Source of the DNA: a virus | Virus record (IMG/VR): IMGVR_UViG_3300047319_001872 | Span: 62,001-126,000 of that record | DNA length: 64,000 nucleotides | Reading direction: 5' to 3' (one strand) | In this document: one piece after another, positions 1 to 64,000 of the stretch | Layout: the number at the start of each line of letters is the position of its first letter | How positions within the stretch are numbered: position 1 is the stretch's first letter | The notes under the pieces: generated by a model | The model's input: the letters and a program-made list of their open reading frames with translations, nothing else | The model's database searches: none | Told to the model about the DNA's origin: nothing | Program-made: the position numbers and the translations under genes

Positions 1-1656
1 AAAGCGGTGGAAGAACACGGCAAGCTGAAGGAAAAGCAGGACTTGCTCAAGAAGACGGGGGCGCAAGGTGTCGATGCGCTGCTGCGTCGTCTGCACCTCG
101 CTCAGGAAACCCGCAACAAGGTCCTCTCAGGCCGCGTGCTGGGCTTGGAAGGCTTCAGTGCTACCCAGGCAGCGGGAGCACTCGAATCGGTCTACGGGGT
201 GCTCTTTGCGTGCTTCTCGGAGATCCCTTCGAATGAGGATCGGCGCTTCAGTCAGACCAAGAATAACGAGAACCGTCAAAAGGTGCTCGAGCGACGTGAC
301 CTGATCCTGCAAAAGGAAAAGGAGATTGCGCACTTCGCTGGTAAGAAGCAGCACATGGAGTCGCATAAGCAAGCCGGGAACATCGAGTGTCCGAAGTGTC
401 ATCACCTGTGGGTGATGGGCTATGATGCCGAAGTGATCCAGAAGTACGAGGCGGCGATTGAATCACGTGGCGAAGAGATCACCAAGCTGAAGGCCGAGAT
501 CAAGGCACTCGAAGAGGAGATGGAGGCGTTTCAGACCTACCTCAATCTCTACATGGACTTTAACCGCTGCGTGAAGAACTGGCCTGCACTGCAACCGTTC
601 TGGGATCACCTCTTACATCACGAGATGGTCATCAAGACGCCCCGCGTGGCCCTCATGCAACTCGATCTGCTTAAACAGGATCTGGTGCAAGAGCTCGCCG
701 CTGAGCGACAGGAACGGGAAATCGCTGACATCAAGGAACTCATCAAACAGGCTGAACAGCTCGGTGATGCGAACCTGAATGAGGTGACGGAGTCGTTGGT
801 CAAGGTAACGGGTACGGTCGAAGAGCTGACGGGTAAGCTGAACCGACTCAATAAGCACTTGCAGCAAACGATGGCCTACCGTCGCCAGATGTCGGACGTG
901 CAGGCCACTGGTCAGCGTTTGGAGCAGATGATCGGCCAAGCCGAAGAGGCCACCAAAGAACTGGTGGAGATGCTGCGGCGCGAAGCGATCCAAAATGCGA
1001 TCAATGCTTTGCAACTGTCGCTCGCCCACAAGAACTCGGCCTTGCAGGAGATGAAGCTCCAGAAGGGCATTATCGCTGAGCTGGAAAAGACGATTGCGCA
1101 GTATGCCTTGCGTGACGAAACCTTGAAGCTGATGGTCAAGGAGATGTCGCCCACGGATGGCTTGATTGCAGAAGGGCTGCTCGGCTTCATTCGGCGCTTT
1201 GTGCGCGAGATGAACCATCTCATCAAGAAGATTTGGGCCTATCCGCTGGAGATCCAGCCTTGTGGGGTGGCCACGGATCGTGGCGCAGAGCTCGACTATA
1301 AGTTCCCGCTGATGGTGCAGGACCGGGCGAACATTCGCGACGACGTCAAGAATGGCAGTAGCGGCATGCAGGAAGTCGTCGACCTCGCCTTTAAGGTGGT
1401 CGCCATGAAGTACCTGGGCTTGGGCGAAGCACCGCTCCTACTCGATGAGTTTGGCGCGAGCTTTGACCTGGAGCATCGCACCGCCGCATCGAGCTGTATT
1501 AAGAACCTGATGGATACACAGCACTTCTCGCAACTGTACATGATCTCGCACTACGAAAGTGGTTACGGATCGTTTACCAATGCGCAGACCTGTGTCTTGG
1601 ATGCCCGCAACATCACGGTACCGAGCGTGTACAATCAGCACGTCACTATGCAGTAA
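1..1656 (+). CDS. SbcC/Rad50/T4 gp46-like recombination nuclease ATPase subunit (5' end outside window)
   Basis: The reading frame is open from the first base, so this is the C-terminal part of a larger protein. It would form the ATPase and coiled-coil half of a Mre11-Rad50 type complex that processes DNA ends in recombination-dependent replication. About 120 residues in is a zinc-hook motif, CPKC, flanked by long charged coiled coils rich in Glu, Lys and Gln. Near the C-terminus are an ABC signature-like SSGMQE, a Walker B stretch LLLDEFGASFD containing the D-loop, and the H-loop histidine in MISHYES. These appear in the order expected for the family. The Walker A half must lie upstream of the window. 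The next gene starts 24 bases downstream behind a GAGGAAAG ribosome site. Family assignment is firm; the partner nuclease is not in the window. Confidence 0.88.
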   Translation, partial: KAVEEHGKLKEKQDLLKKTGAQGVDALLRRLHLAQETRNKVLSGRVLGLEGFSATQAAGALESVYGVLFACFSEIPSNEDRRFSQTKNNENRQKVLERRDLILQKEKEIAHFAGKKQHMESHKQAGNIECPKCHHLWVMGYDAEVIQKYEAAIESRGEEITKLKAEIKALEEEMEAFQTYLNLYMDFNRCVKNWPALQPFWDHLLHHEMVIKTPRVALMQLDLLKQDLVQELAAERQEREIADIKELIKQAEQLGDANLNEVTESLVKVTGTVEELTGKLNRLNKHLQQTMAYRRQMSDVQATGQRLEQMIGQAEEATKELVEMLRREAIQNAINALQLSLAHKNSALQEMKLQKGIIAELEKTIAQYALRDETLKLMVKEMSPTDGLIAEGLLGFIRRFVREMNHLIKKIWAYPLEIQPCGVATDRGAELDYKFPLMVQDRANIRDDVKNGSSGMQEVVDLAFKVVAMKYLGLGEAPLLLDEFGASFDLEHRTAASSCIKNLMDTQHFSQLYMISHYESGYGSFTNAQTCVLDARNITVPSVYNQHVTMQ

Positions 1657-1679
1657 CTTAATGAGGAAAGAGAAGAAAC

Positions 1680-2666
1680 ATGAGCCAACAAGAGATCATC
1701 ATCCATCCCGAACAAGACGAGCTGTCGATGTCGCCGACCGAGCTACTGGAAAAGCGCCTGAACCGCGTGAACCTGGCGCTCTCGCAATTGCAGCAACTGC
1801 ACATGAACACCATCACCGACATGCAGAAGGACGTGGTGTTCTCGCTGCACGTGATCGAGGCCCTCAAGGGCTTCCTGCCCGGTGCTGTGGTGGACGACGC
1901 TGTCGCTGCGGCCACGGCCGCCACTGCTTCGGTGGGCGCATACCGGCAGCAGCCTGCAGCGGCCCACGCGAGTGCTCCGACACACGGTCCGACGCCCGTC
2001 AAACTGCCGATCACACCCGCCAGTACACAGGCTAATCCGATCCTGCCACCGGTGCGCCATCCAGGTCACGGCAACATCAACGCGGCAGCGGAAGCGGCCA
2101 AGTCTGCCGTCGAAGCACTGGGCGAGAACATTCGCACGCACTTGCAACACCCGGCACCGGAAACCCCGGTGCGTCAACCGCGTTCGCTGCAAACCCTGCA
2201 TCGTCCGACGCCCAAGCAAAAGCACGTGGGTGATCCGGGCAGCGAACCGGCAGGTTCGGCCGACTACCTCGGTCACTTCGTCGGCTCGGGTTCGGTGTTT
2301 GCCAAGTACTTCTCGCCGGAAGTCTACGTCCTCGGTCGGGGCTTCGTGAAACCGGGCTACGGTGGCTTCGGGGAATACGAAGAAGACGTGCTGCGCATCG
2401 CGCCTCAGCAGCTGCGCGAGTACGACTACCCGAGCGGCTTTTACACCGACGAAGCGACCAAGCTCTTGCAGTTCTATCTCGGCAACGCCAAGATGCAAGT
2501 GACGGTGAGCAACTTGCCGAATACGGAGATCGACGTGTGGGTGTCGTTCGCCCCGTTCAACGATCGTCAGCACATCCGCTCGCTGAACCCGCAAGCGATG
2601 CAGCTGGTGTTTGGCACCGTGAGCGCGATCTTCAATGCCGGTGAGCGTCTGGCGAGCCAGCAGTAA
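1680..2666 (+). CDS. Hypothetical protein with Pro/Ala-rich linker
   Basis: 328 residues, probably co-transcribed with the recombination ATPase. The first 75 residues look helical (LLEKRLNRVNLALSQLQQL). A low-complexity Ala, Pro, His and Thr linker runs from about 75 to 190, and a compact C-terminal domain from about 195 to 328 includes aromatic stretches such as VLGRGFVKPGYGGFGEY and a final helix. I recognise no family. The layout of a coiled start, flexible linker and globular end would suit an adaptor or a virion-associated protein, but there is no direct sign of either. It ends at a hairpin terminator shared with the convergent gene. Confidence 0.75.
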   Translation: MSQQEIIIHPEQDELSMSPTELLEKRLNRVNLALSQLQQLHMNTITDMQKDVVFSLHVIEALKGFLPGAVVDDAVAAATAATASVGAYRQQPAAAHASAPTHGPTPVKLPITPASTQANPILPPVRHPGHGNINAAAEAAKSAVEALGENIRTHLQHPAPETPVRQPRSLQTLHRPTPKQKHVGDPGSEPAGSADYLGHFVGSGSVFAKYFSPEVYVLGRGFVKPGYGGFGEYEEDVLRIAPQQLREYDYPSGFYTDEATKLLQFYLGNAKMQVTVSNLPNTEIDVWVSFAPFNDRQHIRSLNPQAMQLVFGTVSAIFNAGERLASQQ

Positions 2667-2686
2667 GCCCGTGTTGTACCCTCGGT

Positions 2687-2740
2687 CATAAACCCCCGTG
2701 CCTATCCTCTTCGCAGGGGACGGGCCGGGGGTTTATGCCG
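2687..2740. terminator. Two-way terminator hairpin with CATAA/TTATG base
   Basis: A 12-bp perfect stem, CATAAACCCCCG at 2687-2698 against CGGGGGTTTATG at 2726-2737, is followed by CCG. It lies between convergent genes and can serve both strands. It belongs to the CATAA...TTATGCCG hairpin family seen throughout the window. Confidence 0.85.
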
Positions 2741-4018
2741 TTATGACGTCGGCGCGCTCGTGCCGCTATCGAAGTCAGTACCGATCTTCAGGAAGAAGGC
2801 CCGCGACGGAATCGAGACTTCCTGGCTGGTACGGGCGCTATTCACGCAGTCCGCATTGCGCCAGTCGACCGTGTTGTAGGTACGCTGATTCCAACGGTTA
2901 TCGTACACCGTCAGCGCCCAGCGACCATCTTCTTGCACCGACCAGTAATCCGCCACCTTGCCATGACCGTTGAGCAGCGGATACTTCGGCTCCTGGTTAC
3001 TCACCAGGATGTTGGTGAGTTTACCCGTGTAGACCTTCTCCGTCTCGATGAAGACTTCCGGGTTATCCAGAATCACAAAGAACGACTGGCTCATCGTTGC
3101 ATACGCCACCAGGTTCTCGTCGGATAAGAAATCTGCCACATTGATCTTGGACGGATCATGCGCATCACGATCAAAGGGTAGTCCCGAGAAGTCGAGGTAT
3201 GGCATCGACTCGTGGTAACGCTCGAGAATCGGCAGGTTGTTAAAGTTAATGGCCACTGCCGTCGCACTGACCCGGAAGAAAGTCTGCGGATCAAGAATGT
3301 GCAAGTAACCCCCCAGCACCAACATTACGGTTTTATTCGTAATGTCCACGCCCAGATTCACGTACATCTGGTTGCGATAGGCTTGGTTGCTATTTTGCTT
3401 GTAGATCATCGACGGCGCAATGGCCACGTACTGCAAGCTGCCGAGCTTCTGGAAGTTCAGAAGACCGAACTGATTCTGCTTGGAGAGGTTACGGCTCACC
3501 ATCCCGTTCATCACCCAAGCAGCAGTGGGGATCGCATCGATATTGTGGAAGTAACCATTGATCGTCACCATGCAGCTCTTGTAAAAGAGCTCGAAGTCGA
3601 TCGAGTTCCCCGCAGCATCGGTTTTGGTGAGATACAGCCAGGTCTTCTCCGACATCGGCAACTGGGCGTCGGGCGCAGCGAGCTTATTGACGGGCTGCAC
3701 TTTGTAGCCTGCGCGAAAACCATCTTTGTACTCGGCGTACTGGGGCTTAAGTGTCGGGATCGTGGTGGACGTCGGCAAGGCCGTGTCACCATTTTGGGCG
3801 AGAAACTGGTTAAAGGTCATCGACAAGCCACCATCGGCAGCTTGGATTTGCGAGAGGTCCAAACTGACCTGGCCGCTCACGAACGGATTGGTCAGGACTG
3901 CGTACACCTTCAGGTAGGTGGAATAGATCTGGCTCAAGGGCATGGCGCCAATGTCCACACTCTCCCATCGACCTGCACTCGCAAACGATTTACCGATAGC
4001 TGAGACTAACGTATACAT
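2741..4018 (-). CDS. Probable virion structural protein
   Basis: 425 residues with no signal peptide or membrane segment. The composition is typical of tail or baseplate proteins: many Asn, Tyr, Gln and Ser residues and alternating beta-like stretches (for example MYVNLGVDITNKTVMLVLGGY), with few charged helices. No catalytic motif is visible. It sits alone on the minus strand facing the tail-fibre cassette, which starts 111 bases away on the other strand, so a role in the tail or baseplate is likely. This is inferred from composition and position, not from a recognised family. Confidence 0.7.
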   Translation of the reverse strand: MYTLVSAIGKSFASAGRWESVDIGAMPLSQIYSTYLKVYAVLTNPFVSGQVSLDLSQIQAADGGLSMTFNQFLAQNGDTALPTSTTIPTLKPQYAEYKDGFRAGYKVQPVNKLAAPDAQLPMSEKTWLYLTKTDAAGNSIDFELFYKSCMVTINGYFHNIDAIPTAAWVMNGMVSRNLSKQNQFGLLNFQKLGSLQYVAIAPSMIYKQNSNQAYRNQMYVNLGVDITNKTVMLVLGGYLHILDPQTFFRVSATAVAINFNNLPILERYHESMPYLDFSGLPFDRDAHDPSKINVADFLSDENLVAYATMSQSFFVILDNPEVFIETEKVYTGKLTNILVSNQEPKYPLLNGHGKVADYWSVQEDGRWALTVYDNRWNQRTYNTVDWRNADCVNSARTSQEVSIPSRAFFLKIGTDFDSGTSAPTS

Positions 4019-4129
4019 GCCGTGGCTCCGGGGAAAAATCTTTTGAATACTATGATTGTAGCTTTGTTGTAGTCTTGGAAGATAGACTAAAACCTATAGA
4101 ATATCGCCTTCACCCGCTGGGAGAAAAGA
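4019..4129. promoter_or_regulatory. Divergent intergenic region, putative promoters
   Basis: 111 bases of AT-rich sequence separate the minus-strand virion gene from the plus-strand fibre gene. It must hold start signals for both directions. AT-rich stretches around 4050-4105 (ACTATGATTG, CCTATAGAATATC) are candidates, but no clear sigma70 pair is present. The fibre gene has a GAGAAAAGA ribosome-binding stretch before its ATG. Confidence 0.4.
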
Positions 4130-5959
4130 ATGGCATTGAATTTGAATGACCTCGCTTACCCGTTTGATCCCACGGGCTCGCTTGCGTCGAACAAGATCAC
4201 CAACGAGCAGCAAATCCTGACGGCGGTGAATTGGACCGATTACCAGATCATCGTGCCGCGCTATGCGCCGTTCTTTGACGCAAGTGTGAGCCTGACCATC
4301 ACGGATGCACAAGGCAACGTCACTACGCTGCAGCGTGGTAAAGACTGGTATCCGTGTTTTGAATTTATCTCCGCCTCGCGCGCCTGCGCTGCGCCCATCT
4401 GGGGCGGCATTCAGTTTGTCAATCCGCTCTTGGCTGGGGTGGTGAAGGTCACCTATCAGACGCTCGGCGGCATGTGGACCCTCGATGAGCCAGGTGTCTC
4501 AGCCCTGCTCGCTGATCGTACCGCCAATCCACGTATCACGGCGTGGGAACAAGTCGTGGACCAGCCGGTGATGTTCCCGGTGATCGATCACGAGTGGGAC
4601 CTCGTGGACATGGTCGGCGCAACGGACCTGGTCGACGCACTCGGTACCATCGAAACCGCGCTGCGTCAAACGGGCTCTACGGGTCTTGCGGCTCACTTGG
4701 CCGACTTTACGAACCCGCACCGGGTGACAGCCACGCAAGTTGGTCTGGGCAACGTGCAGAATTACGGCATCGCCCAAGCCGCTGACCTGGCAGCAGGCAC
4801 GAGCAATAGCGTCTACATTACGCCGGGTGGCGTGACGACGATGATGAATGCGGGTCCGAACGCTGCGATTGCGGCGCACGCGGCCCGGACCGATAACCCG
4901 CATGCGACCACGGCGCATGAAGTGGGGGCGTACACGCAAGCGGAAGTCGACCAGTTGCTGGCGGGCTATACGCCTTCCGGGGGTTCAGCCTCTGACACGC
5001 TGCTCTTTGATGGCATGGATGCAACGACCTATCGGGACTGGGCACTCTCCACCGGCGTGGCTTCGAACTCGTCGAAGTTTGGCGGTCAAACCCCGGCTGA
5101 CTTCACGGCAGCTGTACTCGGTGGGACGGCCGCGAACGCCAACCAGCTCGCAGGCCATACCTACGCCCAGGTGCTCTCGGATGCCTTGGCCGGTAAAGCA
5201 GCCGACACGTTCGAATTTAACGGCATGGACCCCGCCACGTTTGCGGCGTGGGTGCTCAACAATGGTGCCGCTTCGAACGCCCTGAAGGTCAATGGCATGA
5301 CCCCGGCTGACTTTGCCACCTGGGTCCTGAATAACAACGGTCCGGCAGCAGACTCCGGCAAGCTGGGTGGCTACACGCTCGCCCAGGTGCTGGCCCAAGC
5401 CGGTTCGGGAGCAGGCACGGCTTTTGCCCCGCAGGTGCTCTTCAATCCGACCAGCAGCGAAGCGAGTTCGGCCTACTGGAGTGAGCTGGGTCAGATCCCG
5501 CTGCCTTCGGCCACTGATCCACAACTCACGGGCTACAACGATATTCGTTGGTTGCTCTCCGGCGGCGATTCGAATGGTCAGTTGGTGTCGGGCGCTTACC
5601 TGATCTGCTTTAACATCCGCGGACCGTCGGGTAGTCAGGTGACGATGAGCGTCACCAACATGGTGACGAGCGATCCGGGTGCGCAGTTTGGCTACACGAT
5701 CGAGAACGTCACGGTGGGTGGCACGCCCGTGCCGACCATTCGCGTCTGGATGAAGACGGGTCCGAACCTGAACGCCTACACGGTGACGCAGCTCTCCGAT
5801 GATTCGTCCAAGCTCGTAACGGATAGCCGGGTGTCGGTGGAGCCCGCCAGCATCGTCTACGCGACGACGGATCGGTTTGCCCTGGAGTCAGAAGTCGTTA
5901 GCATGGTGGACACGCTGACCACCCTGTTCAACCAGCTGGCCGCTTCGATTAGCAGCTGA
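4130..5959 (+). CDS. Tail fibre protein with tandem repeats
   Basis: 609 residues. Residues 1-190 are shared with the next fibre gene (common features: YPFDPTG/YPLDPTG, PRYAPFF/PFYGAFF, SLTITD/LVITD, TYQTLGG/QYQTLGG) and probably form the virion attachment domain. A tail-fibre type repeat follows, AHLADFTNPHRVTATQVGL, with a second copy near 250 (AHAARTDNPHATTAHEVGA). From about 285 to 430 come tandem units of roughly 36-40 residues built on F-x-G-M-D/T...W.L..G.ASN..K..G.TPADF, alternating with L.G.T.AQVL. The C-terminal 170 residues form a separate domain, likely the receptor-contacting tip or a collar. Assignment as fibre is confident; the target is unknown. Confidence 0.85.
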   Translation: MALNLNDLAYPFDPTGSLASNKITNEQQILTAVNWTDYQIIVPRYAPFFDASVSLTITDAQGNVTTLQRGKDWYPCFEFISASRACAAPIWGGIQFVNPLLAGVVKVTYQTLGGMWTLDEPGVSALLADRTANPRITAWEQVVDQPVMFPVIDHEWDLVDMVGATDLVDALGTIETALRQTGSTGLAAHLADFTNPHRVTATQVGLGNVQNYGIAQAADLAAGTSNSVYITPGGVTTMMNAGPNAAIAAHAARTDNPHATTAHEVGAYTQAEVDQLLAGYTPSGGSASDTLLFDGMDATTYRDWALSTGVASNSSKFGGQTPADFTAAVLGGTAANANQLAGHTYAQVLSDALAGKAADTFEFNGMDPATFAAWVLNNGAASNALKVNGMTPADFATWVLNNNGPAADSGKLGGYTLAQVLAQAGSGAGTAFAPQVLFNPTSSEASSAYWSELGQIPLPSATDPQLTGYNDIRWLLSGGDSNGQLVSGAYLICFNIRGPSGSQVTMSVTNMVTSDPGAQFGYTIENVTVGGTPVPTIRVWMKTGPNLNAYTVTQLSDDSSKLVTDSRVSVEPASIVYATTDRFALESEVVSMVDTLTTLFNQLAASISS

Positions 5960-5978
5960 TAAATAGCACGATGCAGCA

Positions 5979-6011
5979 CACCTCTGGCTGGGGTCCTCCT
6001 GGCCAGAGGTG
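5979..6011 (+). terminator. Hairpin between the two fibre genes
   Basis: CACCTCTGGC at 5979-5988 pairs with GCCAGAGGTG at 6002-6011. The CATAA/TTATG frame found at most other hairpins of this phage is missing and there is no T-run, so it may be an attenuator or RNA-processing site that adjusts the ratio of the two fibres. Confidence 0.55.
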
Positions 6012-6049
6012 ATTGTGTCGTTCGGACAAGATTAGGAGTTAGTAAACAA

Positions 6050-7525
6050 ATGACGCCGCTTCTCATTCGGTATCCGCTGGACCCGACGGGCGTAAGCCCT
6101 AACAATCTGGTCACTGGTGAAATTCAAAACCTGACCGCTAACCGTAATGTGCGCGCGATCGCGCCGTTCTACGGGGCTTTCTTCACCGAGTCGCTGGTCA
6201 TCACGGACATGGCGACCAACCAGCCGCTCACCACCAGCCAGTACTATGCGGCAGAAATGTACGAGCTGCCGACTGCGCGTTACGGCAAGGAGATCTGTGC
6301 GGTTATCCTGATCACCGACCCGACGGTCAGCAATCAGGTGTCGCTGCAGTATCAGACGCTCGGTGGCCCGTACGGGACTTCGGCGCAAGCGATTATCCAA
6401 CAGATCGAAAACCTGCAACTCGATACCCGTCCGGTAGCCTGGGGTGACATTCTCGGTCGACCGAGCGCGTTCCCGCCTGCGTTCCACTTGCACGACATTG
6501 GTGACGTGTATGGCTTCGAGTATCTGGTGCATGCGATTGACCGCCTGCGTGATGCGATCGAAGTGGGGGATAGCGCTCAGTACGATCAGATTTACGCGTA
6601 CATCGATCACGTGCAGCAAGTGTTGCAAGCGGAAATCGATTCAGGCAACTCCGCCTTCAATGCGCACTTGACGGACTTCAACAATCCGCACAAGGTCAGT
6701 GCTGCGCAGCTGAACGTCTACACGAAACCGCAGGCCGACGCGATCACCACACCGATCAATACGGCAGTGACCAACCACATCGCTAACCGGAGCAATCCGC
6801 ACGGCGTGACGGTCGGTCAGCTGAACACCTACGATGGTCCGACCATCGACGCGAAGATCGCCAATGCGACCAACGCGGTGAAGATTGGCTTCACACCCGT
6901 GCAGCAAGGCGGTGGGGCCAATCAAGGGTCCAACAAGATCTATTTGGGCTGGGATGGTTCGCGGCTGCGCTTGCAAGTGGATTCGAGCGACCTCGGCGGT
7001 ATGGTGTCGTACAACGAACTGCAATCGAACGTCAGCAATCTGCAGAACCAGATCAACGCGCGCGTCGTGATCGGTAACACGATTGCTTACACCGGGATTA
7101 ACCAGTCGGTGAATTTCTGGGACATCACGGCCAACGGCACGCTGTATTCGGCACATGACATCTGGGCCTTCTGGTCGGATGAACGCCTCAAAGAGAACAT
7201 TCGTCAGATTGAACTGCCACTGGAAAAGATCCGCAAGATCATGGGTATTCTCTATACCCACAACCAGTTGGCGCAGGACCTGACGGGCTGCGACAAGGAG
7301 ACCGAGCACATGGGTCTGCTGGCGCAGCAGATCTTTGAAGTGGCTCCCCAGCTGGTTGGGCCAGCGCCGTTTGACATCGATCCGGTAACGGGTGGGTCAA
7401 TTTCAGGCCAGCACTACATCACGATCAAGTACGACAAGCTCGTGGCGCTGCTCGTGGAAGGCATCAAAGCCCTGGATGTTCAGGTGCTCGATCATGAAGA
7501 GCGTTTGCAAGCACTGGGGGTGTAA
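6050..7525 (+). CDS. Tail fibre/spike with C-terminal S74 intramolecular chaperone
   Basis: 491 residues. The N-terminal domain is paralogous to that of the preceding fibre, and three NPH-containing fibre repeats follow (HLTDFNNPHKVSAAQLNV, HIANRSNPHGVTVGQLNT). From about residue 375 the sequence is that of a peptidase S74/endosialidase chaperone domain: SDERLKENIRQIE carries the conserved Ser-Asp at the self-cleavage site, followed by the helical GLLAQQIFEVAPQLV and YDKLVALLVEGIKALD segments. In this family the domain trimerises the fibre and then cuts itself off. The start follows TTAGGAG with good spacing. The cleaved mature fibre would be about 375 residues. Confidence 0.9.
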   Translation: MTPLLIRYPLDPTGVSPNNLVTGEIQNLTANRNVRAIAPFYGAFFTESLVITDMATNQPLTTSQYYAAEMYELPTARYGKEICAVILITDPTVSNQVSLQYQTLGGPYGTSAQAIIQQIENLQLDTRPVAWGDILGRPSAFPPAFHLHDIGDVYGFEYLVHAIDRLRDAIEVGDSAQYDQIYAYIDHVQQVLQAEIDSGNSAFNAHLTDFNNPHKVSAAQLNVYTKPQADAITTPINTAVTNHIANRSNPHGVTVGQLNTYDGPTIDAKIANATNAVKIGFTPVQQGGGANQGSNKIYLGWDGSRLRLQVDSSDLGGMVSYNELQSNVSNLQNQINARVVIGNTIAYTGINQSVNFWDITANGTLYSAHDIWAFWSDERLKENIRQIELPLEKIRKIMGILYTHNQLAQDLTGCDKETEHMGLLAQQIFEVAPQLVGPAPFDIDPVTGGSISGQHYITIKYDKLVALLVEGIKALDVQVLDHEERLQALGV

Positions 7526-7528
7526 ACC

Positions 7529-8038
7529 ATGACGATGCAATCTTCTGGCGCGATCAGTATCGGGCAGGCGATGGCAGAGTGTGGGATTGGCCAGCAGCAG
7601 TACGACGCTGCTGGCGTACCGATCTCGATGCTGGCAGGGGTGGGCTCAGGTTCCCAGTACGCCTGGTCGTATTGGTACGGAAAGTCGAATCTGACCACCT
7701 ACAACAATGCGCTCTTCGCCCAGTATGCGATGTATATTGACCGCAACGGTTATCTGTCGCTTAACTTCCGTACTGGGGCCTATAACGGGTATGGCTTTAA
7801 CGGGGATCACGGTCCACACCTGTCCTTCTGTAATTTGCAGATGGCCCCGATCGATAAGATCGCGCAGTACCGCACGGTGTCCTGTACACCGCAAAAGTAC
7901 GCCGGTCGTTCGAACGTGTCGTTGCAACAAGCACCCAACGCAGGCAACGACTGGACGGCGATCTTCTACAACGATGATAACCCGTGGGGCGGGGCGTCAG
8001 ATGTCGGGGTGAATGTGCTGATCACCGCGATTCCTTAA
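7529..8038 (+). CDS. Putative tail-tip/fibre-associated structural protein
   Basis: 169 residues directly after the chaperone-bearing fibre. The N-terminus SSGAISIGQAMAECGIG followed by VPISMLAGVG and a YWYGKSN stretch resembles the short N-terminal module found in many phage tail-tip and hinge proteins. The remainder is rich in Gly, Tyr, Asn and aromatic residues, as in receptor-contacting tips. It has no membrane segment. The 3-base gap to the upstream stop indicates translational coupling. Function as an additional tail adhesin or tip cap is inferred from position and composition. Confidence 0.65.
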   Translation: MTMQSSGAISIGQAMAECGIGQQQYDAAGVPISMLAGVGSGSQYAWSYWYGKSNLTTYNNALFAQYAMYIDRNGYLSLNFRTGAYNGYGFNGDHGPHLSFCNLQMAPIDKIAQYRTVSCTPQKYAGRSNVSLQQAPNAGNDWTAIFYNDDNPWGGASDVGVNVLITAIP

Positions 8039-8048
8039 AGGACTCACG

Positions 8049-8498
8049 ATGAAGCTTAATCTGAACCAACCCGCTGCGCAGATTCTGCTGGATCTCATCT
8101 GGCGCAGTAACGGCATCTGGTTGCAACAGGACTACATGGAGTTCGACACGCCGGTCGCAATCGGTAATGCGGCTTCATGTGGTCCGGATACCTTGATTAC
8201 GGTCACCGCTGATCAGATCGAGGATAATCGCTTCGAAGGCAGTCAGCAGATTCTCTATCGACGCCTGCCCTTGAATGAGGTGTTGACGCCCGTGGTGTCG
8301 TTAACGGTCGGTGCCTTGCCGTTTAACATCGTTGATCTGCTCCCGGCAATTAACCAGGCCTATCAGCTGCAACTCACCGCGGCCGATGTCGTGAATACCC
8401 AATACCCGGATCTCACCCAACCCGTGGTGTTGGCGGCAGCGCCTGAATCGCTCTGTTATAGCGGCCAAGTGCAACTGACCGTCGTGACGGTACCTTAA
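8049..8498 (+). CDS. Hypothetical protein, last gene of the fibre operon
   Basis: 149 residues, starting 10 bases after the previous stop behind AAAGGACTCACG. Mixed alpha/beta composition, no signal peptide, no known motif. The last gene of a fibre operon is often a fibre assembly chaperone or an additional baseplate subunit. Nothing in the sequence decides between these. The operon ends at a strong two-way hairpin 17 bases downstream. Confidence 0.65.
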   Translation: MKLNLNQPAAQILLDLIWRSNGIWLQQDYMEFDTPVAIGNAASCGPDTLITVTADQIEDNRFEGSQQILYRRLPLNEVLTPVVSLTVGALPFNIVDLLPAINQAYQLQLTAADVVNTQYPDLTQPVVLAAAPESLCYSGQVQLTVVTVP

Positions 8499-8515
8499 AA
8501 GCCTTCAATTGACGT

Positions 8516-8571
8516 CATACAGGCCTTTCCCGCCCCTCGCAACCATGAGGGTAGGGAAAGGCCTTATGCCG
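8516..8571. terminator. Two-way terminator hairpin (CATA...TTATGCCG)
   Basis: AGGCCTTTCCC at 8521-8531 pairs with GGGAAAGGCCT at 8554-8564, framed by CATA on the left and TTATGCCG on the right. It lies between the convergent fibre operon and the CYTH-like gene. Confidence 0.85.
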
Positions 8572-8614
8572 CTATGACAACGCCTCTGAGAGGCTCTCAG
8601 TGCGTTTACCGCGT

Positions 8615-10498
8615 TTACTGCGTTTGAGCTTCGAGCTTACGCTTGTCCTGATCGTTTTCCGGCGGAATCTCGTCGATCTCGGCCTTGGACGGCACGTTCG
8701 CTACACCCGCTTGTTCACCATTGGCTTGGTCGATGTCTTCGCCCGAACCATTGTTGCCTTCAGCGGTACCCGAGGTGGAGGTCGGCACGGTACCTTCTTC
8801 GCTGGCCGGATCAGTCGCATCCGCACTGGTCAAATCCAGCGCAGCGTCGTCCGTGCCCGTCGTGCCTGCGCCGTCTGCCAGTTCACCACCCAGTCCGTCA
8901 CCCGTGCCTGCACCATTTTCATCCGGGTCGGTGCCGTCGGTCGCGCCGGTGACGTTGCCGCCATTGGCCGTTTCTTCGCCTGCGCCTTCCGGATTGTCTT
9001 GGTCATCAGGTTTCATCATCGACGGGTCCCCAGCGGGGTTATCGATGAGGTCCACCGGGACCTTGCCATCTTCGGTCGGATCGAGCTTACCTTGGGATTC
9101 GGCTTCGGCCTTCTTTTGTTGCTGAATGGCCTGGACTTTATCTTCCGTTTGCTCTTGGGTCTGTTCCTCCTGCTGCTCTTGTTGCTCTTCAGGCGTGTCT
9201 GCCGTGGAGCCACTGTCGTCAACAGGTGGTTCGTTCCCTGCTTGCGGCTTGGTTGCCAGCTCGTCCGGGGTATCGGTAGGCTGATCCACATCCGGTTGCT
9301 CAGGCTGCTCCGGCGGTGTACCCTCTGCTTGAGCAGCGTCAGCTTCGGGCTGCTCGGCTGGGGTCGGAGCCTCGTTCGGAGCAGGCGTCTGTGCAACGGT
9401 CGAATCGACTTGCGCTGGTTCTTCAGCTTGAGCCTGTTGCGGCAGTTCCGCCGTCACGGGTTCTTGCACGGGCGCTTCCGGTTGCACTTGCAGGTTATCC
9501 GGGATACCTTGATTGAGCGCCTGATCCAGTTGTTGCTGGGGAGTGGTCGCCGTCGATGCAGCTGGCTGGGGTGCGATGTCCTGCACGGCCGGAGCGGGCG
9601 CTTCGTCGCTCGCACTGGTACGGGCTTCGAGCTGTTGCGGTTCGGCCGTATCGTTGGGCAAAGCCGGAACCGCAGTCGCCAGACCTTCATCACCGGCACT
9701 TGCCGAGCCGACAGCCGGGGCTGCAGCACCGCGCGGCAAGAACTGGTTCTTGAGCAGGAAGAACTGATCGTAGAGTTGCGTGATCTGGTTCTGCACTTCC
9801 CCGCCACCGGTACGCCCGTAGCCTTCGGGCAGGATCACGTCTTCCAGGGGAATCGGAAACTCAGGAATCGGCTGCTCACGGTTCTGCACTTCCAGATCAA
9901 TCTTGCACCACTCGAAGAACCCGTCGCCGTCAGGCTTGGGGAACATGTCGATTTCCCACTTCAGGTTCGTGCCGATAATCGGGAAGGTGTAGCGCACCTT
10001 GCGCATGCCTTGCGCAGCCAGGAACTTGAAGATCGTGAACTCGTCCTTATTGGACGGCATGGGCAACTCAATCTTGTCACCCTTTTCGTTCATCACGACT
10101 TTCGAAGTCCGCACGAACGAGGCTTCTTCTTCCTTACCGTCGAGCCAGGTCTTGCGCACGCGCATCGAACCCTTGCCCGCGATCTTCTCGCTCTTCTCGA
10201 TCCGGATTTCCCACTGTTCCTGGTTTTCCTTCGACGCGGCCTGCTCGAGGTCGGAGAAGTTCACCACGCGCGCGTAGATCGTGTGCTCGATTTCGTTGAC
10301 CGGCTGACCATTGGCGATTTCTTCCATGGCCAGATAGGGTCGACCGATCGGGTTGTGCTCGATCACGACAGGCGGGGTTGGGTACAGGTGACCGAACTCC
10401 TTGCGAAACGACATGATCAGCGCGTCTTCGTGCGAAGGCGGTTGGTTCACGTTGATAAACGCATTCTCGAGGGCCAGTCGCATCAGTTGACGGCGCAT
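8615..10498 (-). CDS. CYTH-like domain protein with long acidic disordered tail
   Basis: 627 residues from an ATG preceded by TTGGAGTAATACA; a longer open frame upstream has no ribosome site. Residues about 65-205 show the residue order of CYTH/triphosphate-tunnel proteins: EIE near 69-71, R-x-R in SMRVRKT (113-115), a Lys in TSKVVM, Arg in RKVRY, then WEID and KIDLE near the end. CYTH proteins bind or hydrolyse triphosphorylated substrates with a metal ion. A short helical linker follows (QNQITQLYDQFFLLK). Residues about 260-627 are low-complexity, rich in Glu, Gln, Pro, Asp, Thr and Ala, and surely disordered. Such a fusion is unusual. It could be an active enzyme, a nucleotide sensor or a virion scaffold-like protein. 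The CYTH call is by motif only. Confidence 0.6.
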   Translation of the reverse strand: MRRQLMRLALENAFINVNQPPSHEDALIMSFRKEFGHLYPTPPVVIEHNPIGRPYLAMEEIANGQPVNEIEHTIYARVVNFSDLEQAASKENQEQWEIRIEKSEKIAGKGSMRVRKTWLDGKEEEASFVRTSKVVMNEKGDKIELPMPSNKDEFTIFKFLAAQGMRKVRYTFPIIGTNLKWEIDMFPKPDGDGFFEWCKIDLEVQNREQPIPEFPIPLEDVILPEGYGRTGGGEVQNQITQLYDQFFLLKNQFLPRGAAAPAVGSASAGDEGLATAVPALPNDTAEPQQLEARTSASDEAPAPAVQDIAPQPAASTATTPQQQLDQALNQGIPDNLQVQPEAPVQEPVTAELPQQAQAEEPAQVDSTVAQTPAPNEAPTPAEQPEADAAQAEGTPPEQPEQPDVDQPTDTPDELATKPQAGNEPPVDDSGSTADTPEEQQEQQEEQTQEQTEDKVQAIQQQKKAEAESQGKLDPTEDGKVPVDLIDNPAGDPSMMKPDDQDNPEGAGEETANGGNVTGATDGTDPDENGAGTGDGLGGELADGAGTTGTDDAALDLTSADATDPASEEGTVPTSTSGTAEGNNGSGEDIDQANGEQAGVANVPSKAEIDEIPPENDQDKRKLEAQTQ

Positions 10499-10526
10499 TG
10501 TATTACTCCAATTGTTACACGCTGGT

Positions 10527-11021
10527 TTACTCGTTTCCGCCAGCAGTGATGACGGTAAGCACTTCTTTGGCAGTGTGCCAAAGGGCGACCAGAGCGGGGT
10601 TGTTAGCAGCATGACCTTCACGGACGGCAACTATCGCCGTCGCCCCAGTCACGATCAGGATGACGGCCGCGGCGAGGAGAAAGGCCACTTTCATGAGGAA
10701 GATCTTCAGCTTGTGCTCTTCCTGATCCTCCGTCTCGGCCTCGGGCTTCGGGATTGGCGAACCCGGCAGGGGACCAGGAAGCTCACCGCTTGCTTGCAGG
10801 TACACATACAGCAGTTCGACTTGGTCTTCGGAGTCCATCGCGAGGATGGCCTCCTTCAACTCTCGTCCGGTTGACAGAGGTGTCATGTTCGGCAGCTCAT
10901 CGACATGCGCAACCTTCTTGTTGTAGGCTTCTACCAAGACGTCCACCGGCAGACGTCCTGGCTTGTGATCCGAAACCGCTCGCGTGTCGCTGATCCCCTT
11001 AAGGACGCGTTCCACTAACAT
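10527..11021 (-). CDS. Single-pass membrane protein, possible lysis-cassette member
   Basis: 164 residues. Starting at the ATG of MLVERVLKG is supported by an AAGGGGCAAGC ribosome site; the gene overlaps the upstream lipoprotein by 23 bases. The N-terminal 100 residues are soluble and end in an acidic, Pro-rich linker (PIPKPEAETEDQEEHK). A strong transmembrane helix follows (FLLAAAVILIVTGATAIVAV), then about 25 residues. Its place directly after the lipoprotein and inner-membrane protein suggests a part in lysis, perhaps a holin-like or regulatory protein, but one helix behind a large cytoplasmic domain is not a typical holin. Confidence 0.65.
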   Translation of the reverse strand: MLVERVLKGISDTRAVSDHKPGRLPVDVLVEAYNKKVAHVDELPNMTPLSTGRELKEAILAMDSEDQVELLYVYLQASGELPGPLPGSPIPKPEAETEDQEEHKLKIFLMKVAFLLAAAVILIVTGATAIVAVREGHAANNPALVALWHTAKEVLTVITAGGNE

Positions 11022-11331
11022 TGCTTGCCCCTTGCGGAGATGCCGCAAAGACGGCGTTGTTCTGCGTTTTCCAATCCTGCAAGGAACTCAGGTGACGATT
11101 GGCCGTGGCAACGTTTGCCGTTTGCGCGTCGTACTTCGATTCCCACAGGTCGCTGCGCTGCTTCCAGGATAACGTACCGTAGCTCGTTTGATCGGGCGGT
11201 GTTTCCACCGTGGCTTTGACGAGCAGTGCATCGGGCGGACCGATGTACATGTTCTTCAGTTCCGGCACACAGGTTTGCGCACACCCCGCCAGGCTTGCCG
11301 TTACCAGCACAGCCAGGATTGTCTTTTTCAT
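10999..11331 (-). CDS. Outer-membrane lipoprotein, putative o-spanin
   Basis: 110 residues beginning MKKTILAVLVTASLAGCAQ: a short signal peptide ending in a lipobox LAGC, so the mature protein would start with a lipidated Cys. The residue after Cys is Ala, compatible with outer-membrane sorting. The rest is a small periplasmic domain. It lies 16 bases downstream of a gene for an inner-membrane-anchored periplasmic protein, the usual order of a two-component spanin that joins inner and outer membranes in the last step of lysis. The start was moved from an upstream ATG to the signal peptide. The spanin role is inferred from this pairing. Confidence 0.65.
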   Translation of the reverse strand: MKKTILAVLVTASLAGCAQTCVPELKNMYIGPPDALLVKATVETPPDQTSYGTLSWKQRSDLWESKYDAQTANVATANRHLSSLQDWKTQNNAVFAASPQGASNVSGTRP

Positions 11332-11347
11332 GATGGTCTCTCGCTTC

Positions 11348-11893
11348 TTACTGAGCTTGCGGCAGTGCTGCGCACTTGGCGTCAGCGTTGTCAATGGCCG
11401 CACAATACTTCATCCAACTCCCCGTGAGTTGAACGGCGCTTACTTCGGCGTCATGCCCGACGGGCACAACGTCACCGGCTTGATCACTGGTAATGGTCTT
11501 CACCGGCACCACTGGTTTAGGTTTAACTGCGCTCGACGCCGTGCCCGCCGACGACGTAGCCGGAGCGACGACACTGGTCGTCGGATTGGCGTACTTCGAA
11601 TCGATCTGCTTGGTCTGGTCTGCGACCCAGGCGTCGATCTTGCTTCCCGTGGCAGCTGCTGCTTGATCGGCCTTCACCGACGAAGCTACCACCGTATCCG
11701 TGACCGCAGCCGTACTGGCCTGCTGAACGATCGTGGTGGCTTGGCCTTTGATGACCACAGCGTCTGAACCGATCTTCTGGTTATCACTGAGCACGGTGTG
11801 ATACTCGTGCACTGCGAACCAGCCGAGCAGTCCAATAACCGCGATAATTGCTGCCCCGATCGCGAGTTTGACTTGCCATGTGAGGGTGCTCAT
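11348..11893 (-). CDS. Inner-membrane-anchored periplasmic protein, putative i-spanin
   Basis: 181 residues: N-terminal transmembrane segment (about residues 9-28, LAIGAAIIAVIGLLGWFAV), then an Ala, Gln, Thr and Val-rich stretch likely to be helical or coiled, a Pro/Ser/Ala linker near 115-135 and a short Cys-containing C-terminus. This topology (N-in, C-out) with a following lipoprotein gene matches Rz/Rz1-type spanins. Its ATGA start overlaps the end of the RuvC-like gene by 4 bases, so the two are translationally coupled. No muramidase or endopeptidase is visible nearby. Confidence 0.6.
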   Translation of the reverse strand: MSTLTWQVKLAIGAAIIAVIGLLGWFAVHEYHTVLSDNQKIGSDAVVIKGQATTIVQQASTAAVTDTVVASSVKADQAAAATGSKIDAWVADQTKQIDSKYANPTTSVVAPATSSAGTASSAVKPKPVVPVKTITSDQAGDVVPVGHDAEVSAVQLTGSWMKYCAAIDNADAKCAALPQAQ

Positions 11894-12468
11894 CTGTGTT
11901 GCTCCCGTAGGATTTTAAGTCGACAGTACGCCACGGCGAGCGCGTCGATTGAGTGCTCATCCAGCATCTCAAGCGGCACCGGTCCGTTATAGTTTAAATC
12001 CGGTAGGCGCGCGAGTGCTGCCTTGACTTCATCCTTCTTGGCGTGTGAGGTAGCCCCCACGGCCTTCTTGACGCTAGGTGGGTCGATCATAAAGAGCGAC
12101 AGCCAGCAGTCGTATCGCCATAAGGCACTCCGGATCGCATCGACAGTTTCTGTCAATGCGCCGTATGCCTGAGGTCGAAATTGACTGTAAAACGGAGACT
12201 CTGATGCAACCAGGTTAGGACGGTAATACTCGAAGATTTCCACCAGGTTATCTTCGTGGGCTGCAATGCGCTCAGCCCGTGCACCATGGGTGTCGCCAAA
12301 CCAGGTGTCTTTCGCCAGTTTCGACCCGACGAAAGTAAACGCAGTGCTCTCGATAATTTCGAGCTTCACTACGTCTACTCTCAAGGCACCCATTCCAAGT
12401 GTCTCACTGCCAGGGTCGATACCGACGATGCATCCGATGGGGGATGCACCTTCCGGTATTACTAACAT
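11890..12468 (-). CDS. RuvC-like Holliday junction resolvase
   Basis: 192 residues with an RNase H-like fold signature. The first catalytic Asp lies in VGIDPGSETLG (Asp18), the Glu in NLVASESPFY (Glu90), and the C-terminal acidic cluster in LDEHSIDALAVAY (Asp170, Asp175), matching the RuvC order and spacing. It would cut four-way DNA junctions formed in recombination and debranch concatemers before packaging. Length is close to cellular RuvC. It is placed among structural and lysis genes rather than with the helicases, which fits a late role in genome resolution. Confidence 0.85.
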   Translation of the reverse strand: MLVIPEGASPIGCIVGIDPGSETLGMGALRVDVVKLEIIESTAFTFVGSKLAKDTWFGDTHGARAERIAAHEDNLVEIFEYYRPNLVASESPFYSQFRPQAYGALTETVDAIRSALWRYDCWLSLFMIDPPSVKKAVGATSHAKKDEVKAALARLPDLNYNGPVPLEMLDEHSIDALAVAYCRLKILREQHR

Positions 12469-12477
12469 GCCTTAGCC

Positions 12478-13362
12478 TCAGCTGGTGGTAGTCTGCGAAC
12501 CCGTGGTCGTGCCCGTCCCGGAGGTGAGCTTGTACAGGGGTTCCACCGCACCACAGTCGACCACGTTCTCGACGCCATCTTGGCTGAAGTTCAGCGCATA
12601 GAAGGTGTTGATAAACGTATCCACTTGCGCGGCGATGACTTCCTTAAAGTTGAACGTGGGTTGCCCCGATCCCCCCACTGCAATGACCTTGTCCACGCCG
12701 GAGACCAGCGCAATCTCGGAAACGATCGCAGCGTTCGGATCACCATAAATGATGTTCGCGACGTTCAAAATTTCCGTGACGTCATCGGCCGTGAGCGTAA
12801 TGGGCACCGGTGCCGAGGCCATCACGTAGTCGCCGGTGGCCACATTCACGCCGGTGGGCGACAGGGCTTGCGGGTTCGGATTCAGATTGGACGTGTCGGG
12901 CTGGAAGGGCGTGGTCGTGACCGAGCCATCCGCATTGATCGTCTTGTACTGCATCGATACCGCTACGCCCGTAAAGTCGATGCGCTTCAGGTAGTAGGCG
13001 ATGTAATTGACGCCGTTGTGCGTTTCTGCCACTCGCAGACCGTACGCCGCTTGTTGGGCTGACGTCAAATCGTTGGTGGGTTCACGCAGCACAAACGGCA
13101 GGTGGTTGTAAAGCGCTGCGTCGGTCGTCAAGTGCTGGATCGGCTCAGGGATGTACAACCCGTTAGTGATGTTCAGCTTGTGACCGCCATTACCGATCGC
13201 AAAGTAACGGCAGGTCGGCAGCACCCCGGAGTTGGGCAGAACGCCCGGCTGCACTTGAAACTTTTCATTCAGCGTGCTGTTGGTAGCCAGTGCAAACGGC
13301 AGCCCCAAGAGCTGGCACGACTGCAGATAGCTGCCGTACACGGTGCGTACGATATTGTCCAT
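12478..13362 (-). CDS. Probable virion (tail/baseplate) structural protein
   Basis: 294 residues with no membrane segment. It is rich in Asn, Thr, Val and Pro, with beta-like patterns (YFAIGNGGHKLNI, VAVSMQYKTINADGSV). A central region has helices (ADDVTEILNVANIIYG) and the C-terminal tail is Gly/Thr-rich. It forms a unit with the larger structural gene upstream (66-base gap) and the resolvase downstream (9-base gap). Composition and context suggest a baseplate or neck component. I do not recognise a named family. Confidence 0.7.
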   Translation of the reverse strand: MDNIVRTVYGSYLQSCQLLGLPFALATNSTLNEKFQVQPGVLPNSGVLPTCRYFAIGNGGHKLNITNGLYIPEPIQHLTTDAALYNHLPFVLREPTNDLTSAQQAAYGLRVAETHNGVNYIAYYLKRIDFTGVAVSMQYKTINADGSVTTTPFQPDTSNLNPNPQALSPTGVNVATGDYVMASAPVPITLTADDVTEILNVANIIYGDPNAAIVSEIALVSGVDKVIAVGGSGQPTFNFKEVIAAQVDTFINTFYALNFSQDGVENVVDCGAVEPLYKLTSGTGTTTGSQTTTS

Positions 13363-13428
13363 TCTCTTACCTGAAAAAGGGTGGCACAGATTACTTAATC
13401 ACACTATTTGCGATCAATTGGCCCGTGC

Positions 13429-15789
13429 TTAAAAGCCGTCGAGGTCGAGCTGCGGAATGACGTTAATCGTTCCATCGGGCTGGTGGTAAATCAGACCAGT
13501 GAGATGCCCGGCACGAATTACACTCGACAGAGTTGTCGTTTGGGTATCCGGCACTGTGGGCTGGAAGTCATTGCCCCAGATGTCCGTGATCTTTTGTTGC
13601 TCGCCTGCGGGCAGGGTCAGCCAGTCACACAAGCCCGGCACTACAATCGCCTGGCTGGGGTTAGGGGCAGCGCAGTCGCAGTCATGCATCCGAAAGCGCA
13701 CCTTACCTGCATTGAGGAAGGTGTGCTGCAAGTTGCTGCTGACTTCGTGCCATGGATTCTTGATCGCCAGTGTTACGTGGTTGGCCATGGACACATGTCG
13801 ATCATGGATCGGCGTGTACTTGGTCACCTGGTTCTCAAGCGAGTTCTTAAAGTGCGGGTGTTGATCGAGCGCCCGTACTCCCAGATCTGTGGCATCCATC
13901 TCGTTGGCCTGATGGCCGCGCGCATCCCCGACCCGAATCGCTGCCCACTCACCGGGCACAATAGTCGAATCGTTGATGGTGGACATGAATTGAATCGAGT
14001 AGCTCGAGAGCTGCTCCATCATGCCAATCATCGCCTTCTGGATGTTCGCGACGCTGGGCGTCGTGATGAGATCCTGACCCGTGGCGTGTGCGACGATTTC
14101 CGCGTAGAGCGAACCCCACTCGGTTTGTGTGAATGCGGCGACATCCAGGTTGCGCGCTGCAAACCAAGCCGAGTAGTTATCGCCCGGATCAGCGACGTAG
14201 CACAGATTGTCGCTCCACAACAGCGAGGTGGCGTTCTTCACATAGCCGCGCACTTCCATGTGTTCCTGATACGACACCAACCCGTCTTGCTGATTGGCTG
14301 CCGTATAGATCTGCTGACACAGGGTGTAGAATGCCTCGGTCGAGAGGAAAGTCGACGACGGCTTGATCAGCGGCATCAGGTCATGAATCTCCTGCAGCGT
14401 CGCACGATCCACCTTGCTCATGTCGCAGACCGCCGCCATGGCATCGACGCTGGGCACCGGCAGGCGCGGCACGCGCTGCGCGAACATCGGCGGGATCACA
14501 TCCAGCGTAATCCCAATCGACGCGTTCAGCGCGTACCAGGCGAGACAAAACGCATCCTTCGCAAACAAGGGCACCGTTTCACCGGTGGCCGGGTTGGTGA
14601 ACTGCACCGCCGAGTTGTAATACCCGAGGCTCGAGAGCCACAACCAGTTGTTGACCAGGATCTCGGAGAGCGGATACTTAACGCTACCCGTGTAGTCGAT
14701 CATCGACGATTCAAGCGCCTTGGTCGGCAACTCATTGGAGAGCGAATTTTGCATCGCCTCCAGAATCTTCGGCTCGTAGTCGCCCTCGTACTTCTCATTG
14801 TCACGCGCAACGGGCCGTTCCTTGATCAGCATCTCGTCCAAGCTGATCTCGTTGATGCTATCGAGGTTGTAGCCCAGATTGACCGGGTCGCGGGTGAACG
14901 TGATGGTCGGATAGAGATCCGCGGGCATCTTAGACACGTCATGGCGCATCGTGTACTTTGCCAGGGGCAAATTACGCTCGGTCATGATATGGTCCACGAG
15001 CCACTCGAAGATCTCCGACTGCCCGGCGTTACGCTCCAGGTAGTTGATGTTCCGATATAGTTCGAGCGACTGTTTGGTCGTCAGCTGGTCGAGGTACAGA
15101 TCGAGCAGGCCATGACTCAAGAGGTACTGCCGCACGTGAAAGCTATGCGCCTCATGGGTCTTACAGGCTTCCAGGCGCAGCGACAAAATCACCTGCGGCA
15201 GCAGTGCGTACATGATCCCCAAGGTGAACGGGGTGTACATGTCGTCCGAGACCGTGTAGGCGAGATTCACCCAACGCGTTTTGAATCCATCGATCCAGCG
15301 CTGCAGCTTGTCGATGAGGCTGTACTCATTGAATTCGACCAGGCTGCTCGGGTAGGCTAAGATCTTCCCATCGGCGGCCGTGATGGCATCGTCGATGTCA
15401 ACCGGATTCAAGATCCCGTTGATCAAGGTGACCTGGGTCGGATACTGCGCCACCAGGGCCAGATAGTCACGTTGGCCAAACTGGTAGGCCTTCGCAGTCG
15501 CGCGGTGCAGCGCCAGATTTTCGACTGTGAATTCGATCGTTTCCAGCGTGTCCATCGAGACGACATACATCATCGTGTCGGCGAAGTGATACTGGCCAGA
15601 TAAATTCATATAGTAGCGCCACGTCGTGGGGTCCAGGTCATTGACCTGATCCACCCCGTAAACGCCGCTAATATACGTGTTAATTGCATCAGCCGTGGCT
15701 GACGACTTGACGACAATGTATCGGGCCAACGCGAGTACACTGTCGAGATAGACCTGATACTGATTCGAGGTACTAGTTGTCGCGGCCAT
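13429..15789 (-). CDS. Large probable virion structural protein
   Basis: 786 residues, divergent from the portal gene, which begins 68 bases away on the other strand. It is mainly helical with repeated aromatic residues, no signal peptide and no transmembrane helix. A short Cys-rich stretch near the C-terminus (FRMHDCDCAAPN) could bind metal or form disulphides. No enzymatic motif was found. Size and location between the portal and another structural gene suggest a tail, neck or baseplate protein. Confidence 0.72.
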   Translation of the reverse strand: MAATTSTSNQYQVYLDSVLALARYIVVKSSATADAINTYISGVYGVDQVNDLDPTTWRYYMNLSGQYHFADTMMYVVSMDTLETIEFTVENLALHRATAKAYQFGQRDYLALVAQYPTQVTLINGILNPVDIDDAITAADGKILAYPSSLVEFNEYSLIDKLQRWIDGFKTRWVNLAYTVSDDMYTPFTLGIMYALLPQVILSLRLEACKTHEAHSFHVRQYLLSHGLLDLYLDQLTTKQSLELYRNINYLERNAGQSEIFEWLVDHIMTERNLPLAKYTMRHDVSKMPADLYPTITFTRDPVNLGYNLDSINEISLDEMLIKERPVARDNEKYEGDYEPKILEAMQNSLSNELPTKALESSMIDYTGSVKYPLSEILVNNWLWLSSLGYYNSAVQFTNPATGETVPLFAKDAFCLAWYALNASIGITLDVIPPMFAQRVPRLPVPSVDAMAAVCDMSKVDRATLQEIHDLMPLIKPSSTFLSTEAFYTLCQQIYTAANQQDGLVSYQEHMEVRGYVKNATSLLWSDNLCYVADPGDNYSAWFAARNLDVAAFTQTEWGSLYAEIVAHATGQDLITTPSVANIQKAMIGMMEQLSSYSIQFMSTINDSTIVPGEWAAIRVGDARGHQANEMDATDLGVRALDQHPHFKNSLENQVTKYTPIHDRHVSMANHVTLAIKNPWHEVSSNLQHTFLNAGKVRFRMHDCDCAAPNPSQAIVVPGLCDWLTLPAGEQQKITDIWGNDFQPTVPDTQTTTLSSVIRAGHLTGLIYHQPDGTINVIPQLDLDGF

Positions 15790-15857
15790 AACGGCGCCCC
15801 TTATTTCAATAACATGCAGTCCTTGTTTTTCAAGGGCTATCTTTCGTTGAGGTTCAA

Positions 15858-18722
15858 ATGTCCAAAGCGTTGAAGGAAGCCATTGCGCTTGCTGGCAGTG
15901 GCAAACGCTACTCGGCGATGTCCTTGGTTCGTCAAGACCCAGGCATGGCCGCCACCATCAGCAAGATGGTCCATGGCAAAACGCCTCCCCGGTACGACAG
16001 CTCTGGAAACATGACGACGGACAATCCGTCGATCCAGGCATTGAAGAACGTCTCGGATAATACGGTTCAAAACATCTCGGACGCCCAGACGGTGCTCCAG
16101 ACGTTGCCCGAGCTCGAACTGGCCATCCAGATCCTCGTGTCCTCGGTACTTTCACCGAAAGACATGATGACCGTGGAGCTGACATATAAAGCTCCCGAGA
16201 ACCTGGTCCCGCCGGAAGTGAACACGGCAATGACCAATCGTGTTCGCGTCCATTTTGAACAGAACTATAAAATAAAGCAGGTCCTTCCTCGGATGCTGCG
16301 TGATGTTCTGGCTGAGACGGGCTCGTATCCGGTCGCGGTGATTCCTGAGAACTCGATTGACGATGTGATCAACTCCAATCGCAAAGTCTCGATGGAAAGC
16401 CTCACCGAGCATTTCACTAACGACGGCAAGATCAAGCCACTCGGTCTGCTCGGGCCAGTCACGAAGAACAAGCCCACTCCCACACGGGCGGGCGCGGCGC
16501 TCTCGATGGAGTCGCTCGAGACGTTTAAGTTCGACACGACCTACAACACCAGCGTCACGTTGGAGAAGTCGTTCGATAACGCGGCGCAAGAGACGTACAC
16601 GACGGTCACCGATAATCCGTCGCTGCTCAAGATCCCGATGATCAATCAGAAGATCCGGGAAAGTCGCGTGATGGACTTGCTGGGTGCGCGCAACGGTCTG
16701 TCGCGCAGCATGAAGCTCGCCACCGAAGCGTACGGCGCGCAGAGCCCGATCCATCAGGTGCAACAGCATAAGCCCAATGACCGGGAACTGGCGGGGATGA
16801 TCTATCGGGATCGCAACTACCAGTACAAGCCGATCACCACGCTGAAGACCCAAGAGCAGCTGAATCGTCGCACGGTGGGTGCACCGCTCATCATGCACTT
16901 GCCCTCGGAAGCCGTGATTCCGGTGTTCGTGCCGGGTAACGTTGAGCAGCACGTGGGCTTCTTCATCCTGATCGATGAAGACGGTCATCCGATCCAGCGT
17001 ATTGCCGACATCGACTACTACCAGCAACTGAACGCCCGGATGAATTCGGGTGGTTCGTTCCCTTCGGCCATGCTGCAAAAGGTCAAGGCGAACATGCAGG
17101 GGTTCGACAACACCAACAACGCCCACCTGGATTACTCGGCGCGTGTCTACGGTGAAATGATCGAGCAGGATCTGTTGGCTCGGCTGCGCAACGGTGTGTA
17201 CGGTAACGGTGTGGCACTGGCCAAGCGCGAAGAAGTCTACCGCATCATGTTTGCGCGGGCGCTCGCTAAGCAACACACGCAGCTGCTCTTCATGCCGATC
17301 GAGTTCATGACGTACTTCGCGCTGCGCTATAACGGCGACGGCATGGGTAAGTCGATGCTTGACGACCTGAAGATCATCAACTCGCTGCGCTCGATGCTCT
17401 TGTTTGCTAACGTGATGGCGGCCGTCAAGAACTCGATGGGTCGGACTGAAGTCAAGATCAAGATGGACGAACACGATCCTGACCCGCAGAAGACCTTTGA
17501 GCGCGTGGTGCACGAAATCTTGCGCAGTCGTCAGCAAGCGTTCCCGGTGGGGACCAACTCGCCGATGGACATCGTGGACTGGGTGCAGCGCGCCGGTTTT
17601 GAGTTCGTACCGGAAGGCCATCCTGGCTTGCCGGACATGACGGTGGAGTTTGGTGAGAAGAACACCAGCTACGTGAAGCCCGATACGGAGCTCGACGACG
17701 ATCTGCGCAAGCGCTCGATCATGGGTCTCGGTCTCACGCCGCAGTCGGTCGATGCGGCTTTCGAAGCGGAGTTCGCCACGTCAGTCCTGACCAACAACAT
17801 CCTCTTGTCCAAGCGGGTGATGAACATTCAGGAAGTGATCGAGCCGCAACTGGCTGATCACGTGCGTAAGGTCATGATGAACGATGAAGAGCTCGTTCGT
17901 GATCTGCGGGCGATTCTGGAAGCGAGCGCCGATAAGCTGCTCGAACGTTTGAAGAAGCAAGACGAGGCCCATAAGGACGATCCGACCTATCGCTCGAACC
18001 TGGGTGGTCAGCCCAAGGAACTGGTGATTCAGCAGCTCCTGTACGACTTTGTGATGGGTCTGGAAGTTAGCCTGCCGAAGCCGAACAGCGTGACGCTGGA
18101 AAACCAACTCGCGGCGATGGACACGTACTCGAAGTCACTCGATCAGGGCCTCGACTACTACATCTCGACGAACTTCCTGACGTCGGACACCACGGGTGAC
18201 CTCAGCAACTACGCCGGTTCGCTCAAGGAAATGGCCAAGGCCTACTTCATGCGTAAGTGGATGGGTGAGAATGGCGTGCTGCCGGAGCTCTCCGATCTGA
18301 ACACGCTCGATGACGACGGCAAGCCGAAGCTCAACCTGTGGGACGCGTTCCAGGATCACACCAGCAACATGATCCTGAGCATGGACCACTTCATGAACGG
18401 CATGAAGCCGATCAAGGATGCAGCGGGGTTGAACAACGCCAAGCGTCAAGAGACCGACCAGAATAGCGGTGGGATGGGAGGCGGGATGGGTGACATGGGT
18501 GGCGGCAGCATGGGCGGTGACATGTCCATGGGCGGCGACACCGGTCTGGGTGGGTTGGGTGGCAGTGATGACTTTGGGGGTGGGGGTTTCGACATGGGCG
18601 GCGCAGGGGGCGGTGACGATCCCTTTAACCTCGGTGGCGGAGCCAGCACGACCGATGAAGCACCTTTGAATCCGGAAGATGACAAGCCGGAAGATCAGGG
18701 TGCGGCCGAACCGCAAGTCTAA
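15858..18722 (+). CDS. Portal vertex protein
   Basis: 954 residues, within the range of giant-phage portals. The N-terminal part (about 55-125) has the helical segment NISDAQTVLQTLPELELAIQILVSSV typical of portal wings. The centre holds MGKSMLDDLKIINSLRSML, and a later region holds RSIMGLGLTPQSVDAAFEAEFATSV followed by long helices (about 615-720), as in T4 gp20 and phiKZ-type portals. The portal forms the dodecameric ring for packaging and tail attachment. Residues about 870-935 are an odd Gly/Met/Asp-rich low-complexity tail (GGMGGGMGDMGGG and similar). Two internal SMES motifs could be protease sites. It stands alone as a plus-strand unit with its own terminator. The portal call rests on size, pattern and context. 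Confidence 0.75.
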   Translation: MSKALKEAIALAGSGKRYSAMSLVRQDPGMAATISKMVHGKTPPRYDSSGNMTTDNPSIQALKNVSDNTVQNISDAQTVLQTLPELELAIQILVSSVLSPKDMMTVELTYKAPENLVPPEVNTAMTNRVRVHFEQNYKIKQVLPRMLRDVLAETGSYPVAVIPENSIDDVINSNRKVSMESLTEHFTNDGKIKPLGLLGPVTKNKPTPTRAGAALSMESLETFKFDTTYNTSVTLEKSFDNAAQETYTTVTDNPSLLKIPMINQKIRESRVMDLLGARNGLSRSMKLATEAYGAQSPIHQVQQHKPNDRELAGMIYRDRNYQYKPITTLKTQEQLNRRTVGAPLIMHLPSEAVIPVFVPGNVEQHVGFFILIDEDGHPIQRIADIDYYQQLNARMNSGGSFPSAMLQKVKANMQGFDNTNNAHLDYSARVYGEMIEQDLLARLRNGVYGNGVALAKREEVYRIMFARALAKQHTQLLFMPIEFMTYFALRYNGDGMGKSMLDDLKIINSLRSMLLFANVMAAVKNSMGRTEVKIKMDEHDPDPQKTFERVVHEILRSRQQAFPVGTNSPMDIVDWVQRAGFEFVPEGHPGLPDMTVEFGEKNTSYVKPDTELDDDLRKRSIMGLGLTPQSVDAAFEAEFATSVLTNNILLSKRVMNIQEVIEPQLADHVRKVMMNDEELVRDLRAILEASADKLLERLKKQDEAHKDDPTYRSNLGGQPKELVIQQLLYDFVMGLEVSLPKPNSVTLENQLAAMDTYSKSLDQGLDYYISTNFLTSDTTGDLSNYAGSLKEMAKAYFMRKWMGENGVLPELSDLNTLDDDGKPKLNLWDAFQDHTSNMILSMDHFMNGMKPIKDAAGLNNAKRQETDQNSGGMGGGMGDMGGGSMGGDMSMGGDTGLGGLGGSDDFGGGGFDMGGAGGGDDPFNLGGGASTTDEAPLNPEDDKPEDQGAAEPQV

Positions 18723-18742
18723 GACCAAAAAAAAAAGAGCGT

Positions 18743-18780
18743 CATAAGCCCCCAGGCTTTCGCCTGGGGGTCTATGCCGT
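18743..18780. terminator. Two-way terminator hairpin after portal gene
   Basis: GCCCCCAGGC and GCCTGGGGG pair around a TTTC loop, framed by CATAA (18743) and CTATGCCGT (to 18780). An A-run at 18727-18736 supplies a T-run on the minus strand, so the minus-strand gene also ends here. Confidence 0.88.
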
Positions 18781-18854
18781 CTTTAAGACGTGTCGAGCAC
18801 GCCGTTTGGATTTGTTATTATTGGCCCCACCGCACGGCCCCCGTTGTTCAATTA

Positions 18855-20648
18855 CTAGTCACGGACCTTGAGCAGGTTCGCAGCCACCGTATCCATCTGT
18901 TCTTTCAACACCGGATCAGCAGGCGAGGCTACCGGCGCAACGCCACCCGGCCACAGTCCTGCGTCATCGATGTGGGCGATGGAACGGTTCATCCCACGCG
19001 GCAATTTAGATGGCACAAACACGTTGGTCACGACCCCGAATGCATCGCGAACAATCTGTGCACTGCCCTCCTGTACCGCGTCGAAGATCCGGTCGGCTTC
19101 TGCTTGCAGTGCCGCCATCTCTTCGTTGGTCTTCCAGCGCACCCCGCACTGGTTATCGAACACCAGATCCACCGGTAGGTTCGAATAGTCGAATGCCATT
19201 TCACCCCCGCCGATATGCACCCCGCGAATGAATGACTGAGCACGTACCAGCATCTGTTCACGCGTTTCACCGGTGAGCGGATGGATCTGCATCTGGTACT
19301 TGAAGCCCGACTCCAGCTCGCCGTTATGATCCCCGTTGTCTTGCCCCAACGGATGACCCAACACCACGCCACCAAATTCAGGCAGTGTTTCCAGAATCGG
19401 TGAAGATTCACGGGCTTGTTGGCTCGTCATGGCTTGCAGCGCCTCCCGGCCTGCTCGCGTCAGCTGGCTGTGAGCTTTCGGATCGAAAAGTGGCGTCGAG
19501 CCCGACACATGCGCGCCCGAGATACCGGCGTTCTGGATTTTCCGGTTGAGATGGATTTCCGGAAACTTCGGCTTGAGCGCAGTGTAGATGCGCACCACAT
19601 CTGACGGCGTTACCGGTTGACGATCCCAGCGCGAAATAAATACGTCCAACTGCGGCAGGGTATCGTTGTCCTCGAACTCCCTCTTGCGGTAACCCAGGTA
19701 GCTCTCCTGCGCGGGTGGCGGGATAAGGTGAACGGTGCCGATCCGGAACTCACCAAGAAGGCTCACGAGTGCAGGTTCTTTGAGCATCTCGTCCAGCAAG
19801 GCCTGACACTTGAATTCCTGGAGCTGCAGGTATTCTTGCACTTCGCTCGACTTGTTCTGCATATCGAGCATGTGTTGCTTGGCGTATTTACGACGCACGA
19901 TGCTTTTGCTCATCTCCTGCGTGAGCGTCGTGCCCACTGGCGGTTCGTCGTCTTCGGCGGCCTGAGCAATCTCCAGGAAGTTCTTCACGCTCTGGTCTTG
20001 ATGGGCGTCACCGCTCAGTCGTACTTGACCTTCGGCGACCATCTCGTCACGCGTCTTGTGCGGCAGCAGCGCGGCGCTCGCGTTCAGGGCGTCGGGATTA
20101 GCTTGACGGGCTTGCTCCAGGATTGCCCTGGTGCTCGGACGCAACCGCAGTTCCGCTGGCAGCTTGGCCGAACCGAGCCCATAGTGACGCTCCATCACTT
20201 CAGCGCTCGAGAAGTCGCGCGGGGCATCACTAGCCGATGCTTCGGCTTGCGCGACACCCAGGTCCAGCGTGCTGCCTGGATAAGTGATACGCGTCGGTTG
20301 CCAGCATCCCATTTCCATGTCGACATGTGCCGCGTTCTGGTGGATCGGTGAATACTTCGTCGGCCTAGCCTGCCAGCGTTCCGTGCCTTCGATTCCGGCG
20401 CCGACCAGATAGAGACGCCCCACTGCGCGTTCGACGAAGACGAATTCCGTGTCCTTGAAGACACCGTTGGCGATGGCGTTTTCCAGAATCTGCTGGCATT
20501 CTTCCCGTGGCGGCATGCCGTCATTGAAAAACGAGATCTGCTCGTCTTCCACGCTGTTCTGGCGCAAGAACTCCGAGAAAGCATAGGCGAGCAGCGTCTT
20601 ACCGGTATGGCTGGCGCCGTCGATGGTGATGCGAATTCCTTTCTTCAT
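18855..20648 (-). CDS. P-loop NTPase-domain protein of unknown role
   Basis: 597 residues. The N-terminus ITIDGASHTGKTLLAYAF is a Walker A P-loop (GASHTGKT, residues 10-17) in the position of small-molecule kinases and AAA-type ATPases. A possible Walker B follows in EFVFVERAVGRLYLVGAG. The remaining 450 residues contain helical and Pro-rich regions with no family I recognise, including a C-terminal globular part (MQIHPLTGETREQMLV). It may be a packaging, assembly or DNA-metabolism ATPase; a large terminase is unlikely because no nuclease domain with conserved Asp residues is visible. It starts the minus-strand operon that includes the five-member repeat family. Confidence 0.65.
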   Translation of the reverse strand: MKKGIRITIDGASHTGKTLLAYAFSEFLRQNSVEDEQISFFNDGMPPREECQQILENAIANGVFKDTEFVFVERAVGRLYLVGAGIEGTERWQARPTKYSPIHQNAAHVDMEMGCWQPTRITYPGSTLDLGVAQAEASASDAPRDFSSAEVMERHYGLGSAKLPAELRLRPSTRAILEQARQANPDALNASAALLPHKTRDEMVAEGQVRLSGDAHQDQSVKNFLEIAQAAEDDEPPVGTTLTQEMSKSIVRRKYAKQHMLDMQNKSSEVQEYLQLQEFKCQALLDEMLKEPALVSLLGEFRIGTVHLIPPPAQESYLGYRKREFEDNDTLPQLDVFISRWDRQPVTPSDVVRIYTALKPKFPEIHLNRKIQNAGISGAHVSGSTPLFDPKAHSQLTRAGREALQAMTSQQARESSPILETLPEFGGVVLGHPLGQDNGDHNGELESGFKYQMQIHPLTGETREQMLVRAQSFIRGVHIGGGEMAFDYSNLPVDLVFDNQCGVRWKTNEEMAALQAEADRIFDAVQEGSAQIVRDAFGVVTNVFVPSKLPRGMNRSIAHIDDAGLWPGGVAPVASPADPVLKEQMDTVAANLLKVRD

Positions 20649-20671
20649 CCTGTTCTCCTGAAAGCGTTATG

Positions 20672-21175
20672 TTAAGCGGTGGCGTATTCGATCTCTTGCA
20701 ACAAGGGTCGATCCCCAAGGCGAAAGCCCGCGTTGATAATGAGACCCAGCACGCTGTTGGGCGTCGGCTCGCCCGCGCCGTCGAGCCAGCGTTGATACTC
20801 GGCGGCACCCTCGGTGTACTCTTGCGTGAGCTCACCATAGCCGAGCCAGCTAATCATGTCTGCCAGTGCCCGCTCCTGTTCACGGGCACGATTGTAAAAA
20901 CGCGGGGCGTACTCTTGCGAGACCGAGCGCATAAAGCGCACTTCAAAGAAGCCCGTGAACTGCCGCGCCCGGATACGCACCTCACGTTCAGCGGCTTCGC
21001 TGCCCGAGGTTGCGCCGAAGCGAATTTCCATATCACCCCACCCTGTCGAGGCATACAGCTTTTCCTTTACCGTGCCCAGGGGGAAGACCTTCTTCGAGAT
21101 GATCTGGGAGTTCAAAGCCTCGATCAGCTTGACGCCGAATTCGTTACCAGCATTGGTGAAATCAAAGAGTTCCAT
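20672..21175 (-). CDS. Hypothetical protein
   Basis: 167 residues between the repeat family and the P-loop protein gene. The N-terminus is helical (FTNAGNEFGVKLIEALNSQI); the centre has mixed charged strands and the C-terminus is helical. It has no membrane segment and no known motif. The C-terminal half (DMISWLGYGELTQEY, GLIINAGFRLGD) resembles a helical adaptor. The gene is preceded by a hairpin terminator, so it may have its own promoter in the short AT-rich spacer. Confidence 0.65.
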   Translation of the reverse strand: MELFDFTNAGNEFGVKLIEALNSQIISKKVFPLGTVKEKLYASTGWGDMEIRFGATSGSEAAEREVRIRARQFTGFFEVRFMRSVSQEYAPRFYNRAREQERALADMISWLGYGELTQEYTEGAAEYQRWLDGAGEPTPNSVLGLIINAGFRLGDRPLLQEIEYATA

Positions 21176-21190
21176 TTTTATTCAATTAGG

Positions 21191-21234
21191 CCATAAGCGT
21201 TATAAGTAGACGAGGCGGCCGCAGCCACCTCGTC
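21191..21234 (-). terminator. Terminator hairpin after the repeat-family genes
   Basis: GACGAGG at 21209-21215 pairs with CCTCGTC at 21228-21234. CATAAGC lies on the left side, as in other hairpins of this phage. Confidence 0.65.
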
Positions 21235-21252
21235 CGGATCACATTGCAGGTA

Positions 21253-21675
21253 TTACAGCTTGCCCGACTGTTCGACGACACAGCCGTCGAGGATCAATGC
21301 TTCTTCGGCAGTGATCCCTTCTTCCCCGAGACTACCAATCTCCAGAGTCGCCCTCTGGTTCTGGTTGGTCCATGTCACGAGCCCGTCAAGATTGACTTCA
21401 GCCGTATTGGGATCTTCCCGGCTAATGACCATCACGCTCGCGCTGAACATGTTTGGATTGGCCTCTCGCATGGCATCGAGCAACGACTGCGGCTCCTCGA
21501 CGGCACCAGATTGGCTACTCCACGCACGGAATCCGGGCGAATCAGCAATGATGTTGGCTACAGCTACGTTTTCAAACCCGTAGGTATCCTTCAAACCTTG
21601 ACCGATCGCCCGCCCTACCAGTTCCGCCGCTTTCCCATCGGGTGAAGATACGATGATGCTGATGGGTGCGTCCAC
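21253..21675 (-). CDS. Repeat-family protein 1 (NPxxF family)
   Basis: 140 residues. One of five adjacent paralogs that share a beta strand at the start (ISIIVSSPDGKAAELVG), a Gly-Phe-x-x-Val strand (YGFENVAVA) and the signature SLLDAMREANPNMFSASVMV. The fold looks like a small alpha/beta domain of about 90 residues with a variable tail; here the tail includes EEGITAEEALILDGCVV. Function unknown. Tandem copies suggest subunits of a complex or recent dose expansion. It is the last of the cluster and is followed by a hairpin. Confidence 0.78.
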   Translation of the reverse strand: MDAPISIIVSSPDGKAAELVGRAIGQGLKDTYGFENVAVANIIADSPGFRAWSSQSGAVEEPQSLLDAMREANPNMFSASVMVISREDPNTAEVNLDGLVTWTNQNQRATLEIGSLGEEGITAEEALILDGCVVEQSGKL

Positions 21676-21687
21676 CTTTCCTCCCTA

Positions 21688-22056
21688 TTAATCGCGTTCA
21701 TTCACCTCGTCGCGATCCAGCTCGAGCGCGACTTCCAGATCCGCAGCCTCGTTGGGCGGCAAATCCATCTCCACCTCGAGTTCCGGCTCCAGACAGGCAC
21801 TCACCACTTCAATGCGACGATGGAAGAGCGCCGGATTAGCGTCCGCCATCGCATCGAGCAACGACTTGCCTTGCTCGAAGTCCGTTTGCGGCTCGCCCTC
21901 GCCTTCGCTACTCACATCCGCATTGTGAGTAACCGTGACGTTGGTGAAGCCGACGTTCTGAATTGCATGACCGACGACCTTACCGAGCGCCAGCGCGAGA
22001 TCGTTGTTATCCGACTCGATGATGACGCTGGCAACGGCATCTTGTTTCTGTTCCAT
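21688..22056 (-). CDS. Repeat-family protein 2 (NPxxF family)
   Basis: 122 residues, preceded by AGGAAGGAC. Shared family elements: VASVIIESDNNDLALALGKVV, VGFTNVTVTHN and SLLDAMADANPALFHRRIEVV. The C-terminal tail is very acidic (DLPPNEAADLEVALELDRDE), unlike the other copies. Different tails on a common core suggest that each copy contacts a different partner. No catalytic residues are obvious. Confidence 0.78.
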   Translation of the reverse strand: MEQKQDAVASVIIESDNNDLALALGKVVGHAIQNVGFTNVTVTHNADVSSEGEGEPQTDFEQGKSLLDAMADANPALFHRRIEVVSACLEPELEVEMDLPPNEAADLEVALELDRDEVNERD

Positions 22057-22084
22057 GTCCTTCCTCCTTGTTTTACTGCGTCGT

Positions 22085-22498
22085 TTACTGCACGATGACC
22101 GTAGCTGCTTCGGGTTTGCTCACCCGGATCGCATCGTTCAGACCTGCGCCGTCGCCAAGTTCTTCCTTGGCGTCTTCAATCATGTCCGTGACGAGATCCA
22201 GTGCCGCGCTGCCACCCGCTGTGGCAATGACGGCGATGGGTGCATCGAAGAGCTGCGGGTTCAGGGCCTTCATCGAGCCGAGGAGCGTGTCCGCGTTCGA
22301 GAGGTCCACATCCACACGCGTCGGATCGTCGCTTTTGTCGACATGGATCGCCACGTTCGTGAAACCTGCATCCGCCAAACCTTTATTCACCGCGACGGCG
22401 ATCGCCTGTCGCTGGCTGATGTTGTCTGACGCGATAATGACGCCCGCGCCACTGTCGTTCTTGGTTACGTCGTTCATAATGCGCGCAAATTCCTTCAT
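22085..22498 (-). CDS. Repeat-family protein 3 (NPxxF family)
   Basis: 137 residues. Family elements: AGVIIASDNISQRQAIAVAV, AGFTNVAIHVDKSDDP and TLLGSMKALNPQLFDAPIAVI. A helical tail follows (LVTDMIEDAKEELGDGAGL). The core begins about 18 residues in, after a short helix. The neighbours on both sides are members of the same family with 29-30 base gaps, so all are likely co-transcribed. Confidence 0.78.
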   Translation of the reverse strand: MKEFARIMNDVTKNDSGAGVIIASDNISQRQAIAVAVNKGLADAGFTNVAIHVDKSDDPTRVDVDLSNADTLLGSMKALNPQLFDAPIAVIATAGGSAALDLVTDMIEDAKEELGDGAGLNDAIRVSKPEAATVIVQ

Positions 22499-22528
22499 GA
22501 TACCGTTCCTGTTCGTGATGGGTTTTTG

Positions 22529-22966
22529 TTAGACGAGAACTTCGTCGAGTAGCACTGCTTTGGGTGCTACAAACGTGGCGAGGTCAATGATGGTGCCGTC
22601 TTTCAGACGGCCTTGACCAGGTTGTAGATCGGACAAATCGCCCGCAAGTTCCGCCATGTCAATGTGGTCAGCCATGGTGCTCAGATGGGGCTCTGTGGCT
22701 TCCACCGGGTTCTCGCTATAGGGCATAGCGAGGATGCTTACTGGCCGCTCGAACAGTCGCGGATTCAGTGTGCGCATCTCATCAAGCAGGCTCGGAAGCG
22801 CTGAGCGTTCGATCACCTTGCTTGTTTCGTCGTCGCGGCTGGCGATGCCAGTGTCGACGTGTGTGAACCCCGATTCCTGCAGTTTGTCTTGAATCAGACT
22901 TGCCACCAGCTGCCGGGTCTCCGCGCCCTGTGCTTCGATGATGACATTGATTGCGTCAGGAGTCAT
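22529..22966 (-). CDS. Repeat-family protein 4 (NPxxF family)
   Basis: 145 residues from the ATG of MTPDAINVII, preceded by AAGGAACGATTAGGC; a longer frame upstream lacks a ribosome site and runs through a terminator hairpin. Family elements: INVIIEAQGAETRQLVASLI, SGFTHVDTGIASRDDE and SLLDEMRTLNPRLFERPVSIL. The tail ends TIIDLATFVAPKAVLLDEVLV. It is the first of four contiguous copies. Confidence 0.8.
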   Translation of the reverse strand: MTPDAINVIIEAQGAETRQLVASLIQDKLQESGFTHVDTGIASRDDETSKVIERSALPSLLDEMRTLNPRLFERPVSILAMPYSENPVEATEPHLSTMADHIDMAELAGDLSDLQPGQGRLKDGTIIDLATFVAPKAVLLDEVLV

Positions 22967-22989
22967 GCCTAATCGTTCCTTGAAGGGCT

Positions 22990-23027
22990 CATAAGACGGA
23001 GGGGCCGAAGGCACCCTCCATCTCATG
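22990..23027 (-). terminator. Terminator hairpin (CATAA...CATG frame)
   Basis: GGAGGG and CCCTCC form the stem, framed by CATAAGAC on the left and CATG on the right. It lies downstream of the 23.0-25.4 kb genes and upstream of the four repeat-family genes, which therefore form their own unit. Confidence 0.7.
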
Positions 23028-23044
23028 CTCAGTCGTCGTAAGTT

Positions 23045-23449
23045 TTACTTCTGCTGCGAGGGACCCACATGCGCCCAGATCGTGTTAGCGGCAATGAGAA
23101 GCTCTTCTTCGATCGCCTCGACAAAGAGTTCTTCGGTTTTACCATCGTGCAGCCACAGATCAAAGAATCGCCCTGTACCCGGTTCATCATTCCGATAGTA
23201 CTCCCTCATCGACACGTACGGCACTTGCTGGCCCATACGGGTTAAGTCAATGAAGTAGAACTGGGTGTGTGCATGACTGTCTTCTGACTCGCACACGTAC
23301 ATGGTTTTCAGCTGAATGCTCGGAGTCTCCGAACGTACTGCTAACAGCTTAGCCTGCAGAATTCCCATGATGGCGTAGCCGAACGGGTTCGGTACGTTAT
23401 CAGCCATCGGAACAGTTTCAGGAAGGGCAGGTTTCTTACGGGCGCTCAT
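23045..23449 (-). CDS. Hypothetical protein
   Basis: 134 residues. A short basic N-terminus (SARKKPALPE) is followed by an alpha/beta domain (NPFGYAIMGILQAKLLAV, HAHTQFYFIDLTRMGQ, RFFDLWLHDG) and a C-terminal helix. There may be weak similarity in layout to the 126-residue protein encoded at 25048, but I cannot confirm homology by eye. No known motif. It lies 6 bases after the next upstream gene. Confidence 0.68.
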   Translation of the reverse strand: MSARKKPALPETVPMADNVPNPFGYAIMGILQAKLLAVRSETPSIQLKTMYVCESEDSHAHTQFYFIDLTRMGQQVPYVSMREYYRNDEPGTGRFFDLWLHDGKTEELFVEAIEEELLIAANTIWAHVGPSQQK

Positions 23450-23455
23450 TAATGC

Positions 23456-24616
23456 TTACTCCGTGGTCTGGAACTTACGAGTCCGATGCAGTTCGATGGA
23501 GAATGCCTCGGGGTTCTTTTCGATCTCAGCCCACGTCGTGTGATCGGGCACCATCGCAGGCAAGGTGAGATTCACACGATGTGAGTCACCGTCGACTAAG
23601 AACATGCCGATGGCGCCTGCCCACTGTCCCACGTACACCTGCGGGATCTTTTCAAAGCGCGCAATGCTGCTCAGCTTGAGGAGCTCACCCGCTTGCCCGA
23701 AGAATTCCACGTTCACCCAGCCGGGTTGCAGGTCCAGACCCTCCTCGATCACGACCTTCCATCTCGGCTTACCATCCGGCGTGTCCAGATACACCGTGGT
23801 AGTCCCGTAGGCGCTCTCAGTGGGCTCGCAGACGTCCGCGGCATAGCCAGTACAGTCGTAGGCCCCGACGACGCCCTTGGCCAGCAGCGCAAGCCCACGA
23901 CCGGCTGAGCACGCATCCTCCATTTCGAACTGATAGGACACTTGTGGCTGCAACTCGAGCCAGTCTGCATCCATCCAGAAACCGACCGGCTCGGCTTGCG
24001 TGAAATACGCCACCAGTGAGCTGACGAATTCGTCGGCTTCCAGATCGAGCTGACGACCTTTGCGATCGAGCACGGCTGATACATGCACGGGCGTAAGCTG
24101 GACGACACGCAGGTTGCCGCTCTTGATATTGAGCGTGCCTGAGAGTTCCATCTCCAATCGCACATACATTTCTTCAGCCATCATGCGCTGCAGAATCGGC
24201 GGACGGGACTCCACCGTAGTCCAGGTCGCCAACTCAGTCAGACCGATCACAAACGGAATGCGCTTGTTTTCAATCGCCAGCTGACAGAAGTCGGTTTGCG
24301 AGCAGGGGGCGAACCGGGCATCCGCTACATTCAGTCCGATGGCCGAAGTCACCACCTTCTCACAGTCGGGCAGCTTGAACACCACCCCATAGAGCCGCGG
24401 GTTCGTCGGATCAATGCCCCAGCTCGGGCGGATCACTTCTTGCGCGACGAGCTCTTCACTGCGGGCAAGTCCCGTGAAGGGAATGTTCACGTTAAAGCGC
24501 AATGCCGATGTGTAGACCGAGATGTGCGGAGTGAGTGCTTCTGCTTCGCCGAGATTGTACTGATCATCGACAAAGTGGTAACGGTTAAAGGGGGTATGCA
24601 ACGGTAGGATTTTCAT
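23456..24616 (-). CDS. Hypothetical protein
   Basis: 386 residues, mainly beta and mixed alpha/beta, with no signal peptide, no membrane helix and no recognised catalytic motif. Several Cys residues are scattered (PDCEKVV, APCSQTDFCQLAI, DACSAGRGLALL). It begins with a His-rich stretch (LPLHTPFNRYHFVDDQY). It sits between two groups of repeat-family genes in an otherwise small-gene operon and may be a structural partner of that family. Function unknown. Confidence 0.7.
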   Translation of the reverse strand: MKILPLHTPFNRYHFVDDQYNLGEAEALTPHISVYTSALRFNVNIPFTGLARSEELVAQEVIRPSWGIDPTNPRLYGVVFKLPDCEKVVTSAIGLNVADARFAPCSQTDFCQLAIENKRIPFVIGLTELATWTTVESRPPILQRMMAEEMYVRLEMELSGTLNIKSGNLRVVQLTPVHVSAVLDRKGRQLDLEADEFVSSLVAYFTQAEPVGFWMDADWLELQPQVSYQFEMEDACSAGRGLALLAKGVVGAYDCTGYAADVCEPTESAYGTTTVYLDTPDGKPRWKVVIEEGLDLQPGWVNVEFFGQAGELLKLSSIARFEKIPQVYVGQWAGAIGMFLVDGDSHRVNLTLPAMVPDHTTWAEIEKNPEAFSIELHRTRKFQTTE

Positions 24617-24653
24617 TTTCTTTTCCCTGTCTTTCTAACCTGTACTGACTACG

Positions 24654-25046
24654 CTAAAAGCGAATAGTGGTCACACCACCCTGAATCTCGATGGCCTTGA
24701 TGGGACCATCGGGCGGGCTCGGATTGGTGATCCGGTTCCAGGCCGCCTCATTGGGGATGTCTGGTTCAAACGCTTGCCGGGCCGTCTCCACCGTAATCGC
24801 GGTGGAAAAGATTTCGGGATTGAGTATCCGACACTCTTCCAAGAGCGTGGTCACATTCTCGGACGGCATCTGCTCCTTGTGATCCGGAATGTAATCGACG
24901 TGCTGAAAGCCTGCTCCTTCCAGGGCACCAAACACCACCTCTTTGGCGACCCAGCGGGCGCGCTCTGTGCCGCCAGTGATCACGATGCTCATCGCATCTT
25001 CACCCACATCCAGCGGTCCCACCAAGTCCATGTTCAGCTGTGCCAT
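24654..25046 (-). CDS. Repeat-family protein 5 (NPxxF family), separated from the other four
   Basis: 130 residues. Family elements: AMSIVITGGTERARWVAKEV, AGFQHVDYIPDHKEQ and TLLEECRILNPEIFSTAITV. Here the family signature D-x-M-R has become EECR, making this the most diverged copy, and the C-terminus ends in a short strand (EIQGGVTTIRF). It is separated from the other four by two unrelated genes and a terminator. Confidence 0.76.
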   Translation of the reverse strand: MAQLNMDLVGPLDVGEDAMSIVITGGTERARWVAKEVVFGALEGAGFQHVDYIPDHKEQMPSENVTTLLEECRILNPEIFSTAITVETARQAFEPDIPNEAAWNRITNPSPPDGPIKAIEIQGGVTTIRF

Positions 25047-25047
25047 G

Positions 25048-25428
25048 CTAACTCTCCCAGACGTCGGTTGCTAAATAGAGGTAAAGACGGATCAGGTAGT
25101 CGTGAATGGATTCCGCATTCACCCACAGCTCCGCTACTTCGATGTCGTCATTGCGCGCGCCGACGACATGGCGCATCACTTTCACCCGTGCCATGCGCAA
25201 ACCTTCGCGCTCCGCTACGCTTAGGTAGCCTTTCAGCCCCAGCGGCTCTTGCCCGTCGAGCTCGCTGATGAGGAGTTCGGTATGGTGCTCGCGCGTCTCA
25301 TCATCGTCCTTACGGGTCACGACGACATTCGTGAGCGAGTTCTGCACTTTGTAGCCGGTGAGCGCCTGACGAAATACCACGTACTGCGCGATCAGCTCCG
25401 CAAAGGGACGATTGCTTTCTACGGTCAC
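25048..25428 (-). CDS. Hypothetical protein
   Basis: 126 residues, with its stop one base from the following gene's start, so the two are coupled. The N-terminal half has helices (FAELIAQYVVFRQALTGYKV) and strands rich in Asp, Glu and Thr; the C-terminal half contains REGLRMARVKVM and the helix IHDYLIRLYLYLATDVW. No known family. It is the first gene of the operon reading toward 21 kb, behind two hairpins that end the previous units. Confidence 0.66.
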   Translation of the reverse strand: MTVESNRPFAELIAQYVVFRQALTGYKVQNSLTNVVVTRKDDDETREHHTELLISELDGQEPLGLKGYLSVAEREGLRMARVKVMRHVVGARNDDIEVAELWVNAESIHDYLIRLYLYLATDVWES

Positions 25429-25453
25429 AACACTCTCCTGGTTATCGTAAGGG

Positions 25454-25494
25454 CATAAACCGAGACAAGGAAAAAATTCCTTGTCTCGTTATGC
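25454..25494. terminator. Perfect hairpin with CATAA/TTATG frame
   Basis: CGAGACAAGGAA at 25461-25472 pairs with TTCCTTGTCTCG at 25477-25488, framed by CATAAAC and TTATGC. It lies just upstream of the operon at 21-25.4 kb, so it probably insulates that operon from transcription arriving from 25.6 kb. Confidence 0.75.
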
Positions 25495-25597
25495 GTGAGC
25501 CTTAGGCCCAATTACCATCCGTGTTAAGAAACACGTCTCGCTGCGCAGTCATGGTCATGGGTCCGTTTGGCCTGCTATCGATGAACAAAAAAGAAAG

Positions 25598-25628
25598 GCC
25601 TGGGGAGTGACCCCCAGGCGCTATGCCG
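25598..25628 (-). terminator. Intrinsic terminator of the 690-residue protein gene
   Basis: GCCTGGGG at 25598-25605 pairs with CCCCAGGC at 25612-25619. On the minus strand it is followed by CTTTCTTTTTT, a true T-run. TATGCCG at 25622-25628 is the usual flank. Between this and the hairpin at 25454 lie about 100 bases in which I see no gene. Confidence 0.85.
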
Positions 25629-25636
25629 CTTAATCC

Positions 25637-27709
25637 TTAACGGATCTTGCGGATCAGGTACGCATCACTGCCGAGATAGCCCGTGGTGACTTCGAGGACG
25701 TGGTCATCTGCCGTGCGGATGAAATGCCGGTAGAAGTTATCGTCGACACCGCTCGTGGCTTGGAAGATGCTTTCGGCCAAGTTGTACAGCTCCGGCATGT
25801 CGCTGGTGATCAACGACGCGATCCGATCCTTCGAATCGAGTTCGAGTTCCAGCTCCACAGCCGCTGCGCTCAGATACGTGAACGTGTAGTTCGAGGTGAG
25901 GTACGTGAGCTTGGGCGGATGTTCCGGCGAATAATCGCGATCCATCAGGAGATTATCCGTGAGGGCCGCTTCATCGTCCGGATGCGAAAACTCCGCAAAC
26001 GCTGCCCGAATGTTCTTCGTCTGGTTGCCCAGGAAGACCACCGAGAACGTTTCGCCGTACCACTTCTCGATCACACCCGGCAGATCCGCCACATCGGCTG
26101 CGAAATCATGGATGCGGATGTCGCCGATGGAGAGCGACTGCGCGAGCACGCGGTTGACCATCTCGGTGAGCTTGCGATTGATGGCTGCATAGAGCGGGCC
26201 ATTCATCACGCCTTCGACCGATTTCATCATTTCCGCGAGTTCTGCGTAGCTCTTCGCTTGCGCGAACGATTGCAATGCCCCGCTTTCGTCCTTCAGCGAC
26301 ACGAAGGGCTCAGCCACTTGCGCACGGATGCGATACACATCCGGCACTTGCTCGCTGTCCTTCGTCACGGCCATGCACTTGAGCGTACCTTGCAGCCATG
26401 CCAGATCCAGCGTCGGCTCCAGTACCCACGTATCTTCCACCACCTGCACGAGCGGCTTCTTCGGCGGTGCCTCGCCCGCTTCCCCATCGCCGACCTTCTC
26501 GGTCAGTTCCTTCACCCCGGCCGCAATACGCGTGAGCGTCTGGGCCGATTTGTTGGTATCGATGTACTTCGGTACGCTGCCGAAGGTGGTTGGGAGGCGA
26601 TGCTTTTCACGGTCCATCGAAGAGTCCGTCCTTTCTTTCACGAGTTGGATGACAGTGCCGTCGGCCTGCTTTTGCAGATACAACAGACTGGTACGGGGGT
26701 TATACGCCAGTGCATACGGCTGACGCACTGACGGCTTCCACACCAGTTTAGTGGAGTCGATATGTTCCGGCTCGTTACCGGCGGGTTTCGTTTCCACCTG
26801 CGTTGCAGGCTTGGCTGCGGGTGCGGACTCACTACGTTCGCTTGGCGGTACCCAGGACGTCTTCACGTTCGGCACGGAAGGCCCTTGGTTGTCACCCGGC
26901 TTCTTGTCGAAACGGCTCGTGTTAAAGCTGCCGCTTTCCTGGGCGGGTTCGCCATACTGCACGCCCCCAGAGAACAGGCCCGACGTTGCACCTTGGTTCA
27001 GAGAACCGGCAAACTGCCGCGCAGGAGGACGTTGTTGATTCCAGCCACCGCCCCCCTGGTTGCCCCAGCGCGACTGTTGCTGCTGGTTCCCCCATTGTTG
27101 GCCACCACCGGAGTTGCCCCATTGACGCGCGCCACCCCACTGATTGCCACCGCCTTGATTGCCCCAGCCCGCACCTTGACCACCCTGCGGCGCGCCGCCT
27201 TGCATCATCTGCGCGTAAACGGGACTGTTCTTGAACGCATTGATTTCGTTCTGGATGTCGTTTGCCATCTGAACGAGACCGGTGATATGCGCCTGCATCT
27301 GTGGCGGCACCCCTTGTTGCAGTTCCGCGTACTGCACCACTTGGTTTGCCACATACATCTCGACCATCTTCGGGATCAGCGCCTGCGCACCTTGCTCCGG
27401 ATTCTGGAACTTGTTGCTCGCCAACCCGAGCAGCACCCAGTCGACGACCCCCATCACGAGACCCGCAAACACCTCGTTCTGATAGCCGTTACGGGACACT
27501 ACGTTGTACGCCATCGTCCGGGGCGGACTATTGGGCGCATTGGTTTGAAAATCGAGCGCGACTGCCGCCGAAATCACCGGCACCAAGTCAGCCATGAATC
27601 CCGGATACGGAAACTGCGGGACACAGGGCGGATTGTTGATGGCGATATTCAGTGGGGCGCGTTCTGGATTGTAAGGGTCCGCAGGCAGACCCGCATTTGA
27701 CATAACCAT
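25637..27709 (-). CDS. Probable virion or assembly protein with W/G/N/Q-rich low-complexity region
   Basis: 690 residues; the ATG of MVMSNAGLP follows AAGGAAATAAACC. Residues 1-165 form a helical domain (DWVLLGLASNKFQNPEQGAQ and others). Residues about 170-235 are a low-complexity region of Gly, Asn, Gln and Trp (GWGNQGGGNQWGG and similar), like prion-like or phase-separating segments. A charged, Pro-rich linker and a large C-terminal domain (about 320-690) follow, with long helices and an acidic face. It shares an orientation and possibly a transcript with the 566-residue protein and lies close to the capsid gene. A head or assembly role is likely; no enzyme motif was seen. Confidence 0.72.
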   Translation of the reverse strand: MVMSNAGLPADPYNPERAPLNIAINNPPCVPQFPYPGFMADLVPVISAAVALDFQTNAPNSPPRTMAYNVVSRNGYQNEVFAGLVMGVVDWVLLGLASNKFQNPEQGAQALIPKMVEMYVANQVVQYAELQQGVPPQMQAHITGLVQMANDIQNEINAFKNSPVYAQMMQGGAPQGGQGAGWGNQGGGNQWGGARQWGNSGGGQQWGNQQQQSRWGNQGGGGWNQQRPPARQFAGSLNQGATSGLFSGGVQYGEPAQESGSFNTSRFDKKPGDNQGPSVPNVKTSWVPPSERSESAPAAKPATQVETKPAGNEPEHIDSTKLVWKPSVRQPYALAYNPRTSLLYLQKQADGTVIQLVKERTDSSMDREKHRLPTTFGSVPKYIDTNKSAQTLTRIAAGVKELTEKVGDGEAGEAPPKKPLVQVVEDTWVLEPTLDLAWLQGTLKCMAVTKDSEQVPDVYRIRAQVAEPFVSLKDESGALQSFAQAKSYAELAEMMKSVEGVMNGPLYAAINRKLTEMVNRVLAQSLSIGDIRIHDFAADVADLPGVIEKWYGETFSVVFLGNQTKNIRAAFAEFSHPDDEAALTDNLLMDRDYSPEHPPKLTYLTSNYTFTYLSAAAVELELELDSKDRIASLITSDMPELYNLAESIFQATSGVDDNFYRHFIRTADDHVLEVTTGYLGSDAYLIRKIR

Positions 27710-27763
27710 GGTTTATTTCCTTTCCTTGTTTTTGCTTACACTCGATACGTCTACCGAGCGCTT

Positions 27764-29464
27764 TTAGTGAGACGCACTGAATTGACGGACCCGAGTACCG
27801 TAGGGTTTCAGCTTGACCTGGGTGGAGTCCAGCAACTCAATGAGAGCCGGGTCGCGCAGCACGACACCCTTGGAGTCCGTATGCAGATGCGGATTCAAGC
27901 GTGCATGCCCGGAAGGATCACTCTTGGGCAGATTCGCATACCCGCCGACTTCACACACCGAAATGTGGATCTTCTTCGTCGGGTCGCTGATTGCTGCGTT
28001 GTCCTTCCGCCCCGTTTGGCGACTGGAGCTCGTTTGCGGCACCAACTGGGCGGTCGTTTTGAACGCCTTGTTGTCGCCAGGACACGAAATCGTCGAAACC
28101 TCACCGTGCTTCTTGGTGATCGAGTACACCAGACCGGTCCGCAGCGTCTGGTTCATCATGGTCGTGATTTCTTTCGTGTTCAGTTCCTTCTTCGAAGCCG
28201 CCTTCAGCTTGAAGTAGAACTTGTTGATTTGCTTGGTGATTTCGTCCAGCACGTAATACAGCACCGACAATTCCTTGTCGTACATGCTACTGACGTGATC
28301 ACGCGCCGCGAGAATCCAGTCCTGGAAGTTCTCGAGCACAATACCGAAGAGCTGGTAAATGTCCTCGATCGGCATCCCGATGTCGCGGAACTTGATCTTC
28401 ATCACCTCATCGATGTACTCATCCAGAGAGCGGATGTGCTCAGCGATGTCGTCCTCCAGCTTACCTTCCGTGATATTGCTGGAGAACAGCAGATGACCCA
28501 TCAGAATCATCCACAATGCACGCTCCCGAGGCTTGGGTGCATCAATCGTGCCCAGATACTTCGGCTGGACGCGGCTCGGGAAGTGATCGACGATGTAGAA
28601 GAAGCCACACACCAGGTTTTTGACCATCGGTGTATATTCTTCCCGGCGGATAGCCAGGCGAATCGTCGTCGGCGTATACTGCTTGAGCGTATACGTGCGT
28701 GCAGGCCGCGTGTGGGTATTGGTCTTCACGATCACCCAGTCGCTTGGCGGATACTCCGCTTCGCTAATGGTAGTCGCATCCCCCACGATCGGCACCGTGC
28801 CGCCGAAGCGCTGGAACATTTCCGCAAATCCATACTTACACAGCAAGTAGTGAACGAGCGTCGTGTTCGCCTTGATGACCGGCTTGAGCTTTTGCATCTT
28901 CTGGTTCTTGTTGTACACCAAGGACCAGGCCACATGAACGGTCTCACGGAAGTCCCGCCCCGTGACATCGTTCGCGAGGTAATGCTGCTGCTCGCGCTGG
29001 AACGTCAGCTTCGCGCGGATGAGCTTCACGAAGATGGAGTCCTCCCCCTTCGAGATCACTCGGTCGGCCAAAATCGGCGAGATCACAAAGCGCGACCCGC
29101 CGAGATAAATCACTCCAGCATCCGACACAAACGGGAGATACATGTAGCGCTTGATCTCCTCCGTCTTACCGTTCTTGTCGGTATGGCGGAAGATGTACTT
29201 CATCATGTAAATGTCCGACCTGGCCACGTCGAACATCCGTTTGTTGTTCTTCTTCCGAGTTGCCTCGTCGAATTCCTCCTGTGGGGTACAGCGCTCTCCT
29301 CTCACATAGGTGAAGCCATCCGGAAAGCCTTTAGCCACGGCTCGGAATACCGAGTCAACCCAGCCTTCAGCTTCCTGCATGTGCTTCTGTGCCAAGCCGC
29401 CCGCCAAATCCGGATTCAATTTGGGGGTGTGTTGATCAATTAGCCGAGAAAGTTCGCGGTCCAT
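27764..29464 (-). CDS. Large protein with RNA polymerase beta-lobe-like motif (tentative); otherwise unknown
   Basis: 566 residues, globular, no membrane segment. Around residues 110-160 the stretch YLPFVSDAGVIYLGGSRFVI followed by SPILADRVIS matches the pattern P-h-x-x-D-x-G-x-h-h-x-x-G-x-x-R-h-h-h-S found in the N-terminal lobe of bacterial RNA polymerase beta subunits. Giant phages of the phiKZ group carry split beta subunits of similar length, one of them encoded near the capsid gene. No beta-prime catalytic motif exists in this window. The match is by eye and limited to one region; it may be chance, and a structural role remains possible. The C-terminus is basic (QTGRKDNAAISDPTKK). Confidence 0.55.
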   Translation of the reverse strand: MDRELSRLIDQHTPKLNPDLAGGLAQKHMQEAEGWVDSVFRAVAKGFPDGFTYVRGERCTPQEEFDEATRKKNNKRMFDVARSDIYMMKYIFRHTDKNGKTEEIKRYMYLPFVSDAGVIYLGGSRFVISPILADRVISKGEDSIFVKLIRAKLTFQREQQHYLANDVTGRDFRETVHVAWSLVYNKNQKMQKLKPVIKANTTLVHYLLCKYGFAEMFQRFGGTVPIVGDATTISEAEYPPSDWVIVKTNTHTRPARTYTLKQYTPTTIRLAIRREEYTPMVKNLVCGFFYIVDHFPSRVQPKYLGTIDAPKPRERALWMILMGHLLFSSNITEGKLEDDIAEHIRSLDEYIDEVMKIKFRDIGMPIEDIYQLFGIVLENFQDWILAARDHVSSMYDKELSVLYYVLDEITKQINKFYFKLKAASKKELNTKEITTMMNQTLRTGLVYSITKKHGEVSTISCPGDNKAFKTTAQLVPQTSSSRQTGRKDNAAISDPTKKIHISVCEVGGYANLPKSDPSGHARLNPHLHTDSKGVVLRDPALIELLDSTQVKLKPYGTRVRQFSASH

Positions 29465-29519
29465 TCGCTTTGGTCAATCCTATCAATCTTGCGCATTTAA
29501 CTGCATCCTCTTAGCGTCA

Positions 29520-30698
29520 CTAGCTGCTCTTGCCGAACAGTTTCATGACGATTGGGATGGCTGCCCCGATTCCGACTATGATTGTCGGTAACATCTTTAC
29601 TACTTCACTGCGGTCTTTCCTGTCCAAGCTGCGCTCTTCGTAGCGGTCCTTCATCCTCAGCTTCTCAAGCGCTAAAAAGTGCTCGATACGCTTTCTCTCC
29701 TCTTCCAACTCAGACTCTCGGCGCTCGCGCTTAAAGTCTGCCTCCTTCTGAAGAGCTTCGGCGTGCTTCAGTTTGAACTCCCACTCACTAATTTCTAGCG
29801 CATGCTGCTGCTTCAGCTGATCATTCTCTCGCCGAAGGTGAGCGGTGGCGTGCTCGATCTCTGCTAACTCCCGTTTCCGGGCGCCAGACAGATCACCCAA
29901 ATGCTCGGCCTCCTCGTAACTCTTAAAGAGGCCGTACTGGTCTTGATCCGGGCTATCGAGCGGAAGGAACTTGACTGTGTACTCACCGGGCTGAAAGACG
30001 CCTGTGTCCGGTGTGCTTGAGCCAATGTAGATTCCATTGCGTCGGGTCGGGTCACGAATCGGTCGAACACGATACACCGTGTTCACGATGTTCAGAAAGC
30101 GGTCACCGAACCTCCCGGTGTTATCCACAATCTCCACACAGTAACCGAAGCTTGAGCCTCCTACCCGTACTGGCGTGTCCACCATCATCTTTGCATTGCG
30201 GCCTGCCTCGCTGTAGGGGTGTAACGGCGCGGCTTGCACACTTAGCAAACTGATCACCAAGTCCGATTCGTGATGATACACGCTTCGCCCGTGGCTCTTA
30301 ATTTGCTCTACACTGATTGGGTGGTCCAGTATTAATTTTGCAGGGGCATAAAACCCCTGTTTTTCGTCAGATTCCTGGAGCGCTTTCTTGAGCAACTGCA
30401 GCTCTTGAGACGAACGATCATCAACTCCATTTAATACTGCGCGCACGTTTTCTTTTACTTCTGCAGAAATCGCCCACTCAGCACGTATGACAAAGCCGCT
30501 GCTGCGAAAGCTGGGTTTAGGGGGAATGGAGACCCTAAGACCAGACCTTTGCACCACCGTGATTGGCACACTGGTGTTGTTGATGAAGGAGACCCGACGA
30601 CACGCATGAATCAAATTCCCGCCCCATGCCTCGCCCACGGCGTCGCCAGGCGCGACGTCACCGAAGAACGTCGGACTGCTCATCGGGGGATAAGACAT
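29520..30698 (-). CDS. Coiled-coil, C-terminally membrane-anchored protein
   Basis: 392 residues from the ATG of MSYPPMSSP, preceded by GAGGGACTT; the longer open frame begins inside a terminator flank and is not used. Residues 1-250 form a globular domain (GYCVEIVDNTGRFGDRFLNI, IYIGSSTPDTGVFQPGEYTV). Residues about 270-360 are a long charged coiled coil (RRENDQLKQQHALEISEWEF). The last 30 residues hold one transmembrane helix (LPTIIVGIGAAIPIVMKLF). This is a tail-anchored protein facing the cytoplasm. Codon use is visibly less GC-biased than in its neighbours, which suggests later acquisition. A role in membrane-associated organisation or host takeover is possible; no homology was recognised. 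Confidence 0.68.
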   Translation of the reverse strand: MSYPPMSSPTFFGDVAPGDAVGEAWGGNLIHACRRVSFINNTSVPITVVQRSGLRVSIPPKPSFRSSGFVIRAEWAISAEVKENVRAVLNGVDDRSSQELQLLKKALQESDEKQGFYAPAKLILDHPISVEQIKSHGRSVYHHESDLVISLLSVQAAPLHPYSEAGRNAKMMVDTPVRVGGSSFGYCVEIVDNTGRFGDRFLNIVNTVYRVRPIRDPTRRNGIYIGSSTPDTGVFQPGEYTVKFLPLDSPDQDQYGLFKSYEEAEHLGDLSGARKRELAEIEHATAHLRRENDQLKQQHALEISEWEFKLKHAEALQKEADFKRERRESELEEERKRIEHFLALEKLRMKDRYEERSLDRKDRSEVVKMLPTIIVGIGAAIPIVMKLFGKSS

Positions 30699-30803
30699 AA
30701 GTCCCTCTACTGCGTGAAAGTTAAGCCGAGTACATCGCATCTCAGCTGGCCTATTCATTCTGATGCCAGTAGAGTGATATATCGCTGAAGATTCTTTGAA
30801 CAA

Positions 30804-30846
30804 CGGCATAAAACACCCAGCGAGGGTAGCTGATTAGGCTACCCCC
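30804..30846 (-). terminator. Third tandem terminator after capsid gene
   Basis: GGGTAGC at 30824-30830 pairs with GCTACCC at 30838-30844. CGGCATAAAA follows it on the minus-strand 3' side. Confidence 0.7.
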
Positions 30847-30988
30847 ACCTTCGGAGACATCAAGGAGTTCCGTTGCCAGTTCCCCTCAATAGATACCCTA
30901 ACGCAGTAAGGAATTACGGCCAGCAGTTTTGACGTCACCGACTCACCTTCTGACCCGACGGCATCTTCTCCCATGGTGTTCGAAGCAA

Positions 30989-31020
30989 CGGCATAAAGCC
31001 CAGGTTGCCCTGGGCCTCAT
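30989..31020 (-). terminator. Second tandem terminator after capsid gene
   Basis: GCCCAGG pairs with CCTGGGC around a TTGC loop, framed by CGGCATAAA on the left and CTCATG on the right. Confidence 0.78.
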
Positions 31021-31087
31021 GTATCTTTCAAAGCGGTGCTGCCCATGTTCCCATGGGTGTTGTGCCTGGCCATGTAACCACAGACAG

Positions 31088-31122
31088 CATAAATAGACCT
31101 CGCCTGGGTAATCCCAGGCGAG
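31088..31122 (-). terminator. First tandem terminator after capsid gene
   Basis: CTCGCCTGGG at 31099-31108 pairs with CCCAGGCGAG at 31113-31122 around a TAAT loop. CATAAATAG lies on its left side. Confidence 0.82.
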
Positions 31123-31221
31123 ACCTACACAGCCCCAACAGCTGCACCGACGCATGGCTCAAGGCTAACCTGAGTAGATCTGAAATCCACCCAGGTCAGT
31201 TACATCAACCAAGCGTGTTCT

Positions 31222-33426
31222 TCACGACACCGAGTGCATGTTGACAGCAACCTTCGCCGTCACCACGCTTTCGATACCGCTCACGTCGATCGAACCCATG
31301 ATCGGCAGGTTCACGACGTGCAGGAACGACGGCTGGACCGTGATTTCCTTGCTGTTCGCGCCGTTGCGGTGCAGCGGGAGAATCAGCGTCAGTTCCGGCT
31401 TCCATGCCATGTTGCCGAAGTGCATCGGATTCGGCACGCCTTCCTTGCCTTCACCGAATTCGCCGAACGACATGCGGATCTTGCCGCGCATGTTGATGTT
31501 CAGCGTCGACACGATCTTCACGTTGAAGTCGTTGCCGAGCGTACGGAAGTCGCCCGTGACTTGCAGGTAACGCGCGATGACCGGGTCCGTACCGATGATG
31601 ACGGTCGGCGTAGCAGCGATGCCGCCAGCCAGTGCGTCAGCCGCAGCCTTGTAGCCCGAGTCGCGGTACATGCGGTAAGCCATGTCGCGCAGGATGTTGA
31701 TCAGCGAAGCCTGGATGTCGGCCGCACGTTCGTGCGACTTGATCGAGTCCACCACCGCCGGTGCGCTGTAGTCTTGGTGCTCGTAGAACGGAGTCACCAG
31801 GAAACGCGCCACGCCGAGGATTTCCGGATCGCCTTGATACAGACCACCGTTGGCCGTGACCAGTTCCTTCAGCGCCGTTTCGACGTCCAGCAGCTTCGCC
31901 ACTGCAGCGTTCGACGTACGGATGTGCGTTGCCGTGATCAGTGCAGCCAGATCGCTTGCGTCGTTCTGGTCACCCAGCGTCAGCGGACGCGGAATCGTGA
32001 TCGGCGACAGGAGCGGCACGCCGTAAACCATGTTGTAGAACGTGAGGTCGAGCAGCTGACCACGTTCACGACGGTTCGTGTTCGTGCGACGTGCGTCGAG
32101 GTCGTAACCGACGATCGAAGCACCAGCCAGCGCGGTCATGATCGTTGCGCCAGCGCCCGTGGTCTGGTCGACCAGGTTGCCGTCTTCGTCACGGATTTCG
32201 TACACCGACACTTGACCAGCCGACAGTTGCGTGTCAGCGAGTTCGAGGTTCACGTTACCGAACACTTGCACCGACAGCTTGACTTCGTAGTTGCCTTGCA
32301 CGATCGGTGCGAGAACCGACGAAGCCGAACCGTCGGCCTTCTTCGTGTTCACGTTCAGCACGAGCGCGTTGCTGATGAAGTTCAGCGTCATCAGACGGTA
32401 GTTGTTCTGCACCGAGTACGTGAACGTGCCCGATTGCATGTTGGCAACCGACTTGAACTTGATGACTTCGGCCGAGCCGCCCGAGCCGACTTGCAGGTAC
32501 AGCGAGCTCAGCTTGATCGCCGGGTCGATTGCGTCGGTCGAATCCAGCATGCCGGTTTCGAGCAGCGCGTCGGTTTGCGAGATGCCGAGCAGCGAGAACG
32601 ACTTGCCAATCGCGAGCGGCGCCGTCTTGATCGACACGCCTTCGTATTCGATGTCCGCAGCCGGAACCAGGCTCGAGCCGACGAAGTTCGCAGCGCTTTC
32701 CGGACGGTAGACCGGGACGATCTTCGAGAGGTCGTTGCGCAGGATGGTCGGATCGATCAGGGCCTGGATGATGTTCTTCTTGCCGAAGTTCTTGCTCAGC
32801 GCGCCGTCGATGGTGCGACGAACTTCGTCATACACTTGCACGAGGCGGATCGACACGGTGTAACCATACTGGTCCGGCGTGACGACGACGGTCGGGAAGA
32901 AAGCTTCGCCGAATTCGTCTTGACGTGCAGCTTGCAGGTTGTACGCCACCGAGTACACGGTAGCCGACTTCGTTTCACGCTCGTCGTATGCTTCGAGCGC
33001 CTTCGACTGGCGATGATCCATCGCGCCATTGCCCATCGCGGGGATGAACGTGTGGCCTTCGAGCGAAACCTTGCGTGCGACCGGTGCCTTCAGGAAGCCA
33101 GCCATGTCGCCCGCGACGATTGCCGCGACCAGACCTGCTTGCTTCTGCGCGACGGTGTGCTTGCCCTTGATCAGGCCGTCGTTGGCGTTCAGTTCAGCTG
33201 CGAATTGCGAGCTGATCGATTCCAGCGAGGTCTTCAGACCCTTGACCGAGCCTTCGAGCTCTTGTTGCGTGACGGCGTCGAGCGACTCCATCGCAACCAC
33301 GGACGATGCCAGGCGCTTTTCGATGTGCGGGCCGCTGCGGTTGACAGCGTGTTGGACCTTCGCAACCAGCGAGTTGATCGTGCCGTCCTGGCCAGCGTTG
33401 CCGATTTGATACAGTTTGGAAGACAT
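31222..33426 (-). CDS. Major capsid protein, precursor
   Basis: 734 residues, similar in length to the phiKZ-type capsid protein. Codon use is the most biased in the window (almost exclusively GC-ending codons), as expected for the most abundant virion protein. Residues 1-120 are helical and charged, like a cleaved N-terminal delta domain. At 121-124 the sequence VSLE-GHTF fits the small-x-Glu cut site of giant-phage prohead proteases, giving a mature protein of about 611 residues. Later regions (FFPTVVVTPDQYGYTVSI, NNYRLMTLNFISNALVLN, NMRGKIRMSFGEFGEGKEG) are beta-rich, as in HK97-fold subunits. Three terminators follow it. Homology was judged by pattern and context. Confidence 0.82.
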   Translation of the reverse strand: MSSKLYQIGNAGQDGTINSLVAKVQHAVNRSGPHIEKRLASSVVAMESLDAVTQQELEGSVKGLKTSLESISSQFAAELNANDGLIKGKHTVAQKQAGLVAAIVAGDMAGFLKAPVARKVSLEGHTFIPAMGNGAMDHRQSKALEAYDERETKSATVYSVAYNLQAARQDEFGEAFFPTVVVTPDQYGYTVSIRLVQVYDEVRRTIDGALSKNFGKKNIIQALIDPTILRNDLSKIVPVYRPESAANFVGSSLVPAADIEYEGVSIKTAPLAIGKSFSLLGISQTDALLETGMLDSTDAIDPAIKLSSLYLQVGSGGSAEVIKFKSVANMQSGTFTYSVQNNYRLMTLNFISNALVLNVNTKKADGSASSVLAPIVQGNYEVKLSVQVFGNVNLELADTQLSAGQVSVYEIRDEDGNLVDQTTGAGATIMTALAGASIVGYDLDARRTNTNRRERGQLLDLTFYNMVYGVPLLSPITIPRPLTLGDQNDASDLAALITATHIRTSNAAVAKLLDVETALKELVTANGGLYQGDPEILGVARFLVTPFYEHQDYSAPAVVDSIKSHERAADIQASLINILRDMAYRMYRDSGYKAAADALAGGIAATPTVIIGTDPVIARYLQVTGDFRTLGNDFNVKIVSTLNINMRGKIRMSFGEFGEGKEGVPNPMHFGNMAWKPELTLILPLHRNGANSKEITVQPSFLHVVNLPIMGSIDVSGIESVVTAKVAVNMHSVS

Positions 33427-33475
33427 CTTTTGTTTCCCTTGAGTTAAACGAAGTTGCTATTGGGGCTGAAACCGT

Positions 33476-34045
33476 TTAGGCCGCCACTGCTACTTTTTTC
33501 TTGGACAGCAGTTGCAGCCAACGCTTGAACCAAGGTGTTCGAGCCACCTCGTTAGGCGGTGTGTACACATACAATGCTTTTAGAATTGCTTCCACCGTAG
33601 CGAGGTAGAGCTCATCGGGAGCACTGGCAGTATAGAAGCCCGGACTAATGACCATCGCGCCAACGGCAGGAGCTATGTCATAGTAATTAAAAGGTTCACT
33701 GTGACGCTCGGTGCGACTGTCTTCGCCAAACAAGCGATCTTTCGCGTCCTTGACGAACGACTCATCGCAGGTTAGCGGGATGACCGTGTTCTGGTAAAAG
33801 GTTCGGCTCTCCTCCGTACGAAGTGATTCATACCACGCCTGGTGGATTCCCCAGGTCCCAATGTGAAGATCACCACCCACAAGATGGGTAGCAAATTCCT
33901 GCACAATCAGGAGGCCAGCCATATCAGCGGGCGCACAAACACGACGGATCTTCTCGAAATCGAGCATGTCCGCCAGGTTCATCTTGTTACGATGAACGGA
34001 ATCGGCGATCCAGTAAGGGACCACCACAATCTTTTTTTCGGCCAC
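33476..34045 (-). CDS. Hypothetical protein upstream of capsid gene
   Basis: 189 residues from a GTG behind GGGAGCATCAACC. The open frame extends 60 codons further upstream, but that part is rich in rare codons and has no ribosome site, so I exclude it. The protein contains FEKIRRVCAPADMAGLLIVQ and a C-terminal basic stretch (WFKRWLQLLSKKKVAVAA). No family recognised. It lies 49 bases upstream of the capsid gene on the same strand and may be co-transcribed with it, which suggests a head-related role. The region 34046-34259 between it and the divergent helicase gene probably holds both promoters. Confidence 0.6.
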   Translation of the reverse strand: MAEKKIVVVPYWIADSVHRNKMNLADMLDFEKIRRVCAPADMAGLLIVQEFATHLVGGDLHIGTWGIHQAWYESLRTEESRTFYQNTVIPLTCDESFVKDAKDRLFGEDSRTERHSEPFNYYDIAPAVGAMVISPGFYTASAPDELYLATVEAILKALYVYTPPNEVARTPWFKRWLQLLSKKKVAVAA

Positions 34046-34259
34046 GGTTGATGCTCCCAATGATGGGTCAGATGTTAATTTTGAAGCCGTGTGCCTAGAG
34101 TATGTACAGGGGACGAAGCAGATCCCTCGACAGCAGGCATACGCAAGAATTCCTTTACCCGAGATTAGTCGTTCTGCCACAACATAATCATTTTCATAGA
34201 GATGATAGTGGATGACGGGGACCAAGCCTCTTGGGGATAACTACCATTAACGCGCAGAA

Positions 34260-35813
34260 ATGAATAACCGACTCCTTTTGGTGAATGCAATCACCCTGCT
34301 TTACCGCGAAAGTCAATTGCCACCGACGATGGAGCGTAGCCAGAATCTGGTCCGCAACATTGTGTCCACCATCAAGATGCCTGAGGTGAACCTCACGCTT
34401 GATCCTGAAACCGAGACGCTCGCGGGTCTGAAGAGCTGCGCACTGGCAATGTGCGACACGCCCCAAGACCATCAGTACGAGCCGCTCGAAATCATGCAGC
34501 GCATGAAGGTGGTCTGTGGGGAAGACCAAGCGATGTATGAAGCGTTCGAACAAGGTATTAGCTCGGAGCTGCAAGAAGGCTCGCTCAAGCGTACCTGCCT
34601 GAACATCCGCCGTACGTTGCAGAATTACTTCCGGGAAGAGAAGGTCAAAGAGATCTTGCACCGCGCAGGCGTCGCGGTGAAGTTCAACCGTGAGAACATC
34701 ACGGACATGAAGCAGTTCGTCGCCGAAGTCTGTGCGGAGCTCGAACCCTATCAGCAAGACGCGGTCACCAAAGATCCGGCGATTGTCTCGCACGTCTCGT
34801 TTAGCAACCTGGACTCGATGGCCGAAGTCTTTAAGGACATTCAGCAGGAGTCTAACGGTAACTCGATTCTGCGCACCGGCTGGCAAGGGATTAACCGCAT
34901 GTTGCGCGGGGGCTTCCGGCGCGGTGAGCAGGTGGTGATCGGCGCCCTGCAGCACAAGTACAAGACGGGCTTTACGCTGTCGATCTTCAAACACCTGGCA
35001 CTCTACAATGTGCCGGAGATGATTGACCCGAGCAAGAAGCCCTTGCTGTTGCGGATCTCGTTCGAGGACGACATCAACAACAACATGCGCTTCCTCTATA
35101 CGTCGCTCAAGGAAAACGAGACCGGCGTGGCGGTGACTGATAAGGAACTGGAGGGGGCAGACCCGCAAGAGATTGCGGCGTATGTGAAGGAGAAGATGGG
35201 CGTCAATGGTTACCACATTGACATGCTACGGGTGGACCCGACCAAGTGGTCGTACATGGACATCTGCAACAAGCTCATCGAGTACGAGGCCGACGGCTAC
35301 GAAATCCATGCGCTGATCGTCGATTACCTGTACATGGTGCCGACCACGGGTTGCTCACAAGGCCCCGCCGGTCACGACGTGCGCGACATGTTCCGCCGCA
35401 TGCGTAACTTCACCAACCCGCGCAAGATCACCTTTATCACCCCGCACCAGCTCTCAACGGAAGCTAAGCAATTGGTGCGCGACGGTAAGACCGACTTCGT
35501 GAAGGAAATCGCGAACAAGGGTTACTACGCAGGTAGCCGTCAGATTGACCAGGAAGTGGATCTGGAACTCTACATTCACATTGAGATCGTGAATGGCCAG
35601 TCCTGGCTCACGGTGCAGCGCGGTAAGCACCGGATTGTCGGACAGACCCCGTTGATTGATCAGTACTGTGTGCTGCCCTTCCAGCCAGTGGGCGGTATTC
35701 TGGACGATCTGAACGGGCCGGACACGACTCGCCGTAAGGTGGGCGGGGGTCCGATTGGTAGTAGCGACGAAACGCCGTGGTTCGCAGCACTGGACGATCC
35801 TTTGCAACTCTAA
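34260..35813 (+). CDS. DnaB/gp41-like replicative helicase with unusual P-loop
   Basis: 517 residues. The N-terminal 200 residues are helical, as in DnaB-type helicases. The RecA-like core begins at GGFRRGEQVVIGALQHKYKT (about 216-235). The P-loop reads ALQHKYKT, so the Gly before the catalytic Lys is replaced by Tyr. Walker B is EIHALIVDYLYMV, the sensor-like motif is TFITPHQLSTEAK, and the C-terminal finger region YYAGSRQIDQEVDLELYIHI matches the DnaB order. It would unwind DNA at the replication fork. The altered P-loop may mean changed ATP binding. The gene starts 34 bases from the window's divergent point and ends at a hairpin. Confidence 0.78.
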   Translation: MNNRLLLVNAITLLYRESQLPPTMERSQNLVRNIVSTIKMPEVNLTLDPETETLAGLKSCALAMCDTPQDHQYEPLEIMQRMKVVCGEDQAMYEAFEQGISSELQEGSLKRTCLNIRRTLQNYFREEKVKEILHRAGVAVKFNRENITDMKQFVAEVCAELEPYQQDAVTKDPAIVSHVSFSNLDSMAEVFKDIQQESNGNSILRTGWQGINRMLRGGFRRGEQVVIGALQHKYKTGFTLSIFKHLALYNVPEMIDPSKKPLLLRISFEDDINNNMRFLYTSLKENETGVAVTDKELEGADPQEIAAYVKEKMGVNGYHIDMLRVDPTKWSYMDICNKLIEYEADGYEIHALIVDYLYMVPTTGCSQGPAGHDVRDMFRRMRNFTNPRKITFITPHQLSTEAKQLVRDGKTDFVKEIANKGYYAGSRQIDQEVDLELYIHIEIVNGQSWLTVQRGKHRIVGQTPLIDQYCVLPFQPVGGILDDLNGPDTTRRKVGGGPIGSSDETPWFAALDDPLQL

Positions 35814-35833
35814 TTCTTTCCCCTGTAGTACCG

Positions 35834-35889
35834 CTAGGTGTGACACTTGGGTCTGACCAGCCCAGGTGTTGCCCTAGCCTTTTATGCCG
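35834..35889 (+). terminator. Terminator hairpin with TTTTATGCCG flank
   Basis: CTAGG...ACACTTGGG pairs imperfectly with CCCAGGTGT...CCTAG; TTTTATGCCGT follows. It lies between two plus-strand genes, so it ends the DnaB-like unit. Confidence 0.75.
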
Positions 35890-35975
35890 TTCCAATGTCA
35901 CTAAAAGAATCGAGCCGAAATAGTTATGAATCCATTTTTGGTCCGCTAACTATACAACGACTCTCAGGGGTGCAA

Positions 35976-38069
35976 ATGTTTTCTGGTTTTAAGCGCCTAA
36001 TCGGTTCCATCGACGTCTTTGAGGATGAAAAGCTCATCCATATCGAAGGCCTCCCGGCCGATGTGATTGCCCGCGACATCACGAAGATCTGGTCCACCAG
36101 CAAGATCGCGATGTTCATGTTCACCAAGATGGGACGCTCGAGCGTTTCCTTCAACAAGTTCTTTGCCCCTGACGTCGTCTATACGTTCGAGACGATCATC
36201 AAGCTGCGTAGCCGCAACTATAACAACCGGGCGCTGCAAAAGATCGTCGACCTGATGTACGAGAACACCTGGTTGAAAAGCGTTCGGCAAGAGACTCGCC
36301 CTGACATTCTGGATTTCAGCCAGCTCGATGAACTGAATGTGAACCTGCTGCCCCATCAGGCTGAGTTCCTCCAGCTCTATAACGAGATGGTGCCGCGCAT
36401 GAAGCTCAAAGGCTACGTGCTGGCAGCCGCACCTGGTTCAGGCAAGACGATTAACTCGATCGCCCTGGGCTGTGTGCTGAATGCCGATGTGTTTATCGAG
36501 CTGGTCCCGAAGCCCGCGGTGGACGAGGTGTGGGACAAGACGTTGCGCACACTCTTTAAGAAGCCGGAGCACCACAAGTACTGGACGACGCTTTCCGGTA
36601 AGCCGCTCGAGTGGGGCTATCGTCATTACGTGTTCCATTACGAGCAGTTGCCCAAGGCGATCGAGTTCTTCAAGCAACACCAGCACAAGCTGCGTAAGCC
36701 GTTCATGATCGTGGATGAGTCCCACAACCTGAACGAGCTCGATAGTCTGCGTACGAACCTCTGGATCGATCTGTGCAAGGTGACTGACTGCAAACACGTG
36801 CTGCCGATGTCGGGCACACCGATGAAAGCCATTGGTGCGGAGGCGATTCCGATTCTCACCGTGCTGTGTGAGGACTTCAATCAGGACGCCCAGTTGCGTT
36901 TCAAGGAGATCTTTGGCAAGAACTCCGTGCGGGCCAATGACATCCTGCGTAACCGCCTTGGACAGATGATGTACAAGGTCGACAACGTGGTGGATAACAA
37001 CCGCAAGGAGATCCAGAAGAACGTCGAGATGCCCAATGGCGGTGTCTATACGCTTGACGCTGTGAAGGACGTCATGAAGGCGTTCATTACCGAGCGCATG
37101 ACGTACTACAAGGCGAACTTCAAGGGCTTCCAGAACATCTACTACACGGCCTGCGGCGTCTACGAACGCACTCTGCGGGATGGGCCTGCCAAGAACGAGT
37201 ACAAGAAGTACCAGGGTTACATCAGCCAGATCATCCAAGGGTACGACCCGAAGACGATGAAAGACATGGTGATGTTCTGTAACAAGTTCGAAAAGCAGAA
37301 GATCGCCCCGACCTTGCCACGCGAGCTGAAGATCTCGTTCCTGGATGCGCGCTCGGTGGTGAAGTACATGGACCTCAAAGTCCAGGGTGAAGCATTGGGT
37401 CGGATTTTGGGTAAGCTGCGCGCGCAGTGTCACGTCGACATGTTGCCGTACGTGGGGATGCCGGAGCTCATTGATGGCTCGATGTCCAAGACGCTCATCT
37501 TCACGTCCTACGTGAATGTGGTCAAAGCCGCGGATGAGTATCTGCAGAAGGAAGGCTATCAGCCCTTGCTCGTCTACGGCGAGACTAACAAGGACCTGAA
37601 GGGCATCATCAAGCGCTTTGATGAGGACGAGGATCTGAACCCGCTGATTGCGACGTTCGATTCATTGTCGACCGCTGTGCCGGTGCTCTCCGCTTCGACC
37701 ATGATCAATCTGAACGCGCCGTTTCGGGACTACGAGTACAAGCAAGCGATTGCGCGGATCGATCGGATTGGTCAGAAGTTCCCCTGCACGATCTGGAATG
37801 TGTTTCTGGATACCAAGGGCGTCCCCAACATCTCAACGCGTTCCAATGACATCTTGAACTGGTCGCGTGAGATGGTCGATTCGATCATGGGCACAAGCTC
37901 AGCTGGTTTGGATCTGGCACTGGAGTCCTACTCGCTACAGCAGAAGGCGGATCGCTACGAGCTGGCGATGGAAACGTTTAACGACGGCGGTACCGAAGGC
38001 GACGACGAGAAGGTCGAGACTGGCAGTATCATCGTGCAACCCAACTGGATGTCGTGGTCCAACGTGTGA
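35976..38069 (+). CDS. SNF2-type superfamily 2 helicase/ATPase
   Basis: 697 residues from the ATG of MFSGFKRLIG behind CAGGGGTGCAA; the open frame extends upstream through the terminator flank but lacks a ribosome site. SF2 motifs are in order: LPHQAEFLQLY (Q-like), Walker A AAAPGSGKT (about 150-158), DExx box MIVDESHNLN (about 245), motif III LPMSGTPMKA (about 277), a second RecA domain with TLIFTSYVNVVKAA, and motif VI QAIARIDRIGQ (about 591-601) in the exact SNF2 style. It would move on double-stranded DNA or remodel protein-DNA complexes and branched DNA, comparable in role to T4 UvsW. It ends 7 bases before the ADP-ribosyltransferase-like gene. Confidence 0.85.
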   Translation: MFSGFKRLIGSIDVFEDEKLIHIEGLPADVIARDITKIWSTSKIAMFMFTKMGRSSVSFNKFFAPDVVYTFETIIKLRSRNYNNRALQKIVDLMYENTWLKSVRQETRPDILDFSQLDELNVNLLPHQAEFLQLYNEMVPRMKLKGYVLAAAPGSGKTINSIALGCVLNADVFIELVPKPAVDEVWDKTLRTLFKKPEHHKYWTTLSGKPLEWGYRHYVFHYEQLPKAIEFFKQHQHKLRKPFMIVDESHNLNELDSLRTNLWIDLCKVTDCKHVLPMSGTPMKAIGAEAIPILTVLCEDFNQDAQLRFKEIFGKNSVRANDILRNRLGQMMYKVDNVVDNNRKEIQKNVEMPNGGVYTLDAVKDVMKAFITERMTYYKANFKGFQNIYYTACGVYERTLRDGPAKNEYKKYQGYISQIIQGYDPKTMKDMVMFCNKFEKQKIAPTLPRELKISFLDARSVVKYMDLKVQGEALGRILGKLRAQCHVDMLPYVGMPELIDGSMSKTLIFTSYVNVVKAADEYLQKEGYQPLLVYGETNKDLKGIIKRFDEDEDLNPLIATFDSLSTAVPVLSASTMINLNAPFRDYEYKQAIARIDRIGQKFPCTIWNVFLDTKGVPNISTRSNDILNWSREMVDSIMGTSSAGLDLALESYSLQQKADRYELAMETFNDGGTEGDDEKVETGSIIVQPNWMSWSNV

Positions 38070-38076
38070 GGCAGGT

Positions 38077-38634
38077 ATGCATTTCATAGCAAAACGCACG
38101 CCTGCGATGGAGTGGGCCTTCTGGAAAGCACTGAATGACGGCGCCCAGGTGATTGATTTTACCCAGATCGATCACGATAAACTGGCAGCGCTGTCTCAGC
38201 ACACCGAGCTGCTTAAGCAGCTCGATCGCTGGATCTTGCATCCGGACAAGACGCTCCTGCCTTCACTGCGCGCTTTGGCCAAGATTGTCAACGACCTGTA
38301 TCACTTTAAGGAGTTGGCTCTCTTTCGCGGCTTTGATCCGTCGATTGCCTATCAAGACACCATGGGTCTGCAACGGGGCCGGTACGCGACGGGTGAGCGC
38401 CACGATTATCCGCTTGAGAACCCACTGTCTTTTAGTACGGAGTTGAAGATCGCTCAGAGCTTTGGTCCGACCGTCGTCCGTACCCTGGTCGATCCGAATC
38501 ATCCCTTGGGACTGGTAGTGACCGATGAGCTGTCGGTGCTCGTGTCCCAGCTTCGCAATATCCGTCCGGAAACCCAAAAAGAAGTCATTATGTTTCCGCC
38601 CGCCGTTATTCAGTTCACCATAATCGAGAAATAA
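38077..38634 (+). CDS. Probable mono-ADP-ribosyltransferase (R-S-E class)
   Basis: 185 residues from the ATG following GAGGCAGGT. Residues 80-185 carry the three signatures of R-S-E class ADP-ribosyltransferases in order: an Arg at the end of the first strand (ELALFRGFD, Arg84), the S-x-S/T motif followed by a helix (PLSFSTELKIAQSFG, Ser118-Ser120-Thr121), and a QxE pair before a hydrophobic strand (ETQKEVIMFPP, Gln167 and Glu169). T4 Alt and ModA are phage examples of the fold; QxE rather than ExE is typical of enzymes that modify Arg-independent sites such as Asn. The N-terminal 75 residues are helical. The target is probably a host protein, but this cannot be read from sequence. It is transcribed with the internal head protein gene 3 bases downstream. 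Confidence 0.72.
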   Translation: MHFIAKRTPAMEWAFWKALNDGAQVIDFTQIDHDKLAALSQHTELLKQLDRWILHPDKTLLPSLRALAKIVNDLYHFKELALFRGFDPSIAYQDTMGLQRGRYATGERHDYPLENPLSFSTELKIAQSFGPTVVRTLVDPNHPLGLVVTDELSVLVSQLRNIRPETQKEVIMFPPAVIQFTIIEK

Positions 38635-38636
38635 CC

Positions 38637-40781
38637 ATGAAACGACGCATGAGCCTGGAGAGCATCGCCGCTCTGGGTATGGAATCCTTCGACTCAGCCC
38701 CCACGGGCAATGTCCAGCCGACGATGCAGGGCGCAACCCCTGAGCAACCGCTGGTCACCTCCGGCTACAGCGAGTCACCTTTCAGTGGCTCGGAGAACTA
38801 CGCCGCCGAAAAGCTGGCACAGCGGGTGAAGGAAGCCATCGAGAAGCCGCTCTTCCCGGTACGCTACGCTTCCGAAGCCGAAGCCATCGTGGTGGACGAC
38901 GATGAGTTCGACGCGCTGATCAAATCCTCCACGGCTGCGACAGCGGTGTGGGACGACAACAGTGAAGTCTCGCTCGAAGCCAAGGACAGCAACAAGCTGG
39001 CCGTGGCCAAGAACAAGCTGCACGGGCGCTTTAAGAAGATGTTTGAGGGCTGGAAGGATGGTTGGCGCACCATGCCGGGCCTCATCAAGAAGTACGAGGC
39101 ACGCCTGGCCGAACTGCAGAAGCAACTCGACGGCACGATCATCCGGGGTCCGCTCGATGTGAATCTCTCGGGTCTGTGGCAGCACTTCTCCAACGACGCG
39201 GGTCCGATTCACAACAACTTCATGCACAAGGTGCAGGAGGACTTGGCGTTCTCGAGCTATATCCTGGGCGACTTCTCCAAGGAAGCGATGGCCCAGCTGC
39301 GTAAGCTGGAGTCGGCGTTGCATACGGGCCAAGGTAACTCGGACGAAGAAGCCAAGCGCACGGCGCTCGACCTCGAGAAGCTCGAAGCCCCCTCGATGTA
39401 CCTGGACCACAAGTGGATGTGCGTGTCGGGCGAGCAACCGTATCTGTCGGTGACGGGTATCTACGCAAACCAAGGGCGCGTGCCGCGTCCGGTCGCCATC
39501 GGCGGTGTGTCGATGGAGAAGCTCGCCAAGATGGCGATGCCGTTCCATGTCCGTGAATACGGCTCGTTCCTGCACGGCATGAAGAAGCTCTTCGTGAATG
39601 GCAGCAAGGCGAACGTGCGCTTGACCGAGAACGATCTGGAGAACCTGATCAAGGCCGGTCAGACGTATCTGGAGAATGCTCGCGGTTACATGGATAACTA
39701 CCATAACAGCTGGCCGATCTTCCGTCGCATTGACGAGTCGCTCGAAATGATCTGGAATGACTTCGATCTGACGGACTACTCGATCACGTTGGGTGATGAG
39801 AACGACGAAGATGCCATGGAAATTAGCTGGCAGACTTCGGGCACGGGTGACGTGACGCGTCGCGCGGCACTCTACGATCAGATCCTGATGGTGGTGCAGA
39901 ACTTCGCGGACTCGGTGGTGGCGCCGGGTAGTCATGAAGCCCATCGTGCGCTGCGGGCAGCCAAGTTCCACTGCTACTTGCTCGAAGCGGCCCTGAAGGC
40001 CGTCAAGTCGGCGGCGATGGAATCGATGATGGTCCCGGCACGCCTGGAGCGTAAGCTCGCTCAAGAGATCTTCGGTTTTGGCAAGAAACCGCATACGCCT
40101 GCTCAGTATCAAGAGCCGGAATACGCGAAGATCCCGAAACCGCAATGGGACCCGAAGCACCCTCCTTCGATTACGGAGTCCGTCAAGACGCTGCGCGCCG
40201 CCATGCAGCAACATGATCCGGAAGGCCTCAAGACGTTCCATCGTCCGGCCACGCCGCAAGAGCTGCAAGCATTGTCGGCGCTGGTGAAGCAACATACCGG
40301 TAAGGACCTGCCGCCTGATTACGTCGAATTGTACAAAATCAGCAACGGCGGGATCTCGGCCTATCGGCACCTGAAGCTGCTCGATCACGACGAGTTCATT
40401 CCGATTCACGAAGTGATCGCCGAGTACAAGCAGCGCCTGGCCTTCATCAAACGCGACTGGGCCGGTCAGAAGTCGAAGTGCTACGCGGGCGTGCAGGGCG
40501 AAAACTGGTGGGAGCCGTGGTGGGTGCCGTTTAGCGCAAGCGGTTCGGGCGACGGCTACTGCGTGGACGTCAATCCGGGTTCGGGTGGCACCTTCGGTCA
40601 GGTAGTCGACTGGGGTCATGACTTCAATGACCGCGGCACGCGCGCTCCGAGCCTCGCGGCCTTCGTGGCGCTGTCGATTTATCGCCAGCTCTACCTCTTG
40701 CAGCACAAGAAGGATTGGGAAGCCAAGAACGGTCCGGCTCCCAAAGAGGAAGAGGACGAAGACGACGATCTCGACTTCTAA
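38637..40781 (+). CDS. Internal head protein fused to a C-terminal SMI1/KNR4 (SUKH) domain
   Basis: 714 residues. An acidic N-terminal segment ends at EVSLE-AKDSNK (Glu114), a likely protease site; after it comes a basic amphipathic helix (KNKLHGRFKKMFEGWKDGWR) and long helices, as in the two neighbouring head proteins. Residues about 540-685 match SMI1/KNR4: helix ELQALSALVKQHTGKDLPPD, YVELYKISNGG, WWEPWWVPFSASGSGDGYCV and DVNPGSGGTFGQVVDWGHD followed by APSLAAFVALSIYRQL. SUKH domains are known as immunity proteins against polymorphic toxins and as binding adaptors. In a protein likely packed in the head it could be delivered into the host. The tail ends in a poly-acidic stretch (EEEDEDDDLDF). 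Confidence 0.78.
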   Translation: MKRRMSLESIAALGMESFDSAPTGNVQPTMQGATPEQPLVTSGYSESPFSGSENYAAEKLAQRVKEAIEKPLFPVRYASEAEAIVVDDDEFDALIKSSTAATAVWDDNSEVSLEAKDSNKLAVAKNKLHGRFKKMFEGWKDGWRTMPGLIKKYEARLAELQKQLDGTIIRGPLDVNLSGLWQHFSNDAGPIHNNFMHKVQEDLAFSSYILGDFSKEAMAQLRKLESALHTGQGNSDEEAKRTALDLEKLEAPSMYLDHKWMCVSGEQPYLSVTGIYANQGRVPRPVAIGGVSMEKLAKMAMPFHVREYGSFLHGMKKLFVNGSKANVRLTENDLENLIKAGQTYLENARGYMDNYHNSWPIFRRIDESLEMIWNDFDLTDYSITLGDENDEDAMEISWQTSGTGDVTRRAALYDQILMVVQNFADSVVAPGSHEAHRALRAAKFHCYLLEAALKAVKSAAMESMMVPARLERKLAQEIFGFGKKPHTPAQYQEPEYAKIPKPQWDPKHPPSITESVKTLRAAMQQHDPEGLKTFHRPATPQELQALSALVKQHTGKDLPPDYVELYKISNGGISAYRHLKLLDHDEFIPIHEVIAEYKQRLAFIKRDWAGQKSKCYAGVQGENWWEPWWVPFSASGSGDGYCVDVNPGSGGTFGQVVDWGHDFNDRGTRAPSLAAFVALSIYRQLYLLQHKKDWEAKNGPAPKEEEDEDDDLDF

Positions 40782-40801
40782 GCATCACTGAGCCGTAAGC
40801 G

Positions 40802-40845
40802 CATACTGGGGAGCGGCTCGAGAGGGCCTGCTCCCTCTTATGCCG
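40802..40845 (+). terminator. Terminator hairpin (CATA...TTATGCCG)
   Basis: GGGGAGC at 40808-40814 pairs with GCTCCC at 40830-40835, with CATA on the left and CTTATGCCG on the right. Confidence 0.75.
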
Positions 40846-40909
40846 TAGTTTTATCGGCCCGTGCTGAATCTTATAGAACTTCCCTCAAACCCTTCCTTTT
40901 CGACCCGCT

Positions 40910-41650
40910 ATGAGCCAAACCGAAGAGCTGACACAGTACCTTGAGACGGTGTCCGAGAAGGTCCGCAAGAACGTGCAGGTCGTAACTCCTGAAGAAGTGA
41001 AGCAGGACTATTTCCTCCATATCTCCACGGACACAGCAATCAAGAAATTCATTCCGCACATCGGACGACGTCAGGCGTATAGCGAGGATCGAACCGTTCC
41101 CCGTATTACCGTGGCGCCGAGCCTGTTGGGCTGCTTCATTGGCTATGCGAAGGCCGAACACGACTTCCAGACCCAGCGCTCGACCGGCAAACCCGAACAC
41201 GGCAACTACAAGGGCGGCTGGAAGATCTACGCGATCCCTTTCCAGGCTGCCCTCAAACCCAATGCCCGGATGGTGTTCGATGCGCAGGCAAGCGGTGAGC
41301 ACTGGCTCGTCTCGTATAACCGGGAAACCAACGTCTACACCTCCACCTCGGCGGGCAAGATGTTTTATCGCTCGATCCGACTGGTGTCGCGTTCGGGCAA
41401 AGTTCCGGCCGGGGAGATGGAACTGTATGTGGAAATTACAAAGGAAGACGGGATTCGTTTCAGTAAGAGTCACTTCCTCAACCCCGGTTACTACCGCATC
41501 GTGGGACCGACCCAACAGCACGTCGCCAGTTGGCGCGACGATAGCGACTTTGTGGTCACCCCCATCGACAAAGACGAGTACCTCTCAGCCAAGAACGCCG
41601 CTGCGGATCTGTTGGGATTCAAAGAACCCCCGCCCCATCAGCAGTGGTAA
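40910..41650 (+). CDS. Hypothetical protein
   Basis: 246 residues, no membrane segment. The N-terminus is helical and charged (TEELTQYLETVSEKVRKNVQ); the rest is mainly beta (WKIYAIPFQAALKPNARMVF, YRSIRLVSRSGKVPAGEMEL). No known motif. The ribosome-binding site is weak. It lies between the SUKH-fusion head protein and two further head proteins, so a head-associated role is plausible, but nothing in the sequence confirms it. Confidence 0.66.
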   Translation: MSQTEELTQYLETVSEKVRKNVQVVTPEEVKQDYFLHISTDTAIKKFIPHIGRRQAYSEDRTVPRITVAPSLLGCFIGYAKAEHDFQTQRSTGKPEHGNYKGGWKIYAIPFQAALKPNARMVFDAQASGEHWLVSYNRETNVYTSTSAGKMFYRSIRLVSRSGKVPAGEMELYVEITKEDGIRFSKSHFLNPGYYRIVGPTQQHVASWRDDSDFVVTPIDKDEYLSAKNAAADLLGFKEPPPHQQW

Positions 41651-41712
41651 GCAATAAGAAATCCAGCCTATCCCTTGCCGTCAAGGGTTAATCCTTTTCA
41701 CATTGGACCAAC

Positions 41713-42948
41713 ATGAAATCCTTTAACATGCGCGCCGCGCTCGAAGCGCGTCCGATCGAAGACCAAGACCTGGAAGATACTGCCAAGCCTGCGCCGGACG
41801 CAGGTCAGATCGATGGCGACACCACGACGCTCTCCGGCATGGCCAAGCCCGGTCAGAATCCGGTGCCCGATACGGAAAACGTCGCCACTGAAGGCACTGA
41901 GAAGATCGACACGCGGCCGGTGGATCTGGATGACGTGGTGCTGATCGAACAAGACCGTCGGGCGTTCCAACCGGAGTCGACTGGTAGTGCCGAGCACGAT
42001 GCGATCAACGCGCAGAACATCGCCCAGGAAGGCTGGGTCAGCAAGAAGTTCGAAAACATCAAGGATTTCTTCACCCGGCGCGAGAAAGAACTCGAAGAAG
42101 GTCACACGGCCACCAAAGAGAACCTGGAAGCCATCACCCGGCTGCGTACGAAGCTCCAGGTGCGCCCTGGCGAGGTCACCCGTGACGCAGATACCATCAC
42201 GATCAACAAGTTCGCCAAGTGGCTCTCCATCGACGGCAAGCACATCACTGATCCGGTACGCCTGATTCGCGAACTGCATCGCATCCATGAATTCGTGCAA
42301 TGGACCGGTTCGCTCGACAAGGCCTGGCTCGAGGGCTACAAGTTCGTCGCCGACCAAGTCTGGAAGCTCGGGGAGTCGGATCTGAAGAAGGCCGAAGAAA
42401 ACCTGAAGAAGCTCTGGCAAGTGGCGCGACCCGTGGGGGCGGATAAGTTCCTCTCGGTCACCAAGGTCGAAGAGTTCAAGGGCAAGAAGTACACCGATCA
42501 TCACACGCCGTTTTTCCTCGGTCAGTGGTGTCTGTACGAGACGGCCCAAGAAGAGCAGGTTCCGGCACCGGGCGGGATCGTCTCGGTGGTGCGTATGAAG
42601 TCAGCAAAGGCCGTCGGTGGTGCGGAGTTCCCGGCACTGAACAAAACCCAGATGAAAGAAGTGCTCGACATCTGCGAGAAGATCGAAGCGCACCTGGCGT
42701 CACTCACCTTCGATGGTCGGATCGTCGATCGTTATCTGGATGCGCTGGACGAGTTCGCGTATCGCTACCGCAACTTCAAGTCGCTGCCGCGTGAAGAGCA
42801 GACCATCGTCTCGCGCCTGTACACCTGGGGCCAGTTGATCATGGACCACGACACAACGTACCTGCCGACGGCGTTCAGCAACCACCTCGTCAAGGTACTG
42901 TTGAGCTACGTCGAGAAGTCGATGCGTCGTATTGAAGTTGCTAAGTAA
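41713..42948 (+). CDS. Internal head (inner-body-like) protein precursor
   Basis: 411 residues. Residues 1-106 are acidic and Pro/Asp/Glu-rich, ending in NIAQE-GWVSKK (Glu106), a fit to the small-x-Glu prohead protease motif. The remainder starts with a basic amphipathic helix (KKFENIKDFFTRREKELEEG), continues in long helices and ends LPTAFSNHLVKVLLSYVEKS, similar in layout to the two adjacent head proteins. Giant phages package several such cleaved paralogs inside the head. It would be processed at maturation and perhaps ejected with DNA. It forms an operon with the next gene, 12 bases downstream. Confidence 0.7.
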   Translation: MKSFNMRAALEARPIEDQDLEDTAKPAPDAGQIDGDTTTLSGMAKPGQNPVPDTENVATEGTEKIDTRPVDLDDVVLIEQDRRAFQPESTGSAEHDAINAQNIAQEGWVSKKFENIKDFFTRREKELEEGHTATKENLEAITRLRTKLQVRPGEVTRDADTITINKFAKWLSIDGKHITDPVRLIRELHRIHEFVQWTGSLDKAWLEGYKFVADQVWKLGESDLKKAEENLKKLWQVARPVGADKFLSVTKVEEFKGKKYTDHHTPFFLGQWCLYETAQEEQVPAPGGIVSVVRMKSAKAVGGAEFPALNKTQMKEVLDICEKIEAHLASLTFDGRIVDRYLDALDEFAYRYRNFKSLPREEQTIVSRLYTWGQLIMDHDTTYLPTAFSNHLVKVLLSYVEKSMRRIEVAK

Positions 42949-42960
42949 AAGGAGTCCTTC

Positions 42961-44283
42961 GTGGAAGACGTAATCGAACAACCGGCGATCGTCACGTTGA
43001 GTGATGACGTCGAATGCAATCGCCTGAATGATGCGCTCGATAAACTAGGCGAGCTGGGCACGCGCTTGCAAGAAGACGGCCAGCTCACGGTCGATGTGGC
43101 GCTCGAACATCAGGCCCTCACCGGTAGCAATGCGCTGGTGAACACCTACTACAGCACGCTCGCTAAGCAACAGAAGCTCAAAGTGGCTCAGGAAGGCCTC
43201 TACGAGCAAGCCAAGAGCCTGCTGAAGAAGGCGATGGACCTGCTGTGGGAAATGATCGTCAAGGTCTGGAAGTGGCTGCAAAAGCTCTTCGTGAATGGCG
43301 AGCCCATGACCGAAGCGGCCCTCGCCAAGGAGAACGAGAAGTTCAAATCCTTCGTGATGCCGGTCCAGAAAGCCGAACGAGTCCCCAGTTCCCGTACCGC
43401 CATCATCCAGGCGGTGCGCGAAGAAGGCCTGAACGAAGCCTTCGTCAGCAAGTTCACGCCGGAAGAGATGGACATCTACAACGAAGGTCCGTACCATCAG
43501 GCCGTGCAACGCATGATTCCGGCCCTCGATGGCTTCAATGTAGCGAGTGTGGTCGAGACACTGGTGAAGTGGCATGAGAAATGGTTGCCCGCAGGTCGTC
43601 AGTTTGATCAGGACAACGCAGGCGCTGATCCCCATGCGCTGCAGGATAAGCTGGAGCGCTTCCAGAAGGACGCACAGACCGATCTGGAGCACGCCACCTC
43701 CATGGCTACCAAGCTGATGCAGATCCGCCTGGAGAGCTACCAGACGGCTGTGGAAGCACGTCGGAAACTGAAGATCGATCCGAACTTCCATCTCGGCACC
43801 GATCTCTCCGGCATCATCGCACGCGGCGTACGCATCTACGACCAGTCCGGCTACAAGAAGATGGGTGCGGCACTCACGGATGTCTTTAAGTCGCTCGACT
43901 CGACCGTGAACAAGATGGAGTCGATTCGTACCAAGGCCTACCAGAATCCGATGCCCAACGATCACGGTGGGGTCAAAGCGGGCGAGGAGTGGATCGAACA
44001 GATCTACATGAAGGAAGTCAATCGCATCATTTCGACGCTGCATCAATGCGTCTCGATGATTCAGTTGATCAACAACTACTACTCGTTTGTGGTGGGCTCG
44101 GGCAAGACGATCATGCAGTACTGCATGAAAGTGGCGTACGCGGCGACTCGGCACGGTGGTGATGCAGCCACCCTGAACGAAATCACGCGCACCGGTGCGA
44201 CGGCCTTTGGCCAAATACTGGGTGATCAGGCTAGTGTGAACGCTCAGCAGCAGGGCGCAGGCATGCAAACCGACCTGGGTTAA
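42961..44283 (+). CDS. Internal head (inner-body-like) protein precursor
   Basis: 440 residues from a GTG behind AAAGGAGTCCTTC. The acidic N-terminal segment ends at KVAQE-GLYEQA (Glu78), nearly the same junction as in the upstream paralog. The segment after it, KSLLKKAMDLLWEMIVKVWK, is strongly amphipathic and cationic and could contact membranes or DNA. The rest is helical, with the C-terminal pattern LHQCVSMIQLINNYYSFVVG matching the position of related stretches in the two paralogs. It ends at a strong two-way terminator. Confidence 0.7.
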   Translation: MEDVIEQPAIVTLSDDVECNRLNDALDKLGELGTRLQEDGQLTVDVALEHQALTGSNALVNTYYSTLAKQQKLKVAQEGLYEQAKSLLKKAMDLLWEMIVKVWKWLQKLFVNGEPMTEAALAKENEKFKSFVMPVQKAERVPSSRTAIIQAVREEGLNEAFVSKFTPEEMDIYNEGPYHQAVQRMIPALDGFNVASVVETLVKWHEKWLPAGRQFDQDNAGADPHALQDKLERFQKDAQTDLEHATSMATKLMQIRLESYQTAVEARRKLKIDPNFHLGTDLSGIIARGVRIYDQSGYKKMGAALTDVFKSLDSTVNKMESIRTKAYQNPMPNDHGGVKAGEEWIEQIYMKEVNRIISTLHQCVSMIQLINNYYSFVVGSGKTIMQYCMKVAYAATRHGGDAATLNEITRTGATAFGQILGDQASVNAQQQGAGMQTDLG

Positions 44284-44301
44284 GCGTAAACGACGCTAGA
44301 A

Positions 44302-44340
44302 CGGCATACGAGGCCAGGGTTTTCCCTGGCCTCTATGACG
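44302..44340. terminator. Two-way terminator hairpin
   Basis: AGGCCAGGG at 44311-44319 pairs with CCCTGGCCT at 44324-44332 around a TTTT loop, framed by CGGCATA and CTATGACG. It lies between the head-protein operon and the convergent small gene. Confidence 0.88.
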
Positions 44341-44343
44341 CTA

Positions 44344-44700
44344 TTATTGCGGGGTCAGTGGACTAATCGTGACGATCCACTCACGCGTATTGGTGAAGTC
44401 AAACGCGCAGTCCAGGACGATGTGTTGATACAAACAGTCTGGGTCGCTGCCGTCGGAAATCAGAATGTCTACTCGCCCTTGCTTGCCAGGCGCGAGCGAA
44501 GGGTCGTTTTGGTAAGGCAACGTCGTAAGACGCACCTGCACGATCTTGATGTACAGGTTAAAAGTGTACTTGATCAGAGCCATGATCGAGTACGCGGTAG
44601 TTTGCGTTTGCGTGTTGGCCAGCAGCCAAGTACGCAGGCCATCGAGGTCCACAGCGGATTCTGGGACGACGAGCGGCGCCGGGTTGGTCGTGGTCGACAT
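44344..44700 (-). CDS. Hypothetical protein
   Basis: 118 residues, preceded by AAGGAGGAAAGTTC. Helical start (DLDGLRTWLLANTQTQTTAY) followed by a beta domain (YIKIVQVRLTTL, GRVDILISDG, HIVLDCAFDFTNTREWIVTI). No known motif, no membrane helix. A canonical terminator lies upstream of it on the same strand, so it is a single-gene unit with its own promoter in the 44701-44745 spacer. Confidence 0.66.
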   Translation of the reverse strand: MSTTTNPAPLVVPESAVDLDGLRTWLLANTQTQTTAYSIMALIKYTFNLYIKIVQVRLTTLPYQNDPSLAPGKQGRVDILISDGSDPDCLYQHIVLDCAFDFTNTREWIVTISPLTPQ

Positions 44701-44744
44701 GAACTTTCCTCCTTGGTTAGCTCATGCAATAAGCGGAATCGACC

Positions 44745-44796
44745 AAAAAAAAAAAGAGCACGGACATAGGGAGAGGCCGAAGCCTCTCCCGTCTAT
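44745..44796 (-). terminator. Strong intrinsic terminator with UUCG tetraloop
   Basis: On the minus strand GGGAGAGGC and GCCTCTCCC pair around a TTCG loop (a C-UUCG-G tetraloop), followed after CTATGTCCGTGCTC by an uninterrupted T-run at 44746-44756. CTATG/CATAG frames the stem. Confidence 0.92.
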
Positions 44797-44809
44797 GCTC
44801 TTGAGCCGA

Positions 44810-46210
44810 TTAGCTCAGGAAGATCGGCTGAGCGAAGATGACTTCGCCGTAGCCGTTACGCACCTGAATCACGAGTGCTTTGCCGGGCGCGTATTCCGCG
44901 ACGAAGCTCATCACACCGGCTCCCGCGTGACGGAAGTTGGTGTTCAGTTGCAGCAGGACCTGCTCGGCCGCACCGCGCGGCACCGGCGGCAGTTCGTCTT
45001 CCACCACCATACCGACGTACCCCGTGAAGCGCGCCAGCAAGTTGGTGGTGAAGATGGTCTTTTCCGGATAGCCACCCGGATAGGACGGCGACGGACGCTG
45101 ACCGTACAGGCCCGGCGCCTTACCGTAGGGCGACAGACCACCCGTGCTCGGATGACCGAACTGCTGCTCCATCTCCGAGCCCCACACCGAACGCGCTTCA
45201 CCCAGTCCTGCCAACGGCGGCATTGCACGGTATCCGCGACCGCTGTTATCCCGCACACCGGCTGCAGACGGCGTAAAAGGCTGCGGGTGCATGCCGCGGG
45301 TTTCACGCACGTTCAGTTCGGGCATGACGTCGACGATCTCGTCATAGCCGCCTTCGCGACGCTGCGTGGTCAGATGCACCACACCCACCGGAATCGCACC
45401 GGCGCGCGCACCGATGAAGAATTGCAGGTCCACTGCACCTTGTGCCGTCGAGTCCGTCGTGGCGATTCCGACCTGCGTTTGCACCACGCAGTCCATCTCG
45501 TTCACGAGATCGTCCATCGAACGCGACCACGCCGCCGTGTGTTGTGCGATCGTCTTCACAGCCCCCATCAGCTTGTTGTCGACATCGAATGTCTTGATGT
45601 GGTTAGCCTTGAGGGTCGCGTAGACTTCCGGCCACGGCTTGTGGAAGATGTTCGGGATCGTCAGGTTTTCATTGCTGGCGGCTTCCGCAGGTGCACTCGC
45701 TTCGATCAGCCTTGCATCGACGCCGAGCCCGACCTGGATCGCTTGCTTGCGTTCCTTGGCATCGGCTTCACGCACGCCCGCGAAGTACTCGATCGTCTTC
45801 GGACCCCGGCGCACCGTATCGACCTTCAGCACGAAAGCAGTATCAGCCCGGCCCGGCACGATCTGATAGACCAGCACTTCGTCGCCACGACGCTGAAACA
45901 CATAGGTGCCTTCACCTTCCGGATCGGGATGCTTGCCGAAGTGTTCACCCAGTGCGTTCTTGAACATCGTGTTCTTGATGTCAATGTTCTTGCCGAGCTT
46001 GCCAAACGGCGGCATCACATTGCGGTGGATGAAGTTCAGCGCCTCGTGGTGCGAGCGCGGGATCGTCGGCAGATCCAGCACTTGGGTGCTGAACTGCACG
46101 GTAGCGCGTGCCTTCACGTCCTTTGCCGCCTTCGTGCGCTTCACCGCCACTGACGTACGCGAGGGCTTCTTAGCAGCGGGCTTCTTTTGAATAATCTTCT
46201 TAGCATTCAT
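44810..46210 (-). CDS. Protein with histone H1-like basic N-terminus
   Basis: 466 residues. The first 38 residues are Lys, Ala, Pro and Arg-rich (KKIIQKKPAAKKPSRTSVAV), like a histone H1-type DNA-binding tail. The middle (about 40-265) is a mixed alpha/beta domain (HHEALNFIHRNVMPPFGKLG, LVYQIVPGRADTAFVLKVD). Residues 275-360 are Gly, Pro and Tyr-rich and probably flexible. A C-terminal beta domain follows. I recognise no family. The basic tail suggests binding to DNA or RNA. It is the last gene of a minus-strand group with small paralogs and a large unknown protein upstream. Confidence 0.7.
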   Translation of the reverse strand: MNAKKIIQKKPAAKKPSRTSVAVKRTKAAKDVKARATVQFSTQVLDLPTIPRSHHEALNFIHRNVMPPFGKLGKNIDIKNTMFKNALGEHFGKHPDPEGEGTYVFQRRGDEVLVYQIVPGRADTAFVLKVDTVRRGPKTIEYFAGVREADAKERKQAIQVGLGVDARLIEASAPAEAASNENLTIPNIFHKPWPEVYATLKANHIKTFDVDNKLMGAVKTIAQHTAAWSRSMDDLVNEMDCVVQTQVGIATTDSTAQGAVDLQFFIGARAGAIPVGVVHLTTQRREGGYDEIVDVMPELNVRETRGMHPQPFTPSAAGVRDNSGRGYRAMPPLAGLGEARSVWGSEMEQQFGHPSTGGLSPYGKAPGLYGQRPSPSYPGGYPEKTIFTTNLLARFTGYVGMVVEDELPPVPRGAAEQVLLQLNTNFRHAGAGVMSFVAEYAPGKALVIQVRNGYGEVIFAQPIFLS

Positions 46211-46271
46211 GACCTTGTTTCCTTGTAACGAGTTTGTATTTAACTACGCTGTTTAACTACAGGGGCGCTGC

Positions 46272-46640
46272 TTACTTCGCAATATCGAAGTTCATCACGG
46301 TGCCGACCGCATGGTCATCATTCGTGGTGAGGTTGGTGAAGATGGTGACGTGCTTAACGTCCAGAAACTGCAACGCACGGCAGTACATCTTCCACGACAT
46401 CGTCGGTTGCAACAGAGCGCGTTCGAAATTACCACGCTCCATCTTCTCCATGTCCGGGTCCATCAGGTGGCGCAGCGCGTGCCGTGCCATATGGGCATTC
46501 AGCAACTGCTCCCACTTCTCGGGCGTCATGGCGAGCCCGCGAACCAGCGAGCGAAACTGTGTGGCCAGCATCTGCTCGGGCTCCATCGCTGAGCCGTCCA
46601 GCCGTTCCATCAACTGCTCAATCACATGCGCTTTAGTCAC
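46272..46640 (-). CDS. Small paralog A1 (SWK family)
   Basis: 122 residues from a GTG behind AACAAGGAGGGTAATA; the upstream extension runs through a hairpin. It is clearly paralogous to the next gene: MLATQFRSLVRGLAMTPEKW and TMSWKMYCRALQFLDVKHVT here, LADNFRRMLFALQVDEQKW and SLSWKTYLNGLRFLGLTSAT there. Helical N-terminus, short C-terminal beta part. Function unknown. Confidence 0.75.
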   Translation of the reverse strand: MTKAHVIEQLMERLDGSAMEPEQMLATQFRSLVRGLAMTPEKWEQLLNAHMARHALRHLMDPDMEKMERGNFERALLQPTMSWKMYCRALQFLDVKHVTIFTNLTTNDDHAVGTVMNFDIAK

Positions 46641-46658
46641 TATTACCCTCCTTGTTAC

Positions 46659-46686
46659 AGGAGTCCTGTTGTGCAACAGGACTCCT
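46659..46686 (-). other. Long perfect intercistronic hairpin
   Basis: AGGAGTCCTGTTG at 46659-46671 is a perfect inverted repeat of CAACAGGACTCCT at 46674-46686. It lies between two paralogous genes, just upstream of the ribosome site of the second. It may be a processing or translation-control element; there is no T-run. Confidence 0.7.
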
Positions 46687-46693
46687 CTAGGTT

Positions 46694-47098
46694 CTACTTC
46701 AGGTCTTGGCCTGCGTCCGGTTCACGCGGACCCGTCCACGTCACCTGACTCACGACCGGCGTCAGCGGCACGCTGTTGATGGCGCCAACGACGGTGATCG
46801 TGGCACTGGTGAGACCCAGAAAACGCAAGCCATTCAGATAGGTCTTCCAGGAGAGCGACGGGGCAGTGAGTTCCTTGGTCAGATTCGCTACCAGCGCCTC
46901 ACGGGTCGAGTCATCACGCTTCTCGACGAGTTGTAGCTCCTGGTTTACGAACTTGTCCATCAGGACGTCCCACTTTTGCTCATCGACCTGGAGGGCAAAC
47001 AACATCCTCCGGAAATTGTCGGCGAGAATACCACCACCCGTCAGCGCTGCTGCTTCGCCGCTATTGCTCAAGAGTGCTTTCACTGCTTCGTTGCTCAT
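46694..47098 (-). CDS. Small paralog A2 (SWK family)
   Basis: 134 residues, paralogous to the gene at 46272 (shared F-R, K-W and L-x-x-P-x-x-SWK-x-Y motifs). It has a longer, Pro-rich C-terminus (VTWTGPREPDAGQDLK) that the paralog lacks. Hairpins flank it on both sides. It lies downstream of the 886-residue protein and is probably co-transcribed with it. Confidence 0.76.
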   Translation of the reverse strand: MSNEAVKALLSNSGEAAALTGGGILADNFRRMLFALQVDEQKWDVLMDKFVNQELQLVEKRDDSTREALVANLTKELTAPSLSWKTYLNGLRFLGLTSATITVVGAINSVPLTPVVSQVTWTGPREPDAGQDLK

Positions 47099-47123
47099 GA
47101 TGCTCTCCTTGGGTTAAAGAAGA

Positions 47124-47143
47124 GTCCCGCTACAGAACGGGAC
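47124..47143 (-). other. Intercistronic hairpin
   Basis: GTCCCG at 47124-47129 pairs with CGGGAC at 47138-47143, between the 886-residue protein gene and the following small paralog. Similar in place to the hairpin at 46659. Confidence 0.55.
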
Positions 47144-47155
47144 CCCGACCTACGG

Positions 47156-49816
47156 TTAGACGACCTGCAGTTCGATCTCGACGACCTTCTTGTTGTTGCG
47201 CTCTTCCACCACCGTCAGGTTGAGCACACCCCTGGACGGATCGTACATCACCGAGTAACGCTCGGTGTTCTCGCCCTTGCAGTGATAGAGGCGATCGATG
47301 TACTCGACTGCATCGCGCACACGGTCTTTGTCATCGTCGTCGGTGAGCAGCTCAGTAATGCCACCCATCACGTGGTTGAAGAAGATCCAGAGGTTCGTGT
47401 CGACACAGTTGGTCTGATCCACTTCGTTCGCTGCCATCGGACGAGCCTCCGGAGTAGCATGACCTTGCAAGACAGCTTGCGTCGGCGTAGCAATCTGCAC
47501 GATGCGTTCATCCCAGTTCGTGAAATCAACATTCGAACGCGCAACCGTGAGCAGGCTCAAACCCACTTCCGAGTTAGCGCGATCCGGTTCGAAAGCCCGC
47601 ACCCGAATCTGACCCGGCACTACGTCCGTCGGATACCTCATCGTTGCGCTGAAGGTCGGGCGCTCGAACCCGACGATCTCGAAGAAATGACCCGACGTTA
47701 CCTTCAGTGTAGTGAGCACATCAGTGACGTTCAGCGATGCGTTGCCTGTCAGGTTCTTGTGCAACCACTCCACGAATTCGTCACGTCCGATTACATCTTC
47801 GAACAGTTCGATGTAACGCAGTGACTTGCCTGCCTGCATCATGTTGACTGCAGGAGCTTCGCTGATCTTCGGACTTTCTTTCCAGTTCTGGCGCACGATC
47901 ACCGGTTGCCGGATGGTTTCCGATTCACCCATGATGCGAACACCCTTCACGCTTGTGGGCGTTTCGTACTTGCTGGTGTCCTTAAAGAGCGTTGCCGGAT
48001 CAGTCTTCGGGGCTTCCGTGTCGGGAATCGGATTGGCGGCCGAGCCTACATCCATCGTTTTGCCGCCCATGGCTTTAGTGCGTGCCGAGAGCGGTTCGAA
48101 GACTGGCGGCGGTCCCATGTTCGGCAGCTCGACTTCGAACGCGCCGATGCATTCCGAGAGTTTGCCTTGGTCGATCGATTCGAGTTCCGTGTACACATCG
48201 AAACCAAACAGCAGCTTCGAATCAGCACCCGGCGAATACACCTTGCCCTTGATGAGGCCGCGCTCCAGCGTATGGTTACTGCGCAAGCTCGGTGAAACCA
48301 TCCGTTCGAACTTGATCACCACTTGGCTGGCCAGACGACGATCCAGATCCTGATGGTGCGAGTAACGACGCTGGATCTCGTACCACAACCGCTCGATGTA
48401 CTGGACTTCGCGGGCGCTGGCCGTGTTCGTGAGCACCATCAGCGCACTGGCGCCGAAATTCAGTGAGTCGACACGATTGACCGCCAGGTACTGGGTCTGG
48501 CGCAGTGTCGGGTCTGTCAGGTACAGGAGCTTTTCCACTTGCTTGGCCTCGCTGCCGATCCGGACATGAGTTTCCCATTCTGCGGTGGTGGTGAACGTGA
48601 GCAAACTGCCGAGCTGCATCATGCCGAGCGGCTTGCCCACGACTGGTACGAGCACAGCCATGTCGACCAGACCCAGTTCCGACGAGAGTTCATCCGAATG
48701 CCGGTTCTTGGTGCCAAGCAGGCTCGCATGCTTAACTGAGACGAAAGCGAACTGGATCAGCTCCGGCTCCACATCGTGCATTTTGCAGACCTTGTCGAGC
48801 AGCGCCTTGAAGTACTCGCGATCGGCCTGCTGCACCGACTGACCTTCCAGCCATTCCAGCGCGAATTGCAGGGACGTCGGGCTACCGTTCTCGAGCGGGA
48901 CCAATACCGGACCCGATTCTTCTTTCTTTCGTTCCGGCTGAGCACGCCCGGCTTCCTGCTGGGATTGTTGGGGAGCAGCCTCGGCCGCCTTCGTGTCGTT
49001 TACCGTTGCTTTGTTTTCTTCGAGTGCCATCTCTGCCTCCTGAGCAGGTTGTTCGGTGTGGGTCGCCGTGTCAGTGGGTGTGGGCGGCGTATTCATCTCG
49101 TACAACAGACGCGTGGCCCCAATACTGAACCCTTCGGCTTCCAGAATCTGACGCTGATCAAAGGTCAGAAAGCTGGTTTCAAAACGCAGGGTCGCCAGCA
49201 CCATGTCCTTCACGCCCTTGGGGCGCATGTCCAGTTTGATCAGACCGCCCCGGCCTTCACGTGGATGACGCAGTGCGTTACCCCGCACGAATTCGACCTG
49301 ATGGGGTGTGAGGTTGTGCAACTTCAGGAAGTCCCGCAACTGCCTGAAGAGGATCTCGCCTTGACTACCGTCGCCGCGATACACCGACATCCACATGCGC
49401 AAATCGTCGACCGTCGCCGCGTTCTCTTTCGAGAATTCCGACATGTCAATGTTCTTGATGTCGTAGTCTGTACCAAACACGATGTATTCCGTACCATCGA
49501 CCATCATCGTCCGCAAAGCGATGTGATCCACGGTTTCAGTCGGGTGGCCGAGAGCGATCCGCCTGAGTTCGATCATGAACATTCCGGCGAGATCATCTGC
49601 TTCTGTCGGCCGATAGCAGTGATAGACTTGCCCCCAGAGTTCGCTCGGCGGTACTTTGGTGCCGGTCACGCATTCCGCAAGATGGTCTGCGATCATGCTC
49701 TTACGCAGATACGTGTTCGTCTTGATCCAGTCACCCAGTGCCTGTTCTTCACGGGGGGCAGAAACAATCGGAAAACTGGTGTGCCCTTGTTCATGGGCTT
49801 GGTCGAGAGTGATCAT
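47156..49816 (-). CDS. Very large protein of unknown function
   Basis: 886 residues, no membrane helix. It appears modular: N-terminal alpha/beta region (1-245), a low-complexity Ala, Glu, Gln and Thr linker at about 246-300, a second region similar in style (310-560), and a C-terminal region ending in an acidic helix and strands (DDDDKDRVRDAVEYIDRLYH, then GVLNLTVVEERN). The ending resembles in layout the C-terminus of the 192-residue protein encoded at 52280. It lies directly downstream of an AAA+ ATPase gene (21-base gap), so it could be a substrate, regulator or partner of that ATPase. No known family. Confidence 0.72.
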   Translation of the reverse strand: MITLDQAHEQGHTSFPIVSAPREEQALGDWIKTNTYLRKSMIADHLAECVTGTKVPPSELWGQVYHCYRPTEADDLAGMFMIELRRIALGHPTETVDHIALRTMMVDGTEYIVFGTDYDIKNIDMSEFSKENAATVDDLRMWMSVYRGDGSQGEILFRQLRDFLKLHNLTPHQVEFVRGNALRHPREGRGGLIKLDMRPKGVKDMVLATLRFETSFLTFDQRQILEAEGFSIGATRLLYEMNTPPTPTDTATHTEQPAQEAEMALEENKATVNDTKAAEAAPQQSQQEAGRAQPERKKEESGPVLVPLENGSPTSLQFALEWLEGQSVQQADREYFKALLDKVCKMHDVEPELIQFAFVSVKHASLLGTKNRHSDELSSELGLVDMAVLVPVVGKPLGMMQLGSLLTFTTTAEWETHVRIGSEAKQVEKLLYLTDPTLRQTQYLAVNRVDSLNFGASALMVLTNTASAREVQYIERLWYEIQRRYSHHQDLDRRLASQVVIKFERMVSPSLRSNHTLERGLIKGKVYSPGADSKLLFGFDVYTELESIDQGKLSECIGAFEVELPNMGPPPVFEPLSARTKAMGGKTMDVGSAANPIPDTEAPKTDPATLFKDTSKYETPTSVKGVRIMGESETIRQPVIVRQNWKESPKISEAPAVNMMQAGKSLRYIELFEDVIGRDEFVEWLHKNLTGNASLNVTDVLTTLKVTSGHFFEIVGFERPTFSATMRYPTDVVPGQIRVRAFEPDRANSEVGLSLLTVARSNVDFTNWDERIVQIATPTQAVLQGHATPEARPMAANEVDQTNCVDTNLWIFFNHVMGGITELLTDDDDKDRVRDAVEYIDRLYHCKGENTERYSVMYDPSRGVLNLTVVEERNNKKVVEIELQVV

Positions 49817-49837
49817 TTCAATCCTTGTTTTCTTGGT

Positions 49838-50911
49838 TTAGAGGAAACCGATCCGTTTACCGAAGCGGTTTACAGTTTGTTGTTCAGCCATGTGCTTGGC
49901 GAGCGCTTCTGACAGCGGCCACTTTTCCTTGACCGACCAGTCCTTCGGCGGCAATCCGGCAGCCTCGCACGCCGCGGCGGCTTCATCACGCGTAAGCTCG
50001 CGGAACGGCAGGATGTCAAAGCAACGACCCTTGCGCAGCAGTGCGGGATCGATGCTATCAATGCTCGGCAAATTGGTCGAGAAGACGATTTTCTTGCCAG
50101 TATGCTTGACCACGCCTTCGGACGCGTTGAGAATCGGCGCCATCAGGGTGTTGCCATCCTGGCGGCTTTTCAGATAGTTGTCGATGTCCTCGTAAGCGAG
50201 GATCTTCGCGACCGAACTCCGGAAGAAGCGCCCAATCAGTGCCGGAGTCTCCACCACCGGCTTGTTATACGCCAGGTAGGTGTCGTAGTTGCCCGACATG
50301 ATCAGCGAGCGCAGGAAGGTACTCTTGCCTACGCCCGGCGGCCCGAAGAGCACCAAGACGGTTTCGTCCGACTCCATGAATGCCTGGAAGTAGTCGCGCA
50401 GCGGGACATTGAGCCACGGATAGAACTCCTGCAACGCCAGGTTTGCCGACTCCTGCGTCATGTATTTGCTCGAGAAGACCGGCTCGCCTCGATCATTCAA
50501 ACTGTTCGCTGTCTGGATAAGCGCACCCAGCGAGTCGAAGTTCTCCTTCACCCAGTCAGTCACCACTTGGGCTTCAGCGAGATCACCATAGACGCTGGCG
50601 CTGATGGTGTTATCTTGGGTGGTGAATTCCACCATGGCTTCGACATAGCCTTCGTCGTTATCTTTCAGGCCGATATGGGTGCCCGCGGTGCGGAACGTGA
50701 TGAAGCCGCGCTCTTGCAAGTAACGCAGGAACTTGTTGCGGTCGTGCGCCATGTCCTTTATTGCACGCGTGGCTGACTTACGGGCGCTGTTCAGACCTGC
50801 CTTCAGACGCGTGGCGGTCACCAGCGCGTCAAAACGCGCGAGTGTGTCACGCGGATTGGAACCAGCTTCGAAAAACTGCAACACATTGTAGTAGGCGAAA
50901 TGTTCTTGCAT
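49838..50911 (-). CDS. AAA+ family ATPase
   Basis: 357 residues from the ATG behind AAGAAGGAACAGTC. The N-terminal 175 residues are a helical accessory domain. The AAA+ core has Walker A LFGPPGVGKSTF (about residues 187-198), Walker B ILAYEDIDNYL, a sensor-1-like Asn in IVFSTNLPSID and an arginine-bearing LLRKGRCFDILPF. This is the layout of Rad50-independent remodelling ATPases such as BCS1/MoxR/FtsH-type cores. Function could be protein unfolding or complex assembly. It is the first gene of a unit with the 886-residue protein and starts just after a terminator flank, with TTACAATCGTTACAATTG in the leader as a possible promoter or leader motif. Confidence 0.82.
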   Translation of the reverse strand: MQEHFAYYNVLQFFEAGSNPRDTLARFDALVTATRLKAGLNSARKSATRAIKDMAHDRNKFLRYLQERGFITFRTAGTHIGLKDNDEGYVEAMVEFTTQDNTISASVYGDLAEAQVVTDWVKENFDSLGALIQTANSLNDRGEPVFSSKYMTQESANLALQEFYPWLNVPLRDYFQAFMESDETVLVLFGPPGVGKSTFLRSLIMSGNYDTYLAYNKPVVETPALIGRFFRSSVAKILAYEDIDNYLKSRQDGNTLMAPILNASEGVVKHTGKKIVFSTNLPSIDSIDPALLRKGRCFDILPFRELTRDEAAAACEAAGLPPKDWSVKEKWPLSEALAKHMAEQQTVNRFGKRIGFL

Positions 50912-50963
50912 GACTGTTCCTTCTTTCAATTGTAACGATTGTAAGTTGCGCTATTTGAACCAA

Positions 50964-51001
50964 CGGCATAGGGCGAAGAGAGTTGCCTCCCTTCGCCTAT
51001 C
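50964..51001 (-). terminator. Terminator hairpin (CGGCATA frame)
   Basis: GGCGAAG at 50972-50978 pairs with CTTCGCC at 50991-50997, with CGGCATA on the left and TATCG on the right. It ends the unit containing the 413-residue protein. Confidence 0.75.
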
Positions 51002-51012
51002 GCCCCGTGTAA

Positions 51013-52254
51013 TTATTCGACGTCGACCTTGCACTGATAAATAGCCAGTGCAGGCGACTGTTCTTGGCCGAGCTTCACTGCCCGATCGTAGATTGCGATG
51101 TACGCATTGTTGCCGTCACGCAGGAAGTTCTGCGACAAACGTTCACCGCCATCGCGCACCAGAGCCGCATGGAAGGCCCAGTTATCCACGTTAGCGAGAC
51201 CTTCGCCATCGAGGATGTAGTGACGGAACGCCATCAACGCGCGTTTGTCCCGCTCACCGATTAACGACACAAGCAAGCGCTCGATGAAATGATCGAGCAT
51301 ATACTCGTCGTTGCCAGTGACTTCGACATCCTTCATCGCACGAATCGGCTGAGCATGGACGATGGTGTCCATGACATTCTCGGCGAGGATCTTGCCGGGC
51401 GACTGCGCTTCCACCAGTTCTTCCGCGTGGGCCAACAAGGCACGCGCTTCTTCGGTGGTAGTGCCGACTGCTTCGTCCGGCGTCGGCTCGACGCTGCGCA
51501 CTTCGTTCCAGGCTTCCTGTCGCTCGCTCAGGGCTTGTTCGCGCTCGAACGTAGCTGCCCGTGATTCTGCCGACATGGCGAGCACAAACGCGCCATTCTG
51601 CGATTCGACATTCAGCACCAACAGCTTGAGCAGGGTGTCGTCTTCGCCCGGATCACCCTTACCCAGTGCTTCGATTTCGACTTCGTTGCCGTCCTTCTTC
51701 TGCATGCGGAAGTACACGGTCGGATTGGGCACCTGGGCTTCCAGCAGCGCCTGTTCCGGATCGCCCAGTTCCTGACGGAAACCCGTGACCGTGCCCTCGT
51801 GGTCCGCCACCTGCGTGATGAAAGTGACGATCTGCTCGAGCGTCGTGAAGATCACGGCCTGCCCCGCTTGGAGTTCCTTCGTGATCTGGGCGAACGTATC
51901 GAGCATGCGATGCGTGACCATGGCACCTTCGATGCGCGGACGAATCGCGATGCCGCCCTTACCGTAATCGGCGAAGAACATCTGCAGCTTCGGCGCACGC
52001 TCACCTTCATCCAGGTCGCTGCGCTCGAGCGTCACCGTAAGGATGTTCGGGCCATTCTCGACGGAGTAACGCGGCGTGTCGGTCGTTTGCTTCTTGTGCG
52101 TATTGAGCGCAAGATGCTTGGACCACAGGGCCGTCTTCTCGTCGATGAACTTGAGATTGTCCGCCAGTTCATCGTTAGCCGAATACTCGCGCAGATATTC
52201 ATCGATCTCTGCACGCGTATAGAACTTGATGCCGTTGTTTTCTTGCTCGGACAC
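51013..52254 (-). CDS. Hypothetical protein
   Basis: 413 residues from a GTG behind AACAAGGAGCATGTA; a longer frame upstream lacks support. The N-terminus is acidic and helical (AEIDEYLREYSANDELADNL), then an alpha/beta domain (PKLQMFFADYGKGGIAIRPR, NPTVYFRMQKKDGNEVEIEA), a Glu-rich helical linker (about 245-300) and a C-terminal helical domain. No catalytic motif recognised. Its size and modular style resemble the 886-residue protein. Expressed with the upstream 192-residue gene (25-base gap). Confidence 0.7.
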   Translation of the reverse strand: MSEQENNGIKFYTRAEIDEYLREYSANDELADNLKFIDEKTALWSKHLALNTHKKQTTDTPRYSVENGPNILTVTLERSDLDEGERAPKLQMFFADYGKGGIAIRPRIEGAMVTHRMLDTFAQITKELQAGQAVIFTTLEQIVTFITQVADHEGTVTGFRQELGDPEQALLEAQVPNPTVYFRMQKKDGNEVEIEALGKGDPGEDDTLLKLLVLNVESQNGAFVLAMSAESRAATFEREQALSERQEAWNEVRSVEPTPDEAVGTTTEEARALLAHAEELVEAQSPGKILAENVMDTIVHAQPIRAMKDVEVTGNDEYMLDHFIERLLVSLIGERDKRALMAFRHYILDGEGLANVDNWAFHAALVRDGGERLSQNFLRDGNNAYIAIYDRAVKLGQEQSPALAIYQCKVDVE

Positions 52255-52279
52255 TACATGCTCCTTGTTGTTTGATGGT

Positions 52280-52858
52280 TTACTGGGTGAACGCCGTGAT
52301 GACGCTATGGCGCTGGAAATCTTTGTACGCGATGAGCGTGAGACCTTCATCGTTCAATTCCAAATCAAAAGTGATCGCTGTCGGATACTTGCGGTGCAGC
52401 ATCTCGAAGTACTCGAGGCTGTGGGCCAGCAGGTCATTTTTCGGATTATTCAGCGATACGTGACGAATACTGAGCGCCGTCTTCAGGTCAGCGAAAGTGA
52501 AGTGGGCATTCATCGCGGCGGTTTGTTGCACGCGCTTACGAATCACGAGCTGCTCGGTAACCTCGCTCGTTTTCTTCCACTTCAGATGGACCGTCCCCAT
52601 TTGCGTGTTGGGCGTACCGGGCGCCATCACGTAGAGGTCGATCTTCTCGCTACTACCTTCCACGCGGCCGAAGGCAAAGCGCGGTGCGCCATAGGGTTCG
52701 CGGGGGTTACGTGCCTGATACGACTCCATCACCTTGTTCACTTCCGAGATGATGTCGGCAGCGATTTCTTCGCTTGTGTGATCCACCAGGTGAGAGTGGA
52801 GCTCAAGCGTTCCTACGAACAGTTTGGCACTGATGGCTTTGGTTGCAACGACGCTCAT
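52280..52858 (-). CDS. Hypothetical protein
   Basis: 192 residues from the ATG of MSVVATKAIS, preceded by GAGGTGATTACC. It has a helical segment (EEIAADIISEVNKVMESYQA), a beta region (KIDLYVMAPGTPNTQMGTVH) and a C-terminal helix-strand ending (HSLEYFEMLHRKYPTAITFD) that resembles the end of the 886-residue protein. A possible promoter with TATATTAC lies about 62 bases upstream. Confidence 0.7.
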   Translation of the reverse strand: MSVVATKAISAKLFVGTLELHSHLVDHTSEEIAADIISEVNKVMESYQARNPREPYGAPRFAFGRVEGSSEKIDLYVMAPGTPNTQMGTVHLKWKKTSEVTEQLVIRKRVQQTAAMNAHFTFADLKTALSIRHVSLNNPKNDLLAHSLEYFEMLHRKYPTAITFDLELNDEGLTLIAYKDFQRHSVITAFTQ

Positions 52859-52919
52859 GGTAATCACCTCATAGTCAGATTGGTCTACTAGATGATGCTT
52901 TCTTATCTAGCTCTGACGG

Positions 52920-52927
52920 GTAATATA
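52920..52927 (-). promoter_or_regulatory. TATATTAC element, possible giant-phage early-type promoter
   Basis: The minus strand reads CCCTATATTACCCG about 62 bases before the start of the 192-residue gene. TATATTAC is the AT-rich core reported for phiKZ early promoters. Only two exact copies were found in the window, so this is tentative. Confidence 0.35.
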
Positions 52928-52946
52928 GGGCTGAAAGTCGTTTGAA

Positions 52947-53351
52947 TCAGAAGGGTAGCAGCCAAGCCAGCGCGACTGCAAGAATTCCAACTACAACGAA
53001 CGCCCCCAGGACTGTTGCCACGCTGGAGTCCCCTTTACAGGTGACACTTACGTCACTCGCCCCTTGTTCTTCAGTCTTCTCGACCCCGTTCGGACACAGC
53101 TCATGATAGCTGCTGCCGTGTCCGACGTAATAGGTGCGCGACACCACGTGAGTTTCTTCGTGGAAACCGCTGCTGTGGCCGCCCTCGCTCTCATGGGCTG
53201 AACTGTGCCCTTCCCCACTGGCGTGACCACTTGCATGCCCTCCGCCCCCGTGACCGCCTCCGCCGCGTGCAAATGCCAACGGAATGCCCACCAGCAGAGC
53301 GATCATCATCGCGAGAATAAACCCCGCTATTACTATTTTTGTTTTCTTCAT
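52947..53351 (-). CDS. Exported His/Gly-rich protein with C-terminal membrane anchor
   Basis: 134 residues from the ATG of MKKTKIVIAG behind AGGACAACAAGC; an upstream in-frame ATG is less likely. A signal peptide or N-terminal membrane helix (IVIAGFILAMMIALLVGIPL) is followed by a Gly/His/Ser-rich segment at about 30-65 (GGGGHGGGGHASGHASGEGH and more), two Cys in HELCPNGVEK and VSVTCKGD that could form a disulphide, and a C-terminal transmembrane helix (GAFVVVGILAVALAWLLPF). The His-rich part suggests metal binding in the periplasm. Function unknown; possibly superinfection exclusion or membrane modification. Confidence 0.72.
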   Translation of the reverse strand: MKKTKIVIAGFILAMMIALLVGIPLAFARGGGGHGGGGHASGHASGEGHSSAHESEGGHSSGFHEETHVVSRTYYVGHGSSYHELCPNGVEKTEEQGASDVSVTCKGDSSVATVLGAFVVVGILAVALAWLLPF

Positions 53352-53417
53352 TGCTTGTTGTCCTAGTGTCAAAGCACGCCTACAATACATGCCCTCATCG
53401 TGTCAAAAAAAGATTGA

Positions 53418-53450
53418 CGGCATAAACGGGGGCCCGAAGGCCCCCGCTGA
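53418..53450 (-). terminator. Strong terminator hairpin with TTCG-type loop
   Basis: GGGGGCC and GGCCCCC pair around CGAA (TTCG on the minus strand); CGGCATAAAC lies on the left, and on the minus strand AATCTTTTTTT follows. Confidence 0.9.
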
Positions 53451-53458
53451 TACGCTGT

Positions 53459-53764
53459 TTAGGCGTTCTTCTTGATGAGTGCCCAGATGACGGTCCACTT
53501 GCCGGTCCGATACAGGAAATAGGCAGCAGCCGCCAACCAGAGCCACAGTGGCAAAGACGTCAGGAAGTACAGCGCCGTCACCACAGCCACGATCACAACC
53601 TTCGTCGTGATGAGGGTCGGTGCCAGGCCGAACTTCGCAACCGCCTTTTGCAACCACTCCGAAGCATCCGCCATGCTATTCTTGAGAATTGCATACTGGC
53701 CGAACGCGTCGGAGAATTGCAGTGCCACCACAGCCAAGAAGACGAAGAAGACGAGTTGCGTCAT
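53459..53764 (-). CDS. Small integral membrane protein
   Basis: 101 residues from the ATG of MTQLVFFVF behind CGAGGTCAAC. An N-terminal membrane helix (LVFFVFLAVVALQF), a short amphipathic helix (MADASEWLQKAVAKFG), then two further hydrophobic stretches (VVIVAVVTALYFLTSLPLWL, AAAYFL) and a basic tail. Three transmembrane segments are likely. A holin-like or envelope-modifying role is possible, but no family is recognised. Confidence 0.7.
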   Translation of the reverse strand: MTQLVFFVFLAVVALQFSDAFGQYAILKNSMADASEWLQKAVAKFGLAPTLITTKVVIVAVVTALYFLTSLPLWLWLAAAAYFLYRTGKWTVIWALIKKNA

Positions 53765-53820
53765 GTTGACCTCGAGGAAAGGATTACCAGGGTACTGCAC
53801 ATGATAATCCTTTTCTTTTT

Positions 53821-54039
53821 TCACCCTGCCTTCACACAGGTGAAACCCTCGAGTGGGGTGTAGCCGTTGTTCGACAACCACTCATTGAGCTCTGCCAACT
53901 CGTCATGCCAGTCCTGGGGGATCTCCTTCCTGGCGTCGAAATAGCGCCCCATCGCTTCGACGATTTCTTGAGCGCGCAGCTCAGCGACGATAAAACGCGG
54001 TCGCAATCCCACTGGTGGGGCTTTAGTCTCGGCTACCAT
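53821..54039 (-). CDS. Small hypothetical protein
   Basis: 72 residues from the ATG of MVAETKAPP; a TTGGAG ribosome site lies 6 bases before this ATG and would overlap an alternative start two codons upstream. Helical, with FIVAELRAQEIVEAMGRYFD and DWHDELAELNEWLSNNGY. No known motif. Overlaps the preceding small Cys-rich gene by 17 bases. Confidence 0.62.
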   Translation of the reverse strand: MVAETKAPPVGLRPRFIVAELRAQEIVEAMGRYFDARKEIPQDWHDELAELNEWLSNNGYTPLEGFTCVKAG

Positions 54040-54154
54040 AGTCATCTCCAAACAGATTGATACAAGCGACACAGTCGCCTTCTGCGGTATGCCAGCGCAC
54101 GCACTGACACACCTGACAGTACTTGCTGCTGGCCTTCTTCCAGATACTAAACAC
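54023..54154 (-). CDS. Small Cys-rich, zinc-ribbon-like protein
   Basis: 43 residues from a GTG preceded by AAGGAGAATAGTA. The core is KYCQVCQCVRWH...GDCVACINLF: CxxC, then a second CxxC 12 residues on, the spacing of a small zinc ribbon or knuckle. It overlaps the previous gene by 8 bases and the next by 17, typical of tightly packed phage genes. Its strong ribosome site and Cys pattern support it despite its small size. Confidence 0.6.
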   Translation of the reverse strand: MFSIWKKASSKYCQVCQCVRWHTAEGDCVACINLFGDDYGSRD

Positions 54155-54458
54155 TACTATTCTCCTTGTTTGGCATGGGATATTGCTCCAGCATCGCCTT
54201 GAGCTGACGGGTGTAGTAGCGCACCAACTCACCATTGAAGTCCCGCACTGCGAGCGTGCCCTTATCCACATAGCTGAGCACCGCGCCATGGCTTTGCGCG
54301 TCCGGATACTTCCTATTGAGGGCCCGATTAGTTACTTCGCGAAATTCCACAAGCGTTTCGATAAAGCGGTAAACCTTCGCGCCCGTCGGACCGGGAAGCA
54401 GTTTGGCCCACCACTTCAGAAACGCGTAATAACGTCGCTCGAAGAAGCTTAGTTTCAT
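54147..54458 (-). CDS. Small basic hypothetical protein
   Basis: 103 residues. The N-terminus is aromatic and basic (MKLSFFERRYYAFLKWWAKL), followed by helices and a strand (HGAVLSYVDKGTLAVRDFNG). The predicted charge suggests nucleic-acid or membrane surface binding, but no family is recognised. Part of a run of small co-directional genes from 56.1 to 53.4 kb. Confidence 0.68.
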   Translation of the reverse strand: MKLSFFERRYYAFLKWWAKLLPGPTGAKVYRFIETLVEFREVTNRALNRKYPDAQSHGAVLSYVDKGTLAVRDFNGELVRYYTRQLKAMLEQYPMPNKENSSV

Positions 54459-54476
54459 GCCAGCTCGCTCCCCTGG

Positions 54477-54908
54477 TTAGGTGGTCGACACGCCCTGATA
54501 GGTCATGAGATCGGTTGTGATAGCAGGGCGGACCACGTCCCAGGTCGGTTCGTGGCATTCCGGATCGCAGTTGGGTCCCACGGGTTCACGATCAAACATT
54601 TCGCAGACTTTCATCGTGAAGTCACGAATCAGTGCCGCATTGAACATGTAGCTACCGTACTGCCCGTAAGGCATGACCTGATGACAAATGAGACGGAACT
54701 TGACCCGCCACAACGGGTGATCGATGGCGTCCAGCGACACACCGCCGAGCTTCAGACCTGCCTCTCGTGCAGCTTCCGGCGTATTGAAACGCTCCGCGTC
54801 GAAGATGTCCTCGGCGAGCCAACCCTCTGGCGTATGGCGATCGTTAGCGAGGAAGCGAGTTCGATCAGGATGATCCGGATGTTCAAATAGTACGACGTAC
54901 TTGGGCAC
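54477..54908 (-). CDS. Hypothetical protein
   Basis: 143 residues. The N-terminus KYVVLFEHPDHPDRTRFLAN looks like a beta hairpin; RFNTPEAAREAGLKLG follows, and the C-terminal half holds a helix (AALIRDFTMKVCEMFDREPV) and two Cys in GPNCDPECHEPT (CxxxC). No known motif assignment. It could be a small regulator; the context gives no stronger hint. Confidence 0.68.
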   Translation of the reverse strand: MPKYVVLFEHPDHPDRTRFLANDRHTPEGWLAEDIFDAERFNTPEAAREAGLKLGGVSLDAIDHPLWRVKFRLICHQVMPYGQYGSYMFNAALIRDFTMKVCEMFDREPVGPNCDPECHEPTWDVVRPAITTDLMTYQGVSTT

Positions 54909-54922
54909 AGTGCTCCCCTTTG

Positions 54923-55357
54923 TTATACGTTAGGTAATGCGTCCAGGGTTTGGCGATCCTTCTCCGAGAGCGTGTAGTGCATGCGCGACAAGCCGCGCTC
55001 GTCGTTAGACTCGAACTCCTTGTCGTGATCCTCGGTTTGCAGGGCAATGGTCTTGATCCGGTCCGGCGCGAAGCGTAGACGGTCTATACCGCGGCTATGC
55101 GCCACCCAGACGGCCGCAAACACCTTGGGGCAGGTGTAGGGCTTACCGTCGTCGTACTCGACCGTGTAGCCCTTCTCCTCAAGGATACGTCGGATCTCGC
55201 CATAGAACAACGTAGCCAAGCGCTTGACACGAAAGTTACGCAGATACTTCGGATTGCCCTTGATAATGATCGCGACCTTGAGCTTCGCCTCGTCTGCAGC
55301 ATTGAACACTTTGCGAACCTCATCGGCTCGCTGATAGGCTTCTACTAACTTGTTCAC
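54923..55357 (-). CDS. Hypothetical protein with AHSRG motif
   Basis: 144 residues from a GTG behind AGGGGGCA. Alpha/beta organisation: helix DEVRKVFNAADEAKLK, strand VAIIIKG, helix VKRLATLFYGEIRRILEEKG, strand YTVEYDDG, then VFAAVWVAHSRGIDRLRFAP. The AHSRG sits like the nucleophile elbow of alpha/beta hydrolases (G-x-S-x-G with Ala in the first place), but the protein is short and a His/Asp pair cannot be assigned. I regard a hydrolase as only one possibility. Confidence 0.65.
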   Translation of the reverse strand: MNKLVEAYQRADEVRKVFNAADEAKLKVAIIIKGNPKYLRNFRVKRLATLFYGEIRRILEEKGYTVEYDDGKPYTCPKVFAAVWVAHSRGIDRLRFAPDRIKTIALQTEDHDKEFESNDERGLSRMHYTLSEKDRQTLDALPNV

Positions 55358-55365
55358 ACTGCCCC

Positions 55366-55455
55366 CTATCGCGGCGGATACTTGTTACCCCAGACCAACA
55401 CCAGGATCAGCACCCCGACGAAGATCCACACTCGACTGGCTGATTTCTTTTTCAT
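55366..55455 (-). CDS. 29-residue membrane microprotein
   Basis: MKKKSASRVWIFVGVLILVL is followed by VWGNKYPPR: a basic start, one transmembrane helix and a short polar end. GGAGGGAGC lies directly before the ATG, and the ATGA overlaps the stop of the upstream gene by 4 bases, so translation is coupled. Phage membrane microproteins often modulate host envelope proteins or lysis timing; here the role is unknown. Confidence 0.68.
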   Translation of the reverse strand: MKKKSASRVWIFVGVLILVLVWGNKYPPR

Positions 55456-55808
55456 GCTCCCTCCATGCTGACGAGCTGGTCGATCTTGCCGTCCTTGAGC
55501 ATAAAGCCCACCACCACACGACCGACCTGTTCAGCCGGAGCACTAGCTTTGGCAAAGTCAAAGTGGTAGACAATCAGCTCACACGGCAGGGGTTGGCCGG
55601 TTTCCCTGTTGGTAACTACAGCGTTGCGATCCAGCCCCATGCCCTGACCGATCATGAGAGGTCCGTGACGCTCCACCTGCGTGCGCACAACGTCCGCCAG
55701 ATACTCGAACATCTCATCAGTGGCACCGTATTCACGTAGCATGTCGTACATCTCCTCCAGCATATGCTCGTCTGAATCGGCCAGCGGCTCCAGGTGCTTC
55801 TTCGACAT
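55452..55808 (-). CDS. Small paralog B1 (DMLRxYGAT family)
   Basis: 118 residues. It shares with the gene 3 bases upstream the core MYDMLREYGATDEMFEYLAD, a beta part around the middle and a final strand VVVGFMLKDGKIDQL (compare TLIFPFKNGKLHTA in the other copy). This copy has an extra loop (FAKASAPAEQVGR). The alpha plus beta-sheet layout resembles a cystatin/NTF2-like small domain. Function unknown. Confidence 0.75.
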   Translation of the reverse strand: MSKKHLEPLADSDEHMLEEMYDMLREYGATDEMFEYLADVVRTQVERHGPLMIGQGMGLDRNAVVTNRETGQPLPCELIVYHFDFAKASAPAEQVGRVVVGFMLKDGKIDQLVSMEGA

Positions 55809-55811
55809 GGT

Positions 55812-56141
55812 TTACCCCGCTTGGGTGGCTGTATGGAGTTTGCCGTTCTTGAACGGAAAGATGAGTGTGCTGACGTGAGACATGTCTTCAGTCCCTAGGG
55901 CCCCCGCCAGTCCAACATTCAGGACCATACACTGCCTGGGTTCATCAAACATCAGCTTGCCGTTAAGGCGTGCCGTCCCGAAGCGACCATACTGCTGTTG
56001 ATACAGGTTCGACAACTGTTCCACCACCTCATGGGTCGCCCCGTAGTCGCGCAGCATGTCGACAAACGGTGCAGGCGTGTCTTTTTCGTTGACTTCGCCG
56101 TAGTGGGCTCGATAGATCACACGTTTCATTTCCATGTTCAT
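55812..56141 (-). CDS. Small paralog B2 (DMLRxYGAT family)
   Basis: 109 residues, paralog of the gene at 55452: FVDMLRDYGATHEVVEQLSN, MVLNVGLAGALG, TLIFPFKNGKLHTATQ. It begins with a short Met-rich, basic start (MNMEMKRVIYRAHYG). The two copies are adjacent and probably arose by tandem duplication. It is the first gene after the terminator at 56158. Confidence 0.75.
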   Translation of the reverse strand: MNMEMKRVIYRAHYGEVNEKDTPAPFVDMLRDYGATHEVVEQLSNLYQQQYGRFGTARLNGKLMFDEPRQCMVLNVGLAGALGTEDMSHVSTLIFPFKNGKLHTATQAG

Positions 56142-56157
56142 TTCCTTAGTTTGATGT

Positions 56158-56189
56158 CATAAGCGGGAGAGGTTCCGCGCCTCTCCCGT
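56158..56189 (-). terminator. Terminator hairpin (CATAA frame)
   Basis: GGGAGAGG at 56165-56172 pairs with CCTCTCCC at 56180-56187; CATAAGC lies on the left. It ends the HTH-protein gene. Confidence 0.8.
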
Positions 56190-56199
56190 CAGTCCTCGT

Positions 56200-56625
56200 T
56201 TACTGCAAAGTCAATCCTGCTTGAGTAGTGCGACTCACCCGCCGGGTCGTCACCACTTCCTCGCTCCGGCGCGGGCGCAGTTTCACACCTTCCAGAAGCC
56301 ACGGCTGGTTATCCCGCAACCACGCCACGTCCTTGGTGATGGTGCCCGTGGAGAGCTTAAAGCATTTGGCGATGATCGTCTGCTTCATGCCTGCTTTCAT
56401 CATCTTAGCGACGAATGCTCGCCTGGGTTCCACTGCCATCCAGTAGGCGTATTCCTCCACGCCATTGCGAAAGAGCTTTGCCTCGTAGCCCTTGTCAACC
56501 TGAACGACGACCAGCTTGAGGAACAGGAATTTGTGTATCGTGATCTGCACGTACTTTCGGCTGTTCTCGTACTTCTCGTAGATCTCGTCGATGTACTGCT
56601 TCGCCCGGTCCATCTTCTTTGCCAT
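56200..56625 (-). CDS. Helix-turn-helix DNA-binding protein
   Basis: 141 residues from the ATG of MAKKMDRAK behind ACAAGGAACTGAA; a longer frame upstream is unsupported. Residues about 80-112 (AGMKQTIIAKCFKLSTGTIT, then KDVAWLRDNQ) form a helix-turn-helix like those of sigma-region-4 or RNA-polymerase-associated switch proteins. The N-terminal half is charged and helical with strands (YVQITIHKFLFLKLVVVQVD). The C-terminus is Arg-rich. It is a single-gene unit bounded by terminators, with a 135-base leader containing TCTACAATTGTTACAAGG. A phage transcription regulator is likely. Confidence 0.72.
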   Translation of the reverse strand: MAKKMDRAKQYIDEIYEKYENSRKYVQITIHKFLFLKLVVVQVDKGYEAKLFRNGVEEYAYWMAVEPRRAFVAKMMKAGMKQTIIAKCFKLSTGTITKDVAWLRDNQPWLLEGVKLRPRRSEEVVTTRRVSRTTQAGLTLQ

Positions 56626-56776
56626 TTCAGTTCCTTGTAACAATTGTAGAGTAACGACCAATGCGGGGCTTTGCACCCTCTCATGCGCGGGTAGTAGCTT
56701 ACCCATACGAAGTGCCCAGTGCGTAAAAATCACATTCCTTCGAAACAACGACATTTTCTCGCCGTGCTCGACACAA
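56626..56776 (-). promoter_or_regulatory. Leader/promoter region of the HTH gene
   Basis: About 150 bases without a gene. The minus strand reads CTCTACAATTGTTACAAGGAAC just before the start. Related strings occur before other minus-strand genes, for example TTACAATCGTTACAATTG before the AAA+ gene and AACTCGTTACAAGG before the gene starting at 46210. It may be a promoter element or a conserved leader. Confidence 0.4.
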
Positions 56777-56811
56777 CGGCATAAGAGGAGAGCTGAAGCT
56801 CTCCTCCCATA
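56777..56811 (-). terminator. Terminator at the end of the RNA locus
   Basis: GAGGAGAGC at 56785-56793 pairs with GCTCTCCTC at 56798-56806, with CGGCATAA on the left and CATAC on the right. It is the first terminator downstream of the tRNA-like genes, so the RNA transcript may run to here. Confidence 0.82.
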
Positions 56812-56883
56812 CCTGAAGCGTCGATTGCAAAGTCCTGTGGACAGGGATAAGCAAAAGCTTTGACTCTATGCGACTCGAATGCA

Positions 56884-57291
56884 CTTCCGACTATACTTAC
56901 CAGACAAGGTGGCCATCCCGACAAGTAAGCATACCCGGCTGCGCATTCCCAATCCGACGTAGACGCAGCGGCCGCGGTGAAAACCGCAGGCGCCACTAGG
57001 CGAACAAGTCTCGACGCGGGCCAGATGGCGCGCTACGACTCCGCGTCGGCACATCGGGTTACCCCGGTTACCAACGATTCGCGAAGAAGTGAGACTAGAC
57101 GCAGTATCGGTACTGGAAACAAACAACTTACTGGCGTTTGCGTCGCCAGTCGTACGATTCGTGGCACCCATCGCGCGCAAACGCGATTTCGACCACACGT
57201 AGGTACCTCCGCTAATCGTGAGTCACGGAGTCACAGGCGAAACTCGCCTGAATCTTGCTACTACAAATCGATTCACTCTAAATACGTGATG
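56884..57291 (-). ncRNA. Gene-free structured region downstream of the tRNA-like genes
   Basis: No protein gene on either strand. Inverted repeats are dense: CCGACG at 56954-56959 with CGTCGG at 57044-57049 closing a roughly 96-base domain; inside it GCGGT-GAAA-ACCGC and CGCC-ACTA-GGCG; then CTGGCG-TTTGCGT-CGCCAG at 57131-57149; CGCG-CAAA-CGCG near 57173; and AGGCGA-AAC-TCGCCT near 57234. On the minus strand part of the first domain (TTCGCCTAGTGGC) recalls a tRNA D-arm. The strand is uncertain; minus is inferred from the neighbouring RNA genes. It may be further tRNA-like RNA or degenerate remains. Confidence 0.4.
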
Positions 57292-57362
57292 TAGTCGGAC
57301 AGGTGTCGAACCTGTGTCTCCGGTGGTTTAGACCGACGTCAGTCCCGGCTGACCCCCGACTA
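57292..57362 (-). tRNA. tRNA or tRNA-like RNA with non-standard anticodon loop
   Basis: A complete cloverleaf: acceptor TAGTCGG/CCGACTA, D-arm GTCA/TGAC, anticodon stem TCGGT/ACCGG, T-arm ACAGG-TTCGACA-CCTGT. The anticodon loop is CTAAACC, formally anticodon AAA with C at position 37. AAA is rarely used and position 37 is normally a purine. No CCA is encoded. It may be a working Phe-type tRNA or an altered one like its neighbours. Confidence 0.6.
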
Positions 57363-57377
57363 CAGTACAACAAAACT

Positions 57378-57459
57378 TGGGTCCCGTGAGGGATTCGAAC
57401 CCCCGTTGTTCTCTTCACTCATCGTGAAGATAGGTCCTAGGCCACTAGACGAACAGGAC
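57378..57459 (-). tRNA. tRNA-like RNA with extended anticodon hairpin, no standard anticodon
   Basis: Acceptor GTCCTGT/ACGGGAC, Glu-like D-arm (TCGTCTAGTGGCCTAGGAC) and T-arm GGGGG-TTCGAAT-CCCTC are intact. Between them the anticodon arm is 6 bases longer than normal and folds as TCTTCAC-GATGA-GTGAAGA, a perfect 7-bp stem with a 5-base loop. No U33-anticodon arrangement can be drawn. It may be an inactive tRNA or a mimic. Confidence 0.6.
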
Positions 57460-57476
57460 ACGGTTACTACTAAAAT

Positions 57477-57602
57477 TGGTTCCGTCAGGTTGGTATCGAA
57501 CCAACGACCTCCGTCTGGTTGGTGAGTGGGAGAGTCCACCCTACCTGGCCGGTAGGTGGGCCCACTCGGGTGACGGCGCTCTACCAACTGAGCTACTGCG
57601 GA
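57477..57602 (-). tRNA. tRNA-like RNA with a roughly 57-base rod in place of the anticodon loop
   Basis: The 5' part reads TCCGCAG-TA-GCTC-AGTTGGTA-GAGC-G-CCGTC; the 3' part reads GACGG-AGGTC, then T-arm GTTGG-TTCGATA-CCAAC, CTGACGGA and ACCA (CCA encoded). The acceptor pairs as TCCG-CAG with CTG-A-CGGA, one bulged A. The anticodon stem CCGTC/GACGG is perfect, but 57 bases separate its halves where 7 are expected. These fold as a rod: GAGTGGG/CCCACTC, then CCACC-TACC with GGTA-G-GGTGG. No anticodon can be assigned. A splicing intron of a known type is not recognised. Confidence 0.65.
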
Positions 57603-57627
57603 CACTGAAGTACAACGGTAAAAAGGA

Positions 57628-57760
57628 TGGTTCCAAGCGACACGAATCGAACGTGTGACCTCCCGTCTGTGTATACCAACTCCACCACTTCCCCTAACGG
57701 GGAAGCCCGGATTCGAACCGGGGGAACTACGGGCACTCTTCCAAACTGAGCTACGCTGGA
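57628..57760 (-). tRNA. Double-headed tRNA-like RNA: two tRNA bodies sharing one anticodon helix
   Basis: Read on the minus strand in order: acceptor-A 5' TCCAGCG; D-arm A (GCTC-AGTTTGGAA-GAGT); CCCGT; variable loop and T-arm B (CCCGG-TTCGAAT-CCGGG); acceptor-B 3' CTTCCCC; loop GTTA; acceptor-B 5' GGGGAAG; Leu-like D-arm B (GTGGAGTTGGTATACAC); ACGGG; AGGTC and T-arm A (ACACG-TTCGATT-CGTGT); acceptor-A 3' CGCTTGGA and ACCA. CCCGT and ACGGG pair perfectly, so both bodies meet in a single 5-bp helix with no anticodon loop. Acceptor A has a bulged base like the neighbouring tRNA-like RNA. Each half alone would have mismatched acceptor ends. Confidence 0.7.
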
Positions 57761-57785
57761 CACTGATACAGCTACTACGAATTCT

Positions 57786-57861
57786 TGGCTCCCCAGGCTG
57801 GACTTGAACCAGCGACCAACGGATTAACAGTCCGCTACTCTACCAACTGAGCTACTAGGGA
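57786..57861 (-). tRNA. tRNA-Asn (anticodon GTT)
   Basis: Normal cloverleaf: acceptor TCCCTAG/CTGGGGA, D-arm GCTCAGTTGGTAGAGT, anticodon stem GCGGA/TCCGT with loop CTGTTAA, T-arm GCTGG-TTCAAGT-CCAGC, discriminator G and encoded CCA. Confidence 0.93.
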
Positions 57862-57881
57862 ATTGATGCGCATGCGAATGG

Positions 57882-57963
57882 TGGAGAAGGATGGATTCGA
57901 GCCATCGTAGGCAAAGCCAACAGATTTACAGTCTGCCCCCTTTAGCCGCTCGGGCACCTCTCC
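57882..57963 (-). tRNA. tRNA-Tyr (anticodon GTA)
   Basis: Class II tRNA with long variable arm: acceptor GGAGAGG/CTTCTCC, anticodon loop CTGTAAA, T-arm GATGG-CTCGAAT-CCATC. CCA is not encoded. All elements are standard. Confidence 0.93.
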
Positions 57964-57992
57964 GTCATGATGCATATACATACGGGTGAATC

Positions 57993-58068
57993 AGAGAGGG
58001 CGTTGAGGACACGCACGACGTTCACACAGGCTTCTGGTTAGGAAGCCTGCGCAAGCATCACCCTCTCT
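57993..58068 (-). ncRNA. Possible armless tRNA-like RNA at the head of the cluster
   Basis: 76 bases closed by AGAGAGGG/CCCTCTCT. On the minus strand it contains a mini D-like hairpin TGC-TTGC-GCA, a 7-bp/7-base anticodon-like arm AGGCTTC-CTAACCA-GAAGCCT and a weak T-like arm GCGT-GTCCTCA-ACGC lacking the TTC consensus. Length and order suit a degenerate tRNA. It could also be a leader hairpin or processing element. Confidence 0.45.
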
Positions 58069-58094
58069 AATACATGCTCAGACGCGGTAAAAAG

Positions 58095-58976
58095 TTACTT
58101 TACGTCGTAGTCCGGATCGAAGCACATGTGACTGTGGTTGACCAGCATGTCCGTGAGATCGATGATTTGGAACTGCCAGTGGGAGCCAATCTTGACCGCT
58201 GGCGGCACGTACTGTGCGCCTGCAATCTTGGCCTCACTGTCATCGAACTCCACGTAGTGGAACACGCCCCCGAGGATTTGATCCAGGGTCCGCTTGGCGC
58301 TTTCCGCATCGATGAACGACTGGAGTCGATTACCGAGCTTGACCCACTGCACGCTATCCTTCTCGGGGGTATCGGGATGAAACTCCAGACTGGCGAAGTA
58401 GAGAATCGTGTTTTCCAATACCAGCCGCAAAACGAACATACCTACCTCCTTTTCCGTGTTGACGTCTTTGTAGTGAGTCCCACCCGGCTCGAACTCCTTT
58501 ACCGGTACGTACCATTTGCCCTCGTTCACGCTCGCCAGGATCTTGGCTTTCATGGCCGCAAAGCTGTGACCGTAAAGGTGAGCAATCTTGCGCGCCATCG
58601 TATCGAGGTCGGGATACACTTCGGAGATGGGGGTACCAGGAGTGACTTCCTCGTACACTTGCCAGGCGGTAGCTTCCTGGATCGTCCAGGCAGGCGTATA
58701 GTCCGTGGCGGCGGGTCGATCCCCGTAGTAATGCTCCACGCTCATGTCCAGCGCATGGCCATCACGTTTAGTCCACCCGTAGAGGTCCCGACCATCCGGG
58801 CGTACCCCAATCAGGGTATAGACTTCGTTGGATTCCTCCCAGCGCTTACGGCACTCGTCCCAGTGCTGTTGGTGCGCCACTAACTGGGTGCCGTCCATCA
58901 ACGGAATGAAGCGACCCTTCGCGTCACGGGGATGTTCCCAATTCGGGGCCACACGACGGTATGCAATCTTACCCAT
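58095..58976 (-). CDS. Phage conserved protein (HYYG/TPIS family), long form
   Basis: 293 residues. Residues 1-170 are paralogous to the gene at 60631: NWEHPRDAKGRFIPLMDGTQ, VEHYYGDRPAATDYTPAW and WQVYEEVTPGTPISEVYPDL match WQHPKLNDKLFVPLMDGSRF, HQYYGNEPHQDQYMPVW and YMLYETLTLGTPLSPAFPTE. Proteins with this HYYG...YMPxW...GTPIS pattern occur in many phages without known function. The C-terminal 120 residues are an additional beta-rich domain (VGMFVLRLVLENTILYFASL, GSHWQFQIIDLTDMLVNHSH). It follows the RNA locus and is the last gene of its operon. Confidence 0.76.
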   Translation of the reverse strand: MGKIAYRRVAPNWEHPRDAKGRFIPLMDGTQLVAHQQHWDECRKRWEESNEVYTLIGVRPDGRDLYGWTKRDGHALDMSVEHYYGDRPAATDYTPAWTIQEATAWQVYEEVTPGTPISEVYPDLDTMARKIAHLYGHSFAAMKAKILASVNEGKWYVPVKEFEPGGTHYKDVNTEKEVGMFVLRLVLENTILYFASLEFHPDTPEKDSVQWVKLGNRLQSFIDAESAKRTLDQILGGVFHYVEFDDSEAKIAGAQYVPPAVKIGSHWQFQIIDLTDMLVNHSHMCFDPDYDVK

Positions 58977-59374
58977 TAGAACTCCATTTGCTTAACTTGA
59001 TGTTGCAGTAGCGACAAGAAGCGATCGCTATCGACGTTATCCCCATACGTCGGCCATGAGCAACCCAGATAGAAGTGTGCCAGCACACTCATCAGCTGGT
59101 CAGCGACATCGGTGTCGGACACGGTGTTCGCCAGGACCATGGTGATGCGCTCACGCGGGTAGAGCGAAAGGATTGCCTCGACTTGCCCCACCGTCAGATC
59201 GACCTTGGCATGTTCGGCCCAAAGTGCTGCCACATCCCGGTACGCTTCATCGGGCGTCGCCATGTAGCGATGGTTCAACGCCTCCATGGTCGCTTGGCTG
59301 CGCATGTTGATGATGAAGAGGTTATCCGGATCGGACGCGAGTCGCAGCGTGTTCTTAGCACTATCGATGAACAT
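58976..59374 (-). CDS. Hypothetical helical protein
   Basis: 132 residues from the ATG of MFIDSAKNTL behind CAAGGAGAGCTCTAAC. TAATG overlaps the next gene's start by one base. The sequence is helical (YRDVAALWAEHAKVDLTVGQ, VADQLMSVLAHFYLGCSWPT, FLSLLQHQVKQMEF). No known motif. It may be an adaptor or regulatory subunit for its neighbours. Confidence 0.68.
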   Translation of the reverse strand: MFIDSAKNTLRLASDPDNLFIINMRSQATMEALNHRYMATPDEAYRDVAALWAEHAKVDLTVGQVEAILSLYPRERITMVLANTVSDTDVADQLMSVLAHFYLGCSWPTYGDNVDSDRFLSLLQHQVKQMEF

Positions 59375-59375
59375 G

Positions 59376-59834
59376 TTAGAGCTCTCCTTGAGCCAGGAAT
59401 CTAAGCAGGTACGGCAGCAGATTTGAGACATCCTCTTCTGTCAGCTGCATGCGGGAACGCGGATCGGAATTCGGATGCGCCGCCATGTCGCGCTTGAGTT
59501 GCTCCGAATCAATCCCGAGCCAGACAGCATGCGTACCGGACACGCGACTTTCTTGCAGACTGCTGTCCCGACCATAAAAGTCCTTGAATAGCACTCGCTT
59601 AGAACCCCGTGACGTTTCGAGCTCCACGTGCGAGCGCACCGGATGTTTCATCTGGATCTCGAACTGCTCATGCAGGACATTGATCGGGTTGCGCTCTTGA
59701 CCCGGCAAGCGATCAATGTCTCGTGTCGCTTGCAGTTCCCGGATATAGTGCTCCGGACCATTGAGTGCCCGTAACAGCGTGCGCAAGGCTTCGGCGTCAA
59801 CGGCAACGTAACGGGTTTCCTTAAAAGCGGACAT
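59376..59834 (-). CDS. Hypothetical protein
   Basis: 152 residues from the second ATG (MSAFKETRYVAV), 6 bases beyond an AAGGAAA ribosome site; an ATG two codons earlier is possible. Alpha/beta with EALRTLLRALNGPEHYIREL, VHAV-like strands (SGTHAVWLGIDSEQLKRDMA) and a helical end (EEDVSNLLPYLLRFLAQGEL). No known family. It overlaps or abuts genes on both sides, so the run 58.1-60.5 kb is one operon. Confidence 0.68.
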   Translation of the reverse strand: MSAFKETRYVAVDAEALRTLLRALNGPEHYIRELQATRDIDRLPGQERNPINVLHEQFEIQMKHPVRSHVELETSRGSKRVLFKDFYGRDSSLQESRVSGTHAVWLGIDSEQLKRDMAAHPNSDPRSRMQLTEEDVSNLLPYLLRFLAQGEL

Positions 59835-59836
59835 GC

Positions 59837-60511
59837 TCATTTTCCTTGTACGTGAGTGTCAAACGTCCAGTTCTTGATGTCAGCGGCCTGGATGAACGGG
59901 AAGGCTTTACGTAGCTCCTGCGTGATGTTCTTACGCGCATCGGTGCCCGTCATCATCAACGACAGGTCAAAGAGCGGGTGCTGCAAGGAGAAGTAATGAT
60001 GTTGGCCAAAGATCGTGACTTCTCCCGTGATGCCGCGCCGCCGCGAGGCGGTTTTGGTCCGACAGTCCGTGGTAAACACCACGTCCGAGTCCATCGCCAG
60101 CGTAATCGGCGTGCAGCGCTTGATGGCTGCGCCAATGCGACTTTCGACATGGCGACCCCGACGTTGGAAGAAGTTGTGAAACTCTTTGCCCACTCGGTAA
60201 GTCTCGTCCTCATTAGGTGCTTTCATGTGGGCGCCGTTGAGCTTGAGCTCGCCAAAGAGGCTGATGAACTTCGGATCGGGCAGTAACATCTTGACGTAGT
60301 CAATCGTGTTCTGCGATTCAGGCAGGTGTACCGGCCCGCTATCTTCGCGGTACTGGATCTGCATGTACACTTTGACGGCTTGATCGGTTTTGGCGTCAGC
60401 CAGCGTGATAAACCAATTGGGCAATTCAGCGACGCGCTTCACCTGTTGGGGCAGGGGGACGAAAGTGAAGTGGCAGAAGCTATTTTCCATCGAGATGCGG
60501 TGGGTAGTCAT
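59837..60511 (-). CDS. Hypothetical protein
   Basis: 224 residues if it starts at the ATG of MTTHRISMEN; a GTG ten codons upstream behind CTAGGA is equally possible. Mostly beta (CHFTFVPLPQQVKRV, AVKVYMQIQYREDS) with an Arg-rich segment (FFQRRGRHVESRIGAAIKR, KTASRRRGITGEV) suggesting nucleic-acid contact. The C-terminus is helical. It is the first gene after the terminator at 60571, and CACTATAGAGAACG just upstream may be part of its promoter. Function unknown. Confidence 0.68.
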   Translation of the reverse strand: MTTHRISMENSFCHFTFVPLPQQVKRVAELPNWFITLADAKTDQAVKVYMQIQYREDSGPVHLPESQNTIDYVKMLLPDPKFISLFGELKLNGAHMKAPNEDETYRVGKEFHNFFQRRGRHVESRIGAAIKRCTPITLAMDSDVVFTTDCRTKTASRRRGITGEVTIFGQHHYFSLQHPLFDLSLMMTGTDARKNITQELRKAFPFIQAADIKNWTFDTHVQGK

Positions 60512-60570
60512 TGTAACGTTCTCTATAGTGGGGTCGGGCACGCATTCCTAGCGGGCTTGGACGCCAAGGT

Positions 60571-60599
60571 CATAAATGGCGAGGGTGTAACCCCTCGCC
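60571..60599 (-). terminator. Terminator hairpin (CATAA frame)
   Basis: GGCGAGGG at 60578-60585 pairs with CCCTCGCC at 60592-60599; CATAAAT lies on the left. Confidence 0.78.
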
Positions 60600-60630
60600 C
60601 AAAGTGCTCTACTGCGAGTTACATCTACCA

Positions 60631-61146
60631 TCATGCGGGTTGGAGCAACGCATCCTCAATGAGAATGGTGTTGATCTTCTCGCGCATCAGCTGGCCAAAG
60701 GTAAAACCATGACACAACTGTAACCAACCGGTAAAAGTCAGTCGCCGAGTGGGGCAGAGCGTGACTTTGTGCGTCACACACCAGTCCGCCAACTCGTTTT
60801 CTGTCGGAAACGCCGGAGATAACGGCGTACCCAACGTGAGCGTTTCGTACAACATGTACTGGGTGGCTTCCTCGGCTTTCCATACCGGCATGTACTGGTC
60901 CTGATGGGGCTCGTTGCCGTAATACTGGTGAAAACAAGTCTGACAGATACCTGCTTCTCGCCGAGTGATCCACTCTTTCGCGTTCAGGGGGTCTCGTACC
61001 ATCCCGAGCTCCCACATCCGGCGATTTTCTTCATACCGCTGGGAGTCTGATACAAACCGACTCCCGTCCATCAAGGGAACAAACAGCTTGTCGTTCAACT
61101 TCGGGTGTTGCCATCCCGCAGCTACTTTACGAACTTCACGACTCAT
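60631..61146 (-). CDS. Phage conserved protein (HYYG/TPIS family), short form
   Basis: 171 residues from the ATG of MSREVRKVAA; the longer open frame overlaps the upstream exonuclease gene. It has the family marks FVPLMDGSRF, CFHQYYGNEPHQDQYMPVW and YMLYETLTLGTPLSPAF, a CxxC (GICQTCFHQ) absent from the paralog at 58095, and a C-terminal helical region (GWLQLCHGFTFGQLMREKIN). It is probably a small enzyme or binding protein widespread in phages; the role is unknown. Confidence 0.76.
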   Translation of the reverse strand: MSREVRKVAAGWQHPKLNDKLFVPLMDGSRFVSDSQRYEENRRMWELGMVRDPLNAKEWITRREAGICQTCFHQYYGNEPHQDQYMPVWKAEEATQYMLYETLTLGTPLSPAFPTENELADWCVTHKVTLCPTRRLTFTGWLQLCHGFTFGQLMREKINTILIEDALLQPA

Positions 61147-61180
61147 CACTGATCTCCTGGTGGTGATGCCTTGCTTCAGG

Positions 61181-61672
61181 CTAGGTCGTGCGAAACGCTT
61201 CGTAGTTCGAGAAGCCAGTGAGGCAACGTCGAAGCTGCAAAGCGTCCCACAGTGCGTGATGCTGTACTGCACCCTGAAGCGCGCGATCCTGAACATACGG
61301 GTCGACGCGCTGTACTTCGAAGACGATACCAGGGATGTCCACCATCGTGCCGGGTCCCGTGATCAGCAGTTCGCTGAAATACTTCACGTCATCCGGCCAG
61401 TCGGTGATGATCCGAATCTCGCCTTCTTCTTTCTGCAAATACGCCTGCAGAACCTTTTGGAACTCTTCCACACCTAAGTGCAGAGGCCAAATACCGCTCG
61501 GGGTAGCCGCGTCCAGGTACGGGACTACATTGCGTTGCACCCACGGATCGATCGGTGCTTTCGGCCGGGGAAAGACGTTATACAACACCACCCCCAGACT
61601 GTTCACCAGACCGATACTCATCAACTCGCCTTTATGGCTGTTGAATTCGAAATCACAATAGATCTTGCCCAT
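61181..61672 (-). CDS. DEDDh-type 3'-5' exonuclease
   Basis: 163 residues. The first catalytic pair is in IYCDFEFNSHKGELMSIGLV (Asp7, Glu9), the middle Asp in RIITDWPDDVKYF (Asp91 or Asp94), and the final His-x4-Asp in VQHHALWDALQL (His138, Asp143). This is the DEDDh pattern of small RNase T/Rv2179c-like nucleases found in many phages. It would trim 3' ends of RNA or single-stranded DNA, possibly for nucleotide recycling or RNA turnover. The start ATG overlaps the upstream stop (TAATG). Confidence 0.82.
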   Translation of the reverse strand: MGKIYCDFEFNSHKGELMSIGLVNSLGVVLYNVFPRPKAPIDPWVQRNVVPYLDAATPSGIWPLHLGVEEFQKVLQAYLQKEEGEIRIITDWPDDVKYFSELLITGPGTMVDIPGIVFEVQRVDPYVQDRALQGAVQHHALWDALQLRRCLTGFSNYEAFRTT

Positions 61673-62460
61673 TATTTTACCTTCTTGATGATTTCGTCAA
61701 ACTGCACAATGCAGGTCTGGCGGTCTTTGTAGACAGCGACCTGCAGGTTGACCAGTTGTTTGTCGACTTGCTTATACGTGACGTCGCAACGATAGTCGTC
61801 ATGCATTTCGAGCATACAGTCAGCGTATGCGCGGAACTTGTGAAAGAGATCCGCGGCGTCCTGGCCTGCGAATGCTTGAACCTGTTCCTCGAGGTTCTGC
61901 AAGTACAGCGTGCCCATTTCCAGCAACTCGACTGCGTGCGTGAGATTGTCGAAGACGGTGTAATGCGAAAAGCGCTTGTCGCTTTCGAAGTCGCGCTCGG
62001 CAGTGTTCTCCCAGATGGAGAAGCCTGGTTCAGCGATGCTGTGCACACGCAGCGACATGGCGTCGATTTCCTGCACATACCACGGCCTTTTCAGGTCACG
62101 ATCCGCACGCATCACTGCATCGAACTCAGCGAAGGGATCGGCCGAACCGTGCGGCAGGATCACCACGCGGAACTTCCAGCAATCCGGGTTGCTGACTGGC
62201 AGCTCACGAATGGCGTACTGATACAGCGTCTTCAGGCTATCGCGCTCGCGCTCCGCCACGATTGCGTCCACCAGCGTCGGCATCGTCGGACGACCATGCG
62301 AGAGGTTCCAGATCACAGCGGCCAGCATAACGCTGTGGTTCCAGGTGTGATACTTATTGCCAGCGGCGAAGAGCGCAGCCAGGGTAGCGTAGTCAAAGCG
62401 CTGATTGCCTGACTTCAATGCCTGGAACTGCTCATACGCGCCATTGTCTTTCTTTTCCAC
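61672..62460 (-). CDS. Hypothetical helical protein
   Basis: 262 residues from a GTG behind GAGGTGAAAAA. The N-terminal half includes FDYATLAALFAAGNKYHTWN and VIWNLSHGRPTMPTLVDAIV, suggesting a helical bundle; the central part (RVHSIAEPGFSIWENTAERD) and the C-terminus have strands. A possible His-containing site (NKYHTWNHSVM) could coordinate metal, but no complete motif is visible. It is coupled to the exonuclease gene and may share its pathway. Confidence 0.68.
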   Translation of the reverse strand: MEKKDNGAYEQFQALKSGNQRFDYATLAALFAAGNKYHTWNHSVMLAAVIWNLSHGRPTMPTLVDAIVAERERDSLKTLYQYAIRELPVSNPDCWKFRVVILPHGSADPFAEFDAVMRADRDLKRPWYVQEIDAMSLRVHSIAEPGFSIWENTAERDFESDKRFSHYTVFDNLTHAVELLEMGTLYLQNLEEQVQAFAGQDAADLFHKFRAYADCMLEMHDDYRCDVTYKQVDKQLVNLQVAVYKDRQTCIVQFDEIIKKVK

Positions 62461-62506
62461 TTTTTCACCTCGTTGTAGTAGACCTGTTTAGTTACTGCTC
62501 GAGGTT

Positions 62507-62514
62507 GTAATATA
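62507..62514 (-). promoter_or_regulatory. TATATTAC element, possible giant-phage early-type promoter
   Basis: The minus strand reads GGGCAATATATTACAACC 47 bases before the next gene start and directly after a terminator. Same core as the site at 52920. Tentative. Confidence 0.4.
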
Positions 62515-62535
62515 TTGCCCAAACTGGTTTCATTA

Positions 62536-62561
62536 CGGCATAAACCAGAGCACCTGCTCCG
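62536..62561 (-). terminator. Short terminator hairpin (CGGCATAA frame)
   Basis: CCaGAGCA and TGCTCcGG form a short stem; CGGCATAA lies on the left. Weaker than the other members of the family. Confidence 0.5.
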
Positions 62562-62657
62562 GACTACTTTCTTATCGTTTTAAGGGAAATAAAAAGCGGG
62601 GCAACAGACCTCGCGTATCGGTGGAGAACGAGCTTGCTGTCTGCACCCCGTGGACAA

Positions 62658-62717
62658 ACAAAAAAGAAGGAGGGACCCTGGTCCGGTGTTGGACAGACCA
62701 GCGCTGTAGCCCCTCCC
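62658..62717 (-). terminator. Intrinsic terminator with branched stem
   Basis: GGAGGG at 62669-62674 pairs with CCCTCC at 62711-62716, enclosing CTGGT/ACCAG. On the minus strand TTCTTTTTTG follows, a T-run. The surrounding 62562-62875 holds no convincing gene; a plus-strand open frame here is Lys/Arg/Pro-rich and lacks a ribosome site. Confidence 0.75.
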
Positions 62718-62733
62718 CTGAGAGAACTGGTGA

Positions 62734-62792
62734 AGAAAAAAGTGAAGGCCAAGCGGCAGACAGGAGGAGGTGAGCCTAACCGCCCGGCCTTC
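62734..62792 (-). terminator. Intrinsic terminator after the 122-residue protein gene
   Basis: GAAGGCC at 62744-62750 pairs with GGCCTTC at 62786-62792, with an inner GCGG/CCGC stem. On the minus strand ACTTTTTTC follows. Confidence 0.8.
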
Positions 62793-62875
62793 GAGAGGAG
62801 ACCTCTACAATTGCACAAACGAGGAACAGTCTACTACAGCACTACAGCCGCATGCAAAAGACAGCAGCCCGAAAG

Positions 62876-63244
62876 TTAATCGTTAACCTGCCAGTGTTTG
62901 GCCGCAGCAATCACCTTCGCGGCGCGTTCTTCGACAGGCAGCTCGAGAAGACGGCGATGCGCAGCAATGTCCGCTTCGGTGTAGGGTACAATCGTTGCTT
63001 TACCATTACCCCACACGGCGCGACCGGGTGCATCCTGGCGCGCTTTGAACCAACGACCCGCGAGCACTTCGACCGGCGAGAGTTCATTGAGCTCATCGCA
63101 CGAAGTGACCAAGAACGCATTCGATCCTTCCACGCGTTTTTCATGCTGGTTCAGCGTCTCGAGCAACACCTCGGGGGACTGCTCAGCCGCTAAGGTTCCG
63201 TCTTGAAAAACCGAATGCATGAAAAGACCCATTGCCACACTCAT
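62876..63244 (-). CDS. Hypothetical protein
   Basis: 122 residues. Helical start (VAMGLFMHSVFQDGTLAAEQ), a strand-rich centre (KRVEGSNAFLVTSCDELNEL, VLAGRWFKARQDAPGRAVWG, NGKATIVPYTEADIA) and a helical end with an Arg-rich turn. No known family. Followed by two tandem intrinsic terminators, so it ends the operon that begins beyond the window's right edge or at 63588. Confidence 0.68.
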   Translation of the reverse strand: MSVAMGLFMHSVFQDGTLAAEQSPEVLLETLNQHEKRVEGSNAFLVTSCDELNELSPVEVLAGRWFKARQDAPGRAVWGNGKATIVPYTEADIAAHRRLLELPVEERAAKVIAAAKHWQVND

Positions 63245-63255
63245 TGCGTGCCTCC

Positions 63256-63588
63256 TTAGGCGAAGAATTGCACAGCCAGTAAACGAATCCGGTTAATACG
63301 CATGTTCGTGCCTGCTGCCCCCATTTTCCAGTCGGCGAGGATCTGAGGCGAGGGATGCGACTTACTGTGTTTGAGCAGACCACAGGCCAGGTACTCAATC
63401 GGAGCCAGTCCACCCAAGGTGTTCTGCGTGGAGGGCTTAGTGAGCGCTTGCCGTGCGGTGTCCGGAATACCTGGCAACGCACACAGCTCATCGAGCAGAG
63501 TATCCGGATCGCCAATATTCGCATTGGTGAGTTGCGTGAGCACTTGTGCGCTCTTACCTACAAACATCTGTTGCCAAGCCGTACCCAT
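63256..63588 (-). CDS. Hypothetical helical protein
   Basis: 110 residues, helical throughout (AWQQMFVGKSAQVLTQLTNA, DTLLDELCALPGIPDTARQA, PIEYLACGLLKHSKSHPS). The C-terminus is basic and hydrophobic (INRIRLLAVQFFA). No known motif. It follows a hairpin at 63605 and is coupled to the next gene by an 11-base gap. Confidence 0.67.
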   Translation of the reverse strand: MGTAWQQMFVGKSAQVLTQLTNANIGDPDTLLDELCALPGIPDTARQALTKPSTQNTLGGLAPIEYLACGLLKHSKSHPSPQILADWKMGAAGTNMRINRIRLLAVQFFA

Positions 63589-63604
63589 GATCGTGTCCTT
63601 GAAA

Positions 63605-63638
63605 GAGAGGATGAACTACACAAGATTTCATCCTCTCT
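63605..63638 (-). terminator. Terminator hairpin
   Basis: GAGAGGATGA at 63605-63614 pairs with TCATCCTCTC at 63628-63637. No CATAA frame; on the minus strand CTTTCAAGG follows. Confidence 0.65.
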
Positions 63639-63657
63639 CGGCGCGCGTTACTGCTGC

Positions 63658-64000
63658 TTAGACGACGTGCGTGCCTTCGACTTCCCGTGCAATACGGGCG
63701 CGCGTACGACGCTGCAGGGCTTCGATCGCGGCGTTGATGTGATCCAGTGCTTCCTGGTTTTCGTCACAGGCGAACTTGCCGTCCTGGAAACCTTGCAGGC
63801 GATGACCGCAGGCCGCGAGCACAGCTTCGAGCGTGACGCCGTTCTGACCGACCACCGGCACCACACCGTTCTGGAACAACAGGTGCAGCATCAGGCTTTG
63901 GCCAGCGTAGCCTTCTTCCAACACCGACGGATGCGTTTCCGCATTGAAGCCCGAGAAGACGTAGTAGTGATTCGCACCGCTGACTTCGTTGGCGTTATCG
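63658..64000 (-). CDS. Conserved phage protein (FQ.G...NG.T.E.L family), start outside window
   Basis: The frame is open to the window edge, giving at least 114 residues; a GTG at 63924 is probably internal. The sequence ANEVSGANHYYVFSGFN, then LFQNGVVPVVGQNGVTLEAV, LQGFQDGKFACDENQEALDH and LQRRTRARIAREVEGTHVV matches a small protein widespread in tailed phages and often mislabelled in databases; its real function is not known to me. The conserved Gly-x-Asn-Gly-Val and Phe-Gln-x-Gly motifs and final V-E-G-T are as in that family. Confidence 0.72.
   Translation of the reverse strand, partial: DNANEVSGANHYYVFSGFNAETHPSVLEEGYAGQSLMLHLLFQNGVVPVVGQNGVTLEAVLAACGHRLQGFQDGKFACDENQEALDHINAAIEALQRRTRARIAREVEGTHVV

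Follow-up and report, generated by a model that had tools for sequence, protein, structure and literature searches.

The C-terminal part of a 714-residue protein encoded in the window (the whole 64,000-nucleotide stretch of DNA analysed here, part of a 313-kb IMG/VR virus record) is almost certainly a SUKH-1 domain, and it is joined to some 460 residues that look like an internal head protein. Close relatives of this phage have swapped the SUKH domain, doubled it or never had it, which suggests that a giant nucleus-forming phage may inject, along with its DNA, an interchangeable factor that blocks host toxins or defences. Our preferred reading, with a probability of roughly 0.5, is that the domain is a virion-delivered, swappable inhibitor of host toxin or defence effectors, carried by an internal head protein. 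The features on which this reading draws are listed below in window coordinates, a slash marking a candidate cleavage site.

38077..38634, plus strand: possible ADP-ribosyltransferase (ART)-like gene, directly upstream, varying between relatives (weak assignment)
38637..40781, plus strand: complete reading frame with ATG start, 714 residues, comprising propeptide, head module, linker and SUKH domain
38637..38978, plus strand: predicted N-terminal propeptide, residues 1-114, starting MKRRMSLE/S and ending at the predicted protease site VSLE/A
38979..40022, plus strand: helical head module, residues 115-462, 96-97% identical among close relatives and without SUKH in contig L007
40023..40244, plus strand: variable, largely disordered linker, residues 463-536, with candidate protease sites at its start, AAME/S (E462) and LAQE/I (E477)
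40245..40706, plus strand: SUKH-1 (SMI1_KNR4) domain, PDC-M40A-like, residues 537-690, identified by HMM, sequence profile and fold
40027..40780, plus strand: stretch replaced in contig L005, with no nucleotide similarity inside and similarity back at the stop codon
40910..41650, plus strand: phrog_5043 protein (PHROG match), kept in position
41713..42948, plus strand: neighbour with a weak phiKZ_IP (PF12699) match (HMM below cut-off) and an ALE-11 motif
42961..44283, plus strand: neighbour with a weak phiKZ_IP (PF12699) match below cut-off and an internal head protein PHROG match

The SUKH assignment was first made in a preliminary description from hallmark motifs in the C-terminal part of the protein. 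These motifs are indeed found in the reading frame, and the profile search for SMI1_KNR4 that it had named as a check confirmed the domain: PF09346 matches residues 537-677 with E=1.9e-17 and 64.5 bits, the curated cut-off being 25.4. The same cut-off is exceeded by the HMM matches of the homologues in contigs L003 and L005 and of both SUKH domains in phage FLC9, and a scan of the whole 313-kb record for SUKH found a single place (E=2e-19). A profile built from the phage SUKH domains retrieved yeast Knr4/Smi1 chains as its top solved relatives (4e-12 to 3e-10), and Foldseek, run with a domain model of moderate confidence, matched Knr4 (E 1.5e-6) and the Listeria structure 2icg (probability 0.89). 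The relatives sampled were seven viral contigs and one isolate. Among these the fusion is seen again in four other IMG/VR contigs (L002, 99% identity; L003, 84%; L004, 84%; L005, 71%) and in gp96 of the isolated, fully sequenced Burkholderia glumae phage FLC9 (47%); extra scans of viral contigs gave no new SUKH-bearing members. An assembly chimera as the source of the fusion is ruled out by its occurrence in several samples and one isolate.

The record also encodes chimallin ChmA (E=7e-34) and PhuZ, together with phiKZ homologues of the prohead protease, the major capsid protein, further structural proteins and the virion RNA polymerase, which makes it a phiKZ-like and probably nucleus-forming phage (Chimalliviridae). 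Several features of the first part of the protein are of the kind seen in phiKZ inner-body proteins. Residues 1-20 (MKRRMSLESIAALGMESFDS) form an SLE-type start resembling that of, for example, gp93 (MSLLKMLDKLSLESIED), and SLE also occurs near the N-terminus of phiKZ gp94, gp95, gp97 and gp162. In phiKZ the cut in gp93 lies at SLE-13 (PMC5694885), and the motif of the protease, S/A/G-X-E, shows an enrichment of LSxE (PMC10449902); the MKRRMSLE start is capsid-targeting-like and of this type, and cleavage is predicted there. A second site is aligned family-wide at the end of a region of about 114 residues that is disordered according to the model, reading VSLE-114/A in the window, L004 and L005, MAME/S in FLC9 and VALE/G in L007. 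In SPN3US, gp53 and gp54 have known propeptides with lengths of 125 and 137 residues (PMC10052503). The major capsid protein of our phage has an ALE site aligned with phiKZ GLE-163. Since S-x-E motifs are present inside the head module too, motif presence alone is no proof of cleavage.

An AlphaFold model of the helical body, of low confidence (pLDDT 50) and computed from an alignment without the FLC9 rows, gave 37 BFVD matches at E<=1e-3, with phiKZ-group virion proteins at E 2e-6 to 1e-3; the named matches were mostly from jumbo phages, and several were labelled virion structural or internal head proteins. The PF12699 HMM gave no match to the reading frame, and HHalign of the head module against phiKZ gp93, gp94, gp95, gp97, gp162 and gp163, run with thin alignments and no structure terms, returned nothing, so sequence homology of the head module to PF12699 is not claimed. 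The earlier proposal of a fusion to an internal head protein is thus well, if indirectly, supported by the targeting and cleavage motif, the propeptide boundary, the phiKZ_IP-like neighbours and the fold match, though not by membership of the PF12699 family. With the propeptide lengths and the capsid ALE site added, this evidence makes it very likely that the protein is packaged in the head. In another structural gene cluster of the record, outside the window, a 761-residue protein (G000:C1:243788-246073) matches phiKZ gp94 (phmmer 7e-9, HHalign 85%) and is by sequence a better phiKZ_IP candidate than the window genes.

The linker may hold the means of releasing the SUKH domain. The linkers of SUKH-bearing proteins together hold 11 A-x-E motifs against 3.8 in shuffled sequences (p=0.0002, a value that overstates independence as the linkers are partly homologous), and in every SUKH-bearing protein one such motif lies directly ahead of a hydrophobic pair containing F (AQE/IF, AQE/FF, ALE/FF or AQE/LF). 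In FLC9 the aligned A-x-E motifs are AME-299 and AQE-655. Cuts at these sites are predicted to free the SUKH domain inside the head. Separate translation of a free SUKH from within the linker was also considered, but none of the in-frame start codons there was seen to be preceded by a Shine-Dalgarno-like sequence.

The comparison of close relatives shows where the cassette begins and ends. Between L004 and L005 the head modules are 97.1% identical in amino acids (dS 0.36) and the flanking proteins (helicase, phrog_5043 protein and both IP neighbours) 97.3-99.0%, whereas the SUKH parts are 29.9% identical with a dS of 2.8; this difference in dS indicates replacement rather than fast amino-acid change. 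Similarity to L005 in blastn ends at about residue 461 of the L004 protein or 463 of the window protein and returns, in both, at the stop codon, so linker and SUKH were exchanged as a unit and, on the nucleotide evidence, are an interchangeable cassette. The window and L004 differ in the same direction (head 96%, dS 0.48; SUKH 64%, dS 1.8), and between these two the SUKH domain is under purifying selection (dN 0.31, dS 1.8, dN/dS about 0.17). In the SUKH tree the C-terminal domains of the window, L004 and FLC9 form a supported clade with L005 outside, and in an AU test a single clade of the window, L004 and L005 domains was not rejected (p=0.20). Because the tree could not prove a separate origin, the claim of replacement in L005 is drawn from the abrupt break in identity and dS. 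Contig L007 has a stop codon at the junction and no SUKH, and the start of the different gene that comes next resembles the FLC9 paralogue gp97. In FLC9 gp96 there are two SUKH domains, the second inserted in the propeptide region. The gp97 gene itself (L001 12712-14145) follows the SUKH gene and encodes a SUKH-less paralogue of the head module, of which the window group has none at that position.

Outside phages, the relatives of these SUKH domains are found in Duganella, Oxalobacteraceae, Herbaspirillum and others, at 26-38% identity. In Duganella the adjoining gene encodes an Imm33-like immunity protein, which suggests that this relative sits in an immunity island; beside several of the bacterial relatives, no clear toxin partner gene was found. 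A relative on a Klebsiella plasmid is the A gene of PDC-M40, a three-gene defence candidate in PADLOC. Five distinct phage SUKH domains all match PDC-M40A, at 82-106 bits, and matches at E<=1e-20 occur in only two of 300 genomes from the order of the Duganella relative, so that the match is not a generic SUKH score. No B gene (PDC-M40B) turned up in the phage record with a search that does find B elsewhere. We found no publications on PDC-M40.

With these observations in mind, one may propose the following route. The N-terminal 114 or so residues would steer the carrier, an internal head protein of the inner-body type, into the prohead and would then be removed by the phiKZ-type prohead protease, leaving the helical body in the head alongside the DNA. 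The C-terminal SUKH domain would be the cargo, possibly released by the same protease at the A-x-E sites of the linker. Upon infection the cargo would enter the cell together with the genome, and it would bind and block a toxin-like effector of the host, either the effector of a defence system or a polymorphic toxin, before phage gene expression. Exchange of the cargo as a cassette between near-identical phages would be expected if hosts differ in such effectors.

Packaging, cleavage, injection and target of this carrier and cargo are what we infer. Once packaged, the protein is likely to be injected, and once injected it would probably act as an inhibitor of a host effector; these judgements, like those on SUKH identity and packaging, are rough ones. 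Several observations raise the likelihood of injection and toxin neutralization: near-identical phages have swapped the cassette, SUKH is under purifying selection, its bacterial relatives include one in an immunity island and one in a candidate operon of phage defence, and some phiKZ inner-body proteins have been shown to be packaged and injected. Work on phiKZ describes the injection of gp93, gp95, gp97, gp94 and gp163, and inner-body proteins there are still packaged when they carry a C-terminal tag, fluorescent proteins among them (PMC10449902), so that a C-terminal fusion that arose naturally could plausibly be delivered in this way. Against a T6SS nuclease effector, one SUKH domain can be enough to confer immunity (PMC12247911), and Ip2 and Ip3 of phage T4 are injected proteins that inhibit type IV restriction enzymes of different subtypes (PMC12373910). 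Taken with the phiKZ data, these precedents make an injected, exchangeable inhibitor the most likely reading.

Other readings must be weighed against it. SUKH is a generic protein-binding fold and the protein is probably in the head, which would suit a structural or assembly adaptor that plays no part against the host and binds a virion component, for instance inner-body partners or the virion RNA polymerase. A structural interface, however, is expected to co-vary with its virion partner, and here the SUKH domain has been swapped down to 30% identity while neighbouring head proteins are still 97-99% identical; the head module of L007, moreover, does without SUKH, and FLC9 has two. We consider an adaptor unlikely. 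That the protein stays unpackaged and functions late in infection, for instance as a shield of the infected cell against toxins from rival bacteria or phages, is very unlikely given the SLE-type N-terminus, the propeptide boundary, the phiKZ_IP neighbours and the fold match.

The gene directly upstream raises a different possibility, namely that SUKH is the immunity partner of a phage-encoded, co-packaged toxin and silences it in the producing cell. The product of this gene, which lies between the helicase and the SUKH gene, has R-G, SFS and QKE-type motifs, and its L005 counterpart has a weak DRAT match. L003 and L004 lack it at this position and carry elsewhere in the same cluster a diverged, longer ART-like gene (10990-11712 in L004) with ALE propeptide-like motifs, whose product is possibly another packaged cargo, like T4 Alt. 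Such a pairing nevertheless appears very unlikely: the ARTs of the window and L005 are 85% identical although their SUKHs are different, L007 has the ART and no SUKH in its head-module gene, no ART lies beside the FLC9 gene, and the ART assignment itself is weak, the structure model being too poor for use. Apart from this weakly assigned gene, no polymorphic toxin genes were found among the phage neighbours of the SUKH gene that we examined. The selective match of all phage SUKHs to PDC-M40A would also fit a protein that mimics or poisons a SUKH-containing host defence complex instead of acting as an antitoxin. We regard this as quite unlikely, given that PDC-M40B too occurs in only two of the 300 genomes of that order, that the defence candidate is unpublished as far as we could find, and that the PDC-M40A model may equal a mere SUKH subfamily, SUKHs from genomes without the B gene scoring far higher.

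The preferred reading, a head-borne and exchangeable inhibitor, has parallels in known systems and departs from each of them. T4 internal proteins have cleaved targeting propeptides and vary rapidly. Ip1 (IPI), Ip2, Ip3 and Alt of T4 are head-packaged and injected, as proposed here for the SUKH carrier, but the IPs are unrelated in sequence, have no SUKH fold and are small separate proteins rather than a domain on a large inner-body protein. Phage phiKZ gp93, 94, 95, 97, 162 and 163 share with the carrier the SLE-type N-terminus, the propeptide and the gene cluster, and the carrier has a predicted likeness in fold to phiKZ-group virion proteins; no cargo domain has been described in them, and PF12699 covers 93, 94, 95, 162 and 163 and not the head module reported here. 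Some proteins of the herpesvirus US22 family, part of the SUKH superfamily, are carried in the virion and counteract host responses, although virus group and target differ and they bear no specific relationship to the phage SUKH. By HMM, sequence profile and fold the phage domain belongs to the same family as the SUKH-1 immunity proteins (SMI1/KNR4; Imm-SUKH), and the two-SUKH form of FLC9 resembles polyimmunity proteins (PMC3482391). Bacterial SUKHs, however, stand alone or within polyimmunity proteins beside toxins, whereas the phage SUKH sits on a head protein. With respect to PDC-M40 (genes A-B-C), the phage SUKH is of the A type (E 7e-29), but the search of the phage record revealed no B gene.

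A 2026 review names Tad1 as so far the sole anti-defence protein described in jumbo phages (PMC13282480). If our reading is true, a head-borne, swapped immunity protein shows how these phages could intervene in the minutes that precede nucleus formation, it links polymorphic toxin immunity to phage counter-defence, and the SUKH variant of each phage is a readable natural record of which host effectors matter. FLC9, an isolated phage with the fusion, makes the idea directly testable. One may speculate further, as a rather doubtful extension, that the nucleus-forming phages of this lineage possess a virion-delivered polymorphic immunity system. In it an inner-body carrier would bear an exchangeable SUKH cassette at its C-terminus, which the prohead protease would cut free and which, after injection, would neutralize host defence effectors (possibly PDC-M40-like) before the start of transcription.

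SUKH genes are also carried by temperate SPbeta-like phages of Bacillus, where they probably form toxin-immunity pairs and have no connection with the fusion described here. Another fusion occurs in L074 7-2016, from a genome of the order of the Duganella relative, where a PDC-M40A-type SUKH is attached to the C-terminus of a protein that by eye resembles a molybdopterin-biosynthesis (MoeA-like) protein.

What the first reader, a model, noticed from the sequence alone, without database searches (positions are those of the whole stretch)
57292..58068. Cluster dominated by anticodon-altered tRNA mimics: candidate defence against anticodon nucleases
Of seven tRNA-sized units, only Tyr(GTA) and Asn(GTT) are standard. 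Many bacterial anti-phage systems (PrrC, RloC, some retron and PARIS effectors, VapC-type toxins) cut tRNAs in the anticodon loop, and phages respond with resistant tRNAs. RNAs that present acceptor, D and T arms but no anticodon loop could occupy such nucleases or their sensors, or instead occupy host tRNA-processing or charging enzymes. That function is inference; the structural oddity is directly visible.
Basis: inference. Interest (0 to 1): 0.8.

Follow-up and report, generated by a model that had tools for sequence, protein, structure and literature searches.

The report
Twin tRNAs fused at anticodon stems
A giant bacterial virus encodes, among ordinary tRNA genes, RNAs in which two tRNA bodies are joined end to end where the anticodon should be; related viruses keep this shape while changing the sequence, so it is a real new kind of tRNA mimic, probably bait for host enzymes that handle or cut tRNAs.

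Summary
The cluster is real: Tyr(GUA) and Asn(GUU) are ordinary and the other units are not. But two of the "seven units" are one 133-nt RNA (57628-57760, minus strand). The 5' unit's acceptor pairs with the next unit's 3' acceptor, and an inner, circularly permuted tRNA sits where the anticodon loop should be: two tRNA elbows share one anticodon stem, with no anticodon. I call it a twin tRNA.

I found 14 twins in 8 phiKZ-like jumbo phage records, including Burkholderia phage FLC9, where none is annotated. Paired changes support all three helices that join the halves. A second RNA (57477-57602) has a structured insert replacing its anticodon loop and recurs in 9 records. Both types share a 1-3-nt bulge in the outer acceptor. 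No Rfam family reached threshold; a twin-specific pattern found nothing in 84,980 prokaryote genomes; no paper found describes it.

The inner body has the topology of the tRNA-mimic module of bacterial Y RNAs (YrlA), but these phages lack Ro60. Most likely these are non-decoding decoys or competitive inhibitors of host tRNA-binding enzymes. Anticodon nucleases are plausible targets, supported by a published suggestion for YrlA and RNA-repair ligases in four lineages, but untested. Architecture: strong. Function: inference.

The parts
57628..57760 (-). Twin tRNA: one 133-nt RNA made of an outer tRNA body A, interrupted at its anticodon by a circularly permuted inner tRNA body B
   Evidence: Covariation over 12 homologues; curated pairing table of 14 homologues; covariance-model hit 157 bits
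57754..57760 (-). Twin: 5' strand of the outer acceptor stem (UCCAGCG)
   Evidence: Pairs with 57632-57639; all 7 pairs change on both sides somewhere in A7 (helix 1)
57735..57751 (-). Twin: D arm of body A (GG kept in loop)
57729..57733 (-). Twin: shared anticodon stem, 5' strand (CCCGU); no anticodon loop follows
   Evidence: Pairs with 57662-57666; 4 of 5 pairs change on both sides (helix 3)
57706..57722 (-). Twin: T arm of body B (loop UUCGAAU)
57688..57705 (-). Twin: acceptor of body B, closed as a hairpin CUUCCCC-GUUA-GGGGAAG
   Evidence: 6 of 7 pairs change on both sides (helix 5); closing loops in relatives: UUCG, GUAU, GUCU, or CCA plus spacer
57669..57685 (-). Twin: D arm of body B, tRNA-Leu-like
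57662..57666 (-). Twin: shared anticodon stem, 3' strand (ACGGG)
57640..57656 (-). Twin: T arm of body A
57628..57639 (-). Twin: 3' strand of the outer acceptor with 1-nt bulge (CGC-U-UGGA) and 3' ACCA
   Evidence: Bulge of 1-3 nt in 14 of 14 twins
57477..57602 (-). Unit 3: insert tRNA-like RNA with normal D and T arms, 5-bp anticodon stem CCGUC/GACGG, bulged acceptor (UCCG CAG / CUG-A-CGGA) and 3' ACCA
   Evidence: Homologues in 9 records with different but complementary acceptor and anticodon stems
57516..57570 (-). Unit 3: most of the insert in place of the anticodon loop, with helix GAGUGGG/CCCACUC followed by ACCAACCA
   Evidence: A helix followed by CCA-like letters recurs in 5 of 6 distinct lineages
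57380..57459 (-). Unit 2: tRNA-Glu-like RNA whose anticodon arm is replaced by hairpin UCUUCAC-GAUGA-GUGAAGA
   Evidence: Fold; anticodon arm unaligned in Rfam tRNA; the counterpart at L010:7352-7435 also has a non-standard arm
57290..57363 (-). Unit 1: tRNA-like RNA with 9-bp acceptor and loop CUAAACC (formal anticodon AAA); among the loci compared only in the window and L007
57786..57861 (-). Ordinary tRNA-Asn(GUU)
57879..57963 (-). Ordinary tRNA-Tyr(GUA)

Best explanation
Shown by comparison: 57628-57760 encodes a single 'twin tRNA'. Outer body A has an acceptor (with a conserved bulge) and a 3' ACCA. Instead of an anticodon loop it continues through a shared anticodon stem into a second, circularly permuted tRNA body B, whose acceptor is closed by a short loop. 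Both bodies keep the elbow signature (GG in the D loop of B in all 14 copies and of A in 12; UUCRANU-type T loops in nearly all). Unit 3 is a cousin, with a different structured domain in the anticodon loop and the same bulged acceptor. Neither can decode. Inferred: they are transcribed and processed with the flanking tRNAs and act as non-decoding tRNA decoys or competitive inhibitors. They bind host enzymes that recognise the tRNA elbow and acceptor, offer no anticodon loop to cut or read, and are kept out of translation by the acceptor bulge. The likeliest beneficiaries are the phage's own tRNAs during attack by a tRNA-targeting defence. Origin (inferred): the junction of a tandem pair of tRNA-B genes ended up inside the anticodon region of tRNA A.
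For: Architecture: 14 twins in 8 phage records. In the hand-made pairing table 13 of 14 have every pair in both parts of the outer acceptor (the exception lacks one), and 14 of 14 have 5/5 in the shared anticodon stem and a complete inner acceptor, while self-pairing of each half is 2/7 in the window. On the model-fitted alignment of 12, 26 of 36 pairs show two-sided changes; covariation score 0.664 against 0.170 in shuffles and at most 0.132 when partners are slid. For L007 the twin fold is the minimum-energy fold. The FLC9 and G026 copies, which did not seed the model, were found by it. GG is kept in the D loop of B even where its D stem is lost. Origin: closing loops in L010, FLC9 and L027 still read as CCA plus spacer. 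Function: body B has YrlA topology (Rfam alignment); YrlA's tRNA-like domain was not cut and was proposed as a competitive nuclease inhibitor (PMC7790460). RNA ligases occur in FLC9, G016, G026 and G037; RtcB is in 3 of the 7 records with twin or unit 3 among the 24 searched, and in 0 of the other 17.
Against: No expression, binding or phenotype data. No RtcB or RNA_ligase-family gene was found in G000, G001 or G002. The window RNA alone does not fold more stably than shuffles. The covariation alignment was fitted to the model, which favours it. The bulge, the recurring helix plus ACCA in unit 3 and the outer CCA end could serve a specific partner rather than a generic decoy. The RtcB association is small (35/2024, about 0.017 by hand) and the records are not independent.
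Confidence: 0.45

Rival explanations
1. Y-RNA-like scaffold: body B works as in YrlA, as a docking module for an effector such as an exonuclease or RNA-modifying protein, and body A (instead of the Ro60-binding stem) is the handle that recruits tRNA-like clients or a phage protein.
For: Same permuted order as YrlA: T arm, closed acceptor hairpin, D arm, held by one stem. A related phage (G011) has an array of YrlA-like RNAs with permuted tRNA modules next to a TROVE/Ro60 gene. tRNA and Y RNA superpose with circular permutation (PMC11472068).
Against: No TROVE gene in any twin-bearing record tested. The twins lack a Y RNA stem, and no YrlA match reached the Rfam cut-off.
Confidence: 0.2
2. Amino-acid carriers outside the ribosome: body A is charged at its CCA end and donates an amino acid to a non-ribosomal reaction.
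For: 3' ACCA in 11 of 14 twins and 8 of 9 unit-3 copies; D and T arms intact.
Against: The acceptor carries a bulge in every copy; three twins end in AACA; acceptor sequences differ widely between lineages, so no shared synthetase identity is visible.
Confidence: 0.1
3. Inhibitors or customers of host tRNA maturation or charging (RNase P, CCA enzyme, modification enzymes, synthetases), throttling host tRNA production during infection rather than countering a defence.
For: They keep exactly the parts those enzymes read (elbow, T arm, acceptor, CCA) and lie between real tRNAs.
Against: The phage uses the same enzymes for its own Tyr and Asn tRNAs; no direct evidence.
Confidence: 0.15
4. Decaying tRNA genes: the cluster is a graveyard of broken tRNAs made by recombination.
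For: Clusters vary between close relatives, and units 1 and 2 are confined to a few of them.
Against: Compensatory changes in all three helices that bridge the two halves; the same architecture in several lineages, with up to four copies in one genome.
Confidence: 0.05

Closest known systems
YrlA, bacterial Y RNA (Rfam RF02553)
   Same: Circularly permuted tRNA mimic: T arm, closed acceptor hairpin, D arm, held by a stem in the place of the anticodon stem.
   Different: Below the family cut-off; no Y RNA stem and no Ro60 in these phages; the stem leads into a second complete tRNA body with a CCA end.
Permuted tRNA genes of algae and archaea
   Same: 3' half encoded before 5' half.
   Different: Those are processed into decoding tRNAs (own knowledge); here no anticodon exists at the junction and the permuted tRNA sits inside another tRNA.
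Phage tRNAs with altered anticodon loops predicted to resist anticodon nucleases (PMC10264068)
   Same: Phage tRNA clusters; suggested answer to tRNA-cutting defences.
   Different: Those still decode; the twins and unit 3 have no usable anticodon.
tmRNA and viral tRNA-like structures
   Same: tRNA-shaped domain without an anticodon.
   Different: No message-like region, and no match above threshold (permuted tmRNA 13.5 bits against 47).

Membership tests
tRNA (Rfam RF00005) | Cloverleaf scoring at or above the gathering score over the twin | tested here: not met
   No hit over 57628-57760; only Asn, Tyr and, marginally, unit 2
tRNA (Rfam RF00005) | 7-nt anticodon loop with a readable anticodon | tested here: not met
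   CCCGU is followed directly by the variable region of body B
YrlA / bacterial Y RNA | Permuted order T arm, closed acceptor hairpin, D arm, closed by a stem | tested here: met
   Body B in all 14 twins, though the D stem of B is reduced or lost in some
YrlA / bacterial Y RNA | Covariance-model score at or above 69 bits | tested here: not met
   0 of 25 records over the cut-off
YrlA / bacterial Y RNA | Partner Ro60/TROVE protein in the genome | tested here: not met
   None in G000 or the other twin-bearing records searched; only in G011, which has no twin
YrlA / bacterial Y RNA | Ro60-binding stem | tested here: inconclusive
   Replaced by body A in the twins; binding itself not testable here
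tmRNA | Match to a tmRNA model or tag-peptide call | tested here: not met
   ARAGORN calls no tmRNA; permuted tmRNA 13.5 bits, cut-off 47
Anticodon-nuclease decoy | Binds or inhibits a tRNA-cutting enzyme and is itself uncut | not testable with these tools
   Needs biochemistry

The most novel reading that the evidence does not exclude
A previously undescribed class of non-coding RNA: two tRNA folds fused through one anticodon stem, the inner one circularly permuted, used by phiKZ-like jumbo phages as two-headed tRNA decoys against tRNA-targeting immunity.
Probability: 0.35. Interest if true: 0.92.

Novelty: new variant of a known kind. Interest (0 to 1): 0.8.

Why it matters
tRNA mimicry by a two-bodied RNA was not found described in the papers searched. 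It gives a compact, testable object for an open question: why large phages carry tRNA clusters, including members that cannot translate. If the RNAs shield phage tRNAs from defence nucleases or block tRNA enzymes, they are RNA-based counter-defences. Standard tRNA finders and Rfam miss or mislabel them, so similar RNAs may be hidden in other phage tRNA clusters.

Tried and rejected
Two separate degenerate tRNAs for 57628-57760: rejected, since each half pairs with the other and not with itself. Spliced or split tRNA: no anticodon at the junction in the window copy. tmRNA. Ro60 partner in the window's phage: none. Known Rfam family: none at threshold. Folding energy as evidence: not significant. 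The YrlA-like matches in the window (20.7 and 21.8 bits) span the T arm of one unit and the D arm of the next, so I treat them as cross-unit artefacts. Plasmid BLAST with the twin and named-phage BLAST with the odd core of the cluster: no match; the G026 cluster in named phages: no match. SCTP-2, phage contigs L028/L030 and BcepSauron: ordinary tRNAs only. T4 Rnl1-type ligase: nothing rang anywhere, uninformative. A type-2 twin pattern in viral contigs gave only L027. Pfam and PHROGs on ten neighbouring proteins: mostly unknown, no tRNA-related function.

Full report
What is there. The interval lies in G000, a virus record of 313,315 bases. Its major capsid protein is 88% identical to that of Burkholderia phage FLC9 and about 30% identical to PhiPA3, so it is a jumbo phage related to phiKZ-like phages. 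The minus strand carries ordinary tRNA-Tyr and tRNA-Asn followed by odd units. Rfam at gathering score sees only Tyr and Asn in the whole window.

The main finding. The two tRNA-sized pieces between 57628 and 57760 are one RNA. Read 5' to 3': outer acceptor 5' strand UCCAGCG; D arm; CCCGU; T arm of a second tRNA; its acceptor closed as CUUCCCC-GUUA-GGGGAAG; a tRNA-Leu-like D arm; ACGGG, which pairs with CCCGU; variable loop AGGUC; T arm of the first tRNA; outer acceptor 3' strand CGC-U-UGGA with a one-base bulge; ACCA. So an outer tRNA is interrupted at its anticodon by a circularly permuted inner tRNA, and the two share one anticodon stem. No anticodon loop exists.

Evidence that the architecture is real. 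Neighbouring relatives L007, L008, L009 and L010 were found through the adjacent gene, FLC9 by DNA similarity, L027 by a DNA pattern and G026 through capsid relatives. A covariance model seeded with four sequences found copies in eight records: one each in G000, G001, G002, G003 and G004, two in FLC9, three in G016 (L027), four in G026 (L112). With model R2 all 14 twins score 73-148 bits, unit-3 copies about 62-73, ordinary tRNAs at most about 60. On the 12-member alignment 97.6% of pair cells are standard pairs, 26 of 36 pairs change on both sides, and none of 500 shuffles matched any measure. That alignment is fitted to the model; the hand-made table of 14 copies gives the same answer from the sequences. 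For L007 the predicted minimum-energy structure is exactly the twin. Energy alone is not evidence: z = -0.71 for the window copy. In G026 some copies keep longer junctions between the A and B anticodon regions, which look like less compact forms.

Shared details. Every twin and every unit-3 RNA has a 1-3-nt bulge in the 3' strand of the outer acceptor. D-loop GG is kept in body B of all 14 twins, even where the D stem of B is reduced, and in body A of 12. The loop closing body B is a tetraloop in several copies (UUCG in FLC9) but CCA plus spacer in others (CCAUCGUUGUAUU, CCAUCAAU, GCCAUCUA), as expected if B came from the junction of two tandem tRNA genes (inference).

Unit 3 (57477-57602) has normal D and T arms, a 5-bp anticodon stem and a structured insert of about 56 nt. 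Homologues occur in the same eight records and in G037. In five of six distinct lineages the insert ends in a helix followed by ACCA or CCACCA, as if it carried a small acceptor mimic. Unit 2 and unit 1 are narrower: unit 2 has a counterpart with a different odd arm in L010, unit 1 only in L007, and decay cannot be excluded for them.

Distribution. No match to a twin-specific pattern in 84,980 prokaryote genomes, none in plasmids, and no named phage except FLC9, where the record has no tRNA or RNA annotation at these places. Many capsid relatives lack twins; several are incomplete records, so absence there is weak.

How it most likely works. Without an anticodon these RNAs cannot decode. What selection has kept is the elbow, the T arms, the outer acceptor and a CCA end, with a bulge that ordinary tRNAs lack. 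That is what a ligand of tRNA-binding enzymes needs, minus the part that anticodon nucleases cut. I therefore favour a decoy or competitive inhibitor (about 0.45). The closest precedent is YrlA, whose permuted tRNA module superposes on tRNA (PMC11472068), escapes the RecA-dependent nuclease and was proposed as its competitive inhibitor (PMC7790460). RtcB is found in FLC9, G026 and G037 and an RNA_ligase-family protein in G016 and FLC9; such phages may face tRNA damage, but the window's phage showed neither. Anticodon nuclease as the target stays unproven; enzymes that read elbow and acceptor are equally possible.

Relation to Y RNAs. I tested for Ro60. It is absent from the twin-bearing records searched and present in only one relative, G011, which has no twin. 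In G011 the TROVE gene lies within an array of RNAs with permuted tRNA modules, the best matching YrlA at E = 4.3e-10. So the same phage family holds two solutions built on a permuted tRNA module: Y RNA with Ro60, and twin tRNA without it. The twin works like a tRNA mimic of that kind but is not a member of the Y RNA family by the features tested.

Novelty. Searches of open-access papers found nothing describing fused or two-bodied tRNAs in phages; subscription papers and preprints were not searchable. I rate it a new variant of a known kind (tRNA-mimic RNAs), close to a new class in architecture.

Noticed in passing
L113 (G011:C1:126000-132500), minus strand: Array of RNA units starting with AAUGC and closed by outer stems (for example AUAAAUC/GAUUUAU), several with permuted tRNA modules, flanking a 566-aa open frame with a TROVE/Ro60 match (7.6e-7): looks like a phage-encoded Ro60 with many Y-RNA-like RNAs.
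   Followed up: partly
window 56760-57290, minus strand: About 500 bases between the cluster and the next minus-strand gene with no convincing gene; 89-95% identical in L007-L009, with parts conserved in L010 and FLC9 (69-77%) and no Rfam match: possible large structured RNA.
   Followed up: partly
window 57964-58068, minus strand: Hairpin RNA just upstream of tRNA-Tyr (GAGAGGGUG ... CGCCCUCUC with inner GGCUUCC/GAAGCC); also in L009, with similar sequence in L010 and FLC9, and replaced by an open frame in L007 and L008.
   Followed up: partly
L010 (about 7730-7800 onward) and L004 (about 9230 onward): Serine-type tRNA-like units with an insert of about 80-110 nt at the anticodon containing GACUGGACUUUAGGA; a similar sequence lies downstream of the cluster in L008 and L009.
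   Followed up: no
L009:7521-7603; L010:7922-7999; L009:7622-7699: Further odd units: a tRNA-like RNA with a long hairpin for an anticodon arm, and tRNAs for which ARAGORN reports a four-base anticodon (cgaa) with mismatches in the middle of the acceptor.
   Followed up: no
spacers in window 57360-57880 and in L004, L010, L027: Spacers between units share a UUUnGUAGUA-like motif, perhaps a processing signal of the tRNA operon.
   Followed up: no

What the first reader, a model, noticed from the sequence alone, without database searches (positions are those of the whole stretch)
57628..57760. Double-headed tRNA-like RNA: two full tRNA bodies fused through a single anticodon helix
Within 133 bases there are two acceptor stems, two D-arms and two T-arms, but arranged as A5', B3', B5', A3'. 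Acceptor B (GGGGAAG/CTTCCCC) is closed by a GTTA loop; acceptor A ends in ACCA. The two junctions, CCCGT and ACGGG, are exact complements, so both bodies meet in one 5-bp helix with no anticodon loop. GG in the D-loops and TTC in the T-loops are kept in both. Random decay of two tRNA genes would not preserve pairing between the two junctions. I know of no described RNA of this form. One hypothesis is a decoy or scaffold that offers tRNA bodies without a cleavable anticodon.
Basis: partly seen in the sequence, partly recalled or inferred. Interest (0 to 1): 0.92.

Follow-up and report, generated by a model that had tools for sequence, protein, structure and literature searches.

The report
Twin tRNA fused at the anticodon
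Several unrelated groups of phages carry a conserved RNA in which two transfer-RNA bodies are joined through one shared stem where the decoding loops should be, so it cannot read codons and most likely serves as a tRNA look-alike that occupies some host protein.

Summary
Window 57628-57760 (minus) encodes a 133-nt RNA of order A5'-B3'-B5'-A3': two tRNA bodies with both acceptor, D- and T-arms, joined by one 5-bp anticodon helix and no anticodon loop. About 20 such units occur in three phage groups: jumbo phages near the window (including the isolate Burkholderia phage FLC9, two copies), a second unrelated group, and one further contig. In five second-group orthologs RNAalifold predicts exactly this fold: 42/42 pairs kept, 17 with compensatory changes, including three of five in the shared helix. 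In the window's own family the shared helix is always paired, with two compensated positions. The RNA is more conserved than neighbouring tRNAs and genes. Related bodies in the same arrays carry hairpins or 18-nt loops instead of a second body. All loop-replaced bodies also have an altered acceptor end (bulge in group 1, CCU in group 2); ordinary tRNAs beside them do not. Body B's 3' end is usually sealed by a short loop. These are dedicated non-translational tRNA mimics. Best guess: a decoy or competitor for a host factor that reads tRNA shape, possibly a tRNA-attacking antiphage defence; the target is unproven. No earlier description was found in Rfam or the held literature.

The parts
57754..57760 (-). 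acceptor A, 5' strand TCCAGCG
   Evidence: pairs with 57632-57639 with one bulged U; helix (82.9% of cells paired because the bulge register differs in L011/L054)
57735..57751 (-). D-arm A (GCTC AGTTTGGAA GAGT), GG kept
57729..57733 (-). shared anticodon helix, strand 1 (CCCGT)
   Evidence: 5/5 pairs in all 5 sequences, 2 pairs with changes on both sides
57706..57722 (-). T-arm of body B (CCCGG TTCGAAT CCGGG)
57699..57705 (-). acceptor B, 3' strand CTTCCCC
   Evidence: 2 pairs with changes on both sides; closing pair C-G in window, A-U in L013/L015
57695..57698 (-). hinge loop GTTA sealing acceptor B (GTAT, GTCT, TTCG, TTCTT in relatives; GCCATCTA in L054 keeps a discriminator+CCA)
57688..57694 (-). 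acceptor B, 5' strand GGGGAAG
57667..57687 (-). D-arm of body B, tRNA-Leu-like (TGGTGGAGTTGGTATACACAG)
57662..57666 (-). shared anticodon helix, strand 2 (ACGGG)
57640..57656 (-). T-arm of body A (ACACG TTCGATT CGTGT)
57632..57639 (-). acceptor A, 3' strand CGC-U-UGGA with bulged U at 57636
   Evidence: bulge in 15/15 loop-replaced bodies of group 1, 0/18 normal tRNAs
57628..57631 (-). discriminator A + CCA
57477..57602 (-). sibling RNA: single tRNA body whose anticodon loop is replaced by a 56-nt hairpin domain; same acceptor bulge (TCCG-CAG/CUG-A-CGGA) and ACCA
   Evidence: 97.6-100% identical in L013/L015
57786..57861 (-). ordinary tRNA-Asn(GUU), comparison gene in the array
57879..57963 (-). 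ordinary tRNA-Tyr(GUA), comparison gene in the array

Best explanation
This is a dedicated phage non-coding RNA: two tRNA bodies (A, class-I-like; B, circularly permuted and tRNA-Leu-like) fused through one anticodon helix, made from the phage tRNA array. SHOWN comparatively: the fold, its conservation in several phage groups, no anticodon loop, an altered acceptor end in loop-replaced bodies, and a sealed B end in most units. INFERRED: the transcript is cut out of the array like a tRNA; it cannot be charged and used in translation; it accumulates as a stable mimic offering two tRNA elbow/acceptor-T surfaces, and it occupies a host protein that recognises tRNA shape rather than the anticodon (a tRNA-attacking antiphage effector, or a tRNA processing or quality-control enzyme), working as a decoy or competitive inhibitor that has no anticodon loop to cut. 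My confidence is about 0.95 for the conserved architecture, about 0.85 for a non-translational role, and about 0.4 for decoy/competitor as the function; the number below is for the whole statement.
For: Architecture; A2 count 42/42 pairs, 17 with both-side changes, 0/500 shuffles, slid controls 27-39% paired; RNAalifold finds the same fold unprompted; window family A5 13 pairs with both-side changes, shared helix 100% paired with 2 compensated pairs; covariance-model hit on the window from unrelated units. Constraint: double-headed RNA 95.5-97% and hairpin sibling 97.6-100% identical to L015/L013, while tRNA-Tyr is about 80%, tRNA-Asn 78% in L015 and found only as a 19-base match in L013, and flanking genes are 89-92% where found. 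Translation ends altered: 15/15 vs 0/18 acceptor bulge in group 1; 17/17 NCCU vs 0/8 in group 2. B sealed by short loops in most units. [quoted passage not shown]
Against: No transcript, no binding partner, no defence system or phage gene has been linked to it here; flanking genes have no informative Pfam match. The group-1 window unit keeps an encoded ACCA, so charging through body A is not strictly excluded. Siblings with hairpin or 18-nt inserts do not carry a second body, so the twin form itself may not be the essential feature. Orthologs are not independent, so counts overstate the number of events.
Confidence: 0.4

Rival explanations
1. Natural tRNA scaffold: the A body is a stabilising, self-processing frame into whose anticodon stem the phage inserts functional RNA domains (a permuted tRNA body, hairpins, an 18-nt conserved loop); the insert does the work.
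For: The same A-type body carries very different inserts in the same arrays: permuted B, 32-66-nt hairpins, 18-nt loops with a conserved GCTNAACGAC-like core; engineered tRNA scaffolds work this way (PMC3753655, listed).
Against: Body B keeps tRNA features of its own (T-arm, GG in the D-loop) rather than an unrelated domain; a scaffold alone does not require altering the acceptor end.
Confidence: 0.27
2. Precursor of functional tRNAs: B is a permuted tRNA inside A, and splicing or trimming releases decoding tRNAs, as for permuted tRNAs of algae and archaea.
For: B really is circularly permuted; L054 keeps discriminator+CCA after acceptor B; FLC9 encodes RtcB.
Against: No 7-nt anticodon loop can be built from either junction; hinges are mostly closed short loops; window, L011, L013, L015 and the second-group records have no RtcB match and no T4-type ligase match.
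Confidence: 0.05
3. Double-ended aminoacylated RNA: both ends are charged (B by leucyl-tRNA synthetase, which does not read the anticodon) and used in a non-ribosomal reaction or as an amino-acid sink.
For: B is tRNA-Leu-like; window body A ends in ACCA.
Against: B's 3' end is sealed in most units; A has a stem bulge in group 1 and ends in CCU in group 2.
Confidence: 0.06
4. Decayed remains of two recombined tRNA genes without function.
For: Not detected by standard tRNA finders; the arrangement could arise by recombination between anticodon stems.
Against: Compensatory changes in nearly every helix, higher conservation than real tRNAs, recurrence in unrelated phages.
Confidence: 0.02

Closest known systems
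Canonical tRNA (Rfam RF00005)
   Same: acceptor, D- and T-arms with GG and TTCRA motifs in both bodies
   Different: no anticodon loop, two bodies sharing one anticodon helix, altered acceptor end; window unit below the Rfam gathering score
Circularly permuted tRNA genes (algae, archaea; from general knowledge)
   Same: body B has its 3' half before its 5' half, joined at the acceptor ends
   Different: no anticodon, nested inside another tRNA, junction closed by a shared helix, no splice-site evidence
Dimeric tRNA misfolds (e.g. mutant human mitochondrial tRNA-Leu(UUR); PMC7357161)
   Same: two tRNA bodies in one complex
   Different: that dimer forms through the D-stem-loop of two molecules and is pathological; this is one genetically encoded, conserved chain joined at the anticodon
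Phage tRNAs that offset tRNA-cleaving defences (T5, T6; PMC13096335)
   Same: phage tRNA arrays; possible decoy role
   Different: those are complete decoding tRNAs that can replace host tRNA; this one cannot decode
Engineered tRNA scaffold (PMC3753655)
   Same: RNA inserted into the anticodon stem of a tRNA frame
   Different: natural, conserved, and the insert is itself a tRNA body
tmRNA
   Same: tRNA-like fold without an anticodon (also permuted in some bacteria, from general knowledge)
   Different: no tag reading frame, no pseudoknots, no tmRNA call

Membership tests
tRNA | D- and T-arms with elbow motifs | tested here: met
tRNA | 7-nt anticodon loop with anticodon | tested here: not met
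   junctions are 5-bp helices without a loop
tRNA | unbroken 7-bp acceptor stem followed by NCCA | tested here: not met
   bulge in group 1; NCCU in group 2 (window keeps ACCA)
tRNA | Rfam tRNA model above gathering score | tested here: not met
tRNA | aminoacylation | not testable with these tools
   needs an enzyme assay
permuted tRNA | 3' half precedes 5' half (body B) | tested here: met
permuted tRNA | joining of the halves restores an anticodon loop | tested here: not met
tmRNA | tmRNA model match | tested here: not met
phage anti-defence decoy RNA | binds or titrates a defence effector | not testable with these tools
   no binding data; the role is inferred
tRNA-scaffold RNA | tRNA frame with a domain in the anticodon stem | tested here: met

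The most novel reading that the evidence does not exclude
A previously undescribed class of phage RNA, anticodon-less and translation-disabled tRNA mimics with a twin-headed form as its most striking member, has arisen or spread in at least three phage groups, and acts as a counter-defence decoy against host systems that attack or monitor tRNA.
Probability: 0.35. Interest if true: 0.93.

Novelty: categorically new. Interest (0 to 1): 0.88.

Why it matters
No natural RNA with two tRNA bodies sharing one anticodon helix was found in Rfam or the held literature. It shows that phage tRNA arrays contain a hidden layer of conserved RNAs that are not for decoding, and it makes the open question of why phages carry tRNAs directly testable: several distinct anticodon-less bodies per genome can be deleted or expressed and challenged with tRNA-targeting defences.

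Tried and rejected
Single-sequence folding is inconclusive. BLAST of the unit alone finds nothing in annotated phages. Broad patterns for a class-I D-arm in body B mostly return ordinary tandem tRNAs or anticodon-armless tRNA-likes. The R1 covariance model also scores ordinary single and tandem tRNAs at 40-65 bits, so it cannot by itself separate weak double-headed units. A scan of 84,980 bacterial and archaeal genomes with the tRNA-Leu-type pattern gave 11 hits, none double-headed; this pattern would miss units with a class-I B body. Tests for linked genes: RtcB only in FLC9 and BcepSauron (the latter has no double-headed unit in the stretch read), T4-type ligase only in BcepSauron, no CCA enzyme match; flanking window genes without informative Pfam matches. 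Descriptor hits in L014, L022, L060 and L073 looked like ordinary tRNAs with neighbours and were set aside.

Full report
What is there. The window lies in a jumbo phage record of 313,315 bases. On the minus strand, 57290-57963, is a tRNA array in which ARAGORN calls Tyr, Asn, a dubious His and a dubious Phe. Between Asn and the His-like gene lies the 133-nt finding. Read 5' to 3' it has acceptor A, D-arm A, CCCGT, T-arm B, acceptor B closed by GTTA, D-arm B, ACGGG, T-arm A, acceptor A and ACCA. Neither ARAGORN nor Rfam at gathering score reports it. Folding one sequence is not decisive.

Relatives. The isolate Burkholderia phage FLC9 has two such units, unannotated. A pattern using only T-loops, a D-loop and spacing, with no pairing requirement, was run over IMG/VR. 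Of 53 unique matches that could be scored, ten had a near-perfect acceptor B (6.5-7 of 7); each of those also had a 5-bp helix between the two junction regions and a recognisable acceptor A. A structural search of all fetched loci gave about 20 distinct units and none in shuffled sequence (the L014 and L073 hits there look like ordinary tRNAs with a neighbour). They fall in: group 1, jumbo phages (window, FLC9 x2, L011 x3, L013, L015, L054); group 2, phages for which no related annotated phage was found beyond single tRNA genes (L009/L025/L074, L017, L020/L030, L058), several units each; and L180, a 74-kb phage contig whose recombinase is closest to that of Streptococcus phage Dp-1.

Covariation. 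For five group-2 orthologs, RNAalifold returns the double-headed fold unprompted. All 210 cells pair, 17 of 42 pairs have changes on both sides against a shuffle mean of 5.9, and slid controls pair in only 27-39% of cells. Here both original anticodon stems survive, stacked end to end: the shared outer helix covaries at three of five pairs and the inner one at two of five. In the window's own family (window, L013, L015, L011, L054) the shared helix is paired in every sequence, with two compensated positions, and acceptor B has two compensated positions. A covariance model from the group-2 set finds the window unit at 78.8 bits.

Constraint. Against L015 and L013 the double-headed RNA is 95.5-97% identical and the hairpin sibling 97.6-100%, while tRNA-Tyr is about 80%, tRNA-Asn is 78% in L015 and reduced to a 19-base match in the L013 locus, and flanking genes are 89-92% where present. 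L013 thus keeps the double-headed and hairpin bodies while the Asn, His-like and Phe-like genes are not found in that locus.

A wider family. The same arrays contain tRNA bodies whose anticodon loop is replaced by hairpins or by an 18-nt loop, and L011 and L054 show body B shrinking towards a hairpin. The acceptor end sorts them from ordinary tRNAs: in group 1, 15 of 15 loop-replaced bodies have a 1-2-nt bulge in the 3' acceptor strand and 0 of 18 ordinary tRNAs do; in group 2, 17 of 17 loop-replaced bodies end in NCCU and all 8 ordinary tRNAs scored end in NCCA. Orthologs are counted separately, so these are not independent events. In most units acceptor B is sealed by a short loop; L054 still has GCCA there, which suggests B once had a free end.

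Mechanism. The RNA cannot decode, probably cannot be charged, and keeps the tRNA elbow twice. I infer a structural mimic that occupies a tRNA-binding host protein. Antiphage systems that cut tRNA, and phage tRNAs acting as 'decoy or supplement', are documented (PMC13096335), but nothing here links this RNA to any of them. The scaffold reading is the main rival. Precursor, double-charging and decay readings are less likely for the reasons given under rivals.

Novelty. Literature searches found no description of such an RNA; the library holds only open-licence papers, so absence is not proof. The pattern scan of bacterial and archaeal genomes found no tRNA-Leu-type unit.

Noticed in passing
window 57379-57459 (-): tRNA-like body called His(atg) whose anticodon arm is a 7-bp TCTTCAC/GTGAAGA hairpin with a 5-nt GATGA loop; 98.8% identical in L015, not found in the L013 locus.
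   Followed up: partly
window 57290-57363 (-): tRNA-like body called Phe(AAA) with pyrimidine at position 37 and no CCA after the acceptor; 98.6% identical in L015.
   Followed up: no
window 57965-58080 (-): Conserved structured element at the head of the array (AGAGAGGG...CCCTCTCT), also in FLC9 and L054; possible leader or processing RNA.
   Followed up: partly
window 57040-57260 (-): Conserved structured RNA after the array, shared with L015 and L054, with a compensated hairpin CTGGCGACGCAAACGCCAG / CTGGTGACGCAAACACCAG; no Rfam match at gathering score.
   Followed up: partly
window 57290-57790 and L005 1000-2100: Spacers between array units in group 1 repeat GTAGTAG-like motifs; group-2 units are followed by CCTATTC-like spacers.
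   Followed up: no
L009 8251-8338, L020 6186-6273, L058 8416-8504: tRNA bodies with an 18-nt anticodon loop sharing a GCTNAACGAC-like core; ARAGORN gives a two-letter anticodon for the L009 and L020 bodies.
   Followed up: partly
L093 1944-2001, L112 1565-1622, L163 11901-11958 and many loci: Widespread anticodon-armless tRNA-like RNAs in phage contigs (D-arm, about 12-nt linker, T-arm), hit by the Rfam tRNA model at 40-47 bits; one relative is annotated 'tRNA-OTHER' in Polaribacter phage Danklef.
   Followed up: partly
L010, L014, L018, L023, L026 and about 15 more loci: A recurrent tRNA-like RNA next to tRNAs in phage contigs that look marine (ACACATTACTTGCC...GTAGTGTGTTT with a T-arm), unlike the double-headed form.
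   Followed up: no
L141 about 454-600 (-), L078 and L083: Chains of T-arm, short hairpin (CGC-GAAA-GCG or TTAACC hinge), D-arm that look like further permuted or multi-headed tRNA-like RNAs.
   Followed up: partly
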